From an uncultured Acidimicrobiales bacterium (lineage in GTDB: Bacteria > Actinomycetota > Acidimicrobiia > Acidimicrobiales > SZUA-35), in assembly GCA_937925335.1 (NCBI GenBank), contig CALEWY010000004.1, positions 1 to 64,000 of the forward strand: 64,000 bases of DNA. Direction: 5' to 3'. The position numbers were made by a program, and so were the translations under genes. The notes under the pieces were generated by a model. It saw nothing but the letters and a program-made list of their open reading frames with translations. It made no database searches and was not told where the DNA came from. This document shows positions 1 through 64,000 of the stretch, piece by piece (the first letter of the stretch is position 1; each line of letters begins with the position of its first letter).

Positions 1-12
1 AACGGGGGTTAC

Positions 13-58
13 ATCAGCCGGTGGTCGGCCAGATCCGACCACCGGCTGATGATTTTTT
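13..58 (+). terminator. Rho-independent terminator
   Basis: A perfect 16-bp inverted repeat (13-28 pairs with 35-50) around a 6-nt loop is followed at once by a run of six T (53-58). This is the classic layout of an intrinsic terminator reading on the + strand. It probably ends a gene lying before the window. The bases on the other side of the stem are G/T-rich without a T-run in minus orientation, so it should act in one direction. Confidence 0.85.
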
Positions 59-234
59 GCCAGTCGGCTTGCGACACCCCCCCTGCCGACACCACGTTCG
101 GCTGTTTAAGCGGCCGTCACGTCGTGTCCACAGATGACCCACAGTCGAGTCACAACCAAGCCACAGATCTCTCGGCGAAATTCACAGGGTTGCTCCCCTA
201 GCTCCTCACAGGGGTGCCGTCGTAGGTTCGATCC

Positions 235-543
235 ATGGCTTGCTTTGACGTCACGTTCGCCCCAACCGCATCGGGATCCAAGAACTCGTCGACGGTCTCC
301 GTTGGCGCCGACGCTGGCCGAGAACGCCCGATCGAACGAGTCGTCGGCGCCGATGCGTATCAACAAGAGGGAACGCTGACGACGTTCTTTGCCATCGAGG
401 GCGACCGTCAGGTGATCGACTCGTGGAGCCGCAGGATCGCCAGCTTCCGAACCGTCGAGATCGCTGCCATTCGCCGAGTCGTCGAGACAGGGGCTGAACA
501 TGGTTCGCCAGCTGGTGCGTTGGCGTTGGTTCAGACAGCATGA
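235..543 (+). CDS. Small protein of unknown function
   Basis: A 102-residue open frame from ATG. Its codons end mostly in G or C and use the common codons of this genome (GTC, GCC, GAC, ATC, GAG), so it looks coding rather than a chance frame. It has no membrane segment or signal peptide. The middle (about residues 50-80) is rich in hydrophobic and charged residues and could fold as a small alpha/beta domain. I do not recognise the family. Its stop lies 4 nt before the likely start of the alpha/beta hydrolase at 548, suggesting co-transcription. The reverse strand is also open here, but its composition is poorer. Confidence 0.5.
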   Translation: MACFDVTFAPTASGSKNSSTVSVGADAGRERPIERVVGADAYQQEGTLTTFFAIEGDRQVIDSWSRRIASFRTVEIAAIRRVVETGAEHGSPAGALALVQTA

Positions 544-547
544 AGGG

Positions 548-1237
548 ATGACCGGTTCAGGCAATCCCGTTCTTCTCCTCCACGGCTTCGCGACCTCCGC
601 CCGGCGAACATGGCAAGAGCCCGGTTGGTTCGATCTCTTGGCCGATGCCGGGAGAGAGGTGATCGCTCCCGATCTCCTCGGTCACGGCGATGCGGACAAG
701 CCTCACGATGTGGAGGCCTACACGCACGTCGAGGCGTTGATTGCCGCTCAGCTGCCAGAGGACCAGCCGGTGGATGCGGTTGGCTACTCAGCCGGTGCGC
801 GAATTCTCTTGTCGCTTGCAGCAGAGGATCCCAGCCGGTTCGGCAAGATCGTGATCGCAGGGATGGGCGGCCGGCTCTTTCAAAAGCGCGACGGCAATCC
901 GATTCTCGATGCCCTCGAGGGCCGAGCCGATGACAGCGATCTTGTCGCTCAGCACTTCAAGTCGATGTCCGAACGTGATGGGAACGACCCAAAGGCACTC
1001 GCGGCGTTCATCCAACGAAGCCAGCCTCGGCTCGATCGCGAACATCTCGAAACGGTGACCTGCCCGGCGATGGTGATCATCGGTGACAAAGATTTCGCCG
1101 GACCGGGTGAACCGCTCGCCGAGGCGATGCCAAACGGTGAGTGCGTCACTCTTCGGGGCATCGACCACTTCGGACTCCCAAAGTCCTTCGACTTCGTCGA
1201 GAAGGGTCTCGACTTCTTGGGTGCCGCACCATTCTGA
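548..1237 (+). CDS. Alpha/beta hydrolase
   Basis: A 229-residue alpha/beta-hydrolase-fold protein. It opens with the oxyanion-loop motif LLLHGF. The nucleophile elbow GYSAG holds the catalytic Ser, GDKD carries the likely acid, and IDHFG holds the catalytic His near the C-terminus. The substrate cannot be told; esterase or lactonase-like activity is typical of such short single-domain members. There is no signal peptide, so it is probably cytoplasmic. I chose the ATG at 548, just after the upstream stop, with GAAGGG immediately before it. An alternative ATG at 500 with AGGGGC upstream would add 16 residues and overlap the upstream gene by 44 nt. Confidence 0.85.
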   Translation: MTGSGNPVLLLHGFATSARRTWQEPGWFDLLADAGREVIAPDLLGHGDADKPHDVEAYTHVEALIAAQLPEDQPVDAVGYSAGARILLSLAAEDPSRFGKIVIAGMGGRLFQKRDGNPILDALEGRADDSDLVAQHFKSMSERDGNDPKALAAFIQRSQPRLDREHLETVTCPAMVIIGDKDFAGPGEPLAEAMPNGECVTLRGIDHFGLPKSFDFVEKGLDFLGAAPF

Positions 1238-1289
1238 CCATTGGCGATGATCACGCTGGCGGCGTTCGATGCACCGGTGAGACGTCTCT

Positions 1290-2033
1290 TTATGTGGCCG
1301 ATGTGCGTGACTGATCTGTTCTTGGTTGACCTGGTCGTGGTGGGCCTGCCTGCGTGAAGCGGGTTCCTTCTGGATCGATCGCCCAACCAGCGTTACCGTC
1401 CCATCGCTCCTCGAAGACCAGCTCGTTGAGCGGTCGGCGTCGAACCGGTCCGTGGTGGCCCATGGGTTTGCCGAGTGGAATCGTTCCGGCGATGGCGAAA
1501 TCGTCCGGAATCGAACAGAGCACACGCAGTTCGGGTTCGACTTGGGAGTGCCACCCCGTCAAGACGCCGCCGTACCCGAGCGCCCGGGCCGCGAGGAGCA
1601 GATTCTGAACGGCGGGAAAGATCGATCCTCCGTCGCTCAAGCCACCGTGACGGACGCGGACGCACGCAAGCACAACAACCGGCGTTTGCTCGAAGTGATC
1701 GACGAAGTGCTGCATCGTTCGTGCCATGCGGGCCTTTGGGCTGTTGTCGATCTGTCCGCTCCCGTCGCCGTACTGGTCCGTTGAGCGTTTGGTGTTCCAG
1801 CCTTCGCGGAAGCTTGTGCCGAGCAGTGATTTGGCCTCGGTAGCAACCGGCCCGTCTCGAAGCACGAGGAATCGGAAACCCTGTCGGTTCGATCCGGTCG
1901 GAGCTCGCGTTGCCGAGAACATGATCGTGGCGAGATCGGCTTCGGGGATTGGATCGGGGTGATAGCGCCGGATCGCCCGGGTCGTTGCAAGTCCTTCGAT
2001 CAGCGAGATCGGGCTGGTGTCATCGTCGGTCAC
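1290..2033 (-). CDS. Nitroreductase family protein
   Basis: About 247 residues with the nitroreductase fold. The N-terminal TTRAIRRYHPDP and APTGSNRQ segments are typical FMN-contacting motifs, and the C-terminal half has the GGSIFPAVQNLLLAARALGY helix region. It should be a flavin enzyme reducing nitro or quinone-like substrates with NAD(P)H; the actual substrate is unknown. The C-terminus ends in a Pro/Arg/Thr-rich tail unlike the family core. I chose the GTG at 2033. The frame stays open further upstream, but there it only reads through an 18-bp tandem repeat (HDTAR-HDTAR), which is unlikely to be protein. A second member lies at 29792-30463; both share ERWDG near the C-terminus. Confidence 0.82.
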   Translation of the reverse strand: MTDDDTSPISLIEGLATTRAIRRYHPDPIPEADLATIMFSATRAPTGSNRQGFRFLVLRDGPVATEAKSLLGTSFREGWNTKRSTDQYGDGSGQIDNSPKARMARTMQHFVDHFEQTPVVVLACVRVRHGGLSDGGSIFPAVQNLLLAARALGYGGVLTGWHSQVEPELRVLCSIPDDFAIAGTIPLGKPMGHHGPVRRRPLNELVFEERWDGNAGWAIDPEGTRFTQAGPPRPGQPRTDQSRTSAT

Positions 2034-2062
2034 CGCTCGAGCGTAGGTGTCGCCTTGTTCAC

Positions 2063-2098
2063 GTGCCGTGTCGTGAAGGCGTGCCGTGTCGTGAAGGC
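2063..2098. repeat. 18-bp tandem duplication (x2)
   Basis: Two identical, adjacent 18-nt copies (2063-2080 and 2081-2098; unit GTGCCGTGTCGTGAAGGC) lie in the gap between the PLDc_N gene and the nitroreductase. They sit upstream of the chosen nitroreductase start. Confidence 0.9.
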
Positions 2099-2112
2099 GG
2101 CGTGTGTGGCCG

Positions 2113-2442
2113 TCAGCGCTGAGAGTTTCTCGAGGCTGATTGTTCGCTGTTGGATCGTGTATCGGCTGGACGACTGGGTGAGGTATCGATGATCCAGTTG
2201 GGATCGTCCTCCGGTCCCTGCGGCCATCCGCGACCGATTTCGGGGCGAGGTGGGCTTGTGGACACACGCGGTCGGCCGAGAAGACACCAGGCCACGGCAG
2301 CAGACACCGGCATCACCAGGGCGACGAACAGCCATCCTGCACGGGGGATTCCACGCACCTGTGACGCGTCAGCTCGCCAAACATCGACCATCGTTGCAAC
2401 CCAGATCAGTCCGGTTCCAGCGAAGAGCAGTCCGTCGAACAT
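2113..2442 (-). CDS. PLDc_N (phospholipase D nuclease N-terminal-like) membrane protein
   Basis: A 109-residue protein with two hydrophobic helices (about residues 3-20 and 34-54) separated by a short polar loop, then a long polar, Pro/Ser/Arg-rich tail predicted to be cytoplasmic. The paired helices with WVATMVDVWRAD and GIPRAGWLFVALVMPV match the PLDc_N domain found at the N-terminus of cardiolipin synthases and as a stand-alone membrane protein in actinobacteria. The catalytic HKD domains are absent, so no enzyme activity is expected. The role is unknown. Confidence 0.75.
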   Translation of the reverse strand: MFDGLLFAGTGLIWVATMVDVWRADASQVRGIPRAGWLFVALVMPVSAAVAWCLLGRPRVSTSPPRPEIGRGWPQGPEDDPNWIIDTSPSRPADTRSNSEQSASRNSQR

Positions 2443-2644
2443 GACACCTCCTGTCGGTCATCACGCCGTGTTGATGAGCCATGAGTGTTGATGAGCCAAG
2501 CAGACTTCGCCGGCCTTGGTGCGTCGGGCTCCCCTGTTCGTGCCGTGTCGTTCGTCGGGTGTTGCTGGTGCGACTTCTTCATGGCGTCTCGAACGTGGCG
2601 TGTTCTGCATGGTGTGGTGCTGCGAGGTGTTGCTGGCGAGGTGG

Positions 2645-2681
2645 AGCCGGCGCTGACTCGCCGCAGAGTTCGGCGCCGGCT
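2645..2681 (-). terminator. Hairpin downstream of the SDR gene
   Basis: A perfect 9-bp stem (2645-2653 with 2673-2681, G+C rich), with a further inner ACTC/GAGT pairing, starts about 21 nt past the stop of the minus-strand SDR. There is no T-run, so it could be a transcript-end stabiliser or a weak terminator. The rest of the gap 2443-2701 shows no convincing gene on either strand. Confidence 0.4.
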
Positions 2682-2701
2682 TCTGTGTCGTCCGAACAGG
2701 G

Positions 2702-3496
<795 letters not shown>

Positions 3497-3594
3497 GTCC
3501 TGACCTTACGCGTCCCGCCTCCTCAGACCCGCGATCCGCCCGAGGGCGCGCCGTGGTTCAAGCGCCGTGGGGTCGCAGGCCTGAAGACCGGCCG

Positions 3595-4167
3595 TTATTG
3601 AACGGCGGGCTGACGGGCCATCGACATGGCGTGGCGCACGAGTCCAACGAGGGTGTCTCGAACGGCGGCCTTGTGACGAGCATCGGTGACGACGACGGGA
3701 ATGTGCGCTGGGATGTCCAGCGCTTCACGAACGTCTTCAGGGTGATGGCGAAGCACACCGTCGAAGGCGTTGATCGCCACGACGAAGGGCACTCCGGCCT
3801 GCTCCATGTAATCGACGGCCGGGAAACACGCCTCGAGGCGTCCGGTGTCGACGAGCACAACAGCACCGATGGCGCCGCGGACGAGCTCGTCCCACATGAA
3901 GTGGAAGCGGTCCTGACCCGGCGTACCAAAGAGGTACAACACGAGTTCGGAGCTGAGACCGACTCGACCAAAGTCCATAGCGACCGTGGTCGACTTCTTG
4001 GACGTGGCGTCGCCGAGATCATCGACCTCTTCAGAGGCCTTGGTCATGGCGGCTTCGGTCGTGAGCGGGTCAATGTCGGAGATCGCACCAACGAAGGTGC
4101 TCTTACCGACGGCGAATCCCCCAGCGACGACGATCTTGACTGGGATGGGGTTAGCAGCTGCGTTCAT
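3595..4167 (-). CDS. cvnD: Conservon small GTPase-like ATP/GTP-binding protein (CvnD type)
   Basis: A 190-residue Ras-like P-loop protein. G1 is GGFAVGKST (about residues 17-25), the Walker B/G3 region is LFGTPGQDRF, and the usual G4 NKxD is replaced by AINAFD, as in the actinobacterial conservon GTPases. It is the last gene of a four-gene conservon and starts 8 nt after the DUF742 stop. In Streptomyces the CvnA-D proteins form a membrane-associated signalling complex loosely comparable to a receptor with a G protein. The effector here is unknown. Confidence 0.88.
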   Translation of the reverse strand: MNAAANPIPVKIVVAGGFAVGKSTFVGAISDIDPLTTEAAMTKASEEVDDLGDATSKKSTTVAMDFGRVGLSSELVLYLFGTPGQDRFHFMWDELVRGAIGAVVLVDTGRLEACFPAVDYMEQAGVPFVVAINAFDGVLRHHPEDVREALDIPAHIPVVVTDARHKAAVRDTLVGLVRHAMSMARQPAVQ

Positions 4168-4175
4168 GATGACTC

Positions 4176-4538
4176 TCAGAGGGACTGCAGGCCGTCGAGC
4201 ACACGCTCGAGAAGCTGGAGGTCGGGTCGTTCGGTGGGCTGGGCCGTCGTATGTGTCGCGACATGACCCTCTTGCACGAGGTCGCCGAGCAGGATTCGGG
4301 CGACTTGGAGGTGGATCTTGAGGTGGGCCGAGATCTCAGCGACAGACTGTGGATTCGCACAGAGCGAAATGATCTGTTGCTGCTCACGACCGTGTTGCCC
4401 AGCTGAGGCATTACCACTCTCCGTTGTTCGGACGAGCGCCTCAAGAGGCAGATCCACGGAACTACGGGTTCGGCCACCAGTCAACAGGTAGGGCCGGACT
4501 CGAAGTGTTGTGAAACTTTCGTTGTCAGGTTCGGTCAT
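4176..4538 (-). CDS. cvnC: DUF742 protein (CvnC type)
   Basis: A 120-residue DUF742 protein. The start (TLRVRPYLLTGGRT) and the winged-helix-like segment ISLCANPQSVAEISAHLKIHLQVARILLGDLVQEGHV are family hallmarks. Conservon members have this small DNA-binding-like fold, but the protein is thought to work in the signalling complex. It lies between the Roadblock gene (64-nt gap) and the GTPase gene (8-nt gap). An atypical Q-rich insert (GREQQQ) sits before the core helix. Confidence 0.88.
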   Translation of the reverse strand: MTEPDNESFTTLRVRPYLLTGGRTRSSVDLPLEALVRTTESGNASAGQHGREQQQIISLCANPQSVAEISAHLKIHLQVARILLGDLVQEGHVATHTTAQPTERPDLQLLERVLDGLQSL

Positions 4539-4602
4539 CTTTTGCTCGCAGGCTTGGCGTTCTGGCGGTGGCTACCGGTTGGCAGCCACCCGGGTGAGCA
4601 GA

Positions 4603-5028
4603 TCAGTGTGCGGGGAGACTCGACTGGAGCTCTGCACGAAGTTCGGGGGTCAGCACCTGGCCGGTCTTCTCGACGAGGACGGCCATTTCGTAGGCGACGA
4701 GGCCCACGTCACAACCCGCGTCGGCCATCGTGGCCAGAAGCGAACCGTCGGAGATGCCGGTGACGAAGAGGAATGCGTTCTGCATCTCAACGATCACCTC
4801 GGAGACGGCGCCGCCTCCGAATCGACCGGCTGCGCCATAGGCGAGGCCGATCAGGCCGGACGACACCGCTGCGAAGCGATCGACCGAATCACGGTCGAGG
4901 CCTGACGATGCGGCGATTGGGAGGCCGTCGGACGAGACAACGACGGTCTCGTTCACTCCGGGCACTCGGTCAACGAAGTTGTTGACCAGCCAATTGACGT
5001 TGCTGGCTTGCGTGCTCATGACGCTCAT
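4603..5028 (-). CDS. cvnB: Roadblock/LC7 domain protein (CvnB type)
   Basis: A 141-residue Roadblock/LC7 protein (MglB-like fold). VNNFVDRVPGVNETVVVSSDGLPIA and the later ISDGSLLATMADAGCDVGLVAYEM are diagnostic. Such proteins dimerise and regulate the partner GTPase. The first ATG overlaps the kinase stop as ATGA (5025-5028), indicating translational coupling. A second ATG three codons in (5019) is an alternative start. Confidence 0.9.
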   Translation of the reverse strand: MSVMSTQASNVNWLVNNFVDRVPGVNETVVVSSDGLPIAASSGLDRDSVDRFAAVSSGLIGLAYGAAGRFGGGAVSEVIVEMQNAFLFVTGISDGSLLATMADAGCDVGLVAYEMAVLVEKTGQVLTPELRAELQSSLPAH

Positions 5029-7172
5029 GACGGGTCTCCCCAGGGGTTGCTTTCCTGGCCAGCTTGACCAGGATTGTTAAACGGATCGGATGGTGCGGCA
5101 TCAACCGCGTCGGTCGAGCTATCGGAGGCGAGCCCCTCGAGCGGTCGACCCTTCAGCCCGTCGCGGTAGCGAGCGAGCATGGAGCGAATTTCATCGGGCG
5201 AACGGACGCTGGCGGCGACGGGGCGCCCCTCAGAGACGGGAGCCTGTGACTTGGAACGGTCACGCTTGGCGAGACCCGTACCGGTGGTTCCTGCCTGCGG
5301 AGCGGTATCCGCTTCGAGCAGCGAGTCCATGCCGGTATCGAAGCTGTCACCCGTTGGGATGGCTTCTTCGAGTTTCGCAGGTGCGGCGCCGGGAGCGATG
5401 TGCTCTCGGGGCTCGCCACCATCGAAGTAGGGAGCTGTCCATGCTTCATCAGCACCTTGGCCAGGAGCATCCGTGCCGGCACCGAATGGTGCGTCGCCGA
5501 ATGCTGGAGCGTCGGTTGCCGGCGCATCGAAGCTTGGCGCATCGGCCATTCCAAGGTCAGCGGTCGGAGCGCCTTCACTACCGAGCAGCTTCGAGAGCGC
5601 TTCGGAGTTCTGAGGGGTTTCGTGGCCACCGGAGGACTGGCGGGTTGGCATGTCTGACGGGAGTGATGACGGAGCTGCCTCGGCAGCGGGAGCGCCACCG
5701 ATTGGGTTTGCGCCACGTTCCGGCATGACCGGAGGTGACCAGGCTTCGTCGTCGCCACCGGCGAGGGCGGCAGGAACATCAGTTGCAGGAGCTGGCGATC
5801 CACCACCGATCGGGTTGGCACCACGTTCCGGCATAACCGGCGGGGTCCACGCTTCTTCAGCGGCTGCAGGAGCCGGTGCAGGAGCGAATGGGTTTTCGTC
5901 GAGTGACGGTGCTGGCTGGTTCGCAACCGGAGCTGCGAGCGGTGAACCCATCGGGCTCGGCGCAGGTGCTTCCTCGATCGGAGCAGCGGCTTGGTTGCCA
6001 CCAAGGGCAGCCGGCATTGCGGCATCGGGCATGGTGCGAGCGATTGGGGCTGCATCGTCGGTGACCGACTGAGTAGCAGAACCGCCGGCAAGCACGGCGC
6101 CGGGGACATCGATGATGGCGGTAACGCCGCCACCGTGGGTGTGAACGAGTTCTACTCGAACGTCGAGACGCTGAGCGAGACGGCCGATCACCAAGAAGCC
6201 GAGTGAGCGGCTGAGTGACAGACCAAGCTCCGGAGGGTGAGCGATGAGCTGGTTGGCTGCACCGATCTGGTCGTCGCTCATTCCAATGCCGTGGTCGACA
6301 ATCGAAATCAGGTACGAACCGTCAGGATGGGTCGTGCCGCTGACTTCAACCGGCGAGTCTGGCGGCGAGAACTGGGTTGCGTTCTCCATGAGTTCGGAGA
6401 GCAGGTGGGCCAAGTCGACCGCACCGGAAGCACCGATTTCAGACTGCTCGATCTCGAGCAGCTGCACGTGGCGGTAGTCCTCGATCTCGGACATCGCCAC
6501 ACGAAGCACGTCGGCGACGGCGACGGGGCCACCACGACGGCGGCTCGACTCGGCACCGGCGAGAACCAAGAGGCTCTCGGCGTTGCGGCGCATACGGGTC
6601 GCAAGGTGGTCGAGCCCGAACAGCTCTTCGAGACGATCGGGGTCTTCTTCAGCCGACTCGAGACGATCGATGTATTCGATCTGACGGTCGAGCAGCGTCT
6701 GGTTGCGGCGAGCCATGTTGACGACGAGCTCGCTGAGACCCTGGCGCACCAGAGTCTGCTGCTCGGCCGCGACGTTCGTTGCTGAGTCCTGCACATCGTT
6801 GAGTGCTTCGGCGAGGCGACCAAGTTCGTCGCCGCCTTCGAACTCGATGGGCGGGAACGCAGGGGCGACGCCACCGGGGTTGCGCAGCGCCTCGACGAGG
6901 AGCGGCAACCGGTTGTCGGCAAGGTCACGTGTTGCGGCGGTGATGTCGTCAACCGGGTCGGCGATAGAGCGGACGACCAACACGCCAACAAGGGCGGTCA
7001 AGACAACTCCGGCGAGGGCGATGATGCCCAAGGTTCGGATGTCGCCTGTCAGGTCTTCCTGGGCGCCGCCCACGGAAAGGATCACCCCATAGATGGCGAC
7101 CGCCATGAGAACCACCATTGGTGGGACTGCCATGGCAATCAGTTTCGATCGGAGATTTAGTTTCTCGAACAT
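5025..7172 (-). CDS. cvnA: Conservon sensor histidine kinase with very short ectodomain (CvnA type)
   Basis: About 715 residues. Two membrane helices (about 11-34 and 48-69) are separated by only some 13 residues, so the large extracytoplasmic sensor domain of typical CvnA kinases is missing. A HAMP-like linker follows. Then comes a helical dimerisation region with GLDHLATRMRR (candidate phospho-His), and an HATPase domain with N-box SELMENATQFSPP and G-box VDHGIGM. The C-terminal 330 or so residues are a disordered Ala/Pro-rich tail with copies of the peptide PPVMPERGANPIGG. I chose the ATG at 7172 because it starts the usual FEKLNLRSKL segment; an ATG at 7214 would add 14 residues. It lies first in the operon and is divergent from the DUF4388 gene. 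Confidence 0.88.
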   Translation of the reverse strand: MFEKLNLRSKLIAMAVPPMVVLMAVAIYGVILSVGGAQEDLTGDIRTLGIIALAGVVLTALVGVLVVRSIADPVDDITAATRDLADNRLPLLVEALRNPGGVAPAFPPIEFEGGDELGRLAEALNDVQDSATNVAAEQQTLVRQGLSELVVNMARRNQTLLDRQIEYIDRLESAEEDPDRLEELFGLDHLATRMRRNAESLLVLAGAESSRRRGGPVAVADVLRVAMSEIEDYRHVQLLEIEQSEIGASGAVDLAHLLSELMENATQFSPPDSPVEVSGTTHPDGSYLISIVDHGIGMSDDQIGAANQLIAHPPELGLSLSRSLGFLVIGRLAQRLDVRVELVHTHGGGVTAIIDVPGAVLAGGSATQSVTDDAAPIARTMPDAAMPAALGGNQAAAPIEEAPAPSPMGSPLAAPVANQPAPSLDENPFAPAPAPAAAEEAWTPPVMPERGANPIGGGSPAPATDVPAALAGGDDEAWSPPVMPERGANPIGGAPAAEAAPSSLPSDMPTRQSSGGHETPQNSEALSKLLGSEGAPTADLGMADAPSFDAPATDAPAFGDAPFGAGTDAPGQGADEAWTAPYFDGGEPREHIAPGAAPAKLEEAIPTGDSFDTGMDSLLEADTAPQAGTTGTGLAKRDRSKSQAPVSEGRPVAASVRSPDEIRSMLARYRDGLKGRPLEGLASDSSTDAVDAAPSDPFNNPGQAGQESNPWGDPS

Positions 7173-7223
7173 TGGCCTCTCGCACGCCTCGGTAATCGGA
7201 CTCGGAAGTTCCATCGGCGGCTC

Positions 7224-7946
7224 GTGCCCGACCTTGAGGTACCGTTTCGAATCGTGCAGTCCGAAGATGCCCTCGCAGGGACGTTTGCTGACGTCCCATT
7301 TACCTCTCTCCTCGAAGCAATCGCCGCTAGTAGGCGTACTGGAGCGCTTCTGATCGGTGACGGAAGCGAGATCTATTTCGCTGACGGCCAGATCTATCTC
7401 GCGCGAAATTCTTCGAGTCCTGCTGTCGAATCTGTTCTTTTTGGAGCCGGAACGGCCACCCAGGATGAAATTGCGTCGTTGATGTCAACCCACGAGGGTT
7501 CGGTTGTCGATGAGCTCGCCGGTCGTTCCGACGATGCCGGCGACGTCCTCGATCGATTGCTGCACGAGTACAACCTCACGGCGCTCTTCGAATTGATCGT
7601 GCCGTCGACGAACGCGTTCGAGTTTGAGAACGGTCGCACCCACGCCATTGGCTCCCGCTTCGCGGAGCCGGTTGAAGAACTCGTCAGCCAGGCGCAGCGA
7701 CGGTTGGAAATCTGGAAAGAGATCGCCGCACGCATTCCGACGACCGACGTCGTGTTCCGACTCGCACACGAGCTGCCGTCGGGCAATGAGGAACGAATGG
7801 TTACCTCCGACGAGTGGCGCTACCTCGCCCTTCTCGATGGGCGCCGTTCAGTTGCCGACGTGATCACAACGACCGGTGAGAGCGCCTTCCGTGTCTGCTC
7901 GCTCTTCTACCGACTCCTTCTCGAAGAAGTCATCGTCGAGAAGTAG
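7224..7946 (+). CDS. DUF4388 (PATAN-type) domain protein
   Basis: A 240-residue soluble protein. Residues about 18-55 (GTFADVPFTSLLEAIAASRR then GALLIGDGSEIYFADGQI) fit DUF4388/PATAN, a domain common in proteins linked to two-component and small-GTPase signalling. The C-terminal 60 residues look like a winged-helix (WRYLALLDGRRSVADVI, then SALFYRLLLEE-like). It is transcribed divergently from the conservon with about 50 nt between starts, so a shared regulatory region is likely. GTG 7224 is taken as start; GTG 7254 is possible. I infer a role in the same pathway. Confidence 0.75.
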   Translation: MPDLEVPFRIVQSEDALAGTFADVPFTSLLEAIAASRRTGALLIGDGSEIYFADGQIYLARNSSSPAVESVLFGAGTATQDEIASLMSTHEGSVVDELAGRSDDAGDVLDRLLHEYNLTALFELIVPSTNAFEFENGRTHAIGSRFAEPVEELVSQAQRRLEIWKEIAARIPTTDVVFRLAHELPSGNEERMVTSDEWRYLALLDGRRSVADVITTTGESAFRVCSLFYRLLLEEVIVEK

Positions 7947-7976
7947 CGGTCGAGAAGTAGCGGTCGAGAAGTAGCC
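7935..7976. repeat. 14-bp tandem repeat (x3) at a gene end
   Basis: Three copies of GTCGAGAAGTAGCG (7935-7948, 7949-7962, 7963-7976, the last with one change). The first contains the natural TAG stop of the DUF4388 gene, so the duplication copied the stop codon and its context. Confidence 0.9.
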
Positions 7977-8059
7977 GTCGCAAACGAGGCGCCGAGAAGT
8001 CAGGCTCAAGAGCTGCGTGCCACAAGGTAGGCACTGCAAAGTGATCACAGAAACGACGA

Positions 8060-8090
8060 ATGCCTGCGTCCCATGAGGGAACGCAGGCAT
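8060..8090. terminator. Hairpin between convergent genes
   Basis: A perfect 10-bp stem (8060-8069 with 8081-8090), with extra inner CCC/GGG pairing around an ATGA loop, lies between the converging DUF4388 and HTH genes. No clear T-run follows on either side, so it may be a bidirectional terminator-like element. Confidence 0.5.
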
Positions 8091-8122
8091 GCGGCGGTGT
8101 GGTGTTCAACGTTGTGTGTTGT

Positions 8123-8178
8123 CGGCTGTGTGCCGACGGTTGGGTGCTGACGGCTGTGTGCCGACGGTTGCGTACTGA
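8123..8178. repeat. 28-bp tandem repeat (x2 plus a partial copy)
   Basis: Two 28-nt units (8123-8150 and 8151-8178) differ at two positions; a third degenerate part follows to about 8200. They sit in the convergent gap 7947-8248, which otherwise holds the triplicated stop region and one hairpin. I see no gene there. A minus-strand open frame across it translates into low-complexity Q/T/R sequence and is not credible. Confidence 0.85.
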
Positions 8179-8248
8179 CGGTTGCGTGTTCGGCTGTGGC
8201 GCGAGTGTTCTGGTTTGCGTGCCGCTGTTGCGAGGTCCGACCCGAGGT

Positions 8249-8782
8249 CTACTGCTGCGCACCCAGCGTTGGCTGAACGGATCGTACGGCGGCCAAGAAG
8301 TGTCCCGCTTCCATCCAGGTCAAGCCGAGATGGTGCATTGAGTCGAACGCCAGCTGCTCGTCATCGAGGTCGAGCAGGCGAGCCAGCATGGGAAGCTCCG
8401 GGTCTCGGATGTACGCCGGCTGGTGTGGTTCGAGGTCACGCAATGATCGCAGGGCCTCGCCAAACATCTCGAGCACGTGATCGTTGCTGGATCCCGTCGC
8501 GATCGTCACTGAGGCCGATCCGATCGTCACCTGATCAGACGCATCATCAAAAACTGGGGCGACTCGGGGCGACGCTGGACGTTGCTCGAGGCGAGCCGGA
8601 TCGATTCCGTAGGCCGAGGTGAGTTTGGTCAGCACGGTCACCGGAGGGAGACGAATCCCATCCTCGATGTGACGTAACATTCGCGCCGAGACTTCGGTTT
8701 CCTCGCTCGCTCGTTCGATACTCCAACCAAGCTTGAGTCTGGCGTCTCGAAGTGCATCTCCGAGTGGGTAGGAATGGTTCAT
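8249..8782 (-). CDS. XRE-family HTH regulator with a conserved C-terminal domain
   Basis: About 177 residues. The N-terminal helix-turn-helix (LGDALRDARLKLGWSIERAS, then VSARMLRHIEDGIRLPP) is of the XRE/RodZ-like type. The C-terminal 60 residues (QPAYIRDPELPMLARLLDLDD and on) are nearly the same as in the next gene at 9056-9733, so the two are paralogues with an extra domain I cannot name. I chose the ATG at 8782; an ATG at 8836 is open too, but a TATAT box lies only about 8 nt before it. A small dyad (8890-8905) upstream could be an operator. Confidence 0.75.
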   Translation of the reverse strand: MNHSYPLGDALRDARLKLGWSIERASEETEVSARMLRHIEDGIRLPPVTVLTKLTSAYGIDPARLEQRPASPRVAPVFDDASDQVTIGSASVTIATGSSNDHVLEMFGEALRSLRDLEPHQPAYIRDPELPMLARLLDLDDEQLAFDSMHHLGLTWMEAGHFLAAVRSVQPTLGAQQ

Positions 8783-8968
8783 CGTGGTTGCCGCCTCATG
8801 GTCCCTAGTTCTGACTGCTTCAACAATCGACTTCATGCATATAGATTTCGACTCAGGTGGGCAGATCTGAATGGGCAGAAATACTCAAGTGACGATGGGT
8901 CGTCATTGCCCGAAAGGACTAGTGCCCACTGTTTGGTTGGGTTTTGGCGAGCGCTCTGACAACGCAAC

Positions 8969-8994
8969 GATGCGGCACCATGGGGTGCCGCATC
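8969..8994 (-). terminator. Hairpin terminator candidate after the second HTH gene
   Basis: A perfect 11-bp stem (8969-8979 with 8984-8994) with a 4-nt loop sits about 60 nt past the stop of the minus-strand HTH gene at 9056. There is no strong T-run. The rest of the gap 8783-9055 shows only the dyad 8890-8905 and an AT-rich patch near 8840. Confidence 0.5.
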
Positions 8995-9055
8995 GGTCGC
9001 TTGTTCAGACTCGATTGTGATTGTTGACGCTTTGTCAGCGCCTCGCTCGGACGTG

Positions 9056-9733
9056 TTAGAAGCCTCGAGCCTGCTTGAGACTGATCACAAGATCACACGC
9101 TTCGGCCAGCGTGAGGGCCAGATGTCGCATGATGACCGTGGTGAGGTCGGCATCGTCGATGTCGAGCAGTGTGGCGAGAAGAGGCAGCTCAGCTTTGCGC
9201 AAGTAAACGGGCTGGGCGGGCGTCAGGGTTCGCATCGCTCGAAGCGAATCACCGAGTGCGCCGAGCAGATACGTGTTGCGTTCCGCTGGGTCCGCATCGA
9301 TCGGAGAGAGATCGATCACCATCCAGCCGATCGTCAGCGTCCTGTTGATCCGGTCGATCCGTGGTGGGACACGAGGAGTTTGTGTCCGGACGGCGAAGTG
9401 TTCGGTCGCAACGTTGTACAACGCTGCCAGGTGGCCGAGCGTGACAACCGAAGGCGTGCGAATCCCTGCCTCGTAGTGATCGAGTTCTCGCAACGAGATG
9501 CCAAGGCGCAATGCCGCAGCTCCCTTGGAGAACTCGGCCTCTTCACGGGTTCGGGCCAACGTGTCGCCCAGCGTTTGGCTCGCCGATCGAGTCGACGTGC
9601 CCTGCACCAGCGACGAAACCGACCCAGACTCTGCCGCCGAGTCGACTGCTCGTCGCTTGCTCGCCGGTGACGCTGTTGACCTCACGACTGATGCCGTGTG
9701 ATCGATCGGGAGGTTGTTGGTGAGAGTTTGCAT
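9056..9733 (-). CDS. XRE-family HTH regulator, paralogue of the neighbouring gene
   Basis: A 225-residue protein. A disordered Ser/Thr/Ala-rich N-terminus (about 50 residues) precedes an XRE helix-turn-helix (LGDTLARTREEAEFSKGAAA, then ISLRELDHYEAGIRTPS). The C-terminal domain (QPVYLRKAELPLLATLLDID then HLALTLAEACDLV) mirrors that of the 8249 gene. The start ATG at 9733 has GAAGGCGG just upstream. A 20-bp dyad 25 nt before the start suggests autoregulation. Both genes point the same way but are separated by about 270 nt and a hairpin, so they may be independent units. Confidence 0.78.
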   Translation of the reverse strand: MQTLTNNLPIDHTASVVRSTASPASKRRAVDSAAESGSVSSLVQGTSTRSASQTLGDTLARTREEAEFSKGAAALRLGISLRELDHYEAGIRTPSVVTLGHLAALYNVATEHFAVRTQTPRVPPRIDRINRTLTIGWMVIDLSPIDADPAERNTYLLGALGDSLRAMRTLTPAQPVYLRKAELPLLATLLDIDDADLTTVIMRHLALTLAEACDLVISLKQARGF

Positions 9734-9757
9734 ACCGCCTTCTGCCTTGCGTCCGGT

Positions 9758-9777
9758 GAACTCAGAGAGCTGAGTTC
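9758..9777. promoter_or_regulatory. Perfect inverted repeat upstream of HTH gene (operator candidate)
   Basis: GAACTCAG (9758-9765), AGAG, CTGAGTTC (9770-9777): a perfect 8-bp dyad ending 25 nt before the start codon of the minus-strand HTH gene. It could be an operator for that regulator or a 5'-UTR hairpin. The rest of 9734-9948 shows nothing I can name. Confidence 0.5.
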
Positions 9778-9948
9778 GTGTGCCCTGTGGTACTCATCGG
9801 CGTCAGGCGGCCCGAAGTGAGTCCCAAGGTTGGGGCAAAGCACGGCACGCACAGCGGGAGCCTTTGAGCGCGAACATCCCGCGGTTCGTTGGTGAAGCGC
9901 TTCCTGCTGATGCGGGTCGTTGAAGACGGCACTTGTTCGAGCGAGCCC

Positions 9949-11427
9949 TTAGGTGAGCGGGCGATCCGTTGGGCGAACGGGCGACGGGAGCAAGGTGTGT
10001 CCCATCAGATGTTCATCGACCGAAGCGGCGCAGGCTCGACCTTCGGCGATGGCCCAGACGATCAAGCTCTGACCTCGGCCCATGTCGCCGCAGGCAAACA
10101 CATTGTCGACCGACGTTGCCCAGGACCCTGAGCGGGCCACGTTGCCGCGGGGATCAAGATCGACGCCGAGTTGATCGAGCAGCGTGCCTTTCTCCGGACC
10201 AACGAAGCCCATGGCCAAGAAGACGAAGTCCACCTCGAGGGTGAACTCGGAGCCTTCGACCGCATCAAACGACGGACGTCCGTCGACGATGTTCATCTCG
10301 ACTTCGTGCCCGTTGAGGGCGGTGAGCTGACCGTTCTCGCCGACGAACTCGGTGGTGTTGACGGAGTAGATCCGTTCTCCACCTTCCTCGTGTGCTGAGG
10401 TCACCTTGTAGACCAACGGGAAGGTCGGCCATGGGGTCGAATCGGCACGTTCGTCTGGCGGACGGGCCATGATCTCGAACTGGCGGACCGATGCAGCGCC
10501 TTGGCGATGCGCGGTACCGAGACAATCGGCGCCCGTGTCTCCGCCTCCGATGATGATGACGTTCTTGCCGGCCACATCGATTGGCGAATCGTCTATGTCG
10601 CCGTGCTGCACCCTGTTGGCAGGTGGCAGGTACTCCATGGCTTGGTAGATGCCCTCGAGTTCACGGCCTGGGATTGGAAGATCACGCCAGGCGGTTGCTC
10701 CGCCAGCGAGCACGACAACGTCGAACTCGGCTTGGAGATCAGCGACAGGAATCGACCGTGAGTCGTCAGCTGGGCCGCCGACATACGCATTGGTCTTGAA
10801 GATGGTGCCTTCGGCTTCCATCTGCTCGAGACGGCGGTCGATGATGTGCTTTTCCATCTTGAACTCGGGGATGCCGTAACGCAGGAGCCCGCCGATTCGA
10901 TCGGCACGCTCGAACACGGTCACGTCGTGGCCAGCGCGTGTGAGCTGCTGTGCGGCAGCCAAGCCGCCGGGTCCTGAGCCGATGATGGCGACCGACTTGC
11001 CGGTCTTCTTCGATGGGGGAAGTGGCACAACCCAGCCTTCAGCGAAGGCCTTCTCGATGATCGAGACTTCCACGTTTTTGATCGTGACAGCCTCGGTACT
11101 GATGCCCGCGACGCAGGCGCCCTCACAAGGAGCGGGACACAAGCGACCGGTGAACTCCGGGAAGTTGTTGGTCGCATGGAGGCGTTCGATTGCTTCACGC
11201 CAGTTGTCTCGGTAGACGAGATCGTTCCAGTCAGGGATCAAGTTGCCGAGCGGGCAGCCTTGGTTGCAGAACGGAATGCCACAATCCATGCAGCGAGACG
11301 CCTGGATCTGCAATTCGTCCTCGGGGAACGGCTCGTAGACCTCTTTCCAGTCCTTCAATCGCACCGGCACGGGGCGCCGGGTGAAGGTGGTGCGTTCGTG
11401 TGCGAGAAATGCTCGGGGGTCACCCAC
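9949..11427 (-). CDS. gltD: Glutamate synthase small (beta) subunit
   Basis: A 492-residue NADPH-GOGAT beta subunit. The N-terminal half has the Cys-rich cluster ([17 protein letters not shown], then CPAPCEGAC) that binds [4Fe-4S]. The [10 protein letters not shown] motif binds FAD, and [11 protein letters not shown] belongs to the NADPH-binding fold. It passes electrons from NADPH to GltB, making glutamate from glutamine and 2-oxoglutarate. The GTG start at 11427 overlaps the gltB stop by 8 nt, so translation is coupled. The C-terminal end (RPTDRPLT) is read from a short GCGGGCGA-type repeat and looks like a recent extension. Confidence 0.96.
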
Positions 11428-14400
11428 GGGAAGCCTCCATGATTGCGGCGACTGGATCTTCGCCTGTTTCTTCAGCGTGAGCGGCTGCCATCAGCACCAG
11501 CTTGTAGTCCGATGGCATGACCTTCACGAAGCGTTCAACCTCTCGGTGCCAGCCATCGAGCAGCCGCTGAGCGACGGCGGAGCCGGTGTATTCGAGGTGG
11601 GCCTCGACGAAGCCCTTCAACTCGTTTTGGTCCTCGACGGACAGTACCTCGAGTTCAACCATCTCTCGATTGACCTTGCTCGGGAACGATCCGTCCCCGT
11701 CGAACACATAGGCCACACCGCCGGACATGCCGGCGGCAAAGTTGCGGCCGGTCGAGCCAAGGATGACGGCTCGTCCGCCGGTCATGTATTCACAGCCGTG
11801 ATCGCCAATGCCTTCAACGACGGCGAGAGCGCCGGAGTTTCGGACGCAGAATCGTTCGCCGACTCGGCCCCGCAAGTACACCTCGCCCTGTGTTGCTCCG
11901 TAGAGGATGACGTTGCCAGCAATGATGTTGTCTTCGGCGACGAAGCCGGCGTCGGCTGGTGGGAAGACGGCGATGCGCCCGCCGGACAATCCCTTGGCGA
12001 GATAGTCGTTCGAGTCACCCTCGAGGCGCATCGTCATGCCCCTTGGCACGAACGCACCGAAGCTGTTGCCAGCTGATCCGGTGAACAAAATGTTGATGGA
12101 GTCGTCGGGTAAGCCCGCTCCCCCGTGCTTCTTGGTGATCTCGTGTCCGAGCAGCGTGCCAACGGTTCGGTTGACGTTGCGAATGCGACGATGGATTTCG
12201 ACTCGTTCGCCGTTGTCGATGGCCGGGCGGCACAGCGCGATCAGCGTCTGATCGAGCGCCGCTTCGAGGCCGTGATCCTGCTCTCGCTCGGCCTTGCGGC
12301 TCGCACCTTCGGGCAATTCGGGCGAGTGGAGGATCGGCGTGAGATCGAGGCCCGACGCTTTCCAGTGATCGATGGCGCGAGTCGTATCGAGCGCATCGAC
12401 TTGGCCGACCGCTTCATCGATGGTGCGGAAGCCAAGCTCGGCGAGGATTTCACGAACTTCCTCGGCGATGTATTCGAAGAACGTCTCGACGAATTCGGGC
12501 TTTCCGCTGAACTTGGCTCGCAACTCGGGGTTCTGAGTGGCGACACCGACGGGGCACGTGTCGAGATGGCAGACCCGCATCATCACGCAGCCGGACACGA
12601 CGAGTGGAGCGGTTGCGAAACCGAACTCCTCACCGCCGAGGAGGGCTGCGATCACGACATCTCGGCCGGTCTTGATCTGGCCATCGACCTGAACGACGAT
12701 GCGGTCGCGAAGATCGTTCAGCAAGAGGGTCTGTTGGGTTTCGGCGAGGCCGAGCTCCCATGGACCACCGGCGTGCTTGAGCGACGTGAGCGGTGATGCA
12801 CCGGTTCCGCCGTCGTTGCCCGAGATGAGCACGACGTCGGCCTTCGCCTTCGAAACACCGGCGGCGACGGTGCCGACGCCGACCTCAGAAACGAGCTTCA
12901 CATGCACTCTGGCCTGGGGATTCGCGTTCTTCAGGTCGTGAATCAGCTGAGCGAGGTCTTCGATGGAGTAGATGTCGTGGTGCGGCGGCGGAGAGATCAA
13001 TCCCACACCCGGGGTGGAGTGGCGGGTCTTCGCGATCCATGGCCACACCTTGCGTCCGGGTAGCTGCCCACCCTCGCCAGGCTTTGCGCCCTGCGCCATC
13101 TTGATCTGGATGTCGTCGGAGTTCGTGAGGTATTCGGCGGTCACACCGAATCGACCCGAGGCAACCTGCTTGATCGACGAGCGCTTGGAATCGCCGTTCT
13201 CCATGGTGACGAAGCGTTCTGGATCCTCGCCGCCTTCGCCCGTGTTCGACTTGCCGCCGAGGCGGTTCATGGCAATCGCGAGTGTTTCGTGTGCCTCGGC
13301 GGAGATCGAGCCGTAGCTCATCGCTCCGGTGGCGAAACGCTTGACGATCTCGGAGATCGGCTCGACTTCATCGATCGGGATCGATTGGCGGCCTTCGGCC
13401 CAGCGGAAGAGACCGCGCAGCGTTGCGAGCTGCTCAGATTGTGAGTCGACGAGGTTGGTGTATTCCTTGAAGACCTCGTAGCGCTTCGAGCGGGTTGCGT
13501 GCTGGAGCTTGAAGACGGTCTCAGGGTTGAAGAGGTGGAACTCACCCTCGCGACGCCACTGATATTCACCGCCAAAGTCGAGTTCTCGGTGAGCGATGAG
13601 TTCTGGACGATCCGGGAAGGCTCGACGATGCCGAGCCTCGCACTCTGCGGCCAGCTCATCGAGGCCGATGCCTCCGAGCTTTGACGTCGTTCCGGTGAAG
13701 TACTCGTCGATCATCTCGTGGCCGATACCGATGGCCTCGAAGATCTGCGCGCCGGTGTAGGAGGCCACGGTGGAGATGCCCATCTTGGACATGACCTTCA
13801 CGACACCCTTTGATGCAGCGCGCAGGTAGTTCTCGCGAGCGGTGTAGATGTCGGCCGCCGACTTGTCCCATGCGATTCGGTCCTCGATCGCTTCCATCAC
13901 GACCGATGGGCAGATGGCGGCAGCGCCGTAACCGAGCAACAGAGCGAAGTGGTGCACTTCGCGGGCGTCAGCGGCATCGATGATGAGGCCGGCTTGGGTT
14001 CGTGTCTTTTCTCGAACGAGATGATGGTGGACGGCTGCAGTGAGCAGCAGCGATGGGATCGGTGCAAGATCAGCGGTTGCATCCCGGTTCGACAGCACGA
14101 CGATCGATGCGCCGTTTGCGATGGCTGCGGACGTTTGGGCACGCACGTCTTCGAGCGCGGCTCGCAGGCCCTCGCCGCCTTCGGCGACTGGATAACGGCC
14201 CCGGACGACCTCGGACTTGAGGTGCGGGAAGTTGCCTTCGTCGTTCGCATGGATGATCTGTGTCAACTCATGTCGAGTGATGACGGGGTACGGCAGTGCG
14301 ATCTGGTGACACGAGTCGGGTCCGGGGTTGAGCAGGTTGGACTCGGGCCCGAGTGTGGATGCAGCTGAGGTGACCAGCTCTTCTCGAATCGCATCCAGTG

Positions 14401-15970
14401 GAGGATTGGTGACCTGGGCGAACAGCTGGTTGAAGTAGTCGAACAGCTGACGTGGTCGGTTTGAGAGAACGGGAAGGGGTGTGTCGGTTCCCATGGAACC
14501 GATTGCCTCTTTGCCGCTGAGCACCATCGGTTCCACGAGCAGATCGAGCTCTTCTTCGGTGTAGCCGTTGGCTGCGAGCTGAGGAATGAGGTCGTCGTGA
14601 ACGGGGTGTGAGACGGGTCGCTCGGGAAGATCGCCGAGGTTCACGACGTTGTCGAGCCACTGGGCGTAGGGCTTGGACGCAGCCAGGTCGGTCATGATTT
14701 CGTCGTCGTCGACGATGCGACCCTTCGCTGTGTCGACGAGGAACATCTTGCCCGGCTCGAGGCGACCCTTGCGGACGATCTTGGATGGCTCGACGTCGAT
14801 CACGCCGACCTCGGAGGCCATCACGACCAGGCCGTTTTCGGTCACCCAGTAGCGGCTTGGACGCAGGCCGTTCCGGTCGAGGACCGCACCGATGACCGTT
14901 CCGTCGGTGAACGCGACCGAAGCGGGGCCGTCCCACGGCTCCATCAGCGCCGCATGGAAGCGATAGAAGTCGCGCTGTGCTTCCGGCATGGTCTGGTTCT
15001 TCTCCCAGGCCTCCGGAATCATCATCAAGACGGCATGCGGCAGGGCATATCCGCCGAGGTGGAGCAACTCGAGCGCCTCGTCAAAGCTTGCGGTGTCAGA
15101 CGCTCCAGGCGTGCAGATCGGGAAGAGCTTCTCGATCTTGTCGCCCCAGTGGTCGCTGGCAAGCAGTGCTTCTCGGGCACGCATCCAGTTGCGGTTGCCC
15201 ATGACGGTGTTGATCTCGCCATTGTGGGCAACGAATCGGTAGGGGTGAGCCAGCGGCCACGACGGGAACGTGTTGGTCGAGAAGCGAGAGTGGACGAGAG
15301 CGAGTGAGCTTTCAAAGCGCTCGTCGAGCAGGTCGGGGAAGAACTCCGAGAGCTGCGGGGTGGTCAACATTCCCTTGTAGACGAGCGTGCGGCTCGAAAG
15401 GCTTGGGAAGTAGACGTCGTGGCCGAGTTCGGGAGCAATCTCGTTTTCGATGCGCTTGCGAACGATGTAGGCAACACGGTCGAGTTCGATGCCGACCTGG
15501 CCGTTGCCGGTGAGGACGACTTGATCGAACGATGGCATGACCTCGAGTGCTTGTTCGCCGAGGGCGGCGGACACCACCGGCACGTTTCGCCAGCCGACCG
15601 TGGTGAGGCCCTCTTCGAGTGCGATCTTCTCGATGCGCTCTTTGACGAGACCCCGGGCCGCATCGTCACTCGGCAAGAAGCCAATGCCGGTTGCGTAGTG
15701 GCCTGCCGGTGGGAGGTCGGCGAACAGATCGTTCATCAAACGATGAGGAACCTGGGTGAGAATGCCAGCACCGTCGCCCGTGTTCGGCTCAGCGTTGGTC
15801 GCACCTCGGTGCTGCATGCACGTGAGTGCACCCAGTCCGGTCAGGACGATCTCATGGGTGGCGCGGCCGTGCATGTCGGCCACGAAGCTGACGCCACACG
15901 AGTCATGCTCGTTCGCAGGGTCATATAGGCCTTGTGCCGCGGGAAGGTCACGGTTCGAAAGATCAGACAC
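11420..15970 (-). CDS. gltB: Glutamate synthase large (alpha) subunit
   Basis: A 1516-residue ferredoxin/NADPH-type GOGAT large subunit. The N-terminal glutaminase (class II amidotransferase) has its nucleophile Cys25 in [11 protein letters not shown] after a 24-residue propeptide. The central domain and FMN-binding synthase domain follow ([10 protein letters not shown], then [10 protein letters not shown]). [13 protein letters not shown] carries FeS-cluster cysteines, and the C-terminal GXGXG beta-helix domain ends the protein. It catalyses glutamine plus 2-oxoglutarate to glutamate. I chose the GTG at 15970 because GGAGAG lies 6 nt upstream; the frame is open 34 codons further. It is divergent from the M18 peptidase with about 215 nt between. 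Confidence 0.96.
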
Positions 15971-16187
15971 AGCAAGCTCTCCGGTCGAAATCGCGGTCGG
16001 AGGCGGGGACGGCGCTGGCCCAGCCGAATTCTGCGAGAATTGGACACTATCTCTGAAACGGAGGGGTCTCACAAATCCAATCTCTTATTCAGATGGCGAT
16101 CGTTCGAACGCCTCATGTCGCATCGTTCGGGTTGGTGTAGCCGCTGATGGGTTCGGTGACGGCCGAGAACAAACTAGGTTCTCGGTC

Positions 16188-17480
16188 GTGACTATCGCTT
16201 CTGTTCTGCTCGACGACATCACGACATCACCGTCGCCCTACCACGCTGTCGCCAGGGTCTCGGAGTTGCTGACGCAGAGCGACTTCGTGCGGGTGTCGCT
16301 GTTCAATTCACTCCCGGCGGCCGAGGGTCGCTACTTCGTCGCTGAGGGTGGAACGCTCGTCGCCTGGATCCAGTCGGATCAGGCTCCGACATCGTTTTCC
16401 CTGGTCGGCGCCCATACCGACTCGCCGAACCTGCGGGTTCGAGCCGCTGCGGAGGTGGCCTCGGCTGGGTGGGCCCAAGTCGGCATGGAGATCTACGGGG
16501 GTGTGCTGTTGAACTCATGGCTCGATCGAGATCTTGGTCTCGCCGGGCGGGTCAGCGTGCAGGCGGGCGACGGCACGGTTGAGCAACGGTTGTTGCTCGA
16601 CGATCGTCCCCTCCTTCGGATTCCCCAACTCGCGATCCATCTCGATCGCTCGATCCGCGAAAAGGGCCTCAAGCTCGATCCGCAGTCACACATGACCCCC
16701 CTCTGGGCGACTGGTGCGGATGAGCCCGGTGCGGTCAACGAGTTCGTGGCTGAAGCTGTCGGAGCGAAGCCGAGCGAGATCTTGTCGTGGGATCTCATGC
16801 CGTTCGACGTTCAAGCGCCGGCCATCGTTGGGCGAGACGCCGACCTCATCGCGTCAGCTCGAATCGACAATCTCGTGTCCGCCTTCTGCGGCGCCCATGC
16901 GCTCGTCACCGTTGCCGATGCGCTCGACTTGTCGACTGGCGATGTTCCGGTGCTCGCTCTGTATGACCACGAAGAGATCGGGTCCGAGAGTGCGACCGGT
17001 GCCGCCGGAGCGTTCTTGTCTGCACTGCTTGAACGAATCTCCGCTGCGACGGGCGCTGATCGAGCCGACCACCTGCAGGCTCTGGCGAGTTCGTTCGTGG
17101 TCTCGGCTGACGGCGCTCACGCCACACATCCCAACTACGTGGACAAGCACGAACCGAACCACCACATTGAGGTCAACGCCGGCGTGGTGGTGAAGCGCAA
17201 CGCCAACCAGCGCTACGCAACCGATGCGGCGAGCGAGGGGCGATTCCGTTCGTTGTGTGCAGCGAGCGGTGTGCCGATCCAGACCTACATCCACCGCAAC
17301 GATCTTCCGTGCGGTTCGACGATCGGCCCGATCACCGCGGGACAATTGGCTGCCTCGACGGTGGACGTCGGTGTGCCGCAGTTGGCGATGCATAGCATCC
17401 GCGAGATGTGCGGCACTGCGGACGTCGATCATCTCGTCACCGCCCTGCGAGCCGTGTGGAGCGGCGGCACATCCACCTGA
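16188..17480 (+). CDS. apeB: M18 family aminopeptidase
   Basis: A 430-residue M18 (aspartyl-aminopeptidase-like) zinc exopeptidase. Metal and catalytic motifs are visible: VGAHTDSPNLR (His-x-Asp), ASARIDNLVS, YDHEEIGSES (Glu-Glu), SADGAHATHPNY and DLPCGSTIGP. It should remove N-terminal residues from cytoplasmic peptides. GTG 16188 is preceded by AGGT about 9 nt away and gives the family's usual N-terminus (LLDDITTSPSPYHAV). The frame is open upstream into the antisense of gltB, which is not likely protein. A small 6-bp hairpin (17486-17500) follows the stop. Confidence 0.92.
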   Translation: MTIASVLLDDITTSPSPYHAVARVSELLTQSDFVRVSLFNSLPAAEGRYFVAEGGTLVAWIQSDQAPTSFSLVGAHTDSPNLRVRAAAEVASAGWAQVGMEIYGGVLLNSWLDRDLGLAGRVSVQAGDGTVEQRLLLDDRPLLRIPQLAIHLDRSIREKGLKLDPQSHMTPLWATGADEPGAVNEFVAEAVGAKPSEILSWDLMPFDVQAPAIVGRDADLIASARIDNLVSAFCGAHALVTVADALDLSTGDVPVLALYDHEEIGSESATGAAGAFLSALLERISAATGADRADHLQALASSFVVSADGAHATHPNYVDKHEPNHHIEVNAGVVVKRNANQRYATDAASEGRFRSLCAASGVPIQTYIHRNDLPCGSTIGPITAGQLAASTVDVGVPQLAMHSIREMCGTADVDHLVTALRAVWSGGTST

Positions 17481-17684
17481 TCGTCGTTCGAAGATCGAAC
17501 AGGTACGGGGCCTCCAGGCGTTCACAACCTCGAAGTCGTCGCTCTGAGCGCACGCGCGGTCACGCTACGAAGCTAGGCAGATGTGGCCACCTGCGAATTG
17601 TTGCTGCCCTGGTTGCAGAGCACTAGCGTCCAACGGTCGCCGTCGGCCGAAGCAGTCTGACGCGCCCATCACCGAGGAGTGAAC

Positions 17685-19781
17685 GTGGAAGCAATCCCCT
17701 ACCTGGCACTTGTGTCAGCCCTGGCCGGTCTCGGCCTAGCTGGCTTCTTTTTCCAAGATGTGAAGAAGGCCAGCCCAGGCAACGACCGAATGATCTTCCT
17801 GATGGAAGAGATCCAAAAGGGCGCGAAGGCGTTCTTGAAGCAGGAATACACCTGGGTCTCTGGCTTTGCCGTGGTCATGGCCGTCGTCGTCGCAGCATTC
17901 GTTGCGCCGCTCGCCGCCGTGTCCTACCTGCTCGGTGCCATCCTTTCCGCCGCTGCGGGTTACGCCGGCATGACGGTTGCCACCCTGGCGAACGCTCGAA
18001 CGACCGAAGCAGCAAAGGACGGCCCAGCCAAGGCCCTTCCGATCGCTTTCCGTGGCGGTGCGGTGATGGGCTTCTCCGTTGCCGGATTGGCCCTCGGCGG
18101 GCTCATGCTCGTCTACATCATCTTCGTTGTGGCGCTTCAAACCGATGACGCGTTTGAGGTGCTGACCGCCTACGGCCTCGGCGCATCGACGATCGCTCTG
18201 TTCAGCCGTGTTGGCGGCGGTATCTACACCAAGGCTGCCGACGTCGGCGCCGACCTCGTCGGCAAGGTCGAAGCGGGCATCCCCGAGGATGATCCACGCA
18301 ACCCGGCCACCATCGCCGACAACGTCGGTGACAACGTGGGTGACGTCGCCGGCATGGGCGCCGACCTCTTTGAGTCCTACGCCGGTTCGATCATCGCCCC
18401 GATCTCTCTCGTCGCATTTGCGGTCAGCCTCAAGGCCGACGACATCGGCAGCGATGCGCTCCCTCTCCTTTTGTTCCCGATGCTCGTTGCGTTCATCGGC
18501 ATGATCGCCTCGATCATCGGCTCGTTCTTGGTCAAGGGTGGAACCTCGACCGACTCGAAGGCCCTTTCCAAGGCGCTTCACCTCGGCACCAACGTCGCCA
18601 TGGGCATCACCGTGCTCGGTGTCGTCGGAGCGTCGCTGTGGCTCTTCGGTGACAGCGATCAGTTCGCCAACCCGATCGGCCTCGCCGTCTCGGTCATCGG
18701 CGGTCTCCTCATCGGTTGGGCCCTCGGCAAGACCGCTGAGTACTACACCTCCGACCACTACGGCCCGGTCAAGAAGATTGCTGAGCAGACCCAAACCGGT
18801 CCGGCGACCACGATCCTTGGCGGCATCTCCGCCGGCATGATCTCCGTTGCGGCATCCGTGGTGTTGATCCTCGTCGGCATCGGCGTTGCGTTCTGGGGTG
18901 GCGATTACGCCTTCGCCGAGACCGGCGCTCTTGGTGAGATCGGTGGCCTCTACGGCATCGCCGTCGCCGCCATCGGCATGCTCGCCACCACCGGGGTGGT
19001 CGTCTCCGTCGACGCCTACGGCCCGATCGCTGACAACGCTGGCGGTATCGCCGAGATGGCCGAACTCGATCCGTCGGTTCGTGAAGTCACCGATGCGCTC
19101 GACTCGCTCGGTAACACCACCGCCGCGGTCGCCAAGGGCTTCGCCGTTGGTTCCGCTGCCCTCACCGCTCTTGCGCTGTTCAAGAGCTTCGAGTTCGCGA
19201 TCGAAGCCGCCGGTGGCGAACTGAACCTCAACATCGGTGAGATCGACGTCTTCATCGGTCTGTTCCTCGGTGCCGCCTTGCCGTTCCTCTTCGCCGCTCT
19301 CACGATCGATGCCGTCGGTCGTGCCGCCCAGGAGATGATCGTCGAAGTGCGCCGTCAGTTTGCTGAGATTCCGGGCCTTCGTGAAGGCAAGCCGGGCGTC
19401 ATTCCTGACTCCGCTCGTTGTGTGGCGATCTCCACCACCGCTTCGCTGAAAGAGATGATCATCCCCGGTGCGCTCGCCGTGGTCGTGCCTCTCGTCGTTG
19501 GTTTCGTCAGCGTCAATGCGCTCGGCGGCCTGCTCGCAGGCTCCCTTGTCACCGGCTTCGCTCTCGCCATCTTCATGGCAAACGCGGGTGGTGCATGGGA
19601 CAACGCCAAGAAGTACATCGAAGCCGGTGCGCTTGGTGGCAAGGGTTCAGACAACCACAAAGCAGCCGTTGTTGGTGACACCGTTGGCGACCCGTTCAAG
19701 GACACCTCCGGCCCGGCCATGAACATCCTCTTGAAGGTGATGACGATCGTGAGCCTCGTGTTCGCGGCGTCGTTCGTGTAA
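17685..19781 (+). CDS. hppA: Membrane-bound proton (or sodium) pumping pyrophosphatase, K+-dependent type
   Basis: A 698-residue, 16-helix membrane pyrophosphatase. It hydrolyses PPi to pump H+ or Na+ across the membrane. The signature loops are present: GGGIYTKAADVGADLVGK, DNVGDNVGDVAGMGADLFES and, near the C-terminus, GDTVGDPFKDTSGP. At the position that fixes K+ dependence the sequence is GNTTAA (Ala480) rather than GNTTKA, pointing to the K+-stimulated subfamily. This differs from the K+-independent enzyme I recall for Streptomyces. GTG 17685 has GAGGAG 5 nt upstream; GTG 17679 is less likely. It sits alone between an M18 peptidase and a GDH-like gene. Confidence 0.94.
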   Translation: MEAIPYLALVSALAGLGLAGFFFQDVKKASPGNDRMIFLMEEIQKGAKAFLKQEYTWVSGFAVVMAVVVAAFVAPLAAVSYLLGAILSAAAGYAGMTVATLANARTTEAAKDGPAKALPIAFRGGAVMGFSVAGLALGGLMLVYIIFVVALQTDDAFEVLTAYGLGASTIALFSRVGGGIYTKAADVGADLVGKVEAGIPEDDPRNPATIADNVGDNVGDVAGMGADLFESYAGSIIAPISLVAFAVSLKADDIGSDALPLLLFPMLVAFIGMIASIIGSFLVKGGTSTDSKALSKALHLGTNVAMGITVLGVVGASLWLFGDSDQFANPIGLAVSVIGGLLIGWALGKTAEYYTSDHYGPVKKIAEQTQTGPATTILGGISAGMISVAASVVLILVGIGVAFWGGDYAFAETGALGEIGGLYGIAVAAIGMLATTGVVVSVDAYGPIADNAGGIAEMAELDPSVREVTDALDSLGNTTAAVAKGFAVGSAALTALALFKSFEFAIEAAGGELNLNIGEIDVFIGLFLGAALPFLFAALTIDAVGRAAQEMIVEVRRQFAEIPGLREGKPGVIPDSARCVAISTTASLKEMIIPGALAVVVPLVVGFVSVNALGGLLAGSLVTGFALAIFMANAGGAWDNAKKYIEAGALGGKGSDNHKAAVVGDTVGDPFKDTSGPAMNILLKVMTIVSLVFAASFV

Positions 19782-19883
19782 AGCGCCGATCGCTGAGGCT
19801 GACGCCTATCGCTCCGCTCGTTAACAGAGTTGAACAGGCCGGGGTTTTCTGCGGAGTGAGGGTGGCGGCGTAGACTGCCGGCC

Positions 19884-20789
19884 GTGGCCCTCAAGAAGCT
19901 CGAATCAACAGACGCATTCGTTGTGACCGACCTCGCTGGCGCTCCCGCTAGCGGGGTCGTTCGCGTCGCCCGCAAGATTTTGCAGGGTGGGGCGAAGGAC
20001 ATGGCGAGAGCAAATACCTACGCCTTCGCTGCGTTCGAGATCCAGCGCAGCGGAGCGTCGGCTGGCATCAACGCCGAGGGCGATGACGTCGCTGGTGCCG
20101 TCGCTGCGTTCGCCGAGGAGCTTGCTCCCCTGGTCGCTGCTGGCGATCTCCACATCGATCCGGCGAAGGGAGTGCCTGGCGGCGCACTCGAGGCCATGAC
20201 GAGCGCTGCTGAACGTCACGACGATGGCGGTTCGACCGATGCGACCGTCGCCTCGGTGATGGCAGCCACTGCCTGGGCGCTCGGCGGATCGGTCGAGGGA
20301 AAGAAGATCGCAATCGAGGGTGCAAAGGCCGGGCCCGTGCCCGCCGCATTGGCATCCGCTGTCGCTGCGGCTGGGGCCGAACTGGTCGAGGTCGACGGTG
20401 TCGACAAGAAGCCGTGGATGATCTGGGGTGCGGATGCCGACGCTGTTCTCGCAGGGTCGAAGCTCGGAACGCTGACCCACCAGGGAACCGAGTTCGTGAA
20501 GGCCAGCGCGATCGTGCCGTGGGGCACCACACCGGTCACGACGAAGGCCTTCGCCCAGCTCCGAGGAGCCGATGTCACGGTTGTTCCTGACTTCATCAGT
20601 GCAGCCGGCGGCCTGATCGCCGGCTACCTTCCCGATGGCGCCACAAACGTGGCTTCGCTCGTCACCTCAAAGCTGGAGTCGCTCGCTGGTCACGAAGATG
20701 GCGTGTTGCTCGCCGCTTGTTATGACGCCGAGGCGTTCCTGGCGACGTGGGTCGACGCACTCCCCTTCGGACGTCCCCTCGCTGCCTAG
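19884..20789 (+). CDS. Divergent Glu/Leu/Val dehydrogenase-like protein
   Basis: A 301-residue protein with no close family that I recognise. The C-terminal part, with GADVTVVPDFISAAGGLIAG, resembles the NAD-binding half of Glu/Leu/Phe/Val dehydrogenases (compare the VVPD...NAGG motif). The N-terminal AGAPASGVVR, then ANTYAFAAFEIQRSGASAGI, could be the remnant of the substrate domain. The usual GxGxxG nucleotide loop is not obvious, so it may be degenerate or only distantly related. GTG start at 19884. It follows the pyrophosphatase on the same strand by about 100 nt. The enzyme activity is unproven. Confidence 0.6.
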   Translation: MALKKLESTDAFVVTDLAGAPASGVVRVARKILQGGAKDMARANTYAFAAFEIQRSGASAGINAEGDDVAGAVAAFAEELAPLVAAGDLHIDPAKGVPGGALEAMTSAAERHDDGGSTDATVASVMAATAWALGGSVEGKKIAIEGAKAGPVPAALASAVAAAGAELVEVDGVDKKPWMIWGADADAVLAGSKLGTLTHQGTEFVKASAIVPWGTTPVTTKAFAQLRGADVTVVPDFISAAGGLIAGYLPDGATNVASLVTSKLESLAGHEDGVLLAACYDAEAFLATWVDALPFGRPLAA

Positions 20790-20925
20790 TTCGTGCCGAT
20801 CCAGGCATACCTTCAGGGGTCACGTCTCGATTGTTGAACTTCGCTCGTTCTGAACTCCCAGGGGGGATCGGCGGGCCAGTGCTCTGTCCGCTCTCACGGT
20901 TCTTGCCAGGTGTTGATTGGCCCGC

Positions 20926-22941
20926 CTAGTCGTTCAAGGCTCGTTCGATCACCGTTGCGAACTGACCCGCTGCAATCAACGCCGTGCCTTCGTCAACCTC
21001 TGCAGTCGTCGGCACCCGGTCGGCGAGGGTGACATACGCTGCGATCACTTGGCTGCGCGGTCCGTTCGCTGCACGATGCTCGACAGACTCGGAGATCTCG
21101 ACGAGCAGCCGACCCCTTGGTGTGCCCGTGTTGAGCCGGCCAACCCAAAAGGCGAGACCCTCGAGTTCTGCCGGACGGTCGAGGATCGTCTCGTAGACAC
21201 GTTCGACGAATCCCTGGTCGGAGAGGTTCGCACCCAGTTCAAAACTCGACGCCGCAGCGAAGCGAGTCGCAATCAACGTGAGGTCTTGGCCTTCTCGACG
21301 CTGATCGATCCAGAACTCGATGCCGCCTGCGTCTGGCGTGCGGTCAAGGAATCCAAGGTAGAGCCGGACGATCGCCTGGTGGTCGGCAAATTCGGGTCGC
21401 TCGAGCAGAGTTGCCACTGCTGGTCCGGCACCGTTCGTATCGATCGAACGAGCGAGTTGAGCCACGTCGATCGGATCCGCTGGCTTTTCTCGCAGATCGA
21501 CGAAGACGCGACGGGCGAGGTCGACCGCTTCGGGACTGGCCGGGTTCGACCCCGGCGTGAAGACAACGCTGAACACCTGCGGGCCGAGCCCATTGTCGTT
21601 TTTGCCCTGCACGACGAGCCGATAGAACTCATCGTTGTTGAGACCGTTGATGGTCGTCGACGAATCGGTGATCTCGAGAGGTTCGAACGCCAACTCAAAG
21701 GTCGAGATTCCGTCGACAACGGTTTCACGCTCGATCCGGACGATGTGTGACGTCGGCGGACTCCCCGCGGAGAGGTCCGATTCGGAAAGTGTGACGCGGA
21801 CCGCTGAGTCGAGTGGGGTCACGCTGATGGCGGCGGTGGTGGACGGCGTCGTCGCCGCACTCCATCCGATTCGCTGCATGACAGCCATCGCGGCGCCATC
21901 GATTCGATCATGGCTCTCCCCCGGCTCGAAGTAGGGAGTCATCAACGAGAGGCCAGAGCTTGCCGGGTAGGCCGTGTCGGAGAGGTGGCTGAACGAGCTT
22001 CCGGCCTCCCATGTTGGCGGAGCGTGGAGCTGTAGCGGAGCGCCGATTGCGTCGAACCAAAGTGCGCCGCTGCGAAGTGGGCCGAGGTTGCCAACGGCGA
22101 TGTCTTGAAGCGATGCAGACGAGCACGACGACGCACCGCCGCAGCTCGAGACACTCAGATCGAATGTGTAGGGCGCACCGCCGTCGTCGGGCCACGCCAG
22201 CTGTCCAGCTTCGGTGAGTTCAGCGGATCCAGTGAAGCCAAGTCCGTGGGCCATCTCGTGGGCGGCGACCGACGTGAGGTCAACCATGCCCGGAGGAGGC
22301 CGACCCTCACCTAGATGCCAGATCGAGCCGCCGCCGGCAGACGAGTTCAAGAAGACGAGCACTTCGCCGTCACGGCTCATGTCGCACGGTTGGCGAGCGA
22401 GGAAGTCCGTGTTGAGCAACTCGTTGGCCAAGGCGACGGGATAGCGCGTTGTTGTGCTCGGTAGGTCTTGGTGGATGACGAACGTGCTCGGACCAGCGGC
22501 TCCGAGCGTCGACCCGTTGCGGAACGGAATCCACATGACGTCGATCTCGACGATCGGCCCGTCGATGTCGAGGGCTTGTGACCACATCTGGCCAGCGCGG
22601 GTAACCGCTGCTCGAACCGGCTCAGGAGTTGCGGGGTCGAAGCAGAGCCGAACGCCACTGCTGACATCGACGGAGAGCTGTTGCGCCCCACCGAAGGCCA
22701 GGGGTTGGACGGGATCAGCGAGCAATTCCTCGACGACTTCCGACGGTGTGAATGTTCGTTCGCTTGCTCCCCCTTGGCTGTGTGCTTCATCACGTGATTC
22801 GACGACGAGCCGGCCCGGTAGCAGCTCGTAGCTGGCGTCGACTTCGGCAACCGCTTGAGCAAACGCCGCAACTGGAGACACGCCAACAACGGCAGAGGTG
22901 AGGAGGGCGAGCGAAGCGAAGATGACGCGAGTTCTGCTCAT
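20926..22941 (-). CDS. Secreted zinc-metalloprotease-like protein with C-terminal DUF4214-like region
   Basis: A 671-residue protein with a signal peptide (MSRTRVIFASLALLTSAVVG, then AAFAQA cleavage). Residues 228-236 carry HEMAHGLGF, a HExxH zinc motif. The metzincin third ligand expected three residues after the Gly is not a His or Asp here. A fibronectin-III-like domain follows (about 370-470). The C-terminus holds DUF4214-like repeats (RPEFADHQAIVRLYLGFLDR then GIEFWIDQ) that occur in surface and secreted proteins. It should be exported and may degrade or bind external protein. Its start ATG overlaps the upstream PLP gene stop (ATGA, 22938-22941), so the two are coupled. The stop lies near a long-loop inverted repeat (20870-20878 with 20918-20926). 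Confidence 0.72.
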   Translation of the reverse strand: MSRTRVIFASLALLTSAVVGVSPVAAFAQAVAEVDASYELLPGRLVVESRDEAHSQGGASERTFTPSEVVEELLADPVQPLAFGGAQQLSVDVSSGVRLCFDPATPEPVRAAVTRAGQMWSQALDIDGPIVEIDVMWIPFRNGSTLGAAGPSTFVIHQDLPSTTTRYPVALANELLNTDFLARQPCDMSRDGEVLVFLNSSAGGGSIWHLGEGRPPPGMVDLTSVAAHEMAHGLGFTGSAELTEAGQLAWPDDGGAPYTFDLSVSSCGGASSCSSASLQDIAVGNLGPLRSGALWFDAIGAPLQLHAPPTWEAGSSFSHLSDTAYPASSGLSLMTPYFEPGESHDRIDGAAMAVMQRIGWSAATTPSTTAAISVTPLDSAVRVTLSESDLSAGSPPTSHIVRIERETVVDGISTFELAFEPLEITDSSTTINGLNNDEFYRLVVQGKNDNGLGPQVFSVVFTPGSNPASPEAVDLARRVFVDLREKPADPIDVAQLARSIDTNGAGPAVATLLERPEFADHQAIVRLYLGFLDRTPDAGGIEFWIDQRREGQDLTLIATRFAAASSFELGANLSDQGFVERVYETILDRPAELEGLAFWVGRLNTGTPRGRLLVEISESVEHRAANGPRSQVIAAYVTLADRVPTTAEVDEGTALIAAGQFATVIERALND

Positions 22942-24089
22942 GTGACGGTGCTCACGAGCGAACGATCGACGCCGGTGACCAGCACGACCGCGACTCCATC
23001 GTCGTCAGAGGCGCCCTCGTCTGCCAATAGCCCAGCGAGGCTGGCTGCTCCCGTTGCATCGGGCGGCGGAACCACCTGATGCGACGCCAGCTCAACCGCT
23101 GACGCAAATGTTCCCTCATCGACCAGCACAGGCCACCCCCTCGACGTCACCACGTGCTCAACCACAGTCTGCCAGTCATAGGTTATGTCATCGAGGATGC
23201 CCGTGGCGATGCTTGTCGGGATACCCGGCCACGGCGTCATCAAACCCGGCTCGTCGAGCAGCTTGTCGAGGGTCTCTCCGGCCTCGAGGCGAGGAGCGAT
23301 GAGGTTCCACGTTGCGATGAGCGGGTGAGCTTGTTCCGGTTGGACCGGATGGAAGCGAGGCGTCGCAGACCCGAAGCGCTTGAGACCGTCCATTGCGGCG
23401 GTTGCGAGCGCTCCCCCGCCGATCTGCACGTAGAGATCGGTTGCCTGGACGTCGAGTTCGGCGAGCTGAGCGCCGAGTTCGAGGCCAAGCGTTCGACCGC
23501 CGTCGATGACGCCAGGACACGTCGGGCCTTGCACCGTGAATGCCACAGCTCCTTGGTCGAGGGCTCGTTCGAGGCCGTGCATGCAGGGGTCGCCATCGAC
23601 GCCTGGTTGACGCTCACAGACCTCGACGTTGGCGTTGAGCCGACTGAGTTCGTTCATGACCTCGACGTCGGCATCGGCGGGCACGAACACACGAAGTGGT
23701 CGACCGACAGCCGCGGTCACGGTGGCTGCTCCGACCGCAGCGTTGCCGCATGACGCGATCGCCAGCTCGCCGGTCGGTCCATCGGTTGCGCCGGTGGATT
23801 CGTTCACCATCATCTCGATGAGCAGGCCGAAGAGATGGCGGGCCTTGTGGGATCCGCCGACATTGGCCGTTTCGATCTTTGCGAGGACGGGGCGGTCGAG
23901 CGGAGTCTCGAGCCACTGAACGGGAGTCTGACGAAATCCGGTGCCTCCGGTGAGCGCGCTCACTCGATCGTCGGCATCGGTCACCAGTGCCACATAATCG
24001 GCGTCGCTCAGCCCAGCTGCGAGCGCAGCGTGATAGCCGTCGAGGTGGGTGCGGTAGGTGATGAACGGGCTGACGTCGACTTGTGACAC
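22938..24089 (-). CDS. PLP-dependent threonine dehydratase/synthase-like enzyme
   Basis: About 383 residues of the fold-type II PLP family (threonine dehydratase, cystathionine beta-synthase, threonine synthase group). GSHKAR has the Schiff-base Lys82, SCGNAAVGAA is the substrate-carboxylate loop, and QIGGGALATA is the phosphate-binding glycine loop. It probably does beta-elimination or replacement on a hydroxy amino acid. GTG 24089 is chosen; the frame remains open upstream, overlapping the divergent YpfJ-type gene. The protease gene downstream starts on its stop codon. Confidence 0.78.
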   Translation of the reverse strand: MSQVDVSPFITYRTHLDGYHAALAAGLSDADYVALVTDADDRVSALTGGTGFRQTPVQWLETPLDRPVLAKIETANVGGSHKARHLFGLLIEMMVNESTGATDGPTGELAIASCGNAAVGAATVTAAVGRPLRVFVPADADVEVMNELSRLNANVEVCERQPGVDGDPCMHGLERALDQGAVAFTVQGPTCPGVIDGGRTLGLELGAQLAELDVQATDLYVQIGGGALATAAMDGLKRFGSATPRFHPVQPEQAHPLIATWNLIAPRLEAGETLDKLLDEPGLMTPWPGIPTSIATGILDDITYDWQTVVEHVVTSRGWPVLVDEGTFASAVELASHQVVPPPDATGAASLAGLLADEGASDDDGVAVVLVTGVDRSLVSTVT

Positions 24090-24163
24090 ACCGCGACCGT
24101 ACCGGACGGAGCAAGTAGGCTCGTCGCAGTCCGGGCCCCGTACCCGGCGAAGGAGTTTGGGTG

Positions 24164-25129
24164 ATGGTGCGTTTCGACGACAAGGCCGTGCAAGAGGGCC
24201 GAAAATACGTAGACGATCGGCGAGGCAGCCGTGGCGGTCGTCGAGCACGACGAGGCGGCGGTGGTAGTGGCGGCATCCCGATGGGTAAGGCCGGCGGTGG
24301 TATCGGCGGCATCATTCTTGCGATCATCGGTGTGCTCTTTGGTATTCCTGCGCTGAGCGGCGGCGGTGGTGGCGGTGCGTTCAATATCGACTCGCCAGCC
24401 GGGTTTGAGTCTGCTGATCCGGTCGACGTTGGTGGCCAGAGTGCGGTCGATCCTGACGCCGAGGTCGTGCAGTACCTGGGAGCGTTGATGGACGACACTC
24501 AAGACGTGTGGTCGGAGTACTTCGATCAGGCTGGCTTGCAGTATCAGTTCACCAACATCGTGATCTTCGAAGACCAGGTCCAGACGGGTTGTGGCCCAGC
24601 CACCTCCGCCGTTGGGCCGTTCTATTGCCCGGCTCCCGGCGACCAAAACGTCTACATGGACCTTGTCTTCCTCGACGAGTTGCGCGGTCGTTTCGGCGCA
24701 CCGGGTGACTTTGCGATCGCCTACGTCGTTGCGCACGAGGTTGGCCACCACATCCAGTCGGTCGCTGGCATCAGCGATCAGGTGCGTCAGGCGCAGGCAT
24801 CGGATCCAAGTTCGAAGAACGAGCTGTCTGTCCGCCAGGAGTTGCAGGCCGACTGCCTCGCCGGGGTCTGGGCCTGGTCGGCGAACCGTCGGACCAACTC
24901 CGACGGAACCAAGATCATCGAGATCGGTGACCTCGAAGAAGGTCTGCGAGCAGCCGAGGCTGTTGGCGACGATTCGATCGCCGAGATGATGGGCGGACGA
25001 GACAATCCTCACAACTACACCCACGGCACCGCAGCCGCCCGCCAGACCTGGTTCCTCCGTGGCTTCGAATCCGGCGATCCCGAGCAGTGCGACACCTACA
25101 CCGTGTCCCGCGCCGACGTCGGCCTCTAG
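24164..25129 (+). CDS. Neutral zinc metallopeptidase, YpfJ type
   Basis: A 321-residue protein of the YpfJ/neutral zinc metallopeptidase family. An Arg/Gly-rich N-terminus leads to one membrane helix (about 48-66), then a Gly-rich loop. The peptidase domain has AHEVGHHIQ (H191, E192, H195) as zinc site and a late ELQADCLAG motif, with conserved Cys in QTGCGPA and PFYCPA. It is likely membrane-anchored with the catalytic part outside. AAGGAG lies about 8 nt before ATG 24164; GTG 24161 and GTG 24167 are possible starts. It diverges from the PLP gene. Confidence 0.9.
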   Translation: MVRFDDKAVQEGRKYVDDRRGSRGGRRARRGGGGSGGIPMGKAGGGIGGIILAIIGVLFGIPALSGGGGGGAFNIDSPAGFESADPVDVGGQSAVDPDAEVVQYLGALMDDTQDVWSEYFDQAGLQYQFTNIVIFEDQVQTGCGPATSAVGPFYCPAPGDQNVYMDLVFLDELRGRFGAPGDFAIAYVVAHEVGHHIQSVAGISDQVRQAQASDPSSKNELSVRQELQADCLAGVWAWSANRRTNSDGTKIIEIGDLEEGLRAAEAVGDDSIAEMMGGRDNPHNYTHGTAAARQTWFLRGFESGDPEQCDTYTVSRADVGL

Positions 25130-25152
25130 CCCCACCCTCACGCAGCTCGCAC

Positions 25153-25200
25153 CTGCTGTCTCGAACCCCTGCCGTCTCGAACCCCTGCTGTCTCGAACCC
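25153..25200. repeat. 16-bp tandem repeat (x3)
   Basis: Three adjacent copies of CTGCTGTCTCGAACCC (25153-25168, 25169-25184, 25185-25200, the middle with one change), 24 nt past the YpfJ stop. They lead straight into the palindromic repeat region. Confidence 0.92.
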
Positions 25201-25208
25201 TCTGTGTC

Positions 25209-25263
25209 CTCTGAGACCACAGCAGGTTACGAACCCGCTGTGGTCTCAGAGACCGCAGCGGGT
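25209..25263. repeat. Palindromic intergenic repeat, cluster 1
   Basis: A 20-nt arm (25209-25228) pairs with 25232-25251 with one mismatch around a 3-nt spacer. An overlapping alternative hairpin pairs 25233-25246 with 25250-25263 around CAG. Both contain the 14-mer CTGYGGTCTCAGAG or its complement. The same 14-mer recurs at 25338-25351 and four times in the gap at 38083-38256. Confidence 0.85.
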
Positions 25264-25332
25264 CGCGCCGGCGGGCGCGTGCGGAAACAGTGGGGTTTTG
25301 GCGGTTTGTGCGGCTGACCAGCACGAACGCGA

Positions 25333-25363
25333 ACCGGCTGCGGTCTCAGAGGACGCAGCCGGT
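25333..25363 (-). terminator. Hairpin with the dispersed 14-mer, after the acyltransferase gene
   Basis: A perfect 10-bp stem (25333-25342 with 25354-25363) holds the repeat core CTGCGGTCTCAGAG across its left arm and loop. It lies 33 nt past the stop of the minus-strand acyltransferase and may end its transcript. No T-run is present. The gap 25130-25395 holds no gene that I can see. Confidence 0.5.
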
Positions 25364-25395
25364 AGCGGGACCGAGCGGTCCGGGTTTAGGTTTTG

Positions 25396-25998
25396 CTAGA
25401 GCTGGCGGATGATGCGAGCCGGTGAACCGACAGCGACGCAGTTGTCTGGCAGGTCGCTGGTGACGACCGAGCCGGCGCCGACGGCGACGTGTTTGCCGAT
25501 GGTGACACCGGGCAGGATGACGGCGTTGGTGCCGATCCATGAGCCAGCGCCGATCGCCACGGGCTTCTCCTCCACCGACTGCTTGCCGATCGGAACGTCC
25601 AGATCATCGACGGCGTGATTTTGATCGGTCACGTAGACGTTCGGGCCGAAGAACACATCATCGCCAATCACGATCTCAAAGTGGCCAACGATGCTCGAGT
25701 TGCGACCGATCAAACATCGATCGCCGATCGTGACGATTTGGTCGCTCACCAACTCTTGGCCGGGTGTCATCCCTGCGCTGATCGAACAATGTGGCCCGAT
25801 GAGCGTGTCTCGACCGATTCGGATCGCGTGCTCTCCGTAGAGCGCCGTCCACGGGAAGCAAATGATGCTGCCCTGTCCGTACGCCGAAAAGCGATTCGCT
25901 CGCCGACTGGTCGGCATGATCGCCGCCCGCTTGGAGAACCACTCCCATGCTCCGGCAAAGGCGTCTGCCCTCCACAGTTTTGGGTTGCCGAGATCCAC
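25396..25998 (-). CDS. Hexapeptide-repeat (left-handed beta-helix) acyltransferase
   Basis: About 200 residues dominated by hexapeptide repeats (IGRDTLIGPHCSI, IGDRCLIGRNSSIVG, VAIGAGSWIGTNAVILPGV, TIGKHVAVGAGSVVT). This is the left-handed beta-helix of acetyl/acyltransferases, usually trimeric and CoA-dependent. The ending NCVAVGSPARII is typical of NodL/maltose-acetyltransferase-like members. GTG 25998, 13 nt after the psuG stop, is preferred over an upstream TTG at 26040. It follows psuG in the same direction, so the two may share a transcript. The sugar or amine acceptor is unknown. Confidence 0.85.
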   Translation of the reverse strand: MDLGNPKLWRADAFAGAWEWFSKRAAIMPTSRRANRFSAYGQGSIICFPWTALYGEHAIRIGRDTLIGPHCSISAGMTPGQELVSDQIVTIGDRCLIGRNSSIVGHFEIVIGDDVFFGPNVYVTDQNHAVDDLDVPIGKQSVEEKPVAIGAGSWIGTNAVILPGVTIGKHVAVGAGSVVTSDLPDNCVAVGSPARIIRQL

Positions 25999-26011
25999 GT
26001 CTGAGATCGAG

Positions 26012-26896
26012 CTAGTCGTTCGCGGCGAGAGCGACGGCAATCTCGGCTGCGACTCGGGCGTTGTTCTCTGCCAGCGCCAAGTTGGTTGGGATGCTCGACC
26101 CGTCGGTTGCGTCGGCGAGAGCTCCGAGCACGACCGGGGTGATCGCCGCGCCGGTCACACCGGCCTTGTCGGCTTCACCAAGGGCCTGGTCGACCGCTCG
26201 ACTCAGTTCATCGAACGCGATGGCGTCATCTTCAGGAACTGGCGCAACGACCAAGATCCCTCCACCGTCGAGCGACCAATGCGCTCGTGCGATGCGAGCC
26301 ACCTCTTCCGCTGAATCGACACGGTGTGGGACGGACAGCCCGCTCGACCGGGCATGGAACGCCGGAAAATCGTCGGTTTTCCATCCGAGCACGGGGACCG
26401 AGTCGGTTTCGAGGCGCTCGAGCGTCGCTGCGAGATCGAGGAACACCTTTGCTCCCGCAGACACCGTGATCATCTGATGGCGTGCGATTGCGCCGAGATC
26501 GGCCGAAACGTCGCCGGTGTCTGGCCATCCGCGATGGACGCCGCCGATCCCGCCCGTGGCGAACACCGAAAGTCCGGCGTTTGCGGCGAGCATGAGCGAC
26601 GCCGACACCGTAGTGGCGCCGTATGACCAGCCTTGAGCGACGGCGACGGCGACATCACGAGCGGCCACCTTGCGAGCGGGTCCACAGATCTGCTCGGCGT
26701 TCGCTTCGAGATCGATGCCGACGTGGGCCGTCCCATCGAGCACGGCGGTCAGCATTGGCTCTGCACCACCGTTGCGGATCGCCGCAGCGCACCGCTCAAG
26801 ACCTTCCTTGTTAAAGGGCGAAGGCAATCCCAGATGCGAGAAGATGGTCGATTCCATCGCCACCATCGGCCCCGAAGATGTGGTCATGGCGCTCAT
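26012..26896 (-). CDS. psuG: Pseudouridine-5'-phosphate glycosidase
   Basis: A 294-residue PsuG (indigoidine-A-like) protein. VAMESTIFSHLGLPSP is the family N-terminal signature, and VFATGGIGGVHRG and the later GSSIPTNLALAENNA mark the active site. It splits pseudouridine 5'-phosphate into uracil and ribose 5-phosphate (reversible). No pseudouridine kinase (PsuK) gene is adjacent. The start ATG at 26896 overlaps the upstream stop as ATGA, so it is translated after the S51-like/CysRS-tail gene. Confidence 0.9.
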   Translation of the reverse strand: MSAMTTSSGPMVAMESTIFSHLGLPSPFNKEGLERCAAAIRNGGAEPMLTAVLDGTAHVGIDLEANAEQICGPARKVAARDVAVAVAQGWSYGATTVSASLMLAANAGLSVFATGGIGGVHRGWPDTGDVSADLGAIARHQMITVSAGAKVFLDLAATLERLETDSVPVLGWKTDDFPAFHARSSGLSVPHRVDSAEEVARIARAHWSLDGGGILVVAPVPEDDAIAFDELSRAVDQALGEADKAGVTGAAITPVVLGALADATDGSSIPTNLALAENNARVAAEIAVALAAND

Positions 26897-28230
26897 TCGA
26901 GCACCCATTCAACACCGTCCGGCGTATCTCGCACCTCAATCTTTGCCTTCGCCATCTCGTCTCGAATGAGATCCGACAGGTCGTAGCGCTTCTCGTCTCG
27001 AACGACCTTGCGCAGCGCAAGCACGGCGTCCACGACCGGGCTCATCACCTCACGCGGATCACGGATGCCGTCGGTTGCGATGCCGCCAAGGCGTACGACC
27101 ATCGTGCGGATGGCAATTCGAGCCTTGTCGACGTCGTCGCTCTGGTTGGTGTCGCTCGACCAGTCGACGATTGCCTGATCCAACGCCAAGATCGCACCGA
27201 CTGCGCCATCGGCGTCTCGAGCATCGATTGCGGTATTGAACGCCGCCTCCTGGATGGCGATCTCACCGGCGAGGGACGCCGCAGCTTCGTGGTCGCTTTG
27301 TTCGACAGCAAGCGACTCCCCTACACCATCGGAGTCGGTGTTCGAACCGCTGTTGGAAGTGGGCGAATCGGAGGTGACGGTCGATGCAGCCGGAGCGGCG
27401 CTCAACCCATCTCGCCCGGCGTTGCGCAAAACGTCGATCGGTACCGTGACGCCGGCGGGAATCGTGCGGGACTCGCCGTTCTCTCGAAGTGTGACGACAC
27501 CCTTGCCGAAGACCTCGGCGGTATCGGCGTCGAGATCGAGCGTCAGCCCAGTGTGCTCATCGATGCCGAGAATGAATGAGCCCTCGGGCAGGTCGCCCTC
27601 GATTCGAGCCAAGCGTGACTCGCCGAGGTAACACATCCGAGTGTCGTGGTTACCGCCTTCGTTGTTGTCGTAGTGCGGGATCACCGAAACTGGCAGTCCG
27701 AATGCCGAGAGCAAGTCAAGACCCTCGAGCCAGAACGGGTCCGCGCCGACTTTGTAGACCTCATACACCGGCACCGTTCGCAGCCCGACGGTGAGCACCG
27801 CGGCGCTTGAGAACAGGACCACTCCCCCCGTCTGGAGCTTGTCGGCGAAGGCGCCAGGAATCGGCGTGCCCTTCCATTGCCGGAGGGCGAAGGTTGGGCT
27901 CCCCGGTCCGGTAAACAGCCACTCAGCCTGACGGATCTTGGCGATGGCCTTCTCGATCGCCACCGTGTCTGTGGTGTCGGTCCGCAAGAGCCCGGCAGGC
28001 TCGACGATCCGTCCGACCGACTGGTCGAAGTACTCGAGCGTCTTCTCCGTCAAGGTGGACGCGTTCTCTTGAAAGCCGAACGGTGTCTCCACCATCACGG
28101 CGTTCACCGCGTTTCGGTCAGCCGTTGGATCCAACAGCTCAAAGATTGCTCGATGAGGTTTCATCATCGGCGGCGCGGTTTCACCCGATCCCATGAGGAC
28201 GAGCGTGCGAGGAAGCTTCTTTTTCGTCAT
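26893..28230 (-). CDS. Fusion: peptidase S51/cyanophycinase-like domain plus CysRS-type C-terminal domain
   Basis: A 445-residue protein of two parts. Residues 1 to about 285 look like a class I glutamine-amidotransferase fold of the peptidase S51/cyanophycinase group (LVLMGSGETAPP; FTGPGSPTFALRQW; VLFSSAAVLTVGLRTVPVYE). Here a Ser-Ser-Ala replaces the expected GxSAG elbow. After a Ser/Asp-rich linker, the last 140 residues match the C-terminal anticodon-binding region of cysteinyl-tRNA synthetase (FNTAIDARDADGAV, then YDLSDLIRDEMAKAKIEVRD, TPDG-EW). The catalytic synthetase core is absent. ATG 28230 has GGGGGC 6-7 nt upstream. It is coupled to psuG by ATGA and diverges from the amidase. Function unknown. 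Confidence 0.75.
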   Translation of the reverse strand: MTKKKLPRTLVLMGSGETAPPMMKPHRAIFELLDPTADRNAVNAVMVETPFGFQENASTLTEKTLEYFDQSVGRIVEPAGLLRTDTTDTVAIEKAIAKIRQAEWLFTGPGSPTFALRQWKGTPIPGAFADKLQTGGVVLFSSAAVLTVGLRTVPVYEVYKVGADPFWLEGLDLLSAFGLPVSVIPHYDNNEGGNHDTRMCYLGESRLARIEGDLPEGSFILGIDEHTGLTLDLDADTAEVFGKGVVTLRENGESRTIPAGVTVPIDVLRNAGRDGLSAAPAASTVTSDSPTSNSGSNTDSDGVGESLAVEQSDHEAAASLAGEIAIQEAAFNTAIDARDADGAVGAILALDQAIVDWSSDTNQSDDVDKARIAIRTMVVRLGGIATDGIRDPREVMSPVVDAVLALRKVVRDEKRYDLSDLIRDEMAKAKIEVRDTPDGVEWVLE

Positions 28231-28257
28231 GACTGCCCCCAACGCTAACTTCGGTCG

Positions 28258-29718
28258 ATGGCAGACGACTCGATGACCTGGCAATCAGCGACAGATCTCC
28301 TCCGGGGACTGGAAGATCGGAGCGTGTCGGCGGTCGAACTGCTGGATGTGCACCTGGACGCGACCGACGAACGAAATCCAGAGCTGAACGTTGTCGTGAC
28401 GTCAGATCCACAGCGTGCTCGGGCTGAAGCCGCTGCGATCGATGATGCGCGAGCCGCGGGACAACCGATGGGTGTCTTGGCGGGGCTTCCGATGACCGTC
28501 AAAGACTCGTTGATGACCGCTGGCATGAAGACGACCTCTGGCGCGGAAGAGCTCGCAGACTTCGTCCCGGAGCTCGATGCAGCACCAGTCGCCAGGCTGC
28601 GCGACGCAGGAGCGGTCATTTGGGGCAAGACGAATCTCCCGAAATATGCGAACGACGTGCAGAGCTACAACGAGGTATTCGGCACGTCGAACAATCCGTG
28701 GGATCTCAGCCGATCGGTCGGCGGAAGCTCTGGCGGTTCGGCTGGTGCACTCGCTGCTGGGCTCACACCGCTCGAGGTCGGCAGCGACATCGGTGGATCG
28801 ATTCGCAACCCTGCATCGATGTGTGGCGTCGTCGGCCACAAGCCGAGTTATGGCATCGTCTCGGCCAAAGGCCAGATTCCCGGTCCACCCGGAACCTTGA
28901 CCCAGGCCGACCTCGCCGTGCTCGGTCCAATGGCGAGAACCGTCGATGATTGTCGTCTCCTCCTCGACGTGCTCGCAGGGGCAGATGACTGGCACGATCT
29001 TGCCTGGTCGCTCTCGCTCCCACCCGCTCGCCGCGCTGACCCGAACGGTCTCAGAGTTGCCGTCTGGGCTACCGACCCAGCGTGCCCGGTCGACCCCGAA
29101 ATCGAGGCGCAGATTCTCTCGGTGGCAGCCGAATTGGAATCGGCTGGGGCAACGGTGAGCACCGAGGCCCGACCAGAAGGGTTCGACTTCGCGAAAGCTG
29201 ATCGGACCTTTTGGGCGCTTCTCGGCGGCGCACTTGCTGGCGGCTATTCGCTTGCCGAACTTGAAGAGATGGCAACAAAGCTCGCCGAAGGCGAGCACAT
29301 TCCTGGCGACCTTGGCGTCGTGGGCTCCACAGCGCGCCACCGCGAATGGCTCACGAACAACGAGCGTCGCCTGCAGATTCGAGCGCGTTGGAAGACGTTC
29401 TTCCAGAATTGGGACGTGGTCCTCGCTCCCGTCTCACCAACGACGGCAATCCCCCACGATCACTCACCCAATGCCAACGATCGCTTGATCGACGTCGCAG
29501 GTGAGCAACGCGCCTACATGTCGCAGGTCCAGTGGATGGGCGTCATCGGGATGGCGTTCCTACCGTCGACGAGCGTGCCGATCGGTGTGCACAGCAACGG
29601 ATGTCCGTTCAACGTGCAAGTGGTCGGCCCATTTCTTGAAGACTCGACGTGCCTCGCGGTCGCAGAGATGATCGAGGGCATCAGCGGCGGCACCCAGCGG
29701 CCACCTCGGTACGCCTGA
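28258..29718 (+). CDS. Amidase signature family amidase
   Basis: A 486-residue amidase-signature enzyme. The Ser-cisSer-Lys triad is visible: Lys82 in PMTVKDSL, cis-Ser in GGSSGGSAGAL (about 157) and nucleophile Ser181 in GSDIGGSIR. It hydrolyses an amide to acid and ammonia. Nearby genes do not fix the substrate; GatA is unlikely because no gatB/gatC lie close. Starts with ATG at 28258, 27 nt from the divergent S51-like fusion gene, so the promoters overlap. Confidence 0.9.
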   Translation: MADDSMTWQSATDLLRGLEDRSVSAVELLDVHLDATDERNPELNVVVTSDPQRARAEAAAIDDARAAGQPMGVLAGLPMTVKDSLMTAGMKTTSGAEELADFVPELDAAPVARLRDAGAVIWGKTNLPKYANDVQSYNEVFGTSNNPWDLSRSVGGSSGGSAGALAAGLTPLEVGSDIGGSIRNPASMCGVVGHKPSYGIVSAKGQIPGPPGTLTQADLAVLGPMARTVDDCRLLLDVLAGADDWHDLAWSLSLPPARRADPNGLRVAVWATDPACPVDPEIEAQILSVAAELESAGATVSTEARPEGFDFAKADRTFWALLGGALAGGYSLAELEEMATKLAEGEHIPGDLGVVGSTARHREWLTNNERRLQIRARWKTFFQNWDVVLAPVSPTTAIPHDHSPNANDRLIDVAGEQRAYMSQVQWMGVIGMAFLPSTSVPIGVHSNGCPFNVQVVGPFLEDSTCLAVAEMIEGISGGTQRPPRYA

Positions 29719-29791
29719 GGCCAGCTCACATCGGGGCGCAGCACACCGCCCACCTCTCACCACCGCACAACCTCGCAACGGAGTGCAGCGC

Positions 29792-30463
29792 TCAGGTCGA
29801 CAACACGTCGCCGTCCCACCGTTCCTTCCTGGCGAAGGACGAGACAGGGTTGCGACTCAGCTTGGTCAACACCTTCGTTGGAACACCGAGCGGCATGACG
29901 GCTGCGATCGCCGTCGACGCCGGGAAGCCGAGCAGGTTTTGTGCCTCTGCCTCGTTGCCGGCGACGAACGTCGTGAGTGCAGAGCCGAGGCCCCGAGCCC
30001 GAGCGCCGAGGAGAATGTTCTGCACGAACGGGTAGATCGAGCCGCCACTCGCAACACCGACTCGATCCAGATCGGCATCGACGGAGGCGACGACACGAAG
30101 GTCAACGCCGACGACAAGGATGACCGGAGCTTCGGCCAGCGACGCCCACCAGGAGATGTCGATCGACTCATCGTCAGCCGCATCCGCGGCGTTCACCGCA
30201 GACGGTTCGATCGTGTTGAGCGGGTTCTCACCGAGATCGCGTTGGGCGACATAGACGCGGATCGAGCGGTTACCGAGATCGATCAGTCTGCGCTTGGTCT
30301 CGGGGTTCCGGACCGCAACCACTTGCCAGCCCTGCCGGTTGCCGCCGCTCGGAGCGAATCGAGCGACATCGAGGATCTCTGCGATCGTCGAGTCCTCCAC
30401 CCGGTCGTCGGTGAAGGTTCGGGCGGCGAATGCGGTGCGCATGGTGTCGTCAAGGTCGGCCAT
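29792..30463 (-). CDS. Nitroreductase family protein
   Basis: A 223-residue nitroreductase (ARTFTDDRV; ARFAPSGGNRQGWQVVAVRN; GGSIYPFVQNILLGARARGL). It should be an FMN oxidoreductase. It is homologous to the enzyme at 1290-2033, including the C-terminal ERWDG. ATG 30463 is chosen; a TTG four codons upstream is possible. It is divergent from the photolyase with 67 nt between and converges with the amidase (73-nt gap with nothing notable). Confidence 0.85.
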   Translation of the reverse strand: MADLDDTMRTAFAARTFTDDRVEDSTIAEILDVARFAPSGGNRQGWQVVAVRNPETKRRLIDLGNRSIRVYVAQRDLGENPLNTIEPSAVNAADAADDESIDISWWASLAEAPVILVVGVDLRVVASVDADLDRVGVASGGSIYPFVQNILLGARARGLGSALTTFVAGNEAEAQNLLGFPASTAIAAVMPLGVPTKVLTKLSRNPVSSFARKERWDGDVLST

Positions 30464-30530
30464 TCGCTCACTCAACCACGACTCCGCTCCGATCGCCCAC
30501 TTTCCACGTCGTTTGTCTACGGTCCTCGCC

Positions 30531-32033
30531 GTGTCCGCACCTCTCGAAACCGTCTGGATTCTCGGCGATCAAATCAACCGATCGATCGCTTCGCTCCGTG
30601 ACCGGTCCCCTGGCGATTGTCGGATCCTGTTCGTGACGAGCGAGGCCAAGCTCGCATCCAAACGGTGGCACCGTCAGCGGCGACACCTCGTCTTGTCCGC
30701 CATGGCGCACTTCGCCGCTGAGCTGCGGGCCGAGGGCTTTGAAGTGGACGAGCGGTCGGCGCCCACGCTCGGCGCCGGGTTGCGAGCCCATGTTGATGAG
30801 TTCGAGGTTGAGACGGTCGTTGCGATGTCGCCGATGAGTTGGGACGGTGAGGCGATGCTCGAGCGCCTGGGAGTGAGCACCGTTGCCAACAATCAGTTCC
30901 TGTGTTCGGCCGACGAGTTCAACGAGTGGGTGAGCCCTCGGAAGTCGTTCAAGATGGAGGACTTCTACCGCTGGCAGCGCACCCGGCTCGACATCATGAT
31001 GGAGCCAGACGGCAAACCCGTCGGGGGCAAGTGGAACTTCGATCACGAGAACCGAGAACCGCCGCCAAAGGATGGGCGAGCCTGGCCGGAGATCACAGAG
31101 TTCGAACTCGACGAGATCGACGTGGCGATTATCGATGATGCGTCGGGCGACCTGTGGGGCGATGAGCCACGAGGCGTCTGGCCCGTCACAAGAGCACAGG
31201 CCCTGCAACGCCTCGACGAGTTCATCGACCATGCATTGTCACCGTTTGGTGCACACGAAGATGCGATGCTCGGTGCCGAGTGGAAGTTGGCTCACTCCGT
31301 CTTGTCGTCATCGATGAACATCGGCCTGCTCCATCCCGGCGAAGTCGCCGAAGCAGCGGCCGAGGCGTTTCGAGAGGGAAACGCTCCGATCAATTCGGTG
31401 GAGGGTTTCGTTCGTCAGGTGATCGGCTGGCGCGAGTACGTCTGGGGTCTCTACTGGTATTGGTTGCCCGACTACCGAGACATGAACGCTCTCTCAGCCG
31501 ATCGCCCGGTTCCCCCTGCGTTCACCGGTGAGGCCGAGACGGCGATGGCGTGCGTGTCGAGCGTGATCGATCACCTCGAGACGAACGGCTACACACATCA
31601 CATCGAGCGACTGATGGTGCTCGGCAACCTTGCGCTCACCGCCGGGGTGAACCCCCAGGCGATGATGGACTGGATGTGGGCGAGCTTTGTCGACGGCGCC
31701 GAGTGGGTGATGGTTCCGAACGTGATCGGCATGGCGTTGCACGCCGATGGCGGAATGATGGCGACCAAGCCGTACGCCTCAGGTGGCGCCTACATCAACA
31801 AGATGAGCGATCGCTGCAAGGGCTGCAAATACGATCCGAAGAAGCGCACCGGCGAGAACGCGTGTCCGTTCACCTCGCTCTATTGGGACTTTCTCGCTCG
31901 CAACGAAGATGCCCTGAAAGGCAACCATCGGATGGGGCAACAGCTCGCTGGAATGCGCCGGCTGAAGGACCTCGAAGCCACAAGGGAACGCGCATCAGAA
32001 GTGCTCGCTGCTCTCGACGCCGGAACGCTGTAG
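30531..32033 (+). CDS. phrB: Iron-sulfur bacterial photolyase/cryptochrome (FeS-BCP, PhrB type)
   Basis: A 500-residue protein of the FeS-BCP group (prokaryotic 6-4 photolyases; 'deoxyribodipyrimidine photolyase-related'). TVWILGDQIN opens the antenna domain. The catalytic FAD domain has VRQVIGWREYVWGLYW and WVMVPNVIGMALHADGG. Four cysteines at 341, 429, 432 and 445 show exactly the spacing (88, 3, 13) of the [4Fe-4S] ligands described for Agrobacterium PhrB. It likely repairs UV-induced (6-4) photoproducts, or senses blue light. The GTG start at 30531 lacks a good ribosome site. Its stop overlaps the start of the next gene. Confidence 0.92.
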   Translation: MSAPLETVWILGDQINRSIASLRDRSPGDCRILFVTSEAKLASKRWHRQRRHLVLSAMAHFAAELRAEGFEVDERSAPTLGAGLRAHVDEFEVETVVAMSPMSWDGEAMLERLGVSTVANNQFLCSADEFNEWVSPRKSFKMEDFYRWQRTRLDIMMEPDGKPVGGKWNFDHENREPPPKDGRAWPEITEFELDEIDVAIIDDASGDLWGDEPRGVWPVTRAQALQRLDEFIDHALSPFGAHEDAMLGAEWKLAHSVLSSSMNIGLLHPGEVAEAAAEAFREGNAPINSVEGFVRQVIGWREYVWGLYWYWLPDYRDMNALSADRPVPPAFTGEAETAMACVSSVIDHLETNGYTHHIERLMVLGNLALTAGVNPQAMMDWMWASFVDGAEWVMVPNVIGMALHADGGMMATKPYASGGAYINKMSDRCKGCKYDPKKRTGENACPFTSLYWDFLARNEDALKGNHRMGQQLAGMRRLKDLEATRERASEVLAALDAGTL

Positions 32034-32500
32034 TGCCAACGCCGGACTCCAAGCCATGTGTTCGCTGTGGCCGAACGATCGAGTGGCGAAAGAAGTGGGA
32101 GCGCGACTGGGACGAGGTGCGCTACTGCTCAAAGGCATGCCGCTCGACGAAATTCACCAAGGTGGATGAGGCGCTCGAGGCGTCGATCATGCGCCTGCTC
32201 GCGAACCGTGCGCGCTCGTCGACGATCTGTCCGTCCGAGGCGGCTCGAGCGGTAGCAGCCGACCCAGCTTTCGCACGTTCGCTCGGCTCCGATTTGGGTG
32301 GCGATGCATCCGGCCAGGCAGGACGCGGGCGCCGAATCGGAGACACAGGAGGGGCCGACGTGTGGCGTTCGTTGATGGAGCCGGCTCGGTCAGCGGCTCG
32401 GCGCCTGGTTGCAAATGGCGAAGTCGAGATCACGCAGAAGGGCCGTGTCGTCGACCCATCGACGGCCAAAGGACCGATCCGGATTCGTCGGATTAGCTGA
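32033..32500 (+). CDS. DUF2256 plus DUF3253 protein
   Basis: A 155-residue protein. The first 40 residues hold a four-Cys zinc-ribbon-like DUF2256 (CVRCGRTIEWRKKWERDWDE, then YCSKACRS). The rest is DUF3253 (IMRLLANRARSSTICPSEAARAV, then VANGEVEITQKGRVV), which has a winged-helix look. The GTG start shares a base with the photolyase stop (TAGTG), so it is translationally coupled. From memory such genes commonly lie next to cryptochrome-like genes. Its action is unknown; a nucleic-acid-binding helper of the photolyase is an inference. Confidence 0.85.
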   Translation: MPTPDSKPCVRCGRTIEWRKKWERDWDEVRYCSKACRSTKFTKVDEALEASIMRLLANRARSSTICPSEAARAVAADPAFARSLGSDLGGDASGQAGRGRRIGDTGGADVWRSLMEPARSAARRLVANGEVEITQKGRVVDPSTAKGPIRIRRIS

Positions 32501-32609
32501 CCGGCCCGCAGTTGATCGTGGAGCCCAGCTGTTCGGAGGCCTCATCTGATTCTGGTCGGAAGTCGCTCGCAAAACCCAGCTGATGCCTGCTGCGTCCTCG
32601 GATCGGCAC

Positions 32610-33299
32610 TCAGCCGAATGCTGTTGACGGAAGATCCTTCGTTCCCGCTTCGAGCGCATCACAGATCGCGACGGCGACCGACTCCGGTGAGAGGCCCTCT
32701 GGCATCTTCGGCGATTCGCCCGCGATGGGGTGATCGGCCAGCCCCGTTTCGGTATGGCCGGGGCGAGCATCGAGCACGCGAAGCTTCTTGCGGCGGAACT
32801 CCCGAGCAAGTGCCTCGCTGAACGATTTCGTTGCAGCTTTCGATGCGCCGTAAGCAGCCATGCCCGGCAGATTCTGTTCGGCGATAACTCCGGAGATGTT
32901 CACCACGGCCCCACCCTCAGCGAGCTGTGGCCCAGCCGCCTGGGCCAGCATGATCGGGATGAACGAGTTCGTCATGAAGAGTTCCTCGATCGTGTCGATC
33001 GAGAGCTCGTCGACGGGGCCAAAGGCAACCACACCGACGGCGTTGATCACGACGTCGAGCTTCCCCATCGTTGAGACGGCGAGATCGACCGCTTCGGCGC
33101 AACCCTCTGCATCCCGCAGATCGATCGCCCGTGTTGCCGCACATCCGTCGAGCGCGTCGACTTTGTTTGCCGACAAACCAACGCCAACGACCGACGCGTC
33201 TCGACGTTGCAGCTCTGTCGTCAAGGCCTGTCCGAGACCACCGGTTGCACCAGCGATGAGGACGGCGGCGTTTGCGAGAGGGTGTTTGAGATCTGACAT
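32610..33299 (-). CDS. Short-chain dehydrogenase/reductase (SDR)
   Basis: A 229-residue SDR. AGATGGLGQAL is the cofactor loop, INAVGVV stands where NNAG is usual, NISGV has the catalytic Ser and YGASK the Tyr and Lys. The C-terminal DARPGHTETGL is typical of the 'atypical short' subfamily that often lacks a known substrate. ATG at 33299. The next gene on this strand (33424) is 125 nt upstream, so it may be a separate unit. Confidence 0.85.
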   Translation of the reverse strand: MSDLKHPLANAAVLIAGATGGLGQALTTELQRRDASVVGVGLSANKVDALDGCAATRAIDLRDAEGCAEAVDLAVSTMGKLDVVINAVGVVAFGPVDELSIDTIEELFMTNSFIPIMLAQAAGPQLAEGGAVVNISGVIAEQNLPGMAAYGASKAATKSFSEALAREFRRKKLRVLDARPGHTETGLADHPIAGESPKMPEGLSPESVAVAICDALEAGTKDLPSTAFG

Positions 33300-33423
33300 G
33301 AAGGACCTTTACTCGACGGGAAGTCGCAGTGTTCCAAACCACGAACAACCATGGCGGATCGTGCCGCTGCACGGATGGGTAAGGCGGCCGTGCACGCGAA
33401 CGACACCAGCAGGCTGATTGTGC

Positions 33424-34377
33424 TCAGCGCTTGGGAATGACCTCGGCGCCGGGTTCCTCGGGCTCGTCGTCGACCATGAGCGCCGGGAAACCGGGCGCTG
33501 TTATGTCGAGGCCGGTGGCGTCTTCGAGACGTCGGATGACGTTGTCGGACCATTCACGCATGCCGTAACGCTCGGCCGCATCGTCGAAGATCTCGCGGAG
33601 CAATGGTGCAAGTTCGAGCGGGATGTCGGCCCGATCGGCAACCGCCTGGAAGAGCGAGATGTCCTTGATGACGAGGTCCATCGTGAAACTGATGTCACGG
33701 CTGCCGTTGAGGATCACCTGGCTCTCAGTCTCGTGAACGAACGAGTTACCGGAGGAGATCCGGATCGCTTCGAACGTTGTGTTGAGATCCATGCCAGCGG
33801 CGGCAGACGTTGCGAGGGCCTCGGTGACAGCGACGAGGTTGGCGGTTGCCAGATAGTTGGTGACGACCTTTAAAACCGAGGCGGTTCCGATCGGGCCGGT
33901 GTGGAGGATTCGTCGTCCCATGGTTGTCAGAATCGGCAAGAAGCGCTCGAACGTCTCGCGATCACATCCCGCAAAGATCGAGATGTTGCCCGTGTCTGCT
34001 CGATGGCAGCCACCGGAGACGGGGCAATCGATCGCTGAGGAGCCAATGGCTGCAACGATCTCGCCGAGCCGCTTGATCTCGGCCTCGTCGGTGGTGCTCA
34101 TCTCGGCCCAGATCTTGCCGGCGCCGAGGCCGGCAAGGACACCGTCGTCAGCTTCCATGACCGCAGCGGATGCGGCGGGGCTCGGTAGGCAGGTCACCAC
34201 CGCGTCGACCGACTCCGCCATCGCCTTCGGCGACTCCGCCCACGAGGCACCTTGGGCGAGGAACGGCTCGGCGACGGAGCGATCGAGATCTCGCACGGTG
34301 ACGTCGATGCCGTTGCGAAGAAGACTGCCCGCGAGCTTTCCTCCGACGTTTCCAAGTCCGATAAAGCCAACCTTCAT
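33424..34377 (-). CDS. NAD(P)-dependent 3-hydroxyisobutyrate dehydrogenase-like enzyme
   Basis: A 317-residue beta-hydroxyacid dehydrogenase. KVGFIGLGNVGGKLA is the Rossmann motif with DLDR after it, CPVSGGCHRADTGNISIFAG is the substrate-binding loop, and KVVTNYLATANLVAVTEAL has the catalytic Lys and Asn. The family oxidises 3-hydroxyisobutyrate, tartronate semialdehyde or similar beta-hydroxyacids. A Glu/Pro-rich tail is added at the end. The ATG at 34377 gives the usual N-terminus; one at 34386 is possible. The gene diverges from the desaturase (about 80 nt). Confidence 0.88.
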   Translation of the reverse strand: MKVGFIGLGNVGGKLAGSLLRNGIDVTVRDLDRSVAEPFLAQGASWAESPKAMAESVDAVVTCLPSPAASAAVMEADDGVLAGLGAGKIWAEMSTTDEAEIKRLGEIVAAIGSSAIDCPVSGGCHRADTGNISIFAGCDRETFERFLPILTTMGRRILHTGPIGTASVLKVVTNYLATANLVAVTEALATSAAAGMDLNTTFEAIRISSGNSFVHETESQVILNGSRDISFTMDLVIKDISLFQAVADRADIPLELAPLLREIFDDAAERYGMREWSDNVIRRLEDATGLDITAPGFPALMVDDEPEEPGAEVIPKR

Positions 34378-34457
34378 GTCCACCAAACTCCTGAGATGCG
34401 CCAGCCTTGGGCAGGCGTGTTTCTTGTGGGCGGAAACTTTGGCATAACCTCGCCGAC

Positions 34458-35453
34458 ATGGCTGCGACCCTTGTCCCTCAGGAAGAAGTGCTTCCCGACG
34501 TCTTGCCGACAGAGCGTTTGAATGCTCGCGGCATGGCGACCCGGGAACTCCGCGACGAGCTGCGCCGCATCAACAACGTCGGCAATATCTTCACGGTCGC
34601 CGGCGCCTTGGTCATGTCATTCGGCGTCGTGATCGCCGCGGGTGTCCTCCACACGTGGTGGGCGTACCTCGCTGCGTGGGTGCTGCTTGCACGAGGCCAT
34701 GTTGGGCTGAACATCCTCGGTCACGAGGCAGCCCATCGTCTGCTGTTCTCCAACCAGAAGGCCAACGACTTCGCTGGCCGTTGGCTCCTTGGCTATCCAA
34801 GCTTTCAGGCAATGCTCGGCTATCGACGTTCGCACTTCGCACACCATCGAGATGAGATGGGTCCAGAAGAGCCCGACTACGGCCTATATGCCGGCTACCC
34901 GATTCCGCCGGACTCATGGCGCCGCAAGCTCCGCCGCGATGCCACCGGTGCGAGCGCACTGAAGAACTTCAAGGGTCTATTCGGAGCGGTCAAGAAGAAG
35001 AAGCCGGAGGCGCTGCAGATCCTCGCCGTGCAGGTCGTGATGATTGTGGCATCGATCGCCGTGATGCGACCGCTCATGTACGTCGTCTGGGTGCTGTCGT
35101 GGTCGACCTTGTGGAGGGTGTCGAACCGGCTTCGCTCGATCGCAGAGCATGGCGGATTGATCCGGTCGAAGGACCGTCGACTCACCACACACGTCATTCG
35201 CCAGACGCGCTTTGCTCGATTTTGGATGGTGCCCTACAACACCGGTTGGCACCTGGCCCACCACGTCGACATGGGTGTGCCGTGGCGCAACCTGCCACGA
35301 CTCCACGAAGAGTTGGTGGCCTCGGGATGGGTCACCGAGGAGTTGGAGTACCCCAGCTATCGCGCCTTCTGGAAAGCAGCGAGCAATGGCGGAGAGAAAA
35401 CGGCCGATGCGGCCGACGCACCGGCCGCGACGAATAGCTTCTTGAACTTCTGA
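34458..35453 (+). CDS. Membrane fatty acid desaturase
   Basis: A 331-residue integral-membrane desaturase. The three histidine boxes are present: GHEAAH, HFAHH and WHLAHHVD. Together with helices about 45-90 and 190-215 they form the di-iron site used to put double bonds into acyl chains, with O2 and electrons from a ferredoxin/reductase not seen here. ATG 34458 is chosen; the frame is open further upstream but lacks family sequence. A polar Ala/Asp-rich tail ends the protein. It converges with the flavodoxin-like gene. Confidence 0.9.
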   Translation: MAATLVPQEEVLPDVLPTERLNARGMATRELRDELRRINNVGNIFTVAGALVMSFGVVIAAGVLHTWWAYLAAWVLLARGHVGLNILGHEAAHRLLFSNQKANDFAGRWLLGYPSFQAMLGYRRSHFAHHRDEMGPEEPDYGLYAGYPIPPDSWRRKLRRDATGASALKNFKGLFGAVKKKKPEALQILAVQVVMIVASIAVMRPLMYVVWVLSWSTLWRVSNRLRSIAEHGGLIRSKDRRLTTHVIRQTRFARFWMVPYNTGWHLAHHVDMGVPWRNLPRLHEELVASGWVTEELEYPSYRAFWKAASNGGEKTADAADAPAATNSFLNF

Positions 35454-35455
35454 GC

Positions 35456-35474
35456 CAGCGCAGCTGACGCGCTG
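35456..35474. terminator. Short hairpin between convergent genes
   Basis: CAGCGC (35456-35461) pairs with GCGCTG (35469-35474) over a 7-nt loop, between the desaturase and flavodoxin gene stops. A modest signal, without a T-run. Confidence 0.3.
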
Positions 35475-35478
35475 CGGG

Positions 35479-35958
35479 TCAGGAGTTGGCTGACTCGAGT
35501 TCGCCCGCAGCTTCGGCTGGCGCCTCGAGCGCACCCGAATCGATGGCGCCGAGCAGACGATCGACGAAGTCGGCGACGCTCTCATCCATCCGGTCTCGTC
35601 GAATCGACGCACCACCGATGACGTCGCCGCCACGGCGAGCAACCACGTTCGACAGCTTCTCGAGTGTCTTGCCCTTGTCGAGCGCATACGTGCAGTAGAC
35701 CGCCGCCTTCTTGCCGTCGATGACGGGAAGGTTGGCGAGACGAACGATGCCACCCGGCTTTTGGCCAAAGAGGAAGAGTCCGTCGGTCCACGAACCCACG
35801 ATGACGAGATCGGCCTCGCTCAGCTGCTGAAGAAGAATCTCCTTCGTCGAACAGGCGACCGTGTCGATCCCAGCCGCGGTGAGCTGATCAGCGATCATCT
35901 CGCCAGCCTTGCGGGTGTTGCCGGTCATCGACTCGTAGATCACGATGGCGCTCGTCAT
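35479..35958 (-). CDS. Flavodoxin-like protein
   Basis: A 159-residue flavodoxin-fold protein. IVIYESMTGNTRKAGEMIAD is the FMN phosphate-binding loop, and VIVGSWTDGLFLFGQKPGG contacts the flavin ring. It may serve as a one- or two-electron carrier, or be a flavin-reductase-like family member. A Ala/Glu-rich tail follows. ATG 35958 gives the canonical start. It is divergent from the SelW-type gene by about 103 nt. Confidence 0.85.
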   Translation of the reverse strand: MTSAIVIYESMTGNTRKAGEMIADQLTAAGIDTVACSTKEILLQQLSEADLVIVGSWTDGLFLFGQKPGGIVRLANLPVIDGKKAAVYCTYALDKGKTLEKLSNVVARRGGDVIGGASIRRDRMDESVADFVDRLLGAIDSGALEAPAEAAGELESANS

Positions 35959-36061
35959 GGCGTGAGATCTTACTGCCGAGAGCGCCTGAGAGGTGCATGG
36001 AACGATGAGGACGCAGGGTGTTTGCCGGGGAGGTGACGCTCGAGACCTACACTCGAGCCCC

Positions 36062-36349
36062 ATGAGCGACCGACGATTCAAGATCTCCATCACCTACTGC
36101 GTGCCGTGAAACTATTCCGGTCACGCCGTGAGCGCGACGCAGGATTTGTTGTCCAACTACCAGCACGTGATCGATGATTTGGTTCTTGTCACAGGGTCAC
36201 GAGGTGTCTTCGATGTCGAGATCACCGAGGGTGATTCGGCTGCAACGATCTACTCGAAGGGCGAGACCGGCCGCCACGCAAACGAGGGAGAGGTTCTGGC
36301 GCTGTTCACCGAACACGTCGGGCCGAGCATCGCTCGTTACGGCACCTAA
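36062..36349 (+). CDS. SelW/Rdx-family selenoprotein with in-frame TGA (Sec16)
   Basis: A 95-residue thioredoxin-like Rdx (SelW/SelT/SelH) protein read through an in-frame TGA at 36107-36109. The start region reads KISITYCVPUNY, so the motif is CxxU (Cys13, Sec16) where the common actinobacterial form has CxPC. Downstream of the TGA the family pattern continues unbroken: GSRGVFDVEITEG, IYSKGETGRHANEGEV. Reading from the GTG at 36128 would leave a 73-residue fragment without the redox motif. Codon use is the same before and after the TGA. Expected role: a small selenium-dependent redox protein. It stands between the divergent flavodoxin-like gene and trmH (65 nt downstream). A pseudogene is the alternative, but only one TGA, at the catalytic position, is present. 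Confidence 0.85.
36116..36137 (+). promoter_or_regulatory. Candidate bacterial SECIS hairpin
   Basis: Directly after the in-frame TGA, TCAC (36121-36124) pairs with GTGA (36128-36131) around a GCC triloop. Flanking pairs (36118-36119 with 36133-36134, and 36116-36117 with 36136-36137) extend it with one mismatch and one bulge. The loop begins 15 nt after the TGA and its first base is G, near the range known for SelB-recognised elements. An outer CTGCGT (36097-36102) can pair with ACGCAG (36137-36142), enclosing the TGA but competing for base 36137. The fit is borderline and unproven. Confidence 0.45.
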
Positions 36350-36414
36350 CTCCTGCTCGTTCTGAATACTCGAACCGGACGCGTCGGCGTTCGTTCTACG
36401 ACCCAAGGATTCTC

Positions 36415-37266
36415 GTGATCGACGGTTGGATCGCGGTGAACGATCCTGATGACAAGCGCATCGAAGTCTTCCAAGGTCTGCGCGACCACGTGTTGCGTCA
36501 GCGTCGGGAGAAGCCCGATGGTGACATGGCGGGTGTTTTCGTCGCCGAAGGCGATCTCGTTGTTGAGCGTGCGCTCGCAGCTGGCTACGAGCTGTCGTCG
36601 ATCCTCGTCGACGCAAAGCGCTCGCGCCCGATGCCCGATGCCATCGATCCCGACGTGCCGATCTATGCGGCCGGTCCCGATGTGCTCGTGCGCATCACGG
36701 GCTATCACCTGCATCGTGGGCTGCTTGCCGTGTTCCATCGGCGAGCCGTGCCTGAGCCGTCAGAGGTTCTCGACGCTGCCCGAACCGTCGTCGTCTGCGA
36801 GAACACCAACAACCCCACGAACCTCGGCGTCATCTTGCGTTGCGCAGCCGGACTCGGTGTCGATGCGTTCTTGATCGACCCCACCTGCAGCGACCCGCTC
36901 TACCGACGTGCCGGTCGAGTCTCCATGGGTGAGGCCTACGCCCTCCCCTACGCCCAGCTCCCCGCCTTCCCCGACGGGCTCGACGTCGTCCGCGATCACG
37001 GATTCAGGCTCCTCGCCCTCACCCCTGCGGCCGATGCTCTTGCCCTCCCGGAGCTCGTCCTCGATGCTGACGAAAAGGTCGCCATCTTGTTGGGCGCCGA
37101 GGGCCCGGGTCTGTCGGCCGGCGTCCTCGAGAGCATCGAACAGGGATCCGCCGCCGACCTTCGCATCAGCATCCCGATGAGTGGTGTCGTCGATTCCATC
37201 AACGTGGGTTCCGCCGCCGCCGTCGCGTTCTATGGCGTCCAGCAGGCTCGTCGGGTCAATCGCTAG
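36415..37266 (+). CDS. SpoU/TrmH-family RNA 2'-O-methyltransferase
   Basis: A 283-residue SPOUT methyltransferase. The N-terminal part (FVAEGDLVVERALAAGYELS) is the substrate-binding domain. NTNNPTNLGVILRCAAGLGVD is motif 1, AILLGAEGPGLS motif 2, and RISIPMSGVVDSINVGSAAA motif 3, forming the knotted SAM site. It methylates a ribose 2'-OH in tRNA or rRNA. GTG 36415 has AAGGA 5 nt before it, a good ribosome site. Its last 500 nt are opposite an open frame of the PNPOx-like gene. Confidence 0.92.
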   Translation: MIDGWIAVNDPDDKRIEVFQGLRDHVLRQRREKPDGDMAGVFVAEGDLVVERALAAGYELSSILVDAKRSRPMPDAIDPDVPIYAAGPDVLVRITGYHLHRGLLAVFHRRAVPEPSEVLDAARTVVVCENTNNPTNLGVILRCAAGLGVDAFLIDPTCSDPLYRRAGRVSMGEAYALPYAQLPAFPDGLDVVRDHGFRLLALTPAADALALPELVLDADEKVAILLGAEGPGLSAGVLESIEQGSAADLRISIPMSGVVDSINVGSAAAVAFYGVQQARRVNR

Positions 37267-38034
37267 CGGTTTCGGAGGCACAAAGCTGACCTGCACGTCC
37301 GGTGATTCCGGATGGGCCGAGAGTTCTTTCGCTCCAGGGGCAGCGCGCCCCGCTCGCACGAGCGCAGCAACAGCAACGTGGATGTCATCAGCGTCGTCGA
37401 TCCGCACGGGGAACGGGATCCGGCTTTCGCGCGTGCCGTCGGGTTCGGTGACCGACGCAACGATTCCGTAGCGGTCGATTCGAACGAGCTCCGCCTCTGA
37501 CGCGAGCCACCGACCACCCAGAGTCTTCGCAAGCAGCAAGAGGTCGTCGCCGAGGCGTTCAGCGACCTCGATGCCAATGTTGGAGTCGTGGTCGGCGAGC
37601 GGGTCTGGTTCTGCACCGGCGAGGTCTTCGACCCTGAGCCACTGGTCGTCGCCAGCGTCGTCAACCCATCGGACTCGCTTGGGAACGAGTCTGAACCACG
37701 AGTAGTCGAGGGATTCGACCTGAGCCCGAAGCGAAGGGTGGCGCTGAAGGAAGCGGCCCTGAATCTGGAGCTGCTGCATACCGGGAACAGCGGTGAGGTC
37801 ACCCTGAATCAGCAGTCGATCGCCGATGGAAGCACCGGCTCGGAAGTCCTGGCGTGCTCGTTCTGCGTGTGTGTGCAGGTTTGACAGCACCGTGACCGGC
37901 GCTCCCTCACCGTCATCCACGATCGGAACGGTGGCAACAACGGGCCGACCATCGGTGTCAACGGTCGCCAACGAAGCGAACGTCGTCTCCAAAAGTGTCG
38001 TCCGAGCGCGCTCTGCGGCGGTGGGTTCCAGCAC
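36760..38034 (-). CDS. PNPOx/HugZ-like flavin- or haem-binding protein, with a long antisense tail
   Basis: The first 250 or so residues fit a pyridoxamine 5'-phosphate oxidase-like split barrel (TTFASLATVDTDGRPVVATV; GDRLLIQGDLTAVPG) followed by a DUF2470-like domain (FPVRIDDADDIHVAVAALV), as in HugZ-type haem-degrading proteins and some FMN enzymes. The frame then continues for about 170 residues that are the mirror of trmH on the other strand, all Asp/Glu/Gly/Val-rich and without a recognisable fold. The natural end may be near 37290 and the stop lost, or the annotated stop is simply the first one available. GTG start at 38034. Confidence 0.7.
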   Translation of the reverse strand: MLEPTAAERARTTLLETTFASLATVDTDGRPVVATVPIVDDGEGAPVTVLSNLHTHAERARQDFRAGASIGDRLLIQGDLTAVPGMQQLQIQGRFLQRHPSLRAQVESLDYSWFRLVPKRVRWVDDAGDDQWLRVEDLAGAEPDPLADHDSNIGIEVAERLGDDLLLLAKTLGGRWLASEAELVRIDRYGIVASVTEPDGTRESRIPFPVRIDDADDIHVAVAALVRAGRAAPGAKELSAHPESPDVQVSFVPPKPLAIDPTSLLDAIERDGGGGTHVDGIDDTTHRDADAKVGGGSLFDALEDAGRQTRALGAQQDGDLFVSIEDELREGKSIGRRGEGEEPESVIADDVEPVGEGGELGVGEGVGLTHGDSTGTSVERVAAGGVDQERIDTESGCATQDDAEVRGVVGVLADDDGSGSVENL

Positions 38035-38082
38035 ATCTGAAGGATCGACTCATTCACGCCGCGACTTGAGCGAAGCCACTGA

Positions 38083-38256
38083 CTGCGGTCTCTGAGACGA
38101 CAGCCACCCTCGAACCCACTGCGGTCTCAGAGATCGCATTCGGTCTGTGAAAAGAAAATCCACTGATAAAGGGGTTTCCAGCCGAACGGCGAACGATCGG
38201 CACCCGCTGCGGTCTCAGAGATGACAGAGGGTTCGCGACCTGCTGTGGTCTCAGAG
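38083..38256. repeat. Dispersed palindromic 14-mer, cluster 2 (four copies)
   Basis: Copies of CTGYGGTCTCWGAG at 38083-38096 (variant), 38119-38132, 38207-38220 and 38243-38256, each flanked by GAACCC or ACCCG-type sequence. They fill much of the gap 38035-38361 between the PNPOx-like gene and the acyl-CoA synthetase. The same core occurs three times at 25209-25363. No gene is evident in this gap. Confidence 0.85.
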
Positions 38257-38361
38257 GAAACAGCTGCTTCGAGGTGATGGACGGCAGCTGATTGTGGGTG
38301 TCTGCGGACCATCGAGGCCGGTCGACTTGAGCGACGCGGAACTGACGGGCAGTCTTGGCGG

Positions 38362-39978
38362 ATGATCGAGAGCACGATGCAGGACTATCCGTTGACCATC
38401 ACGCAGCTGTTGCAGCACGGGCGCCGTGTGCACGCCAACAGCGAAGTGATCACGTACATGGGCCCCGATCAGCCGATGCAACGAACACGCTTCGCCGAGG
38501 TCGCCGACCGGGCTGACCTCCTCGCTTCAGCGCTGCAACGCCTCGGAGTGGGTGAGGGCGACCGCGTTGGAACCTTCCTCTGGAACAACCAGCAGCACAT
38601 GGAGGCCTACCTCGCCGTCCCGTGTATGGGCGCTGTCCTCCACACGCTCAACATTCGCCTCTTCCCCGAACAACTCGCCTACGTCATCAACCATGCCGAG
38701 GACAAGGTCATCATCTGCGATGCCTCGATCGCTCCTCTGCTCGCCAAGGTTCGTGACCAGATCCCACTCGTCGAAGCAATCATCGTTTGCGGTGAGGGAG
38801 ACGCGTCAAGCCTCGGCGAAACCGTCGCCTATGACGAGTTGCTCGCCGCTGAAGAGCCCGGCTTCGACTATCCCGAACTCGACGAACGGGCCGCCGCCGC
38901 CATGTGTTACACGAGCGGCACCACCGGCAACCCGAAGGGTGTTGCTTACTCGCATCGTTCGATCTGGCTGCATTCGATGGCGGTCAACTCGGCACAGTCG
39001 GTCAAGATCAGCGAGGAAGAGAGCGTGCTGCTCATCGTCCCGCAGTTCCACGCCATGGCGTGGGGAATGCCCTACGCCGCATGGGCCGTCGGTTGCGACA
39101 TGATCATGCCTCAACAGTTCCTGCAGGCTGGCCCGCTCGTGGACATCATCGAGTCGACCAAGCCGACGGTGAGCGGTGCGGTTCCAACCGTGCTGACCGA
39201 CGTCTTGCACAACCGCCCCGATGCTGATCTGAGCTCTCTCAAGTTTGTGCTGTGTGGTGGCTCAGCTGTGCCAGCCAGTCTGATCGAGGGCTATCGCGAG
39301 ACGTTTGGCGTCGACGTCGTCCAGGCTTGGGGTATGACAGAGACGTCGCCGCTCGCAGCCATCACGCGCATTCCGAAGCACGGCGACGGAATGAGCGATA
39401 TCGGTTGGAAGACAAAGTCCGGCCGCATCCTCCCCGGCGTTGACGTTCGAATCTGTGATGACGACGGTGCTGAGCTGCCATGGGACGGCGAAGCGGCCGG
39501 CGAAATCGAAGTGCGCGGTCCGTGGATCACCGGCAGCTACTACCTCGACCCGACCGAGGAGAAGTTCCACGATGGTTGGCTCAGGACTGGCGACGTTGGT
39601 TCGATCGACGATCAAGGTTTCATTCAGATCTCCGACCGCTCAAAAGACGTCATCAAGAGCGGCGGTGAGTGGATCAGTTCCGTCGACCTCGAGAACGAAT
39701 TGATGGGTCACTCTTCGGTGCGAGAGGCGGCCGTTGTTGGTGTGCCTGACGAGCGGTGGGACGAACGTCCGCTTGCCTGCATCGTTCTCGTCGACGGAGC
39801 GACCGCAACTCCGGCAGAGTTGACCGACTACCTCACCGATCGGGTCGCAAAGTGGTGGCTGCCAGAACGTTGGACGTTCATCGAAGAGGTGCCGAAGACT
39901 TCGGTCGGCAAGTTTTCGAAGAAGGACCTTCGTGCGAAGTACGCCGACGGTGAGTTGACGGTCGAGACCGTTGGCTGA
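38362..39978 (+). CDS. Long-chain fatty-acid--CoA ligase (AMP-dependent synthetase)
   Basis: A 538-residue adenylate-forming acyl-CoA synthetase. YTSGTTGNPKGV (about 183-194) is the AMP-binding P-loop, WGMTETSP the second motif, and GWLRTGDVGSIDDQGF and SGGEWISSVDLEN complete the core. The C-terminal Lys in VGKFSKKDLR is the adenylation lysine. It activates fatty acids of medium or long chain for CoA ester formation. ATG 38362 is kept; ATG 38377 is an alternative with GAGAG upstream. It shares its end with the methyltransferase start. Confidence 0.92.
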   Translation: MIESTMQDYPLTITQLLQHGRRVHANSEVITYMGPDQPMQRTRFAEVADRADLLASALQRLGVGEGDRVGTFLWNNQQHMEAYLAVPCMGAVLHTLNIRLFPEQLAYVINHAEDKVIICDASIAPLLAKVRDQIPLVEAIIVCGEGDASSLGETVAYDELLAAEEPGFDYPELDERAAAAMCYTSGTTGNPKGVAYSHRSIWLHSMAVNSAQSVKISEEESVLLIVPQFHAMAWGMPYAAWAVGCDMIMPQQFLQAGPLVDIIESTKPTVSGAVPTVLTDVLHNRPDADLSSLKFVLCGGSAVPASLIEGYRETFGVDVVQAWGMTETSPLAAITRIPKHGDGMSDIGWKTKSGRILPGVDVRICDDDGAELPWDGEAAGEIEVRGPWITGSYYLDPTEEKFHDGWLRTGDVGSIDDQGFIQISDRSKDVIKSGGEWISSVDLENELMGHSSVREAAVVGVPDERWDERPLACIVLVDGATATPAELTDYLTDRVAKWWLPERWTFIEEVPKTSVGKFSKKDLRAKYADGELTVETVG

Positions 39979-40636
39979 CGCCTCTGGCGATCCGGCCGAG
40001 GTCTCTGAGCCAGACGGTCGTTACGGGGTGTTCGGGCAAGGCTTCTTCAGCCGTCAAGACGAATCTCCTGACGGGTTGTTCTACGACCAGCCCCGATTCG
40101 TCACGCATATCGATGACCGGGCGATCGCTGCGGTCGGTTCGGTCTATGACGAGCTTGAGATCGGCGGCACGGTGCTCGACGTGTGCGGGTCGTGGATCTC
40201 ACACTTCGCCACCCAGCCTGAAGCGCTCGTCTGCCAGGGGATGAACGTCGCCGAACTGGCGGCAAACGAGCAGGCCGCCGGTGGCGTCGTGGTCGACCTC
40301 AACCGCCAAACGACGCTCCCGTTCTCGTCATCGAGCTTCGACGCAGCGGTGTGTTGTGTCTCAGTCGACTACCTCACGCAGCCGATCGAGGTGTTCGACG
40401 AAGTAGCTCGAGTCGTGCGACCGGGCGGCCGTTTCGTGCACGTCTTCTCGAACCGGTTCTTTCCAACAAAGGCCGTTCGAGGATGGCTCGCGAGCAGCGA
40501 AGAAGGCCGTTTGGCGATCGTGTCGGCGTACTTCCGCCAAGCTGAAGGCTGGGACGAGCCGAACGCGGCGATCGCGCTCGCGCCGGGAACCGGCGGCGAT
40601 CCGTTGTATGTCGTGTGGGCCGATCGCACGCAGTAA
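39971..40636 (+). CDS. SAM-dependent methyltransferase, class I-like
   Basis: A 221-residue protein with a class I methyltransferase core. GTVLDVCGSWISHF replaces the usual ELGCGxG, VVVDLNRQTTLPFSSSSFDAAV and LTQPIEVFDEVARVVRPGGRFVHVFSNR are clear later motifs. The glycine loop is unusual, so SAM binding should be verified. A TTG start at 39971 overlaps the acyl-CoA ligase stop by 8 nt. It converges on the SulP gene with only 13 nt between. The substrate is unknown. Confidence 0.72.
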   Translation: MADASGDPAEVSEPDGRYGVFGQGFFSRQDESPDGLFYDQPRFVTHIDDRAIAAVGSVYDELEIGGTVLDVCGSWISHFATQPEALVCQGMNVAELAANEQAAGGVVVDLNRQTTLPFSSSSFDAAVCCVSVDYLTQPIEVFDEVARVVRPGGRFVHVFSNRFFPTKAVRGWLASSEEGRLAIVSAYFRQAEGWDEPNAAIALAPGTGGDPLYVVWADRTQ

Positions 40637-40649
40637 CCGCGTGAGCGAG

Positions 40650-42176
40650 CTAGTGACCGACGCTGACGTTGCCGCTGGTCCGCTCGTGGAGATCCTGAGC
40701 GTGGCGGTTGAGGCCGACGAGTTCCGCGTGGATGTCGCGGGCTGCAAACTTCGCAACGACGGCGTCGAGTGCCGCCACCGCTGAGGTGTCCCAGATCCGG
40801 GCGTTCGACAAATCGATTTCGACTCGGCTGACTTCGACGGCGTCGTAGTCGAACAGGTGGACGAGGCCGTTGGTCGAAGCGAAGAAGAGTTCGCCGCTGA
40901 CGGCGTAGAGGCGCTCGACGTTGTCAGGATCGACCACGCTGGTCACCTTGACGATGTCGGACACGTGGCGAGCGAAGAACACCGCTGAAAGGACCACGCC
41001 GGCAAGCACGCCGTAGGCGAGGTTGTGGGTGAGCACCACGATCGCAACGGTCGACACCATGATGAACGTCTCGGTGAACGGGTTCGTGCGCAGCGTCGGC
41101 AGGGCGATGCTCTTCCAATCGAAGGTGCCGATGGACACCATGATCATCACGGCCACCAACGCGGCCATCGGAATCCGAGCGACGAGATCGCCCATCACGA
41201 GAATCAGCATCAGCAGGAAGACGCCAGATGCAAGCGTCGAAAGTCGAGTGCGGCCACCGGACCGATAGTTGATCATGCTCTGCCCAATCATGGCGCAGCC
41301 GGCCATGCCGCCGAGGAAGCCCGTGGCGATGTTGGCGACACCCTGGCCGCGAGACTCAACACCCTTGTTCGATGGCGTGTCAGTGAGGTCATCGAGCAAC
41401 TGTGCGGTGAGCAACGATTCGAGCAACCCGACGAAGGCCAGAGTGATGGCGAACGGCAACACGATCCGCAGTGTCTCGAATGCGAACGGAACGTCCGGTA
41501 AACGAAGGAACGGGAGCGCTGAGGGCAAGTCGCCCATATCGCCAACCGTCGGGAGATCAAGATCCATCCTCATCGCGACGCCGGCCAGAACGACGATGGC
41601 GACGAGCGGCGACGGGACCGCCTTGGTGATGCGTGGCAGTCCGTAGATGATGGCAAGGCCGATGGCGATGAACGCCAGATTGAGAACGATCTTTGACGAA
41701 CGGTCGGGATCGTCGCTCAAGAAGATGTGCGGGATCTGGGCAAGGAAGATCAAGATGGCCAAGGCGTTGACGAAGCCGACCATCACGGTCCGGGGGACGA
41801 AGCGCATGAGTTCGCCGATGCCGAGGGCGCCGAGTGCGACCTGCACGATGCCCGCCAAGATGGTGGCGACGAAGAGATACTCAACGCCGTACTCCTTGAC
41901 GAGCGGAACCAGGACGAGCGCCATTGCTCCGGTGGCCGCCGAGATCATGCCCGCCCGGCCGCCGGCGAACGAGATGATGATGGCGATGATGAAGGAGGCG
42001 TAGAGGCCAACCTTCGGGTCGACGCCGGCAATGATCGAGAACGAGATCGCCTCAGGAATCAAGGCGAGTGCAACGACAAGGCCAGACAAGAGGTCGGCCT
42101 TTGGGTTGGCGAACCAACTGTCGCGAAGGGACTCGGCGCGCGAGCGCGGAATCAAATCTGCTGATGAAGGAGACAC
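40650..42176 (-). CDS. SulP family anion permease with STAS domain
   Basis: A 508-residue SLC26/SulP transporter. About a dozen helices start at residue 22; [20 protein letters not shown] and FGGSAGMI-like motifs ([19 protein letters not shown]) are the family's substrate segments. The C-terminal STAS domain (about 400-500) has [19 protein letters not shown]. It may import sulfate, bicarbonate or another anion. GTG 42176 has GAGG 5 nt upstream. The anion is not defined by the sequence; no carbonic anhydrase is next door. Confidence 0.9.
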
Positions 42177-42440
42177 AGGGACCTCGGAGATGCGGTGGTG
42201 GCACGCTCCAGAACCGAGGTCAGCAAGCGCTACGTCATGGGCATCGTACGACGCAATGGGTGAATACGGAGCGTGCCCGTCGTCACACATAGAGTCAGAA
42301 ACCCATCAACTACAGGCTCTATCGGCCTTTGATTGGTCATTCTGAAATTGGGGACGACTGCGGGCCAGCGCCCTCCGAGGGAAACGAACCCACAACACGG
42401 CATTTTTGACGTGAGGTATCGCGCCCGGAGAGACTCAACC

Positions 42441-42938
42441 ATGCGCTACGTCGATGGCCCAACCACCGAAGTCTCGATTCTGATCGCGGCCACACCCGAA
42501 GCCGTTTGGGACGTTGTCACCGACCCAACGATCCCTGCGGAGCACAGTCAGGAACTCCAGTCTGCCGTTTGGGATCCGGACGGACCTGAGCCTGGACTGG
42601 GCGCTCGGATTCTCGGGCACAACGTCAATCCTGCGGTCGGCGAATGGCGAACGTCGTCAATCGTCACCGAGTGGGACGCACCAAACGCCTGGGGTTACGC
42701 AGTCGGCGACGATCCTGCATCGGCCGCGGCGCTTTGGCGATTCACCCTCACCCAGTCAGACGATGGCACAACGCTGACCCAACACGTGCGCCTTGGCCCC
42801 GGACCATCAGGGTTGACTCCAGCGATCGAGGCGATGCCAGACAAGGAAGAGCGCATCATCTCGAAGCGTCTCCAATTCTTGAGCGAGAACATGACGGCCA
42901 ACCTTGCGGCCGTGAAAGCTCGCGCCGAGGCTGGCTGA
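42441..42938 (+). CDS. SRPBCC (START-like) domain protein
   Basis: A 165-residue polyketide-cyclase/START-like protein. TTEVSILIAATPEAVWDVVTDP is the family N-terminus, followed by the beta-sheet core and the C-terminal helix (IISKRLQFLSENMTANLAAVK). Such folds bind small hydrophobic ligands. GGAGAG lies about 8 nt upstream of ATG 42441. Its TGA overlaps the start of the LLM oxidoreductase (TGATG), so both are made from one transcript and may act on the same ligand. Confidence 0.85.
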   Translation: MRYVDGPTTEVSILIAATPEAVWDVVTDPTIPAEHSQELQSAVWDPDGPEPGLGARILGHNVNPAVGEWRTSSIVTEWDAPNAWGYAVGDDPASAAALWRFTLTQSDDGTTLTQHVRLGPGPSGLTPAIEAMPDKEERIISKRLQFLSENMTANLAAVKARAEAG

Positions 42939-44002
42939 TGCAAACCGCCGTGCAGCTGACCGCAGACGGCGATTGGCAAGAATCGGTCGCATACGTGCAG
43001 GAGGCCGAGCGCCTCGGCGTCGACATGGTGTGGGTGGCCGAAGCGTGGGGAACGGATGCGGTTACTCCCCTCGCTTATCTCGCTGCGAAGACCGATCGAA
43101 TTCTGCTCGGATCTGGTGTGTTCCAACTCGGCGTTCGGTCAGCAGCGATGCAGGCCATGACGGCGCTGACCTTGCAACACGTGTCGGACGGCCGATTCAT
43201 GCTGGGGCTTGGCGCCAGTGGTCCCCAGGTGATGGAAGGCCTTCACGGTGTTGCGTTCGCACGCCCGCTCGCCAGGATGCGTGACTCGCTGCGAGTGCTC
43301 GAACTCGCCGCTAGCGGAGAGAAGATCTCGCTCGAGGGTGAGACGATGACCTTGCCGCTTCCCTCCAGCTCTGGCTCGGGGGAAGGGAAGGCCATCCGGC
43401 TCGCACACCGTGCGCACGAAACGCCAATTCCTGTTTACATCGCGTCGCTGTCTCCCGCCATGTTGCGCTTCACCGGCGAAGTCGCACAGGGTTGGCTCGG
43501 AACGTCGTTTGTTCCAGAGGGAGCAGAGGACGCCTACTTTGTGCACCTTCGAGAGGGAGCGGCGCGTAGCCACCGTTCGCTCGACGATCTCGATATCTGC
43601 CAGGGCGCAGAGCTTGCCTTCGGCGATGACCTCGATGAAACGGTTGCTGAACGTCGGGCGGGACTCGCCTTCAGCCTCGGCGGCATGGGCTCGGCGACCA
43701 CCAATTTCTACAACTCGGCCTACAGCCGCCAGGGTTTCGATGAGGTAGCCGAGCGAGTGCAGCAGCTCTGGCTTGAGGGCAAACGATCCGAGGCGGCCGA
43801 GGCGGTACCTGACGAACTCGTCACCGGCACGACCTTGATCGGCCCCGAGGAGCACGTGCGCTCTCGCCTTCAGGCGTGGAGCGATGCGGGGGTCGACACC
43901 GTGCGCCTCTACCCCGCCGGTGAGACGCTCGACGAGCGGCTGGCCACCCTTGCCAAAGGACTCGAGCTGATCGCCGATCTCGAGACGAACCCTTCTCGCT
44001 GA
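42938..44002 (+). CDS. LLM-class (luciferase-like, probably F420-dependent) oxidoreductase
   Basis: A 354-residue (beta/alpha)8 luciferase-like protein. AERLGVDMVWVAEAWGTDAV, LLGSGVFQLGVRSAAMQAM and GRFMLGLGASGPQVMEGLHG are typical of the F420-dependent reductases (MER/Rv-type) of actinobacteria. It would reduce or oxidise a substrate with F420 rather than FMN, though this is inferred. TGATG coupling to the SRPBCC gene. The gap to the next gene (44003-44143) shows only short GGCACTCATCGCT repeats. Confidence 0.86.
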   Translation: MQTAVQLTADGDWQESVAYVQEAERLGVDMVWVAEAWGTDAVTPLAYLAAKTDRILLGSGVFQLGVRSAAMQAMTALTLQHVSDGRFMLGLGASGPQVMEGLHGVAFARPLARMRDSLRVLELAASGEKISLEGETMTLPLPSSSGSGEGKAIRLAHRAHETPIPVYIASLSPAMLRFTGEVAQGWLGTSFVPEGAEDAYFVHLREGAARSHRSLDDLDICQGAELAFGDDLDETVAERRAGLAFSLGGMGSATTNFYNSAYSRQGFDEVAERVQQLWLEGKRSEAAEAVPDELVTGTTLIGPEEHVRSRLQAWSDAGVDTVRLYPAGETLDERLATLAKGLELIADLETNPSR

Positions 44003-44143
44003 CGCCGTAGCTCGTCGCCACAGCACTCATCGCTGAGCATTCAGAGCCCGGCACTCATCGCTCGGCACTCGTGGCTCAGCGTTCCCGACAGCCTGATCAA
44101 GGACTTCGAGGAGCGCCTCGAGCTGGCCAGCCTCACGTCACAG

Positions 44144-45889
44144 CTAACCGCCGGCGCACAGCGTGGCGAGTTCGGATTCAGCCGAGCGTCGGCCGAGGTT
44201 CCAACTGAACAGTCCGCCGTCATTGTCGCCAACCGCTTCGGGCCGGTAGGCCGATTCTCCACAGAGCCGACCCGTCACCGCCTCTCGCACATCAGGATCG
44301 AGTTCGGCGATGCGATCAGCGATGACGGCCTCCCCATCTCCCGAGAGTTGGCCGACATGCCACAGGATCGAGGATTCGTTTCGTTCGAGGTTGTTCGTGG
44401 CGATGATCGACTCGGGATTGGCGACGTTGAGACCCAACAGCACGACCAGCCCGGACGTGGCCAGCGCTGCGGTCATCCACGACTTCGACGACTGAACGTC
44501 GAGCACACGAATAGCCACGAGCACGAAGGCGAACCCGACCCAGAGCGAGAAGACCGAGCTGTAGAAGCGAAGCGGCGTGAGGCCATCGTCGCTGATGTAG
44601 AGCTGCAGTCGGGTGAAGGCCACACCAACGATGACGAGCGTGAGTGCGACCGACACAAGTGCAAGGGCACGGAACACGCTGTTGGAACGGGCCGCGTCGG
44701 AGCTGGTCTCGGCTGCATCGTCACTCCCGGAGTCTGTTCGCCAACCGGCTGACATCACCCGAAGCGACAGGACAACTCCGAGGGTGATCCCCGCAACCCA
44801 TAGCAATTGGAAGAACCCCTGCCTGGCGTATTCCTTGTAGGTCAACCCGGCCGCTTCGAGCACGGCATCGCCAGAGGCTGTCTTTGCGACAACTTGGGCG
44901 ACGGCAAACAGTGCGAAGAGAAGGTTCATCGATCCGAACACGATGAAGGTCTCAATGCGGCCAAGAGTTCGAATCGAAGCGTGCACGGATTCCGTCGTCG
45001 GAGCGGTCGCCAAGCGAAGCAGCAGGGCCATAAGCGACACCCCGATGACGAACAGAACCGCGTGCGAAATCGCTCCGCCGATATCGAGGGAGCCGCCCGA
45101 GAAGAAGGAGGCGAAGACTGCATCGGCGGACCCGAGCAACAAACCGAGGACCAGCACCAGCGGAATCGCAAGTATCAGGCCTCGTGTGATGGCAGAAAGG
45201 ACCGACGGTTTGTTCCCGCGGCGCTCACTCGCCCGTGCGGACCGAGCCTGCAGTTCGATCGGCCCCTCAACGCCGATCGTGATGGCGTGCACGAGAACCT
45301 CAGCGAAGTCTCGGAGCATTTGAAACGGCCGGTAGTCGAACAGCTTTCGATCGCCGGTGGTCGCAATGACGGTGAGGCCGACGATGGCCATCAGGTTTGC
45401 TGTGACGAGTCGAGGGTCGGTCCGCAGCGACAAGAAGATGCCGAGGACAGCCGCGATTGTGAGCATGATTTTGCTCGACCGGGACCGGATCGTTCCCGAT
45501 GCGGCGAGCCCACCGATGAGGGCGAGAGTGAGCAAGGTGCCGGCGAGGTTGTTCCACGGTGGCCGGCGAAGGGCGAAGTCAGCAGCAACTCCGGCGATCG
45601 CAGCGGCAGCCACCCATTGAGGCTTGAAGTCGGTTGGGGCCCGCAACGGCTTCGGCACCCGAGCGGCTTGGTCTGGCCATGTCGGAGGCGGTGGAGTGGG
45701 GCCTGTCGCCCATGGCGGCGCGCTCGTCGTCACGCCAGCCACGGGCGTTGTTGGAGCAGCCGCTGTTGGAGCAGCCGTTGTTGGAGCAGCCGTTGATGCT
45801 GCTGCTGGCTCACCAGCACCTGCCGCTGCAGGCCGCTCCGGTCGTCTTGGTTCGTCGTCATGCCCGCCAGGCCGCACCGTGTCACCCAT
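44144..45889 (-). CDS. DUF4173/DUF4153 multi-helix membrane protein
   Basis: A 581-residue membrane protein. A Pro/Ala/Thr-rich N-terminal 85 residues (including the AAPTT repeat) precedes about ten helices. Motifs LAIPLVLVLGLLLGSADAVF and YARQGFFQLLWVAGITLGV fit DUF4173. A predicted soluble tail closes it. ATG 45889 has a GGAGG (45897-45901) ribosome site 7 nt upstream. Its function is unknown. Confidence 0.82.
   Translation of the reverse strand: MGDTVRPGGHDDEPRRPERPAAAGAGEPAAASTAAPTTAAPTAAAPTTPVAGVTTSAPPWATGPTPPPPTWPDQAARVPKPLRAPTDFKPQWVAAAAIAGVAADFALRRPPWNNLAGTLLTLALIGGLAASGTIRSRSSKIMLTIAAVLGIFLSLRTDPRLVTANLMAIVGLTVIATTGDRKLFDYRPFQMLRDFAEVLVHAITIGVEGPIELQARSARASERRGNKPSVLSAITRGLILAIPLVLVLGLLLGSADAVFASFFSGGSLDIGGAISHAVLFVIGVSLMALLLRLATAPTTESVHASIRTLGRIETFIVFGSMNLLFALFAVAQVVAKTASGDAVLEAAGLTYKEYARQGFFQLLWVAGITLGVVLSLRVMSAGWRTDSGSDDAAETSSDAARSNSVFRALALVSVALTLVIVGVAFTRLQLYISDDGLTPLRFYSSVFSLWVGFAFVLVAIRVLDVQSSKSWMTAALATSGLVVLLGLNVANPESIIATNNLERNESSILWHVGQLSGDGEAVIADRIAELDPDVREAVTGRLCGESAYRPEAVGDNDGGLFSWNLGRRSAESELATLCAGG
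45751..45795. repeat. 15-bp in-frame coding repeat (x3)
   Basis: Three 15-nt copies of TTGGAGCAGCCGYTG inside the 5' part of the DUF4173 gene, at 45751-45765, 45766-45780 and 45781-45795. They encode the AAPTT-type repeats of the low-complexity N-terminus and keep the frame. Confidence 0.9.
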
Positions 45890-46020
45890 GTGATTTCCTC
45901 CACCCATCGCCGTTTGTCCCGTCAGTAGTCTTGCAGACCCGTGTGATCGACGTGCCGAGAAGATGTGGCGATCGTGTGCACATCCGCCAGGCTGTGGCGA
46001 CGGATCGTTCTGGAGGTGTG

Positions 46021-46890
46021 ATGCAACACGACGATGATTCCCCGGCTGCGCGGCCACTTGTGGTCCTCAACGCCGACGGGGTCGAGGCATCGTTCGGTCC
46101 AGACGACGGCGGGCGTCTCCGGTCATTGCGTATTGGCCACCACGAGTTGATCGTCGATGACGCGCTCTCTCTCGGCCGTGGTTGCTATCCAATGGTGCCG
46201 TGGGCCGGGCGGGTCGATCGAGGCCGCTTCTCGTTCGAAGGAGAGCGCTACGAGCTGCCGCTTGACGGAGGTGATCACGCCCTTCACGGCACGGGCTACA
46301 CCTCGTCGTGGCATGTGATCGATCGTCATGACGACTCGATCGCGATGTCGCTCGATCTGGATCACCGGTGGCCACTCGGGGGACGAGTTGAACACCGAGC
46401 GACGCTTGCGCCGAACCATCTTCATCTCGAACTCGAAGTGTTCGCTGGCCACGATGCAATGCCGGCGATGATCGGATGGCATCCGTGGTTCGTGCGGCGA
46501 CTTCATGCAGCTGGGCCGGCGCCATCCGGGTACGCCGGAGACCACACGAGTTTCGCAGCGGAAGCCACGCTCGATTTCGGGTCGGCGCAGATGTATGAGC
46601 TGGTCGACATGATCCCGACGGGCGCGTTGGTCGATCCGAGTTCTGGCCCGTGGGACGACTGTTTCACCGCCCTCGGGCGCGATCCGCACATCGTCTGGCC
46701 CGGTGTGCTCGAACTTGATCTGTCATCGAGTTGTGATCACTGGGTGATCTACAGCCAACCCGATCATGCCCTGTGCGTGGAGCCACAAACCGACGCACCC
46801 AACGCGTTCAATCGAGACGCCGACGTGATCGAAGCTGGCGGTTCACTTCTGGCAACGTTCGATCTTCGCTGGCGAACGCTGGCATCCTGA
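46021..46890 (+). CDS. Aldose 1-epimerase-like protein
   Basis: A 289-residue galactose mutarotase/aldose epimerase-fold protein. GRLRSLRIGHHELIVDD, CYPMVPWAGRVDRGRF and the GDHALHGTGY and GWHPWFVRR motifs carry the conserved His and Asp/Glu region. The late VYSQPDHALCVEPQTDAPNAFN-like motif is typical of the family. It would interconvert anomers of a sugar. GGAGG 4 nt before ATG 46021. It is divergent from the DUF4173 gene (131 nt). Confidence 0.85.
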   Translation: MQHDDDSPAARPLVVLNADGVEASFGPDDGGRLRSLRIGHHELIVDDALSLGRGCYPMVPWAGRVDRGRFSFEGERYELPLDGGDHALHGTGYTSSWHVIDRHDDSIAMSLDLDHRWPLGGRVEHRATLAPNHLHLELEVFAGHDAMPAMIGWHPWFVRRLHAAGPAPSGYAGDHTSFAAEATLDFGSAQMYELVDMIPTGALVDPSSGPWDDCFTALGRDPHIVWPGVLELDLSSSCDHWVIYSQPDHALCVEPQTDAPNAFNRDADVIEAGGSLLATFDLRWRTLAS

Positions 46891-46895
46891 CCGGC

Positions 46896-47513
46896 GTGTC
46901 TTTCGCGAGTTCCTCCTCAGCAAGCCTCGACGGCGCCAAGTCATCAAAGGCTGACGCGCCGATCTCGACTCGGCGAATCAACGGTGCGGCCAAGCTGCTG
47001 GTCGGTGATCCAGAGATTGCCGTTCGAGTGCTCGACCGCCTCGATACCGACGATCTCGCCAACGTCGGCGAGATCGTTCTGCAGCTGCAGCGTGAGCGAG
47101 CAGTGGCACGAGGTGACCTCGATCAGATCATCGCTCAGGGGTTCGAGGTCGGCTTTGGCCGCGATGGCCTCGCCGTCTTGCCGTGGATTGAAGGTGATGT
47201 TGTGGTCTGTCCCGGTGGACTCATCTCCAAGTCGCGCTCGAGCCACAAGTGCCGGTTCGTTTCGGTCGACAACACGTGGATATGGGAGTCGGCTGAGCTC
47301 ATCCGTGAAGACAAGCGATCGACGCCAGGAGCCGACGATGGATTTCGGGCGGTTGCGCTGATCCCGGTGCTCAATGGTGTCGAACTGGATGTGGTGAGCG
47401 GCAAGGCGCGCAGCGGCCAGCACTCGGTCGAGAAGGTGATCTCCTACGTTGTGAAGCGCGGGAAGCTCGTCGAGGTCTCACAGCGAACGGTGACACCCGC
47501 CGGGATGCAGTAA
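46896..47513 (+). CDS. Hypothetical protein
   Basis: A 205-residue protein starting with GTG 5 nt after the epimerase stop, so it probably belongs to the same transcript. The N-terminal 25 residues are Ser-rich and polar. The middle has a soluble alpha/beta look (LLVGDPEIAVRVLDRLDTDD; VLQLQRERAVARGDLDQII), and the C-terminal half is beta-rich (GDVVVCPGGLISKSRSSHKC). I see no catalytic motif I know and no membrane segment. The codon use is that of the genome, so it is real. The family is unknown to me. Confidence 0.7.
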   Translation: MSFASSSSASLDGAKSSKADAPISTRRINGAAKLLVGDPEIAVRVLDRLDTDDLANVGEIVLQLQRERAVARGDLDQIIAQGFEVGFGRDGLAVLPWIEGDVVVCPGGLISKSRSSHKCRFVSVDNTWIWESAELIREDKRSTPGADDGFRAVALIPVLNGVELDVVSGKARSGQHSVEKVISYVVKRGKLVEVSQRTVTPAGMQ

Positions 47514-47538
47514 CCGCCGAGACCGTTGGCTCAGACGG

Positions 47539-47577
47539 TTTCGCCAGACAGTTTCGTCAGGCGGTTTCGTCAGGCGG
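47539..47577. repeat. 13-bp tandem repeat (x3) at a gene end
   Basis: Three 13-nt units (47539-47551 degenerate, 47552-47564 and 47565-47577 identical; unit TTTCGTCAGGCGG). The last overlaps the stop of the DUF4870 gene on the minus strand. Confidence 0.85.
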
Positions 47578-48124
47578 TGATAAGGCGGAGTGTGAGCGGA
47601 TACTTGTACCAGTCGCCGTTGTTTGACGCGACCGCCGCAAGGATCGAGAGCACCAGCGCTCCGATCGCAAAGGCGATGAAGAACAAGATCAAGACGAAGA
47701 AGAAGAGCCCGAGGGTGACGATCGTCAAGATGATGCCGATCACCGTCGCCGCCATCCCGTAGATAAACAGGGAGATCTGGAAGTTCAACGCCTCAGCGGC
47801 GTGATGTTTCACCCACTGGCTCTTCGTGACGTCGTTCTTCACGATCAGATAGACGATGAGCGGCCCGATAAAGCCCGCAACCAACGGGGACAGATGGGCG
47901 ATGAGCGCGAGCGTTTTGTCGTTTTGCCAAGCCTGCTGTTGGAGCTGGCCATTGCTCGGTGCGGCTGCGGTCCACTGGGCGCCGTCCCACCAGCGCATCG
48001 AGCCGTCCTGGGCTGGATACCAGCCGGGGGCAGCAGCTCCGGTGCTCGGCTGTTGGCCACCTGCGGCGCTGGGCTGTTGGCCACCAAAGTCGCCGGATTG
48101 TCCGGCCCCATACGGATCGGTCAT
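47570..48124 (-). CDS. DUF2510 plus DUF4870 membrane protein
   Basis: A 184-residue protein. A Gly/Gln-rich N-terminus leads to a DUF2510 motif (APGWYPAQDGSMRWWDGAQW), then DUF4870 with about three membrane helices (LALIAHLSPLVAGFIGPLIV; VIGIILTIVTLGLFFFVLIL) and KHHAAEALNFQISLFIY. Its ATG overlaps the PhyH stop (ATGA, 48121-48124). DUF2510 is common in actinobacterial surface proteins. The function is unknown. Confidence 0.85.
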   Translation of the reverse strand: MTDPYGAGQSGDFGGQQPSAAGGQQPSTGAAAPGWYPAQDGSMRWWDGAQWTAAAPSNGQLQQQAWQNDKTLALIAHLSPLVAGFIGPLIVYLIVKNDVTKSQWVKHHAAEALNFQISLFIYGMAATVIGIILTIVTLGLFFFVLILFFIAFAIGALVLSILAAVASNNGDWYKYPLTLRLITA

Positions 48125-48978
48125 CGTGTTGTTCCCTCTCGAATGACGCCACCGCCGAGTGAAGTCTCGCCGGTGCTCTGTCGCAGCACGTCGAGCGGAT
48201 TTCGAAGATCATCGACGTAGCCGAGCGCATAGGCGCCCATTGCGTAGCCCATCAACTCTAGTAGGTCGTCGTCGAGCGTCCTTGCCACCTCAAACGGCAC
48301 CGACAGGTACTGGTTTTCCTCTTGTCGAAGCCAGCCGACGTTGTAGGTCAGATTCAAGCCCTGTCGAACCTCATCACTTCGGTTCGCTCCGCCGCCGTGA
48401 TAAACGCTGCCCGTGTAGAAGAGCACCGAACCCTTTGCCATCTCGGCTGGAACCGAATCGGATTGGCTGAAGCGCTGCCGGTCCTCACCTCGGTGTGAAC
48501 CGGGCACCACCCGTGTTGCGCCGTTTTCCTCGGTGAAGTCGGTCATCGCCCAGATGGTGTTGCACTGCGCTTCGAACCCGTTCGGGAAGGGAAAGAAATC
48601 GAACGCCCACTGATCACGGTGGATGTCTTGTGCTGTTTCACCGGGTGAGATCGAGATCACTTGTGTGAGGTGGATCTGGCAACGCTTGGCGTGGGCCAAC
48701 ACGTTGTTCACCGTCCCGAGAGCGGTCGGGTGCATCAGCAGCTCGCGCGACGTTTCTGATCGAGCGATCAGTCCGCCGGTGCGCTGCGTGAGGTGGCCTC
48801 CAAAGTCATCACCGCTCCCCTTGGTTGCCTCGATGAACGGCGCCATTTCGTGGCCGACGCGATCCATGACGTCATGCCCGACGAGTTCGTCGACGATGAC
48901 CGCTCCATCAGCGTCGATCGCCGCGCTGATCTCGTCCGAGGTTGCGTGCGATGGAAGGTGTTGGATGTCGGTTGCCAC
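48121..48978 (-). CDS. Phytanoyl-CoA dioxygenase (PhyH) family protein
   Basis: A 285-residue 2-oxoglutarate/Fe(II) oxygenase of the PhyH family. IHRDQW gives the His-x-Asp metal pair, YHGGGANRS the second His and the Arg that holds 2-oxoglutarate. Such enzymes hydroxylate branched acyl-CoAs or other small molecules. GTG start at 48978. Divergent from the kinase-like gene at 49071, with about 90 nt between; the neighbourhood is acyl-CoA metabolism. Confidence 0.87.
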   Translation of the reverse strand: MATDIQHLPSHATSDEISAAIDADGAVIVDELVGHDVMDRVGHEMAPFIEATKGSGDDFGGHLTQRTGGLIARSETSRELLMHPTALGTVNNVLAHAKRCQIHLTQVISISPGETAQDIHRDQWAFDFFPFPNGFEAQCNTIWAMTDFTEENGATRVVPGSHRGEDRQRFSQSDSVPAEMAKGSVLFYTGSVYHGGGANRSDEVRQGLNLTYNVGWLRQEENQYLSVPFEVARTLDDDLLELMGYAMGAYALGYVDDLRNPLDVLRQSTGETSLGGGVIREGTTR

Positions 48979-49070
48979 GACGACGTTCTACCAGCCGGGT
49001 TGAACGGGTGGAAAGTGGTGGGAGGCAACCGATTTCGGCGTCGGACATCCGGTGGTGTCACAATCGGCGG

Positions 49071-50153
49071 GTGAACAGGCCGCTGTCAGATGCCGAGATT
49101 GATGTTGAGTGGCTCGGCGGTGTGCTGGGTCGACCTGGCTCACTCGAGTCAATGACCCGACGATCGATTGGCACGGGCCAGGTCGGCGAGAACGTTCGAT
49201 ATGGGCTGGCCTGGGCGGACGGCGTCGACGGGCCGGCTTCGGTCATCGGAAAGTTTCCCTCGCTCGACGAGCAGTCGAGGGCGACCGCTGCGTCGACGAT
49301 GGCCTATGTCCGAGAGGTCGGTTTCTACCGGCATCTCCAAAAGACCGTGTCGATCTCGACGCCACATCTTCACCACGTCGATGACGACGTTGAAGCAAAC
49401 GCGTTCATTTTGATCATGGACGATCTTTCTCCAGCCGTCGTCGGCGATCAGGTCGCCGGTTGCACCGTCGAACAAGCCGAGCGTGCAATCGACCAAGCGG
49501 TGCTCCTCCATACGCCACACTGGGGTGTTGACCTCAGCGACGAACATCCTTGGGCTGCTGGACGCACGGGCGACTCGGCCAACGACTTCGCAGCCTTGTT
49601 CTCGATGCTCGTTCCCATGTTCCTCGAGTGCTACGCCGACCGACTCGCCCCGCTTACCGTCGAAATGACTCGATGGATTGAGACGAACTGTTCGGCTTAT
49701 CTCGACTCCCAGCGCACCCCTGCCACCTTGGTCCACGGCGACTACCGCTTGGACAACATGCTCTTTGGTTCCAGCGGTGATGCAGGCGGAGCCTCGACGT
49801 TTCCACCGCCGCTCACGGTGGTCGATTGGCAAACGGCTTCCATGGGCCGTGGCCCTGCCGACGCTGCCTACTTCGTCGGAGCGGGGCTTTTGCCGGACGT
49901 TCGGAGGGCGAACGAAGCCGAGCTCATGAGTCGCTACGTATCCGGCATCGTCGCCGCCCTCCCGGATGGAGAGGCCGATCCAGACGATGTCGAGTTCGAC
50001 TACCGGATCGGGGCAACCTCCGGACTCGTCATGGCGATCGTCGCATCACAGATCGTTGGGCGGACCGACCGCGGCGACGACATGTTCAACGCGATGGCGG
50101 AGCGCCACAGTGCCCAGATGCTGGATCTGGGAACGACCGACCTCATCGGCTGA
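49071..50153 (+). CDS. Phosphotransferase (APH/EcKinase-like)
   Basis: A 360-residue protein-kinase-like fold of the aminoglycoside phosphotransferase/EcKinase (DUF1679) group. GTGQVGENVRYGL is the glycine-rich part, SVIGKFPS has the ATP Lys, LVHGDYRLDNMLF is the catalytic loop (Asp, Asn), and LTVVDWQTASMGRG is the metal-binding DFG equivalent. With the acyl-CoA dehydrogenase just downstream (95-nt gap) it recreates the domain pair of eukaryotic ACAD10/ACAD11, where the kinase phosphorylates 4-hydroxyacyl-CoA. GTG start. Confidence 0.85.
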   Translation: MNRPLSDAEIDVEWLGGVLGRPGSLESMTRRSIGTGQVGENVRYGLAWADGVDGPASVIGKFPSLDEQSRATAASTMAYVREVGFYRHLQKTVSISTPHLHHVDDDVEANAFILIMDDLSPAVVGDQVAGCTVEQAERAIDQAVLLHTPHWGVDLSDEHPWAAGRTGDSANDFAALFSMLVPMFLECYADRLAPLTVEMTRWIETNCSAYLDSQRTPATLVHGDYRLDNMLFGSSGDAGGASTFPPPLTVVDWQTASMGRGPADAAYFVGAGLLPDVRRANEAELMSRYVSGIVAALPDGEADPDDVEFDYRIGATSGLVMAIVASQIVGRTDRGDDMFNAMAERHSAQMLDLGTTDLIG

Positions 50154-50247
50154 GCGGCAACGGTGGCGTTCACCGGTCTGCAGCGAGCGCAACGAAGACG
50201 CTGACCCTGGCTGGTAGTGCAGCGCCGAGAATGGCAGGGTCTGGGGC

Positions 50248-51498
50248 ATGGCCATCGACTTCTCGCTCTCCCCCGATCTCGAAGACATTCGCTTGCGAGT
50301 CCGCACGTTCGTCACCGATGTGGTGAAGCCGGCTGAGGCTGCGATTCATGACGGCAATCTCGACGCCGCGGAGGATCAGGGCGGCGATCGCAAGGCGTAT
50401 GTCAAGACGTTGATCGGGATGCGAAAGGCGGCCAGGGAAGCCGATCTTTGGATGCCGCACATGCCGACTGATTGGGGTGGCATGGGCCTCGGCCATGTGC
50501 AGCTCGCGATGGTCCAAGCTGAGGCCGCGAAGAGTCGATTCGGTCCGTGGGCGTTGAATTGCCAAGCGCCAGACGAGGGCAACATGCACACGCTGTTGCA
50601 CTGGGGAACCGACGATCAAAAGGAGCGCTACCTCAAGCCGTTGTGTGAAGGCACGGACAGTTCGTGTTTTGCCATGACCGAACCCGAGGTTGCCGGCTCA
50701 GACCCGACGCTCATACGCACGAATGGTTATCCGGACGGTGAAGAGTGGGTCCTCAACGGCCACAAGTGGTTTATCTCGGGAGCACACCGAGCCAAGTTCG
50801 CGATTCTGATCGCTCGAACCGAAGACGATCCCGATCTGCCACAGGCGGCGAACACCGCGTTCATCATCGATCTGCCCTCCGATGGGTGGACCGAAACCCG
50901 CCAGATCGAAACCATGCACGGCTCGACTGGCCACAGCGAGATCATGATCGAGGACTTGCGCGTGCACGAGCGACAGATGCTCGGCGGGCGGGGCCAAGGC
51001 CATCTGCTCGGGCAGTATCGACTCGGGCCAGCGCGGCTCGCCCACTGCATGCGGTGGGTCAGCCAGGCTGAAACGGCGCTCGACTTGATGGTCGGGCGTT
51101 CGCTCGAACGCTTTTCACACGGTTCGCTACTCGCCGAGAAGCAGGGTGTGCAGTGGATGATCGCTGACTCGGCAATGGAGATCTACCAGTCGAAGCTGAT
51201 GATCTTGCACGCCGCCTACAAGATCGACCGAGGCGAGGACTTCAAGAGTGAGGTGTCGATGGCAAAACACTTCGTCGCCAACGCCCTGAATCGCATCATC
51301 GACCGCTCGATTCAAGTGCACGGCGCGCTCGGCTATTCAACCGATACGCCCCTTGCTCATATGTTCCAGCAGGCCCGTTGGGCTCGCTTCGCCGATGGTG
51401 CTGACGAGATCCACCAGATGCGGATCGCACAGCGAACGATTGCGGCGTTCACCGACCATGGCACGACGGCCGCAGCGACCGGAGCACTCCCGATCTAG
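50248..51498 (+). CDS. Acyl-CoA dehydrogenase, ACAD11-like
   Basis: A 416-residue FAD acyl-CoA dehydrogenase. CFAMTEPEVAGSDPTLIRT and WVLNGHKWFISGAHRAKFAI are flavin-domain motifs. IHGS/HGALGYSTDTPLAHMF and DGADEIHQMRIAQ are the C-terminal helices. No certain catalytic Glu can be picked at the usual position, as in the ACAD10/11-like group that acts on 4-phosphoacyl-CoA. It is the partner of the upstream kinase. Converges with the ferric-reductase-like gene. Confidence 0.88.
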   Translation: MAIDFSLSPDLEDIRLRVRTFVTDVVKPAEAAIHDGNLDAAEDQGGDRKAYVKTLIGMRKAAREADLWMPHMPTDWGGMGLGHVQLAMVQAEAAKSRFGPWALNCQAPDEGNMHTLLHWGTDDQKERYLKPLCEGTDSSCFAMTEPEVAGSDPTLIRTNGYPDGEEWVLNGHKWFISGAHRAKFAILIARTEDDPDLPQAANTAFIIDLPSDGWTETRQIETMHGSTGHSEIMIEDLRVHERQMLGGRGQGHLLGQYRLGPARLAHCMRWVSQAETALDLMVGRSLERFSHGSLLAEKQGVQWMIADSAMEIYQSKLMILHAAYKIDRGEDFKSEVSMAKHFVANALNRIIDRSIQVHGALGYSTDTPLAHMFQQARWARFADGADEIHQMRIAQRTIAAFTDHGTTAAATGALPI

Positions 51499-51510
51499 CA
51501 GGATGCTGGT

Positions 51511-52893
51511 TCAGTCGTTGCGAATCTGGGCAGCCTGAGCCAGCCGCTCAGCGAGCGATCCGGAAGCGGCGGGTGCCGCGTCGCCTGAGCCATTGGCAGC
51601 AGAGCCGTGAGAGCCAGAGCCGTTCGGAGCAGAGCCGTTCGGAGCAGAGCCGTGAGAGCCAGAGCTGTTCGGAGCAGGTGCCGGTGTGACGTGTTGGGCG
51701 GGCGCAGCCGGGTTCGTTTGTGGAGCCGAACCGAGGAATCGTTCAACCGACTGGTCGGGTGTGGGAGCCGGACGTGGCTGGGGCGATGCGGGCGCCGATG
51801 CACCCGGAGTTGGCCGGCCGAGTAGGGCGTCTGGCACCGGTGCCTGCAACGATCGAGGACCGGGGGCTTGCAGCGCTTCGGGAACGCGGGCGTGCGGAAC
51901 AGGTGCGTGCGGAACAGTGGTGGCGGCTCCGGGCCCAGGGTTTCGATGAGCGGGCATCGGTCGCGCCGCGGAGGCTGACACAGGCTGTTGCCGAGGTGTT
52001 GGCGCGGGAGCTGGCTGGGTCTGGGCTGGCTGGGTCTGTCCTGGCTGGGTCTGGGCTGGCTGGGTCTGTCCTGGCTGGGTCTGGGCTGGCCGAGGTGCTG
52101 GACCGGGCTGGGCGTGAGCCGTCCGTGAGGCTGGTTGCGCTGCCGCACCGGCCAGCGCGGGCTGGCGTTCGGGAGCGGCTCGACGCGGTTTGGCTTGCAC
52201 CGCAATCGGTGCAGCGGTTCGATCATCGACAGCTCGATCATCAGCAGTTGGATCATTGCCGTCCCGTGCGGCGCGAGCCTTCTCGAGCATGTCCTCACGG
52301 CGCTCGGTATCGGCATCCGGCGTGCCACGACGGAGGATCGCGACTCGGATCACGGTCAGCCCAACGACCGCAGCCAGCATGACGAAGCCGATGCCGGCCA
52401 CGATTGGATTTCCGACGTCCGAACCGGACATCACGGCGTGCACCGTGCCGAAGATGGCGACCAGGTAGGCGCTGAGGTGGACACCGTGCCACAGCCGGTC
52501 CGGCATCCACTTCTTCAGCAGCGACGTCAGCTCGACCGCGGCGAGCAGCCACGCCGACACAACACCAAAGGCGACGGCCAACGGACGCCACTCAGAGGCG
52601 AACGGAACGAACAGCTCAGCCCAACCGAAGGTGACGAAACTGTCTGCCCACAGCGTCACCATGTGAATGATGAGGAACGACACCGAGAGTCCACCAACGA
52701 AGCGGTGAACGTCGAGTGTCCACGGATTCGACGGAGCGACGCGGCGAAGGATTCGTGAGAGCGGACCGGTCGGTGTTGTAGCCCTGGCCGCTGACAGCGA
52801 CATCGACAATCCCAGGATCACCGAAGCGACCGCAGTTGCCCACGTCATCAAACCCGCGGCGCGGGTCGCATACCACCAGATCTGATCGGTCAT
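51511..52893 (-). CDS. Ferric-reductase-like transmembrane protein with a Pro/Gln/Ala-rich tail
   Basis: A 460-residue protein. Residues 1-190 form about six helices with VHRFVGGLSVSFLIIHMV and LWHGVHLSAYLVAIFGTVHAV, placing His pairs as haem ligands as in ferric-reductase/YedZ-like domains. The rest is disordered and repetitive: TQPGQTQPAQ repeats (30-bp DNA units) and SAPNGS repeats. Its start overlaps the ApbE stop (ATGA, 52890-52893). Likely passes electrons across the membrane for a flavinylated partner. Confidence 0.83.
   Translation of the reverse strand: MTDQIWWYATRAAGLMTWATAVASVILGLSMSLSAARATTPTGPLSRILRRVAPSNPWTLDVHRFVGGLSVSFLIIHMVTLWADSFVTFGWAELFVPFASEWRPLAVAFGVVSAWLLAAVELTSLLKKWMPDRLWHGVHLSAYLVAIFGTVHAVMSGSDVGNPIVAGIGFVMLAAVVGLTVIRVAILRRGTPDADTERREDMLEKARAARDGNDPTADDRAVDDRTAAPIAVQAKPRRAAPERQPALAGAAAQPASRTAHAQPGPAPRPAQTQPGQTQPAQTQPGQTQPAQTQPAPAPTPRQQPVSASAARPMPAHRNPGPGAATTVPHAPVPHARVPEALQAPGPRSLQAPVPDALLGRPTPGASAPASPQPRPAPTPDQSVERFLGSAPQTNPAAPAQHVTPAPAPNSSGSHGSAPNGSAPNGSGSHGSAANGSGDAAPAASGSLAERLAQAAQIRND
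52011..52090. repeat. 30-bp in-frame coding repeat (x2.7)
   Basis: Units 52011-52040 and 52041-52070 are identical, with a 20-nt partial copy to 52090. They code the TQPGQTQPAQ repeat of the ferric-reductase-like protein's tail. Since 30 is a multiple of 3, unit number can change without breaking the frame. Confidence 0.92.
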
Positions 52894-53927
52894 GTCGTCT
52901 TCACATCGGCGGCATACCGCTCGAATCCAGCGAGTCGTTCGATGACTCCGTCACGCCTGACGACCAGGCCTGTGGCCTCAAAGTCGGCAGGATCGCCACC
53001 GGCCATCACCCATTTCGTCAGGACTTCGGCCGATGTGGCTGTAGCTGCGATCACCGTCGCCGAAGCGGGACCGTTCGAACGAGGTTCGAGCGTCCCAGGG
53101 TCGATGAGGTGATGTGCAGCCTGCGCTGCCCCGTCGATCATCCACGACCGCTTTGAGATCGACGACGTGCACACGCCGCCTTCGTTGAGAAGAATCGATC
53201 GTGTCTCGTCGCTCCCGGGGCAATCGAGTGAGACTCTCCACCCGCCGCGCTCTGGGCCGGCTCCGCTCACACGGAGGTCGCCGCCGATGCTGACGCAACA
53301 CCCGGCAGCACCAACCGCCATCAGCTCGTTTGCCACCGCGTCGGCGGTCGCACCCTTTGCGATTCCGCCGAGATCGAGTCGGCAGCCAACTGGCACGGTG
53401 ATGGCGAGCGTTGTGGGGTCGAGCCGAATGCGGTGCGCATCGCCTCGTTTGTCACTCGCACCCAACTCGCTGCGATCGAGTTGTTCGGGGCTCTGCCCTG
53501 GATCTTGTACTGGCCCTGGATCTTGTACTGGATTGTGTGATCGGCGATCTCGCCCGATCGAGCGTGCGGTCGAGTTGGGGGCCATCGACTCGAATGAGCG
53601 GTCGTAGCCGGCATCGATCAGCGCTGCACCGACGGTCGGGTCGAAGGCGCCGTTGGTCGCTTCCTGGCCGAGAAGCGCCGTGGAAACGAGATCGAACGTC
53701 GCTGCGGAAACCAGGACCGGTCGACCAGCGTTGTCGTTGAGCTGCGAGAGCTCGGATGTCGGACGAAAACGACTCCATCGGTCTTCAGCTGCTTCGACCA
53801 TGACGACGGCACGCTCGAGGAATCGGCCGAGATCTGCACTCTCGGTGTCGAGCACGATCACGTGCGCGGACGTACCCATCGCGTCGAACGTGATCTCCGC
53901 GTGCGCGTATGAGTTTGAGGAAACCAC
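52890..53927 (-). CDS. apbE: FAD:protein FMN transferase
   Basis: A 345-residue ApbE. AMGTSAHVIV opens the fold, GAFDPTVGAAL and DLGGIAKGATADAVA form the FAD site, CVSIGGDLRVSG and STSISKR-like CTSSISKRS motifs follow, and HHLIDPGTLEP has the metal-binding His/Asp. It covalently attaches FMN to Thr or Ser of a target. No classic D-x-x-(S/T)-G-A-T target protein is visible in this operon. An unusual insertion near residues 130-165 (VQDPGPVQDPGQ) is coded by an 18-bp tandem repeat. Operon with the ferric-reductase-like gene and, 11 nt upstream, the TP-rich protein. Confidence 0.92.
   Translation of the reverse strand: MVSSNSYAHAEITFDAMGTSAHVIVLDTESADLGRFLERAVVMVEAAEDRWSRFRPTSELSQLNDNAGRPVLVSAATFDLVSTALLGQEATNGAFDPTVGAALIDAGYDRSFESMAPNSTARSIGRDRRSHNPVQDPGPVQDPGQSPEQLDRSELGASDKRGDAHRIRLDPTTLAITVPVGCRLDLGGIAKGATADAVANELMAVGAAGCCVSIGGDLRVSGAGPERGGWRVSLDCPGSDETRSILLNEGGVCTSSISKRSWMIDGAAQAAHHLIDPGTLEPRSNGPASATVIAATATSAEVLTKWVMAGGDPADFEATGLVVRRDGVIERLAGFERYAADVKTT
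53496..53531. repeat. 18-bp in-frame duplication inside apbE
   Basis: CCCTGGATCTTGTACTGG occurs twice in direct succession (53496-53513 and 53514-53531), encoding the VQDPGP-VQDPG insertion of ApbE. Confidence 0.92.
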
Positions 53928-53938
53928 GACGATCGACG

Positions 53939-54577
53939 TCAGCTCGCGCCGCTGGTCGGTGTGGTCGGAGGAGCCGTCGTCGGCGGAGTTGTCGTCGTCG
54001 GCGCAGCGGTGGTGGTCGGTGCGGCGGTCGTCGTTGGCGCCGCTGTTGTGGTCGACTCACCTGCCGTGGTCTGCGATGTTGCCGTGGTCTGTGTTGTTGC
54101 CGGCTGTGTGGTGGTCGACTGAGCCGGCGCTTGAGTGGTCGAAACCTGCGTATCAGCTGGCTGGGTAGTGGACTGCGACGGCTGAGTCGACGGGGGCTGC
54201 GTTGTTTGCGGAGCCGGGCGGGTCGAATCGTTCGATCCTGCGTCGGGCGCGCTCACTGGAGCCTGTGTGGTCGACGTACTGGGGATGCCGGCGCCATCGT
54301 TTTGCATGCTGGCCAGTAGGGAGAGACGAACGTCTTCGGCGGTCAACACGGAAGGAGCGGTGGGAACGGTCGCGGCTGCGCCACTGAACGCCAACTGGTC
54401 AGGCGTCGACGAGACCGGCGCCGTCTCCGGCTCAGGGCTGATCGTTGCCGCAGCCTGGGCCTCTGAACGGACGGCAAATCCAATCGTGGCAGTGACGGCG
54501 ACGTAGGTGACGCCACTCGCCCAGCCGATGACTTGACGAGTTCGCTGGGCAGGATGGGCACGGCGCGGAAGCGGCAT
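53939..54577 (-). CDS. Thr/Pro-rich single-pass membrane or secreted protein
   Basis: A 212-residue protein. One hydrophobic N-terminal helix (VIGWASGVTYVAVTATIGFAV, about residues 17-36) follows a basic start, so it is a signal anchor. The remainder is low complexity, Thr/Pro/Ser/Ala-rich, with TTTAAPTTTAAPTTTAAP-like repeats, typical of a surface stalk. Its role in the operon may be to hold or extend the electron-transfer proteins. It lies 11 nt before apbE. Confidence 0.7.
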   Translation of the reverse strand: MPLPRRAHPAQRTRQVIGWASGVTYVAVTATIGFAVRSEAQAAATISPEPETAPVSSTPDQLAFSGAAATVPTAPSVLTAEDVRLSLLASMQNDGAGIPSTSTTQAPVSAPDAGSNDSTRPAPQTTQPPSTQPSQSTTQPADTQVSTTQAPAQSTTTQPATTQTTATSQTTAGESTTTAAPTTTAAPTTTAAPTTTTPPTTAPPTTPTSGAS

Positions 54578-54639
54578 GCACTGGTATCGGCCTCTCCAGC
54601 AGCGAAGCTTGAGCGATTGGGGTGATGAACCCGTCGCTG

Positions 54640-54825
54640 CTAGTTCGTCGTGACGAGGGCGGGGGCGCCACTATGCCCACCGCCGCCGTGGCCGCCTCCC
54701 GAATTGGTGTTACCGATTCCGAACACAAACACGGCGACGAGGGCCACAATGGCGATGCCGGTGAGAGCGGCCCACTGGATGTTGGCGCTGATGGCGGGAG
54801 CTTTGCGAGTCTTTGATGCAGCCAT
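54640..54825 (-). CDS. Small membrane protein with a Gly/His tail
   Basis: A 61-residue protein with one membrane helix (WAALTGIAIVALVAVFVFGI) and a tail of Gly, His and Ser (SGGGHGGGGHSGAP). ATG 54825; a TTG at 54831 is possible. The His-Gly tail could bind metal, which is inference. It is on the same strand as the Thr/Pro-rich protein (62-nt gap with an inverted repeat at 54598-54605/54634-54641). Confidence 0.65.
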   Translation of the reverse strand: MAASKTRKAPAISANIQWAALTGIAIVALVAVFVFGIGNTNSGGGHGGGGHSGAPALVTTN

Positions 54826-54946
54826 AAGCAAACGTTAACCCGAGTTGACTCCGATCTCTTCCCACCTTGTGCCCGCTTGACGCTCCCACTGTGTTCGCCG
54901 CCACGTCGAACCATCTCGGGCTGCAGAGCGGCTACCGTTTACCCAA

Positions 54947-55327
54947 GTGGCCGTCTTGACTCCAAAGCAACCAACCGAGAGCCCCGCTGATCGGTTTATG
55001 TTGAAGCTGCTTCGGCTTCCGGTTGAACGCTCAGGCACCGACGCTGACGCACAGTCTGCATTCCAGCGGTCGATCATCGTCTCGTCGGTTCGGTGCCTGC
55101 TGACCTACATCTTCTTGCCGTTCGTCGCTCCAACGATCAGCTTCTTCGCAACGATCGGGCCGGCGCTCGGCATCGTCGTGAGCATCGTTGCCATCGCGTC
55201 GATCATCATCAGCATGCGGCGGTTCTGGCGGGTACGCCACGGCCAGAGATGGGCGTACACGATCCTCGGCGGTTTGATGTTCTGTTTCATCATCTTCCTC
55301 CTCGTGCGCGACATCGCCGCACTCTGA
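54947..55327 (+). CDS. Small integral membrane protein of unknown function
   Basis: A 126-residue protein with about three hydrophobic segments (about residues 48-60, 66-86 and 105-122). A polar N-terminus (MAVLTPKQPTESPADRFM) precedes. It begins with GTG at 54947 and ends 27 nt before trkA, with the same direction, so it may be expressed with the potassium genes. No family is recognised. The charged residues of the last helix (LLVRDIA) are unusual for a simple anchor. Confidence 0.7.
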   Translation: MAVLTPKQPTESPADRFMLKLLRLPVERSGTDADAQSAFQRSIIVSSVRCLLTYIFLPFVAPTISFFATIGPALGIVVSIVAIASIIISMRRFWRVRHGQRWAYTILGGLMFCFIIFLLVRDIAAL

Positions 55328-55354
55328 TCGACCGACACGAACTGAGCGACATCG

Positions 55355-56716
55355 ATGCGCGTCATCATTCTCGGAGCCGGCGAGGTTGGCTGGTTTCTCA
55401 CCGAGCGGCTTCTCGCCGAGCACCATGACGTCGTCGTCGTTGAACTCGACGAGGGCCGAGCCCGAGCGATCAGCGAACAGCTCGATGCCCAGGTCGTCAT
55501 CGGCAGCGGTTCCAGTCCTTCGGTTCTACACGACGCTGGCATCCACAAAGCCGATTTGCTCGCCGCCGTCACTCAAAACGATGAAACGAACCTGATCGCG
55601 TCATTGCTCGCCAAGCAGCACGGCGTCGAGATCAGCGTCGTGCGGCTGCAGGCTGAGGAACTGCGTGGCCCGGCCGGAGAGAACCTTCACCGTTCGGTTG
55701 GTGCTGATCTCGTTATCGACCCCGATGCCGACACCGCAGACGAAATCCTCGAACTCATGCACGTCACCGGTGCCGACGAGGTGTACCCAATGGCGGGTGG
55801 CGACCTTGTTGTCATCGGCGCTGTGATTCCCGACGATGCGCCGATCGTCGGCCGAAACCTCGCCGAGATCGCGTCGTCCTTTGGGCCCGAGTGGCCATTT
55901 CTTTTCGGAGCGGTCACCCGTGATGGTGTGACCACGATTCCACGAGGCGATCAGTACCTCGAAGCCGGCGACCACGTTCGCGTGCTCGCCACCCGACAAT
56001 CACGCCGCGACACCCTGCAACTGCTCGGCCTTCCAGGAACCAACGCGCAGCGCGTGATGGTCCTCGGTGGTGGCGCGATCGGAACCCGCGTTGCTGAAGA
56101 ACTCGTCAACGAGGGCGTCGACATCGTCATCATCGAACGCGATCCCAAGCGGGCACGAGAGCTGGCTGCGCACCTTCGTCACGCCGTGGTCGTCGTCGGC
56201 GAGATCACCAACACCGATCTGCTCGCCGAAGAAGCCGTCGGCCAGATGGATGCGGTGATCGGGGCAACAGGTGACGATTCCTCGAACGTTCTCGCCTGCG
56301 CGTTTGCTGCCGCAGAGGGAGCGAAGTTCACCGTTTCGGTGTTGCACCGCTTGTCGCTACTCCCCCTGATTCGACGCTTTGGTATTAACGCTGCGCTCAG
56401 CCCACGAACGGCGTCGGCCAACGCAGTGTTGCGCCACGTGCGCGGCGGAACGGCGGCGGTCACCACGTTCCTCGAAAGTGATGCCGAGGTCGACGAACTG
56501 GAGATCGAGCCGGGCAGCCGCGCTGCGGGTGCAGTGGTCTCCGAGTTGAAGATCCCCCACAACATCCTGCTCGGCGCAGTGGTTCGTCCGGGTCAACCGG
56601 GCGCCATCGTGCGCGGCGACACCGTTCTCCAAGCTGGTGATCACATCGTGGTGTTCGCCACGCCGGACGCTCTGGCCGAAGCTCGACCGCTCTTCGTGGA
56701 TCCGATCGAGAAGTGA
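55355..56716 (+). CDS. trkA: Trk system potassium uptake protein TrkA
   Basis: A 453-residue peripheral regulator with two RCK/KTN units. Both NAD-binding glycine motifs are visible (VIILGAGEVGWFLTERL and VMVLGGGAIGTRVAEEL) with acidic residues at the end of beta-2 (VVELDE, IIERDP), and two RCK_C lobes. It binds NAD(H) or ATP and gates the TrkH channel. Its stop overlaps the trkH start by 4 nt (GTGA), so both are made together. Confidence 0.94.
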   Translation: MRVIILGAGEVGWFLTERLLAEHHDVVVVELDEGRARAISEQLDAQVVIGSGSSPSVLHDAGIHKADLLAAVTQNDETNLIASLLAKQHGVEISVVRLQAEELRGPAGENLHRSVGADLVIDPDADTADEILELMHVTGADEVYPMAGGDLVVIGAVIPDDAPIVGRNLAEIASSFGPEWPFLFGAVTRDGVTTIPRGDQYLEAGDHVRVLATRQSRRDTLQLLGLPGTNAQRVMVLGGGAIGTRVAEELVNEGVDIVIIERDPKRARELAAHLRHAVVVVGEITNTDLLAEEAVGQMDAVIGATGDDSSNVLACAFAAAEGAKFTVSVLHRLSLLPLIRRFGINAALSPRTASANAVLRHVRGGTAAVTTFLESDAEVDELEIEPGSRAAGAVVSELKIPHNILLGAVVRPGQPGAIVRGDTVLQAGDHIVVFATPDALAEARPLFVDPIEK

Positions 56717-58230
56717 CCGCCGTTCTGTCCCATCAGCGATCGAGCATGGTCGCTCACGTGGTGGGAATCGCGCTCGGCGTGTGTGGTGCTGGCATCTTGG
56801 TCTCCGCTCTCGTCGAGACACTCGACGGAGGGCCCGACGTCATCGCCCTTCTCGCTTCTGGCGCTGGCATCACGATCGTCGGAACCGCGCTCTGGCAGGG
56901 CACCAGGGTGCCGGACAAGATCATGCTGATCGACGTGTTCGTCACGGTGACGGTCGCCTGGCTCACCATCGCTGCAGCCGGAGCGATCCCCTACCTCGTC
57001 ACCGGCTCGCTGAGCACGATCGACCTTGCGCTCTTCGAGTCCATCTCTGGATTCAGCACGACCGGTGCCACCGTGATGCGGCCAATCGAGGGCAATTCGG
57101 CTGGCATTTTGTTTTGGCGATCGATCACCCAACTCATCGGCGGCATGGGCGTGATCGTGCTCGTCGTCGCTGTGCTCCCGACGGTTGGTTCTGGCGGTAT
57201 GAACCTCCTCGAGGCGGAAGCGCCAGGGCCAACCGGCGAACGCCTGACGCCTCGGGTTCGCCACACCGCTCGCAACCTCTGGGTCCTCTACCTCGGCTTC
57301 ACGATTGTTCTGGCAGTCGCCTACATCGCCGCCGGCATGAGTATCTACGACGGATTCGCCCATTCGTTCACGACCGTCTCCACTGGCGGTTTCAGCCCGT
57401 ACAACGCATCGATCGGCCACTTTGACTCAGCCGTGATCGAGTGGATCGCCATCCTCGCCATGTTCTTGGCCGGTGGAAGTTTCGCAATCTGGTATCGACT
57501 CCTCCGGGGCGATCCCGGTCCGCTTCTCCGATCGGTCGAACTTCGGTTCTACGTGATGCTGGTGCTGGGCGCGATCACGGTCGTGGCCATCACAAACGAA
57601 GCTGGCACGACGGGCCACGAGCGCATCCGCGATGCTGCTTTCGTCGTCAACGCCATTGTCTCGACCACTGGATTCGGCACCGCTGACTATGGCCTCTGGA
57701 GTGATGCGGCACAGGTGATCATTCTTCTGCTGTTGCCGCTCGGTGGAATGGCAGGGTCGACCTCGGGCGGCGTGAAGATGGTTCGGGTTCTTGCCGTCGC
57801 CAGTTACGCCCACCGTGAGACCCTTCGCCAGCTCCACCCGCGTCTGGTTCGCCCAGTCCGGATCGGCTCATCGGTGCTCGACGACGGCACAGCCAACAAG
57901 ATCATGGCGTTCATGGTGATCGCGCTGGCCATCTTTGGTTCAGGAACCGTTTTGATCGCGATGACCGGCGTCGACCTCATCACGTCGGTGTCGGCATCAG
58001 CCACGATGCTTGGAAACGTCGGGCCAGGCCTCAATGAGGTTGGTCCATCCAACGACTTCTTGAATCTGCCGCGTGCGGCTCGCTTCTTCGGAATGGGCAT
58101 GATGTTGCTCGGCCGTCTTGAGATCTACCCGATTCTGCTGGCTCTCGTTGCCCTGCAGCCCCGTCGTGTGAAGTCGTTCATCATTCGTCGACGAACGAAG
58201 CGACCTCCACGACCGCTCAGCTCGCAATAG
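56713..58230 (+). CDS. trkH: Trk system potassium uptake protein TrkH
   Basis: A 505-residue membrane channel of the TrkH/KtrB family. The selectivity-filter repeats are seen as SGFSTTGATV, STGGFSPYN, TTGFGTADYG and TMLGNVGPGLNEV, each with Gly at the pore position. GGMAGSTSGGVKMVR is the typical intracellular motif. It imports K+ with Na+ or H+ and is gated by TrkA. The start GTG lies within the trkA stop. Downstream 85 nt is empty apart from a weak repeat. Confidence 0.94.
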   Translation: MTAVLSHQRSSMVAHVVGIALGVCGAGILVSALVETLDGGPDVIALLASGAGITIVGTALWQGTRVPDKIMLIDVFVTVTVAWLTIAAAGAIPYLVTGSLSTIDLALFESISGFSTTGATVMRPIEGNSAGILFWRSITQLIGGMGVIVLVVAVLPTVGSGGMNLLEAEAPGPTGERLTPRVRHTARNLWVLYLGFTIVLAVAYIAAGMSIYDGFAHSFTTVSTGGFSPYNASIGHFDSAVIEWIAILAMFLAGGSFAIWYRLLRGDPGPLLRSVELRFYVMLVLGAITVVAITNEAGTTGHERIRDAAFVVNAIVSTTGFGTADYGLWSDAAQVIILLLLPLGGMAGSTSGGVKMVRVLAVASYAHRETLRQLHPRLVRPVRIGSSVLDDGTANKIMAFMVIALAIFGSGTVLIAMTGVDLITSVSASATMLGNVGPGLNEVGPSNDFLNLPRAARFFGMGMMLLGRLEIYPILLALVALQPRRVKSFIIRRRTKRPPRPLSSQ

Positions 58231-58315
58231 TCCTCGCCTCTGGCGCTCGCTCACCCGCTTTAAAAGACGAGCGTTCGAAGACGAGTGCCCTTCACCCGTG
58301 CGGTAGTTTCCATCG

Positions 58316-59497
58316 ATGGCTGGAAATGACTCGCAGAACGGCGACAACCCCGATCTTGACGCGTTCAGGCACGATGTTGTCGAGATGCTCGCTCGGAATG
58401 TCGCCGACGGAACGGCCTGTCCGGCTTTCGGGGCGATTCTCATTCCTGACCTCCACGATCGAGCACGGGTATGGCAACAAGCCATGTCGGATCAAGGGAT
58501 GGCTGGATTGCACTGGCCAGGCGCGTTCGGCGGGCAGGGTCTCACGCGAGCGCACTCCACGATCTGGTTTGAAGAGTGCGCTCGAGCTCAGGTCGCTCCC
58601 TATCTGAACCTCCAGGGCATCATCCTCGCCGGTGAAGCGATCCTGCGATCAGGTACCGACGCACAGAAGGCCGAACACCTACCGCAGACGTTGACCGGCG
58701 AAACACTCTGGTGCCAGCTCTTCAGCGAACCGGGATCAGGATCGGACCTCGCGAGTTTGAGCACGACAGCCACACGGGACGGAGATCGTTTCATCGTCAA
58801 CGGCCAGAAGGTGTGGTCGTCGAACGCTCAGTTCGCCGAGAAGGCGATCCTGATGGCTCGCACCGACCCTGACGCGTCGCCCCACCGCGGCATCAGCTTC
58901 TTTCTCCTCGACATGACCTTGCCGGGCATCGAGGTTCGCCCGATCAAGCAGATGACCGGTGATTCGGAATTCTGCGAGGTCTTCTTGACCGACGTGGAGA
59001 TCCCGGTTGAGGCGCTTCTCGGTGATGCCGGAACCGGTTGGAACGTGGCGATGAACGTCTTGATCGACGAACGGGGATCGTTCGGCGAAGCGGGTGTCAT
59101 CTCGCTCGAACGAGAACTCGACGAACTGGTGCGAGGTCGTCTGCCCGCTGGCGGGGCTCCCGGGCGCGGTGTTGAGACCGGTGCTGTTCAGACCGGCTCG
59201 GTCGAGAGCGCGAAGCTGGCCGAGCTGCTCGGTCGAGGTAACGCTCTCAAGGCCCTGCTGAAACGTCTTGGCTCCACACCGACCGCGGCTCCGGCGGCCA
59301 AGTTGATGCGGACGGAACTCAGCCTCGAGATCAACGCACTCGAGGCGTCGATCCGAGGGGCGAACGCGATGCTCGACGATGACGAGACTCGATCGTTCCT
59401 CTACTCCCCCGGCATGCGAGTGGCCGGTGGCACGAGTGAGATTCAGCGCAACATCATCGGTGAGCGGGTCCTCGGGCTCCCGAAGGAACCCCGCTAA
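58316..59497 (+). CDS. Acyl-CoA dehydrogenase
   Basis: A 393-residue acyl-CoA dehydrogenase. LFSEPGSGSDLASLSTTA and FIVNGQKVWSSNAQFA are the flavin-domain signatures. A low-complexity patch (GGAPGRGVETGAVQTGS, about 280-297) interrupts the C-terminal helical domain. SPGMRVAGGTSEIQRNIIGERVLGLPKE closes the fold. It should introduce a 2,3-double bond into an acyl-CoA. It is followed 10 nt later by the homocysteine methyltransferase, perhaps in one transcript. Confidence 0.92.
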   Translation: MAGNDSQNGDNPDLDAFRHDVVEMLARNVADGTACPAFGAILIPDLHDRARVWQQAMSDQGMAGLHWPGAFGGQGLTRAHSTIWFEECARAQVAPYLNLQGIILAGEAILRSGTDAQKAEHLPQTLTGETLWCQLFSEPGSGSDLASLSTTATRDGDRFIVNGQKVWSSNAQFAEKAILMARTDPDASPHRGISFFLLDMTLPGIEVRPIKQMTGDSEFCEVFLTDVEIPVEALLGDAGTGWNVAMNVLIDERGSFGEAGVISLERELDELVRGRLPAGGAPGRGVETGAVQTGSVESAKLAELLGRGNALKALLKRLGSTPTAAPAAKLMRTELSLEINALEASIRGANAMLDDDETRSFLYSPGMRVAGGTSEIQRNIIGERVLGLPKEPR

Positions 59498-59507
59498 CTT
59501 CGGGGCC

Positions 59508-60530
59508 ATGGCGAGACTTCACGAGATGCTGAGCGACCGCGGCTTTTTGCTGGTCGACGGAGCGATGGGAACCGAACTGTTCCGACGCGGGCTGGGATCG
59601 GGCGACCCACCGGAGCTTTGGAACGTTGAGCAACCCGACCGAGTGAAGTCGGTTCACCAGGCGTATGTCGACGCGGGGTCTGATCTCTTCCTCACGAACT
59701 CATTCGGCGGAACGCACTACCGCCTCGCGCTTCACAAGCTGCAAGATCGCGTGATCGAACTCAACGAGGCAGCCGCTCGAATCGGTCGAGAGGTTGCAGA
59801 CTCGGCCGGTCGCCCGGTGTTGGTCGCCGGGTCGATGGGACCGAGCGGTGAGCTTCTCGAGCCGATGGGCACGATGACACCACTGGCGTGTACGGCCGCT
59901 TTCGCCGAACAAGCTGAGGGTCTGACCAAAGGAGGGGCCGACGTTTTGTGGATCGAAACGATGAGCTCTCTCGAAGAGCTGGCAGCAGCCGTCGCGGGAG
60001 CAAAGCAGACCAGCGATCTACCGATCGTTGCCACCATGAGCTTCGACACCGCCGGCCGAACGATGATGGGCGTGACGGGTACCTCTGCCGCAGAGCTCGC
60101 TCTCGAACTCGGAATCGACGGGATCGGCGCAAACTGCGGCAACAACCTGGCCGACACCGAAGCAGCCATCGATGAAATGCGAGCCGCTGCTCCTGACCTG
60201 ATCGTGATCAGCAAGGGCAACGCCGGTATCCCCGAGTGGCACGGAACCGAACTGCACTACAGCGGCTCACCCGAGGTGATGGCAGCCTACGCAGCGAGGG
60301 CGCGCGATCGAGGTGTTGGCATCATCGGTGCGTGCTGTGGCAGCGACCCGGAGCACCTCGCGCTGATGCGACGCGTCCTCGACGGCGATGAACCCGTGCC
60401 AGAGGTTGAAATCGAAACCGCAACGACTCGTTTGGTGGCCAAGAAACGATCGGGTCGTCGCCGCCGAAGCGTCGAGGCCGATGACAGCTCGACACCAAGC
60501 GGCACAACCCCAGACGAGATCGAGGGCTAA
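59508..60530 (+). CDS. Homocysteine S-methyltransferase (MetH/BHMT-type) domain protein
   Basis: A 340-residue (beta/alpha)8 zinc methyltransferase. LLVDGAMGTELFRRGL is the N-terminal signature, GANCGNN gives the first Zn Cys and GACCGSDPEHLALM the Cys pair near the C-terminus. It transfers a methyl group to homocysteine or a similar thiol. The partner donor domain of MetH is absent, so it may use S-methylmethionine, betaine or dimethylsulfoniopropionate. A basic tail (KKRSGRRRRS) ends the protein. Confidence 0.88.
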   Translation: MARLHEMLSDRGFLLVDGAMGTELFRRGLGSGDPPELWNVEQPDRVKSVHQAYVDAGSDLFLTNSFGGTHYRLALHKLQDRVIELNEAAARIGREVADSAGRPVLVAGSMGPSGELLEPMGTMTPLACTAAFAEQAEGLTKGGADVLWIETMSSLEELAAAVAGAKQTSDLPIVATMSFDTAGRTMMGVTGTSAAELALELGIDGIGANCGNNLADTEAAIDEMRAAAPDLIVISKGNAGIPEWHGTELHYSGSPEVMAAYAARARDRGVGIIGACCGSDPEHLALMRRVLDGDEPVPEVEIETATTRLVAKKRSGRRRRSVEADDSSTPSGTTPDEIEG

Positions 60531-60536
60531 ACCGGT

Positions 60537-60740
60537 CTAGCCCTCGGCGCCGGACACGGTCGTCGTCGGCTCTGCATCGGGATCGATCGGCTGGGTTCCC
60601 AGGGTGCCAAACGCAACGTTGATCAGCACGATGATGCCGATGATCGCCAGCACCGAGTAGATCTTGTCGCGCCGAGAAAAGTAGATCCACGGTTCGCCGA
60701 GACGCTGCTCGCTGCCCGGGATCCGGCTGGGGTGCACCAT
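60537..60740 (-). CDS. Small single-pass membrane protein
   Basis: A 67-residue protein with a cytoplasmic-looking start (RRDK), one helix (IYSVLAIIGIIVLINVAFGTL) and a short acidic tail. ATG at 60740. The codon use is normal. It converges on the methyltransferase gene with 6 nt between stops. Function unknown. Confidence 0.65.
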   Translation of the reverse strand: MVHPSRIPGSEQRLGEPWIYFSRRDKIYSVLAIIGIIVLINVAFGTLGTQPIDPDAEPTTTVSGAEG

Positions 60741-60888
60741 GGCTCCATCTTGTCACAGGTTGCCGCCGACCCAACCTTCGTACCGGCGCCGAGCCGCCTC
60801 TTCTTCGGCCCTGTTCACCGGCTCCGTAGACCGGCCCTGTTCACGGCCGTCTCGTCCCGCGCTGTTGTGCGGCCCCCGTTTGGCTCGC

Positions 60889-60950
60889 TCTGTTGACCGG
60901 CCCTGTTGACCAGCCGTGTTGATCCGCTCTGTTGACTGGCCGTGTTGACC
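60889..60950. repeat. Degenerate TGTTGA-type tandem repeat
   Basis: Five or so imperfect 12-15 nt units of the form (C/G)(T/G)TGTTGACC lie between about 60889 and 60950, in the gap upstream of the enoyl-CoA hydratase. The adjoining part (60741-60888) has similar CGGCCCTGTTCACC pieces. I see no gene in this 240-nt gap. Confidence 0.6.
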
Positions 60951-60982
60951 CGTAAGTCAGCAGGTTTCAACCGGGAGGCTTG

Positions 60983-61852
60983 ATGTGCGATCCTGTCCGG
61001 ATGGGATATGAGTGTTTCGACGTTGAGCTGACCGACAAGATCGCGCACGTGAAGATGATTCGCCCGGATCGCTCGAACTCGATGATTCCGAGCTTTTGGC
61101 GAGAGCTTCCCGAGATCGTCGACGAAATCTCCGCCGCTGGCACCGCTCGCGTCATGGTGCTTTCTGGCGAAGGACGACACTTCTGCTCCGGGATGGACCT
61201 CGAAGTCTTCGCCAACGACGACAACGTCGGGCCGAATGCCGACAAGAGCGGTCACCGGAGCCGCCGCAACGAACGTTTCCGCTCGACGGCCATGAAGCTG
61301 CAAGACACCTTCACCTGCCTGGAGCGGGCTCGTATGCCCGTGATTGCAGCCATCCAAGGCGCCTGTGTTGGTGGCGGGATCGACATGATCAGCGCCTGCG
61401 ACATGCGCTACGCCACATCCAATGCCTTCTTTTCGATCGCGGAGGTCAACATCGGCATGACCGCCGACGTCGGAACACTCCAACGGATGCCAAAGCTCGT
61501 CGCAGAAGGTGTGGTGCGCGAACTGGCCTACACCGGGCGTCGTTGGAGTGCTGATGAAGCCCTCACACACGGATTCGTCAACGCTGTTTATGACGACGAG
61601 GAGTTGATGATGGAGGCGGTGATGACCACTGCGGCCGAAATCGCCTCAAAGAGCCCGATGGCCGTCTGGGGCACGAAGCAGACGATGCATTACACCCGAG
61701 ACCACTCCGTCAACGATGGCCTCGAGTTCATCGCCAATTGGAACGCTGCCATGTTCGACACCGATGACATGGGCGAAGCGTTCACGGCTCAAATGGAGAA
61801 ACGCCCAGCCGACTTCCCTGATCTGTTCCCCCTGAGCGACGGTCTCGGCTGA
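60983..61852 (+). CDS. Enoyl-CoA hydratase/isomerase
   Basis: A 289-residue crotonase. VMVLSGEGRHFCSGMDLEVF and AIQGACVGGGIDMISACDMR are the two oxyanion-hole segments, and FSIAEVNIGMTADVGTLQRM carries the acidic catalytic position (EVN, then DVGT). It likely acts on an enoyl-CoA, possibly a dienoyl isomerase. GGGAGG lies 4 nt before ATG 60983; ATG 61001 is an alternative. It converges with the TAP-like lipoprotein over the 61-bp repeat array. Confidence 0.88.
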   Translation: MCDPVRMGYECFDVELTDKIAHVKMIRPDRSNSMIPSFWRELPEIVDEISAAGTARVMVLSGEGRHFCSGMDLEVFANDDNVGPNADKSGHRSRRNERFRSTAMKLQDTFTCLERARMPVIAAIQGACVGGGIDMISACDMRYATSNAFFSIAEVNIGMTADVGTLQRMPKLVAEGVVRELAYTGRRWSADEALTHGFVNAVYDDEELMMEAVMTTAAEIASKSPMAVWGTKQTMHYTRDHSVNDGLEFIANWNAAMFDTDDMGEAFTAQMEKRPADFPDLFPLSDGLG

Positions 61853-61871
61853 CCAGCCAACCATCCGGCTC

Positions 61872-62054
61872 GAGCGATTTGCGGAGGGCTCAGCCGCAAC
61901 AACTTGCGGGATATCCCTCCGCTTCGGTTGACGAGCGGTTTGTGGAGGGCTCAGCCGCAACAACATGCGGGATATCCCTCCGCTTCGGTTGACGAGCAGT
62001 TTGTGGAGGGCTCAGCCGCAACAACTTGCGGGATATCCCTCCGCTTCGGTTGAC
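61872..62054. repeat. 61-bp tandem repeat array (x3) with internal hairpins
   Basis: Units 61872-61932, 61933-61993 and 61994-62054 are about 95% identical, with a 5-nt start of a fourth. Each unit holds nested dyads: GGAGGG with CCCTCC (outer; GCGGAGGG/CCCTCCGC in the first), and CCGCAA with TTGCGG (inner; one A for T change in the second unit). It lies between convergent genes, so it may be a multi-hairpin terminator. It is not a CRISPR, since units adjoin without spacers. Confidence 0.9.
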
Positions 62055-62085
62055 GAGCGCTGATTCGGGGCGACCGGGGTGAGGC

Positions 62086-63735
62086 TTAGTAGCCGGCGAC
62101 GTCTCGGGCTTGTGTCCAGGTGCTCGGTGTGGCGAAGAGTGGCCCCTCGGCTGGGCATGTCGTGGTGTCGACCGACGCCTCGGGCTCAACCATGAAGCCG
62201 ATCACGCGCTCTGCGATGCACGGGTTGCCGACCACACCGTGGCCTTCACCATCAGCCTGCAGGTACGACACGGTGTCCCACGGTTCGGCGAGTGCTTGGC
62301 CCCAACGGGTCGGGGTAATCGGGTCGTACTCGCCACCCAGGACGAGTGTGGGTGCGTAGATCTCGAAGAGTTCGTTCTCGATCGGGTCGACCGGGAACGC
62401 TCGCCACGCATCACAGGCGGCGAAGGCGGCTGGACCGCGACCGTCTGGGAAAACATCGACGGCATCGAAGAGCGGCACGCCTGTTCGTGATTCCTCGATG
62501 AAGTTGGGAGACGAGAACGGCACTTCTTCGGCACACATCACGGTGGTGAACGGCCCGACACCGCCGAGGAAGAGCAGGTCGGACGTCAGGAGGTAGCTAC
62601 CGAGCAACCCGGTCGATCCGTTGTCGAGTTCGGTGATGAAGCCCGGGATCAAGGCGGTTGAGTCCTTGCGATACAACATCCCGAATAGCACGAGTGCGAG
62701 GACGGCTGGCCGAGCTGGCACACCGTTCACGATGAGCGGGCTGTCTTGCGACCGCGTTGACACCCGATCGAGTGCTCCACGCAGGTCTGGATACGCAGCC
62801 GCACACGGCGCTTCATTCTCACAATTGGTGACGACCCGATTCATCGCGGCTTCGAAGTTCTCGGGCATCGACAATGTCAGGTCGACGTTGGTCGGGTAGG
62901 CCGAGTCCAAGATCGCCGAACGCACGGCCCAGGGAAACTCCCGCATCACCGTCTGTGCGAGGCGAGTTCCGTAGGAAACGCCGTAGAGGTTGACCTGGTC
63001 GTATTCGAGAACCCGCCGTAGGTCTTCGATATCCGCCGCATTGGAGAGGCTGTTGTAGGCGGTGAGATCAATGCCGGCGAGGGTCAGGTCGTCTGCGCAC
63101 TCGTCCATCACGTTGATGGCGGCGGTCTGCAGCGTTGCGTCGTCGCCAATGTCGGTTCCGGCGCTGCCAAGTGTGTACCAGCGGCATTCGAGCGACGGTT
63201 CGGACATACCCGCGCCGCGCTGGTCGAACACGATCACGTCCCGGTCCTCGTTGAAGGGTCCAAGAATCTTGTCGCTGAGGTAGGAGAAGTAGGTCAACGC
63301 GCCGGCGCCCGGGCCGCCGTGCAGGTAGATGACTGGATCAGGTTCTGGATTCGAGCCGGTGGCTCGGAAGATGGCAACGGGGAGTCGGACCTCAGCTCGT
63401 GATGGCCCCGATGAACGACGAAGTTGCGGGGCGACCAACCAGCCACATTCGGGTTCGGTCCCTTCGGGGATCGTGAACATGCACTCTTCGGCTTCTTCGA
63501 AACTCGACCAAAGCGGGCGGCCGGGGTCTTGCTGCGGGCCCCCGGTGGCGACGTCGCTGCCGAGTTCCCCCTCAACCGTGTCCAGCAACGATGCCGGTAG
63601 CGACGCTGGCGTGGTCGATGGTGGTGGCGGCGCCGCTGCCCCGATGCCGCAGGCGGCAGCGATCATTGAGAATGCCAGTAGCAGCGTGAGAACGAACGTC
63701 GATCGGGTTGGTGTTTGGAGGGCGAGGCGTGGCAT
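62086..63735 (-). CDS. Secreted tripeptidyl-aminopeptidase-like lipoprotein (alpha/beta hydrolase with TAP C-terminus)
   Basis: About 549 residues. The N-terminal LTLLLAFSMIAAACG has a lipobox ending in Cys, so it is a predicted lipoprotein outside the cytoplasm. The alpha/beta-hydrolase domain shows VIYLHGGPGAGA (oxyanion loop), FDQRGAGMS, the nucleophile elbow LYGVSYGTRLAQT, and C-terminal TAP-like GGEYDPITPTRWG (Asp) and GEGHGVVGNPC (His). It should trim peptides from their N-termini. ATG 63735 is chosen; its GAAGGAG lies directly before the ATG, which is tight. Longer in-frame starts exist. Confidence 0.88.
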   Translation of the reverse strand: MPRLALQTPTRSTFVLTLLLAFSMIAAACGIGAAAPPPPSTTPASLPASLLDTVEGELGSDVATGGPQQDPGRPLWSSFEEAEECMFTIPEGTEPECGWLVAPQLRRSSGPSRAEVRLPVAIFRATGSNPEPDPVIYLHGGPGAGALTYFSYLSDKILGPFNEDRDVIVFDQRGAGMSEPSLECRWYTLGSAGTDIGDDATLQTAAINVMDECADDLTLAGIDLTAYNSLSNAADIEDLRRVLEYDQVNLYGVSYGTRLAQTVMREFPWAVRSAILDSAYPTNVDLTLSMPENFEAAMNRVVTNCENEAPCAAAYPDLRGALDRVSTRSQDSPLIVNGVPARPAVLALVLFGMLYRKDSTALIPGFITELDNGSTGLLGSYLLTSDLLFLGGVGPFTTVMCAEEVPFSSPNFIEESRTGVPLFDAVDVFPDGRGPAAFAACDAWRAFPVDPIENELFEIYAPTLVLGGEYDPITPTRWGQALAEPWDTVSYLQADGEGHGVVGNPCIAERVIGFMVEPEASVDTTTCPAEGPLFATPSTWTQARDVAGY

Positions 63736-63839
63736 CTCCTTCGATGTCGACGCAGCGCGACCCGAGCTTGAGTAGTTGGGCGGTGCGGATCCGGTTCTGC
63801 GTTTGGAGATGGCCGCCAAATCTGCCACGATTCGCCGCT

Positions 63840-64000
63840 ATGTCAATGAGCTTTCCCGATGCCGTCGCTGCTGTCTGTGCCCCCGGCACGATGTTTGAGA
63901 TTCAAGAGACCGAGATTCGTGGTGTCACCACGAAGGTCTTTGCGGGAACTCCGCCATCGATTCGGGATCTCTTTGCTCTCGCCGCAATGCGTGGCGATGC
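63840..64000 (+). CDS. AMP-dependent acyl-CoA synthetase, N-terminal part (cut by window end)
   Basis: The first 53 residues of a gene that runs off the window. FPDAVAAVCAPGTMFEIQET, VFAGTPPSIRDLFALAAMRG is the typical beginning of actinobacterial FadD-like long-chain acyl-CoA synthetases, before the first AMP-binding motif. ATG 63840, with another two codons later. It is divergent from the lipoprotein gene by 104 nt. Assigned from the short N-terminus, so the family is only likely. Confidence 0.7.
   Translation, partial: MSMSFPDAVAAVCAPGTMFEIQETEIRGVTTKVFAGTPPSIRDLFALAAMRGD

Follow-up and report, generated by a model that had tools for sequence, protein, structure and literature searches.

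A SelW-like gene with an in-frame TGA predicted to encode selenocysteine in an Acidimicrobiia-type actinobacterium

The window analyzed here, a 64,000-nt stretch of DNA from an uncultured Acidimicrobiales bacterium, holds a reading frame for a SelW-like protein (Rdx family) that is interrupted by a TGA, which raises the question of whether this codon marks a broken gene, ends a shorter one or is read as selenocysteine (Sec). The frame begins at ATG 36062 and closes with the TAA at 36347-36349, and its sole internal stop is the TGA at codon 16. Re-reading the sequence confirmed the preliminary description, which had placed this single TGA at 36107, in the second position of a CxxC motif. The read-through translation is MSDRRFKISITYCVPUNYSGHAVSATQDLLSNYQHVIDDLVLVTGSRGVFDVEITEGDSAATIYSKGETGRHANEGEVLALFTEHVGPSIARYGT. 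As had also been claimed, the list of open reading frames under the standard code gives only the short fragment from GTG 36128 to 36349; standard-code calling leaves 73 residues, from which the active site is missing, and the corrected gene model is given in Table 1. The CxxU motif by itself was dropped as evidence, since 34 CxxU or UxxC contexts (at least 50 open codons after the TGA and at least 8 before it) arise in the whole window, a number not above chance. The gene at 36062 stands out from these chance contexts because homology flanks its TGA on both sides.

Table 1. Features of the SelW-like locus, in window coordinates
Feature	Coordinates	Strand	Remarks
SelW-like (Rdx family) selenoprotein gene, predicted	36062..36349	+	95 residues through TGA, then TAA; based on profiles and TGA-bearing homologues
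In-frame TGA, predicted selenocysteine	36107..36109	+	residue 16, second position of CVPU; TGA at CxxU in 64/64 loci
Predicted bacterial SECIS hairpin	36121..36137	+	stem 36121-36126 / 36132-36137; loop CGUGA 36127-36131
Standard-code open reading frame, 73 aa	36128..36349	+	starts at GTG 36128, inside the predicted SECIS loop; judged an artefact
Flavodoxin-domain gene, divergent neighbour	35479..35958	-	Pfam Flavodoxin_3, 1.2e-7; kept beside the Rdx gene
SpoU/TrmH-family RNA methyltransferase gene, co-directional, downstream	36415..37266	+	Pfam PF00588, 2.3e-27; conserved adjacency

The read-through protein matched the Rdx profile of Pfam (PF10262) with 51.7 bits (cut-off 22.6, 1e-13) and the CXXU_selWTH profile of NCBIfam (TIGR02174) with 37.7 bits (cut-off 34.2). 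Both matches span residues 7-8 to 80-81, on either side of the TGA. The score against NF041051, the SelTWH_Campy equivalog of the same family, was 58.7 bits, below its cut-off of 88, so the protein is a relative of this subgroup and not a member. In an AlphaFold2 model built with 15 homologues (pLDDT 92.7), CVPU (residues 13-16) directly follows the first strand (residues 6-12), as in a thioredoxin-like fold. A fold search of the PDB returned only SelW-like proteins among its 21 best matches (E < 0.001), the best with an E of about 1e-5 and a TM of 0.7-0.85; they come from SAV_2001 of Streptomyces and relatives in Pseudomonas, Agrobacterium, Bordetella and Vibrio, and a sequence search recovered the same entries weakly. 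Profiles and predicted fold agree in bearing out the SelW/Rdx membership originally proposed. The best matches by sequence and fold, SAV_2001 of Streptomyces avermitilis (3dex), 2oka, 2obk, 2fa8, 2ojl and 2p0g, share about 20-25% identity with the window protein, and we take these solved bacterial proteins to carry Cys instead of Sec. Mouse SelW (2npb), a CxxU selenoprotein of the same fold class, matches the fold less closely (E 0.018, TM about 0.6), and Sec insertion in animals, in contrast, uses another type of SECIS located in the 3' untranslated region.

A homologue is present in 75 of the 198 genomes of the class (own genome counted), and every match listed holds the TGA. At all 64 loci that were read out, 60 of them distinct, the TGA occupies the CxxU position, and 14 further TGA-bearing loci were found in metagenome-assembled genomes (MAGs) titled Acidimicrobiales, Acidimicrobiia or Actinomycetota. 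No Cys form was found among the homologue matches from the 198 class genomes and the MAG loci; the query carried Cys, so that a Cys form was expected to match at least equally well. The in-frame UGA is conserved and aligned with the catalytic Cys/Sec position, and the first strand and the CxxU site are among the most conserved residues. Frame disruptions elsewhere in the gene of close relatives had been named as a sign of a pseudogene; the relatives instead show no disruption beyond the same TGA and, in the two-TGA cases that were read out, the normal terminator, except for two distant homologues (G094 and G046), which additionally count a TAG or TAA. A second in-frame TGA in small-genome relatives was considered as a second Sec codon, but wherever the locus was read out this TGA simply terminates the gene, and the idea was rejected.

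A covarying predicted SECIS follows the TGA and fits the published bacterial model. The stem-loop comprises bases 15-31 counted from the TGA, and five of its six stem positions pair in the window copy, with an A-C mismatch at 36123/36135. According to a review, the bacterial SECIS has a loop of 3-9 nt, an upper stem of 4-16 bp, a G in the first two loop positions and a UGA-to-loop distance of 16-37 nt (PMC13188914). Compared with this model for loop, stem, G position and spacing, the window hairpin has a loop of 5, a stem of 6 with one mismatch, a spacing of 17 nt and a G second in the loop, followed by U. The stem pairs form in 84-100% of cases among 55 distinct sequences, and at positions 17-27 C-G and U-A are exchanged between third codon positions of Arg and first positions of later codons. 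In 16 chosen sequences, 92.7% of cells were paired and slid versions dropped to 14-54%; these sequences contain 16 double-sided compensatory cells, a count that none of 500 shuffles reached. Likewise, 92.1% of positions were paired in 19 automatically thinned sequences, as high as in none of 2000 synonymous-codon randomizations, although such controls remove shared ancestry only in part. The window copy by itself has 5 pairs against 2.2 expected, a number reached by 0.7% of its synonymous versions. The folding energy of the lone window hairpin was uninformative as evidence, as 28% of synonymous versions were as low.

The preliminary description had predicted that the organism carries selA, selB, selC and selD. 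In its own draft genome (4.4 Mb, 150 contigs, 82% complete), we found a tRNA-Sec (C41:3722-3813; 70 bits, cut-off 47) with the anticodon TCA (UCA), and selA (407 bits) and selB (271 bits) on the same contig, with frames that overlap by 4 nt. The three components that mark a Sec-decoding organism are present together, and the absence of machinery that had been named as grounds for rejection was not encountered. No selD was found in this 82% complete draft: the sole profile candidate, a 20-bit hit in a longer protein, was rejected because its level equals that of an unrelated second match in most relatives. When 20 genomes were searched, selD was found in 17/17 Rdx-bearing relatives (in 14 cases the selD frame itself contains a TGA) and in 0/2 Rdx-free ones, and we therefore attribute the missing gene to incompleteness; selD probably lies in the unassembled part of the genome. 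Among genomes at least 90% complete, selA is present in 44/44 of those with Rdx and in 51/92 of those without (Fisher p 3e-9, ignoring phylogeny), and completeness is below 80% in each of the six Rdx genomes that lack a convincing selA. In addition, the same genome has an alpha-type formate dehydrogenase frame (C98:9312-11180) with a single TGA, whose context, CNRTUHAPSV, recurs unchanged in four relatives. This putative second Sec codon supports Sec decoding in the organism independently of the Rdx gene.

As a separate observation, the Sec-type formate dehydrogenase catalytic subunit in this genome lacks the N-terminal [4Fe-4S] domain (locus L094 = G000:C98:6000-18000, oriented 3259-5202 and 6835-7818). 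The missing domain (model positions 1-50) is found instead at the end of another gene, which lies downstream and encodes a ferredoxin-type subunit. This split and the reversed gene order are the same in five genomes (L094, L095-L098).

These results bear on three other ways of reading the TGA. A former Cys-type Rdx gene could have become a pseudogene through a recent TGC/TGT-to-TGA nonsense mutation, or the TGA could be a sequencing error, and the codon is indeed one base away from the Cys codons. However, the same TGA occurs class-wide in homologues of 33-76% identity in which downstream residues such as YSK-x-ETGRH are conserved, and the hairpin covaries; the presence of the TGA in independent genomes in practice already refutes a pseudogene, which we regard as extremely improbable. 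It is just as hard to credit that translation truly starts at GTG 36128 and gives the 73-residue protein: although this is the frame listed under the standard code, such a product has neither the CxxU active site nor the first strand, both among the most conserved residues and, with a match from residue 7, within the Rdx profile, and its GTG sits in the SECIS loop.

The TGA might also be read as Trp or Cys, either by general reassignment of the code or by readthrough of another kind. A Cys would suit the motif as well, and nothing else was found in favour of such a reading; against it, TGA terminates the same Rdx gene in many relatives (e.g. L022-L028) as well as the FdhA frame in the own genome, and TGA is hence not generally reassigned. 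With the hairpin, tRNA-Sec, selA and selB all pointing to Sec, there is next to no chance that Trp or Cys is inserted. Taken together, the conserved TGA, the covarying SECIS, the tRNA-Sec, selA and selB argue for the selenocysteine coding that was first proposed: judged from sequence, the gene is almost certainly intact and encodes a SelW-like selenoprotein with a thioredoxin fold.

In the mechanism that we propose, SelA would make Sec on its tRNA from selenophosphate, which would require SelD. When the ribosome meets the UGA at codon 16, SelB carrying Sec-tRNA(UCA) would bind the hairpin within the 28 nt that follow on this mRNA, and selenocysteine would presumably be inserted in place of termination. 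In the product, the loop that follows the first strand would carry the pair Cys13-x-x-Sec16, whose selenolate would, by analogy, be the attacking group, with Cys13 resolving the mixed bond. The SelW-like family comprises small redox proteins of the thiol/selenol type whose substrates are unsettled.

Many bacteria are already known to have proteins of this kind. Like the known bacterial SelW-like selenoproteins (PF10262 Rdx), it has a CxxU with Sec second, a SECIS just past the UGA and a length in the range of about 80-100 residues; it differs from them only in coming from Acidimicrobiia-type actinobacteria. A 2006 study reported SelW-like selenoproteins in bacteria, some of them assigned to Actinobacteria at the time, and saw few if any Cys homologues where organisms use Sec (PMC1794560); in the Global Ocean Sampling data, no other selenoprotein family was as numerous (PMC2398784). 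They are also listed among prokaryotic selenoproteins (PMC1794560, PMC2398784, PMC9312934, PMC13188914). Our literature search found no paper describing selenoproteins, SelW-like included, in this class. The present analysis puts on record, across the class, the use of Sec and a predicted SelW-like selenoprotein whose SECIS is clean and covaries.

Genomes of about 1 Mb (family f22, genus g41) keep selA, selD and the Sec-type SelW-like gene, and their formate dehydrogenase matches are weak and without TGA. We tentatively suggest, with somewhat less than even confidence, that SelW-like proteins are strictly selenium-dependent in the class and that, in these genomes, where a Sec formate dehydrogenase seems to be missing, the entire Sec pathway may be retained on account of a small set of proteins that includes SelW and SelD. 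An obligate Sec form retained in streamlined genomes would give a handle on why SelW depends on selenium.

The order of divergent flavodoxin gene, Rdx gene and TrmH-type methylase gene is kept in 9 of the 14 MAG loci. This hints that the Rdx and methylase genes form a shared unit, possibly one transcript; as a pointer to the substrate of the SelW-like protein, the neighbourhood is only suggestive. In L022 and L023, the Rdx terminator is a TGA and the TrmH-type methylase begins a few bases on in the same frame, so that readthrough would yield a fusion, whereas the Rdx gene of the window stops at TAA and its methylase neighbour lies in another frame. Elsewhere in the window, interspersed intergenic repeats of about 36-38 nt with the palindromic core CTGYGGTCTCAGAG occur at 25194-25367 and 38073-38268.

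Follow-up and report, generated by a model that had tools for sequence, protein, structure and literature searches.

The window, a stretch of 64,000 nucleotides from an uncultured Acidimicrobiales bacterium, carries four neighboring genes on its minus strand (Table 1). They are read in the order small Gly/His gene, Thr/Pro-rich gene, apbE and haem-reductase gene, with a 4-nt overlap between apbE and the haem-reductase gene; this confirms the arrangement described in an earlier sequence-only reading of this DNA. Scanning for promoters and terminators gave no promoter-like site, whereas terminator-like sites numbered 4 where 1.7 were expected.

Table 1. Genes and gene parts of the apbE locus, in coordinates of the window
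Feature	Position	Strand	Remark
Small Gly/His-rich membrane protein with a single TM helix	54640-54831	-	ATG also at 54825
Thr/Pro-rich membrane protein, 212 aa	53939-54577	-	Proposed flavinylation target
Codons for the final seven residues, TPTSGAS	53942-53962	-	Proposed FMN site is the last Ser
ApbE, predicted FAD:protein FMN transferase, 345 aa, without signal peptide	52890-53927	-	PF02424, E 2e-46
Haem-reductase-like membrane protein, 460 aa	51511-52893	-	MsrQ/ferric-reductase-like
Predicted five-helix di-haem MsrQ/ferric-reductase-like domain, His 63, 77, 139 and 152	52327-52893	-	
Repetitive Pro/Gln/Ala-rich C-terminal tail of the reductase	51511-52326	-	Length varies among relatives

The apbE product is the only ApbE found in this genome. 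In addition to its profile match, its predicted fold matches solved ApbE/Ftp structures (Foldseek, 1vrm, E 6.7e-21). H273 aligns with the column of the catalytic His257 of V. cholerae ApbE, which is a Gly in the 6nxj mutant, and is invariant across 26 aligned rows. At the acidic metal-site position, where solved ApbEs have Asp, the protein has Glu301, and conservation there reaches at least 90% in the same rows. Profile, fold and catalytic His identify the protein as an FMN transferase, with FMN transfer itself being predicted.

The haem protein of the window matched no Pfam family when searched alone, its MsrQ match being sub-threshold, and Ferric_reduct (PF01794) was matched by 20 of its 25 aligned relatives. 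The four His residues are invariant in the 25 rows. Its model (mean pLDDT 92.7) has five long helices and is nearest to SpNOX (Z 13.4, rmsd 3.5, 151 aligned) and then STEAP4 (Z 12.9, rmsd 4.0, 168 aligned), followed closely by cytochrome b561 and NOX5; a Z near 13 is weak alone for helical proteins, but the conserved His residues and the profile agree with it. As judged from sequence and model, this is a di-haem protein of the MsrQ/ferric-reductase type, which upholds its previous description as a ferric-reductase-like haem protein with a repetitive tail. The tail becomes repetitive after about residue 190 and is predicted by the positive-inside rule to be cytosolic.

The small Gly/His protein has no matching Pfam family and ends in an extracellular-looking tail, GGGHGGGGHSGAP. 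Similar small GGH proteins occupy the equivalent operon position at 8 other family loci, and the protein is likely an accessory envelope partner. It contains HSGAP and was considered as a flavinylation target, but it is not favored in this role because Pro stands at the position of the modified residue and SGAP is not retained in every relative.

The probable target of ApbE

The sequence-only reading noted that the FMN-binding target of the operon seems absent or replaced, a view that a motif-bearing FMN-binding protein coded elsewhere and pairing with this ApbE would contradict. No such protein was found: neither the operon nor the rest of the genome, which is 82% complete, gave a match to PF04205 (FMN_bind), DUF2271 or DUF3570 (PF10029, PF12094). 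Among 39 genomes of the family, ApbE was found in 34, the reductase in 31 and FMN_bind in 3. FMN_bind is missing in the other 36, including 18 of the 20 genomes of best quality, and an ApbE without FMN_bind is therefore the rule in this family and not an accident of this genome.

It could still be proposed that the target is coded elsewhere, either within the 18% of the genome that is missing or as an unlinked secreted SH3 surface protein (L325) with DSGSGAT in a disordered stretch, and that the role of the Thr/Pro-rich protein is a structural one in the wall. The incompleteness of the genome would leave room for this, as would the fact that the DxxSGAT pattern was searched for in the DNA of the genome with the Thr ending only. 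This search gave 29 matches against 20 in a reversed control, which is close to chance. The near absence of FMN_bind from a family in which ApbE is so frequent, and a tail gene that adjoins apbE throughout, speak against a distant target as well, and we regard this explanation as improbable, though the SH3 protein, judged by its motif, could conceivably be a second target.

The Thr/Pro-rich protein consists of an N-terminal HPAxxxR segment, predicted to lie on the cytosolic side, one TM helix, a Thr/Pro-rich linker and a C-terminal SGAS. SGAS followed by the stop codon is the exact end of the protein and fits the [S/T]GA[S/T] core of the ApbE motif, an ending that was overlooked previously. 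ApbE is reported to modify the last residue of D-x-x-[ST]-G-A-[ST] (PMC8238504, PMC12052999), and seven residues, with the modified one last, are described as needed and as functional when placed as a C-terminal tag (PMC12052999, PMC10722498). FMN_bind was not found in the Thr/Pro-rich protein and no pocket-bearing domain was seen in it. A literature search, in which subscription papers were thinly covered and preprints lay outside the scope, found no description of domain-free C-terminal targets.

The Asp three residues before the core is absent from the protein of the window, which has T there instead, and this counts against our preferred reading. Reports on this residue differ, since its change to Ala had a minor effect only in one system (PMC12052999), while another paper terms it essential (PMC10722498). 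A further point against our reading is that known ApbEs are reported to favor Thr over Ser as the modified residue (PMC12052999), whereas Ser is near-invariant in these tails.

The C-terminal motif, which is conserved in relatives, leads us to reject the suggestion that the target is absent. The alternative suggestion, that the target has been replaced by a low-complexity protein, was correct in that this protein occupies the place of the target, but on its sequence it is most likely the target of ApbE itself and not a replacement.

Conservation of the C-terminal motif

In addition to the window, we gathered 240 loci, of which 60 came from the family, 80 belonged to named genomes and 100 were a hand-picked part of the matches in the wider class. 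These contain 234 ApbE ORFs, 169 of them with the reductase directly downstream. The tail protein was picked as the upstream ORF with the nearest stop and a hydrophobic segment, regardless of its ending, and was obtained for 156 of the 169; the remaining 13 had no pickable upstream ORF, several of them lying at contig ends. A strict [ST]G[AG]S ending was found in 27 of the 156 picked tails and in 4 of 3133 other ORFs. The ending [ST].[AG]S was present in 74 tails, compared with 14 of 2930 random anchors under the same pick rule, and [ST].[AGPS]S followed by at most one residue in 102 tails, compared with 41 of the random anchors and 58 of the other ORFs. Any of three looser patterns was fitted by 111 tails and 46 random anchors. 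When the last 24 residues were shuffled, the mean counts were 0.1, 1.5 and 7.4 for [ST]G[AG]S, [ST].[AG]S and [ST].[AGPS]S.?, respectively, with a maximum of 15 over 300 rounds for the last pattern against the 102 observed. Since the loci are related, these counts are not independent events, with a few near-duplicates among them (L153/L244, L143/L265 and L219 twice). None of 232 endings of ApbE itself had the motif. The reductase tail was also considered as a target and set aside, as its endings are not enriched (2/189 for [ST].[AG]S).

Among the Ser-ending tails (n = 88), Ser or Thr occupies position -4 in a fraction of 0.99, against about 0.3 further upstream, and Gly or Ala occupies position -2 in 0.85. 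Asp peaks at -7, which is the position of the Asp in the canonical motif, with 9 of the 39 Asp residues between -2 and -30 (binomial p 6e-6, kinship of the loci ignored). When one trailing residue was allowed, 106 rows could be aligned; 10 of the 20 Asp residues in their last 20 positions were at -7, so that 10 of the 106 relatives have Asp at the motif position, and D-x-x-S/T-x-G/A-S-stop is the ending in some relatives. The motif recurs in Chloroflexi and Firmicutes, and the tail of Neobacillus sp. OS1-33, which is among the rows with Asp at -7, ends with DTTTGGT, the full motif with Thr. The disordered arm that carries it measures 44-204 residues in motif-bearing relatives.

None of the patterns, the loosest included, was fitted by 45 of the 156 picked ORFs. 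Some of these are wrong picks, with a motif-like ORF beside the one chosen (L158, L164 and L169), and others have genuinely different endings, such as TPSPAH, KPSAP and, in a clade of eight, the Cys-loop CYSTPSGNVRCY; L171, L271, L236 and others have no motif at all. In an ApbE tree built from a subsample of 126 of the 212 classed rows, one region contains most of the reductase-linked ApbEs. Mapping the tail label onto this tree requires 17 changes, however, and we therefore claim no single origin for the tail.

The position of the tail gene before apbE raises the question of whether its ending only reflects translation signals. The apbE ribosome-binding site would then lie partly within the last codons of the tail gene, and Gly-Ser codons would be kept for their GGAG-like sequence and not for the protein. 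At some loci (e.g., L112 and L113) a Shine-Dalgarno-like core near the apbE start does fall within the ending, and the DDD-stop of an acidic gene in these operons (GATGACTGA) resembles such an overlap effect. Nevertheless, only 19 of the 102 motif tails have such a core within their last 15 nt, the spacing between this stop and ApbE is highly variable and some endings are followed by one or more extra residues. The final Ser is coded by AGC (50), AGT (24), TCG (11), TCA (9), TCC (5) and TCT (3), and 10 different Ser/Thr codons are in use at position -4. This codon spread and the scarcity of Shine-Dalgarno cores indicate that selection acts mainly on the protein and not on the nucleotides, making a translational origin highly improbable.

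Selection on the protein could also come from a partner other than ApbE, such as a sorting system, a protease or docking to the haem protein, with ApbE mainly cleaving FAD or supplying FMN. Some ApbE relatives are indeed reported as FAD pyrophosphatases, for example Ftp of T. pallidum (PMC4767422), and the Cys-loop endings are unlike a flavinylation motif. On the other hand, the tail fits the ApbE motif position by position, including the Asp at -7, its gene is directly beside apbE, the catalytic His of ApbE is kept and the Neobacillus tail has the complete Thr-type motif. We thus consider recognition by another partner unlikely.

Topology and proposed role

Natural fusions indicate that the N-terminus of the tail proteins is inside the cell and the tail outside. 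In Ktedonobacterales (L182), FAD-binding, NAD-binding and 2Fe-2S domains are followed by a basic stretch, a TM helix and a short linker ending with NTRSGTS, and the domains make NAD(P)H the evident predicted electron donor. In Alicyclobacillus (L174) the linker contains PG_binding_1, a peptidoglycan-binding domain. The L172 protein is a fusion like L182, yet it has the TPSPAH ending, contrary to the motif.

An N-terminal hydrophobic stretch is absent from 160 of 161 reductase-linked ApbEs and present in 23 of 63 other ApbEs. Lacking this stretch, the ApbE of these operons seems to be cytosolic, whereas the end of the tail would be external, and this mismatch of compartments is another point against our reading. 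The same lack of a hydrophobic N-terminus suggests that flavinylation may precede export.

The reading that we favor, with a probability of about 0.77, is that the locus codes for a membrane electron-transfer unit in which ApbE flavinylates the Ser that ends a disordered tether fed by the haem protein. ApbE would move FMN from FAD onto the last Ser of the Thr/Pro-rich protein, where SGAS-stop would be the ApbE motif in reduced form, placed at the C-terminus. The Thr/Pro-rich protein would be the tether, with a short cytosolic N-terminus, a TM helix, a disordered extracellular arm and a flavin at its tip. The five-helix di-haem protein would take up electrons from a donor, either cytosolic or a quinol, and deliver them at the outer face of the membrane. 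There the swinging flavin would collect them and hand them on to an acceptor located in the wall or outside it, perhaps a metal, and perhaps reached through the small Gly/His protein. The analysis shows the order of the genes, the conservation of the motif, the identity of ApbE and of the haem protein and the lack of known target domains, whereas we infer the flavinylation, the electron path and the acceptor. We agree with the previous proposal of a variant extracytoplasmic electron-transfer system.

If this is true, covalent flavins can act without a binding fold, as redox beads tethered on a flexible arm. With somewhat less confidence, we also think it probable that domain-free ApbE substrates are widespread in Actinobacteria, Chloroflexi and Firmicutes. 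These would be natural C-terminal flavin tags borne by disordered membrane tethers, with the FMN of the last Ser swinging between a di-haem transmembrane protein and cell-wall acceptors, so that the tether is a redox arm that has no flavin-binding fold. A survey by Meheust et al. 2021 (PMC8238504) reported about 4% of ApbE-bearing genomes to be left without a recognized substrate, and describes genes without a signal peptide as filtered out. Domain searches would miss a short motif at the C-terminus of low-complexity proteins, and such a motif could account for some of this gap.

Comparison with known flavinylation systems

MsrQ-like flavinylation clusters have been described as common in Actinobacteria, and an extracytosolic flavin acceptor was proposed for them (Meheust et al. 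2021, PMC8238504). These clusters have in common with the window an apbE beside an MsrQ/ferric-reductase-like di-haem membrane protein. As published, they typically include a gene for an FMN-binding domain and often have a NAD-binding domain on the haem protein (PMC8238504), whereas the operon of the window is without the FMN-binding domain and has its motif in the last residues of a disordered tether. The ApbE substrates DUF2271, DUF3570, Flavodoxin_4 and FMN_red are likewise without FMN_bind but, unlike the tether, are all reported as folded domains (PMC8238504, PMC11334425). Some FMN_red sites are described in an unstructured C-terminal extension near the flavin pocket (PMC11334425), while the tether has no pocket-bearing domain.

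A closer likeness is found in three FMN_bind proteins of the same class (L130, L132 and L308), which have a basic R-R-H-x-A-x-x-x-R anchor, a TM helix and a linker as in the tail proteins, the linker being Thr/Ala-rich, and share the [S/T]GA[S/T] motif with the window. Their motif is internal to a folded FMN_bind domain (e.g., DSVSGAT), and the protein of the window has no such domain. A profile built from two of the three also matches a tail-type protein with RRHPARRAR (L270). Because anchor, TM helix and linker are common to both types, the tether may be an FMN_bind protein whose domain was lost or was never present.

The engineered Flavin-tag of Tong et al. uses a short ApbE motif as a terminal peptide tag (PMC12052999, PMC10722498). 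As described, this tag is Thr-based, with Asp required or preferred, whereas the tails are natural and Ser-based and often have no Asp. Tag and proposed tether are nonetheless alike in that FMN sits on the last residue of the motif, as is predicted for the tether.

Proteins encoded around the tether

At 41 of the 156 reductase-linked apbE loci, the gene directly ahead of that for the tether (the Thr/Pro-rich proposed flavinylation target) codes for a secreted protein that has one TM segment and a C-terminus rich in Asp and His, frequently ending in DDD. This protein is possibly a metal-binding partner. At one relative's locus, L159, the protein in the same slot is a Haem_bd protein (PF14376). 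In Ktedonobacteria, an NAD(P)H-FAD-2Fe-2S reductase module is fused in front of the tether. In the window, the operon and potassium uptake genes are divergently oriented.

Features and loci (L-numbers, loci collected around apbE in relatives; L325, own genome)
Feature	Location	Remark
Asp/His-rich protein gene	L216, L260, L262, L235 and others	
Reductase module-tether fusion	L182:1967-3409	
Reductase module-tether fusion	L172:1949-3484	
TrkA- and TrkH-like potassium uptake genes	window 55355-58230	plus strand
Secreted SH3 surface protein	L325:1017-2369	contig C38
Cys-loop clade	L280, L283, L285, L290, L291, L297, L298, L302	

A motif elsewhere in the genome

The disordered stretch of the SH3 surface protein contains DSGSGAT, which may be either a chance match or a second ApbE target.

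Cys-containing endings

In one clade, a Cys-loop, such as CYSTPSGNVRCY, takes the place of the Ser ending, and the endings at L143, L252, L265 and L266 are CSGSKC(P) or CQGSNCP.
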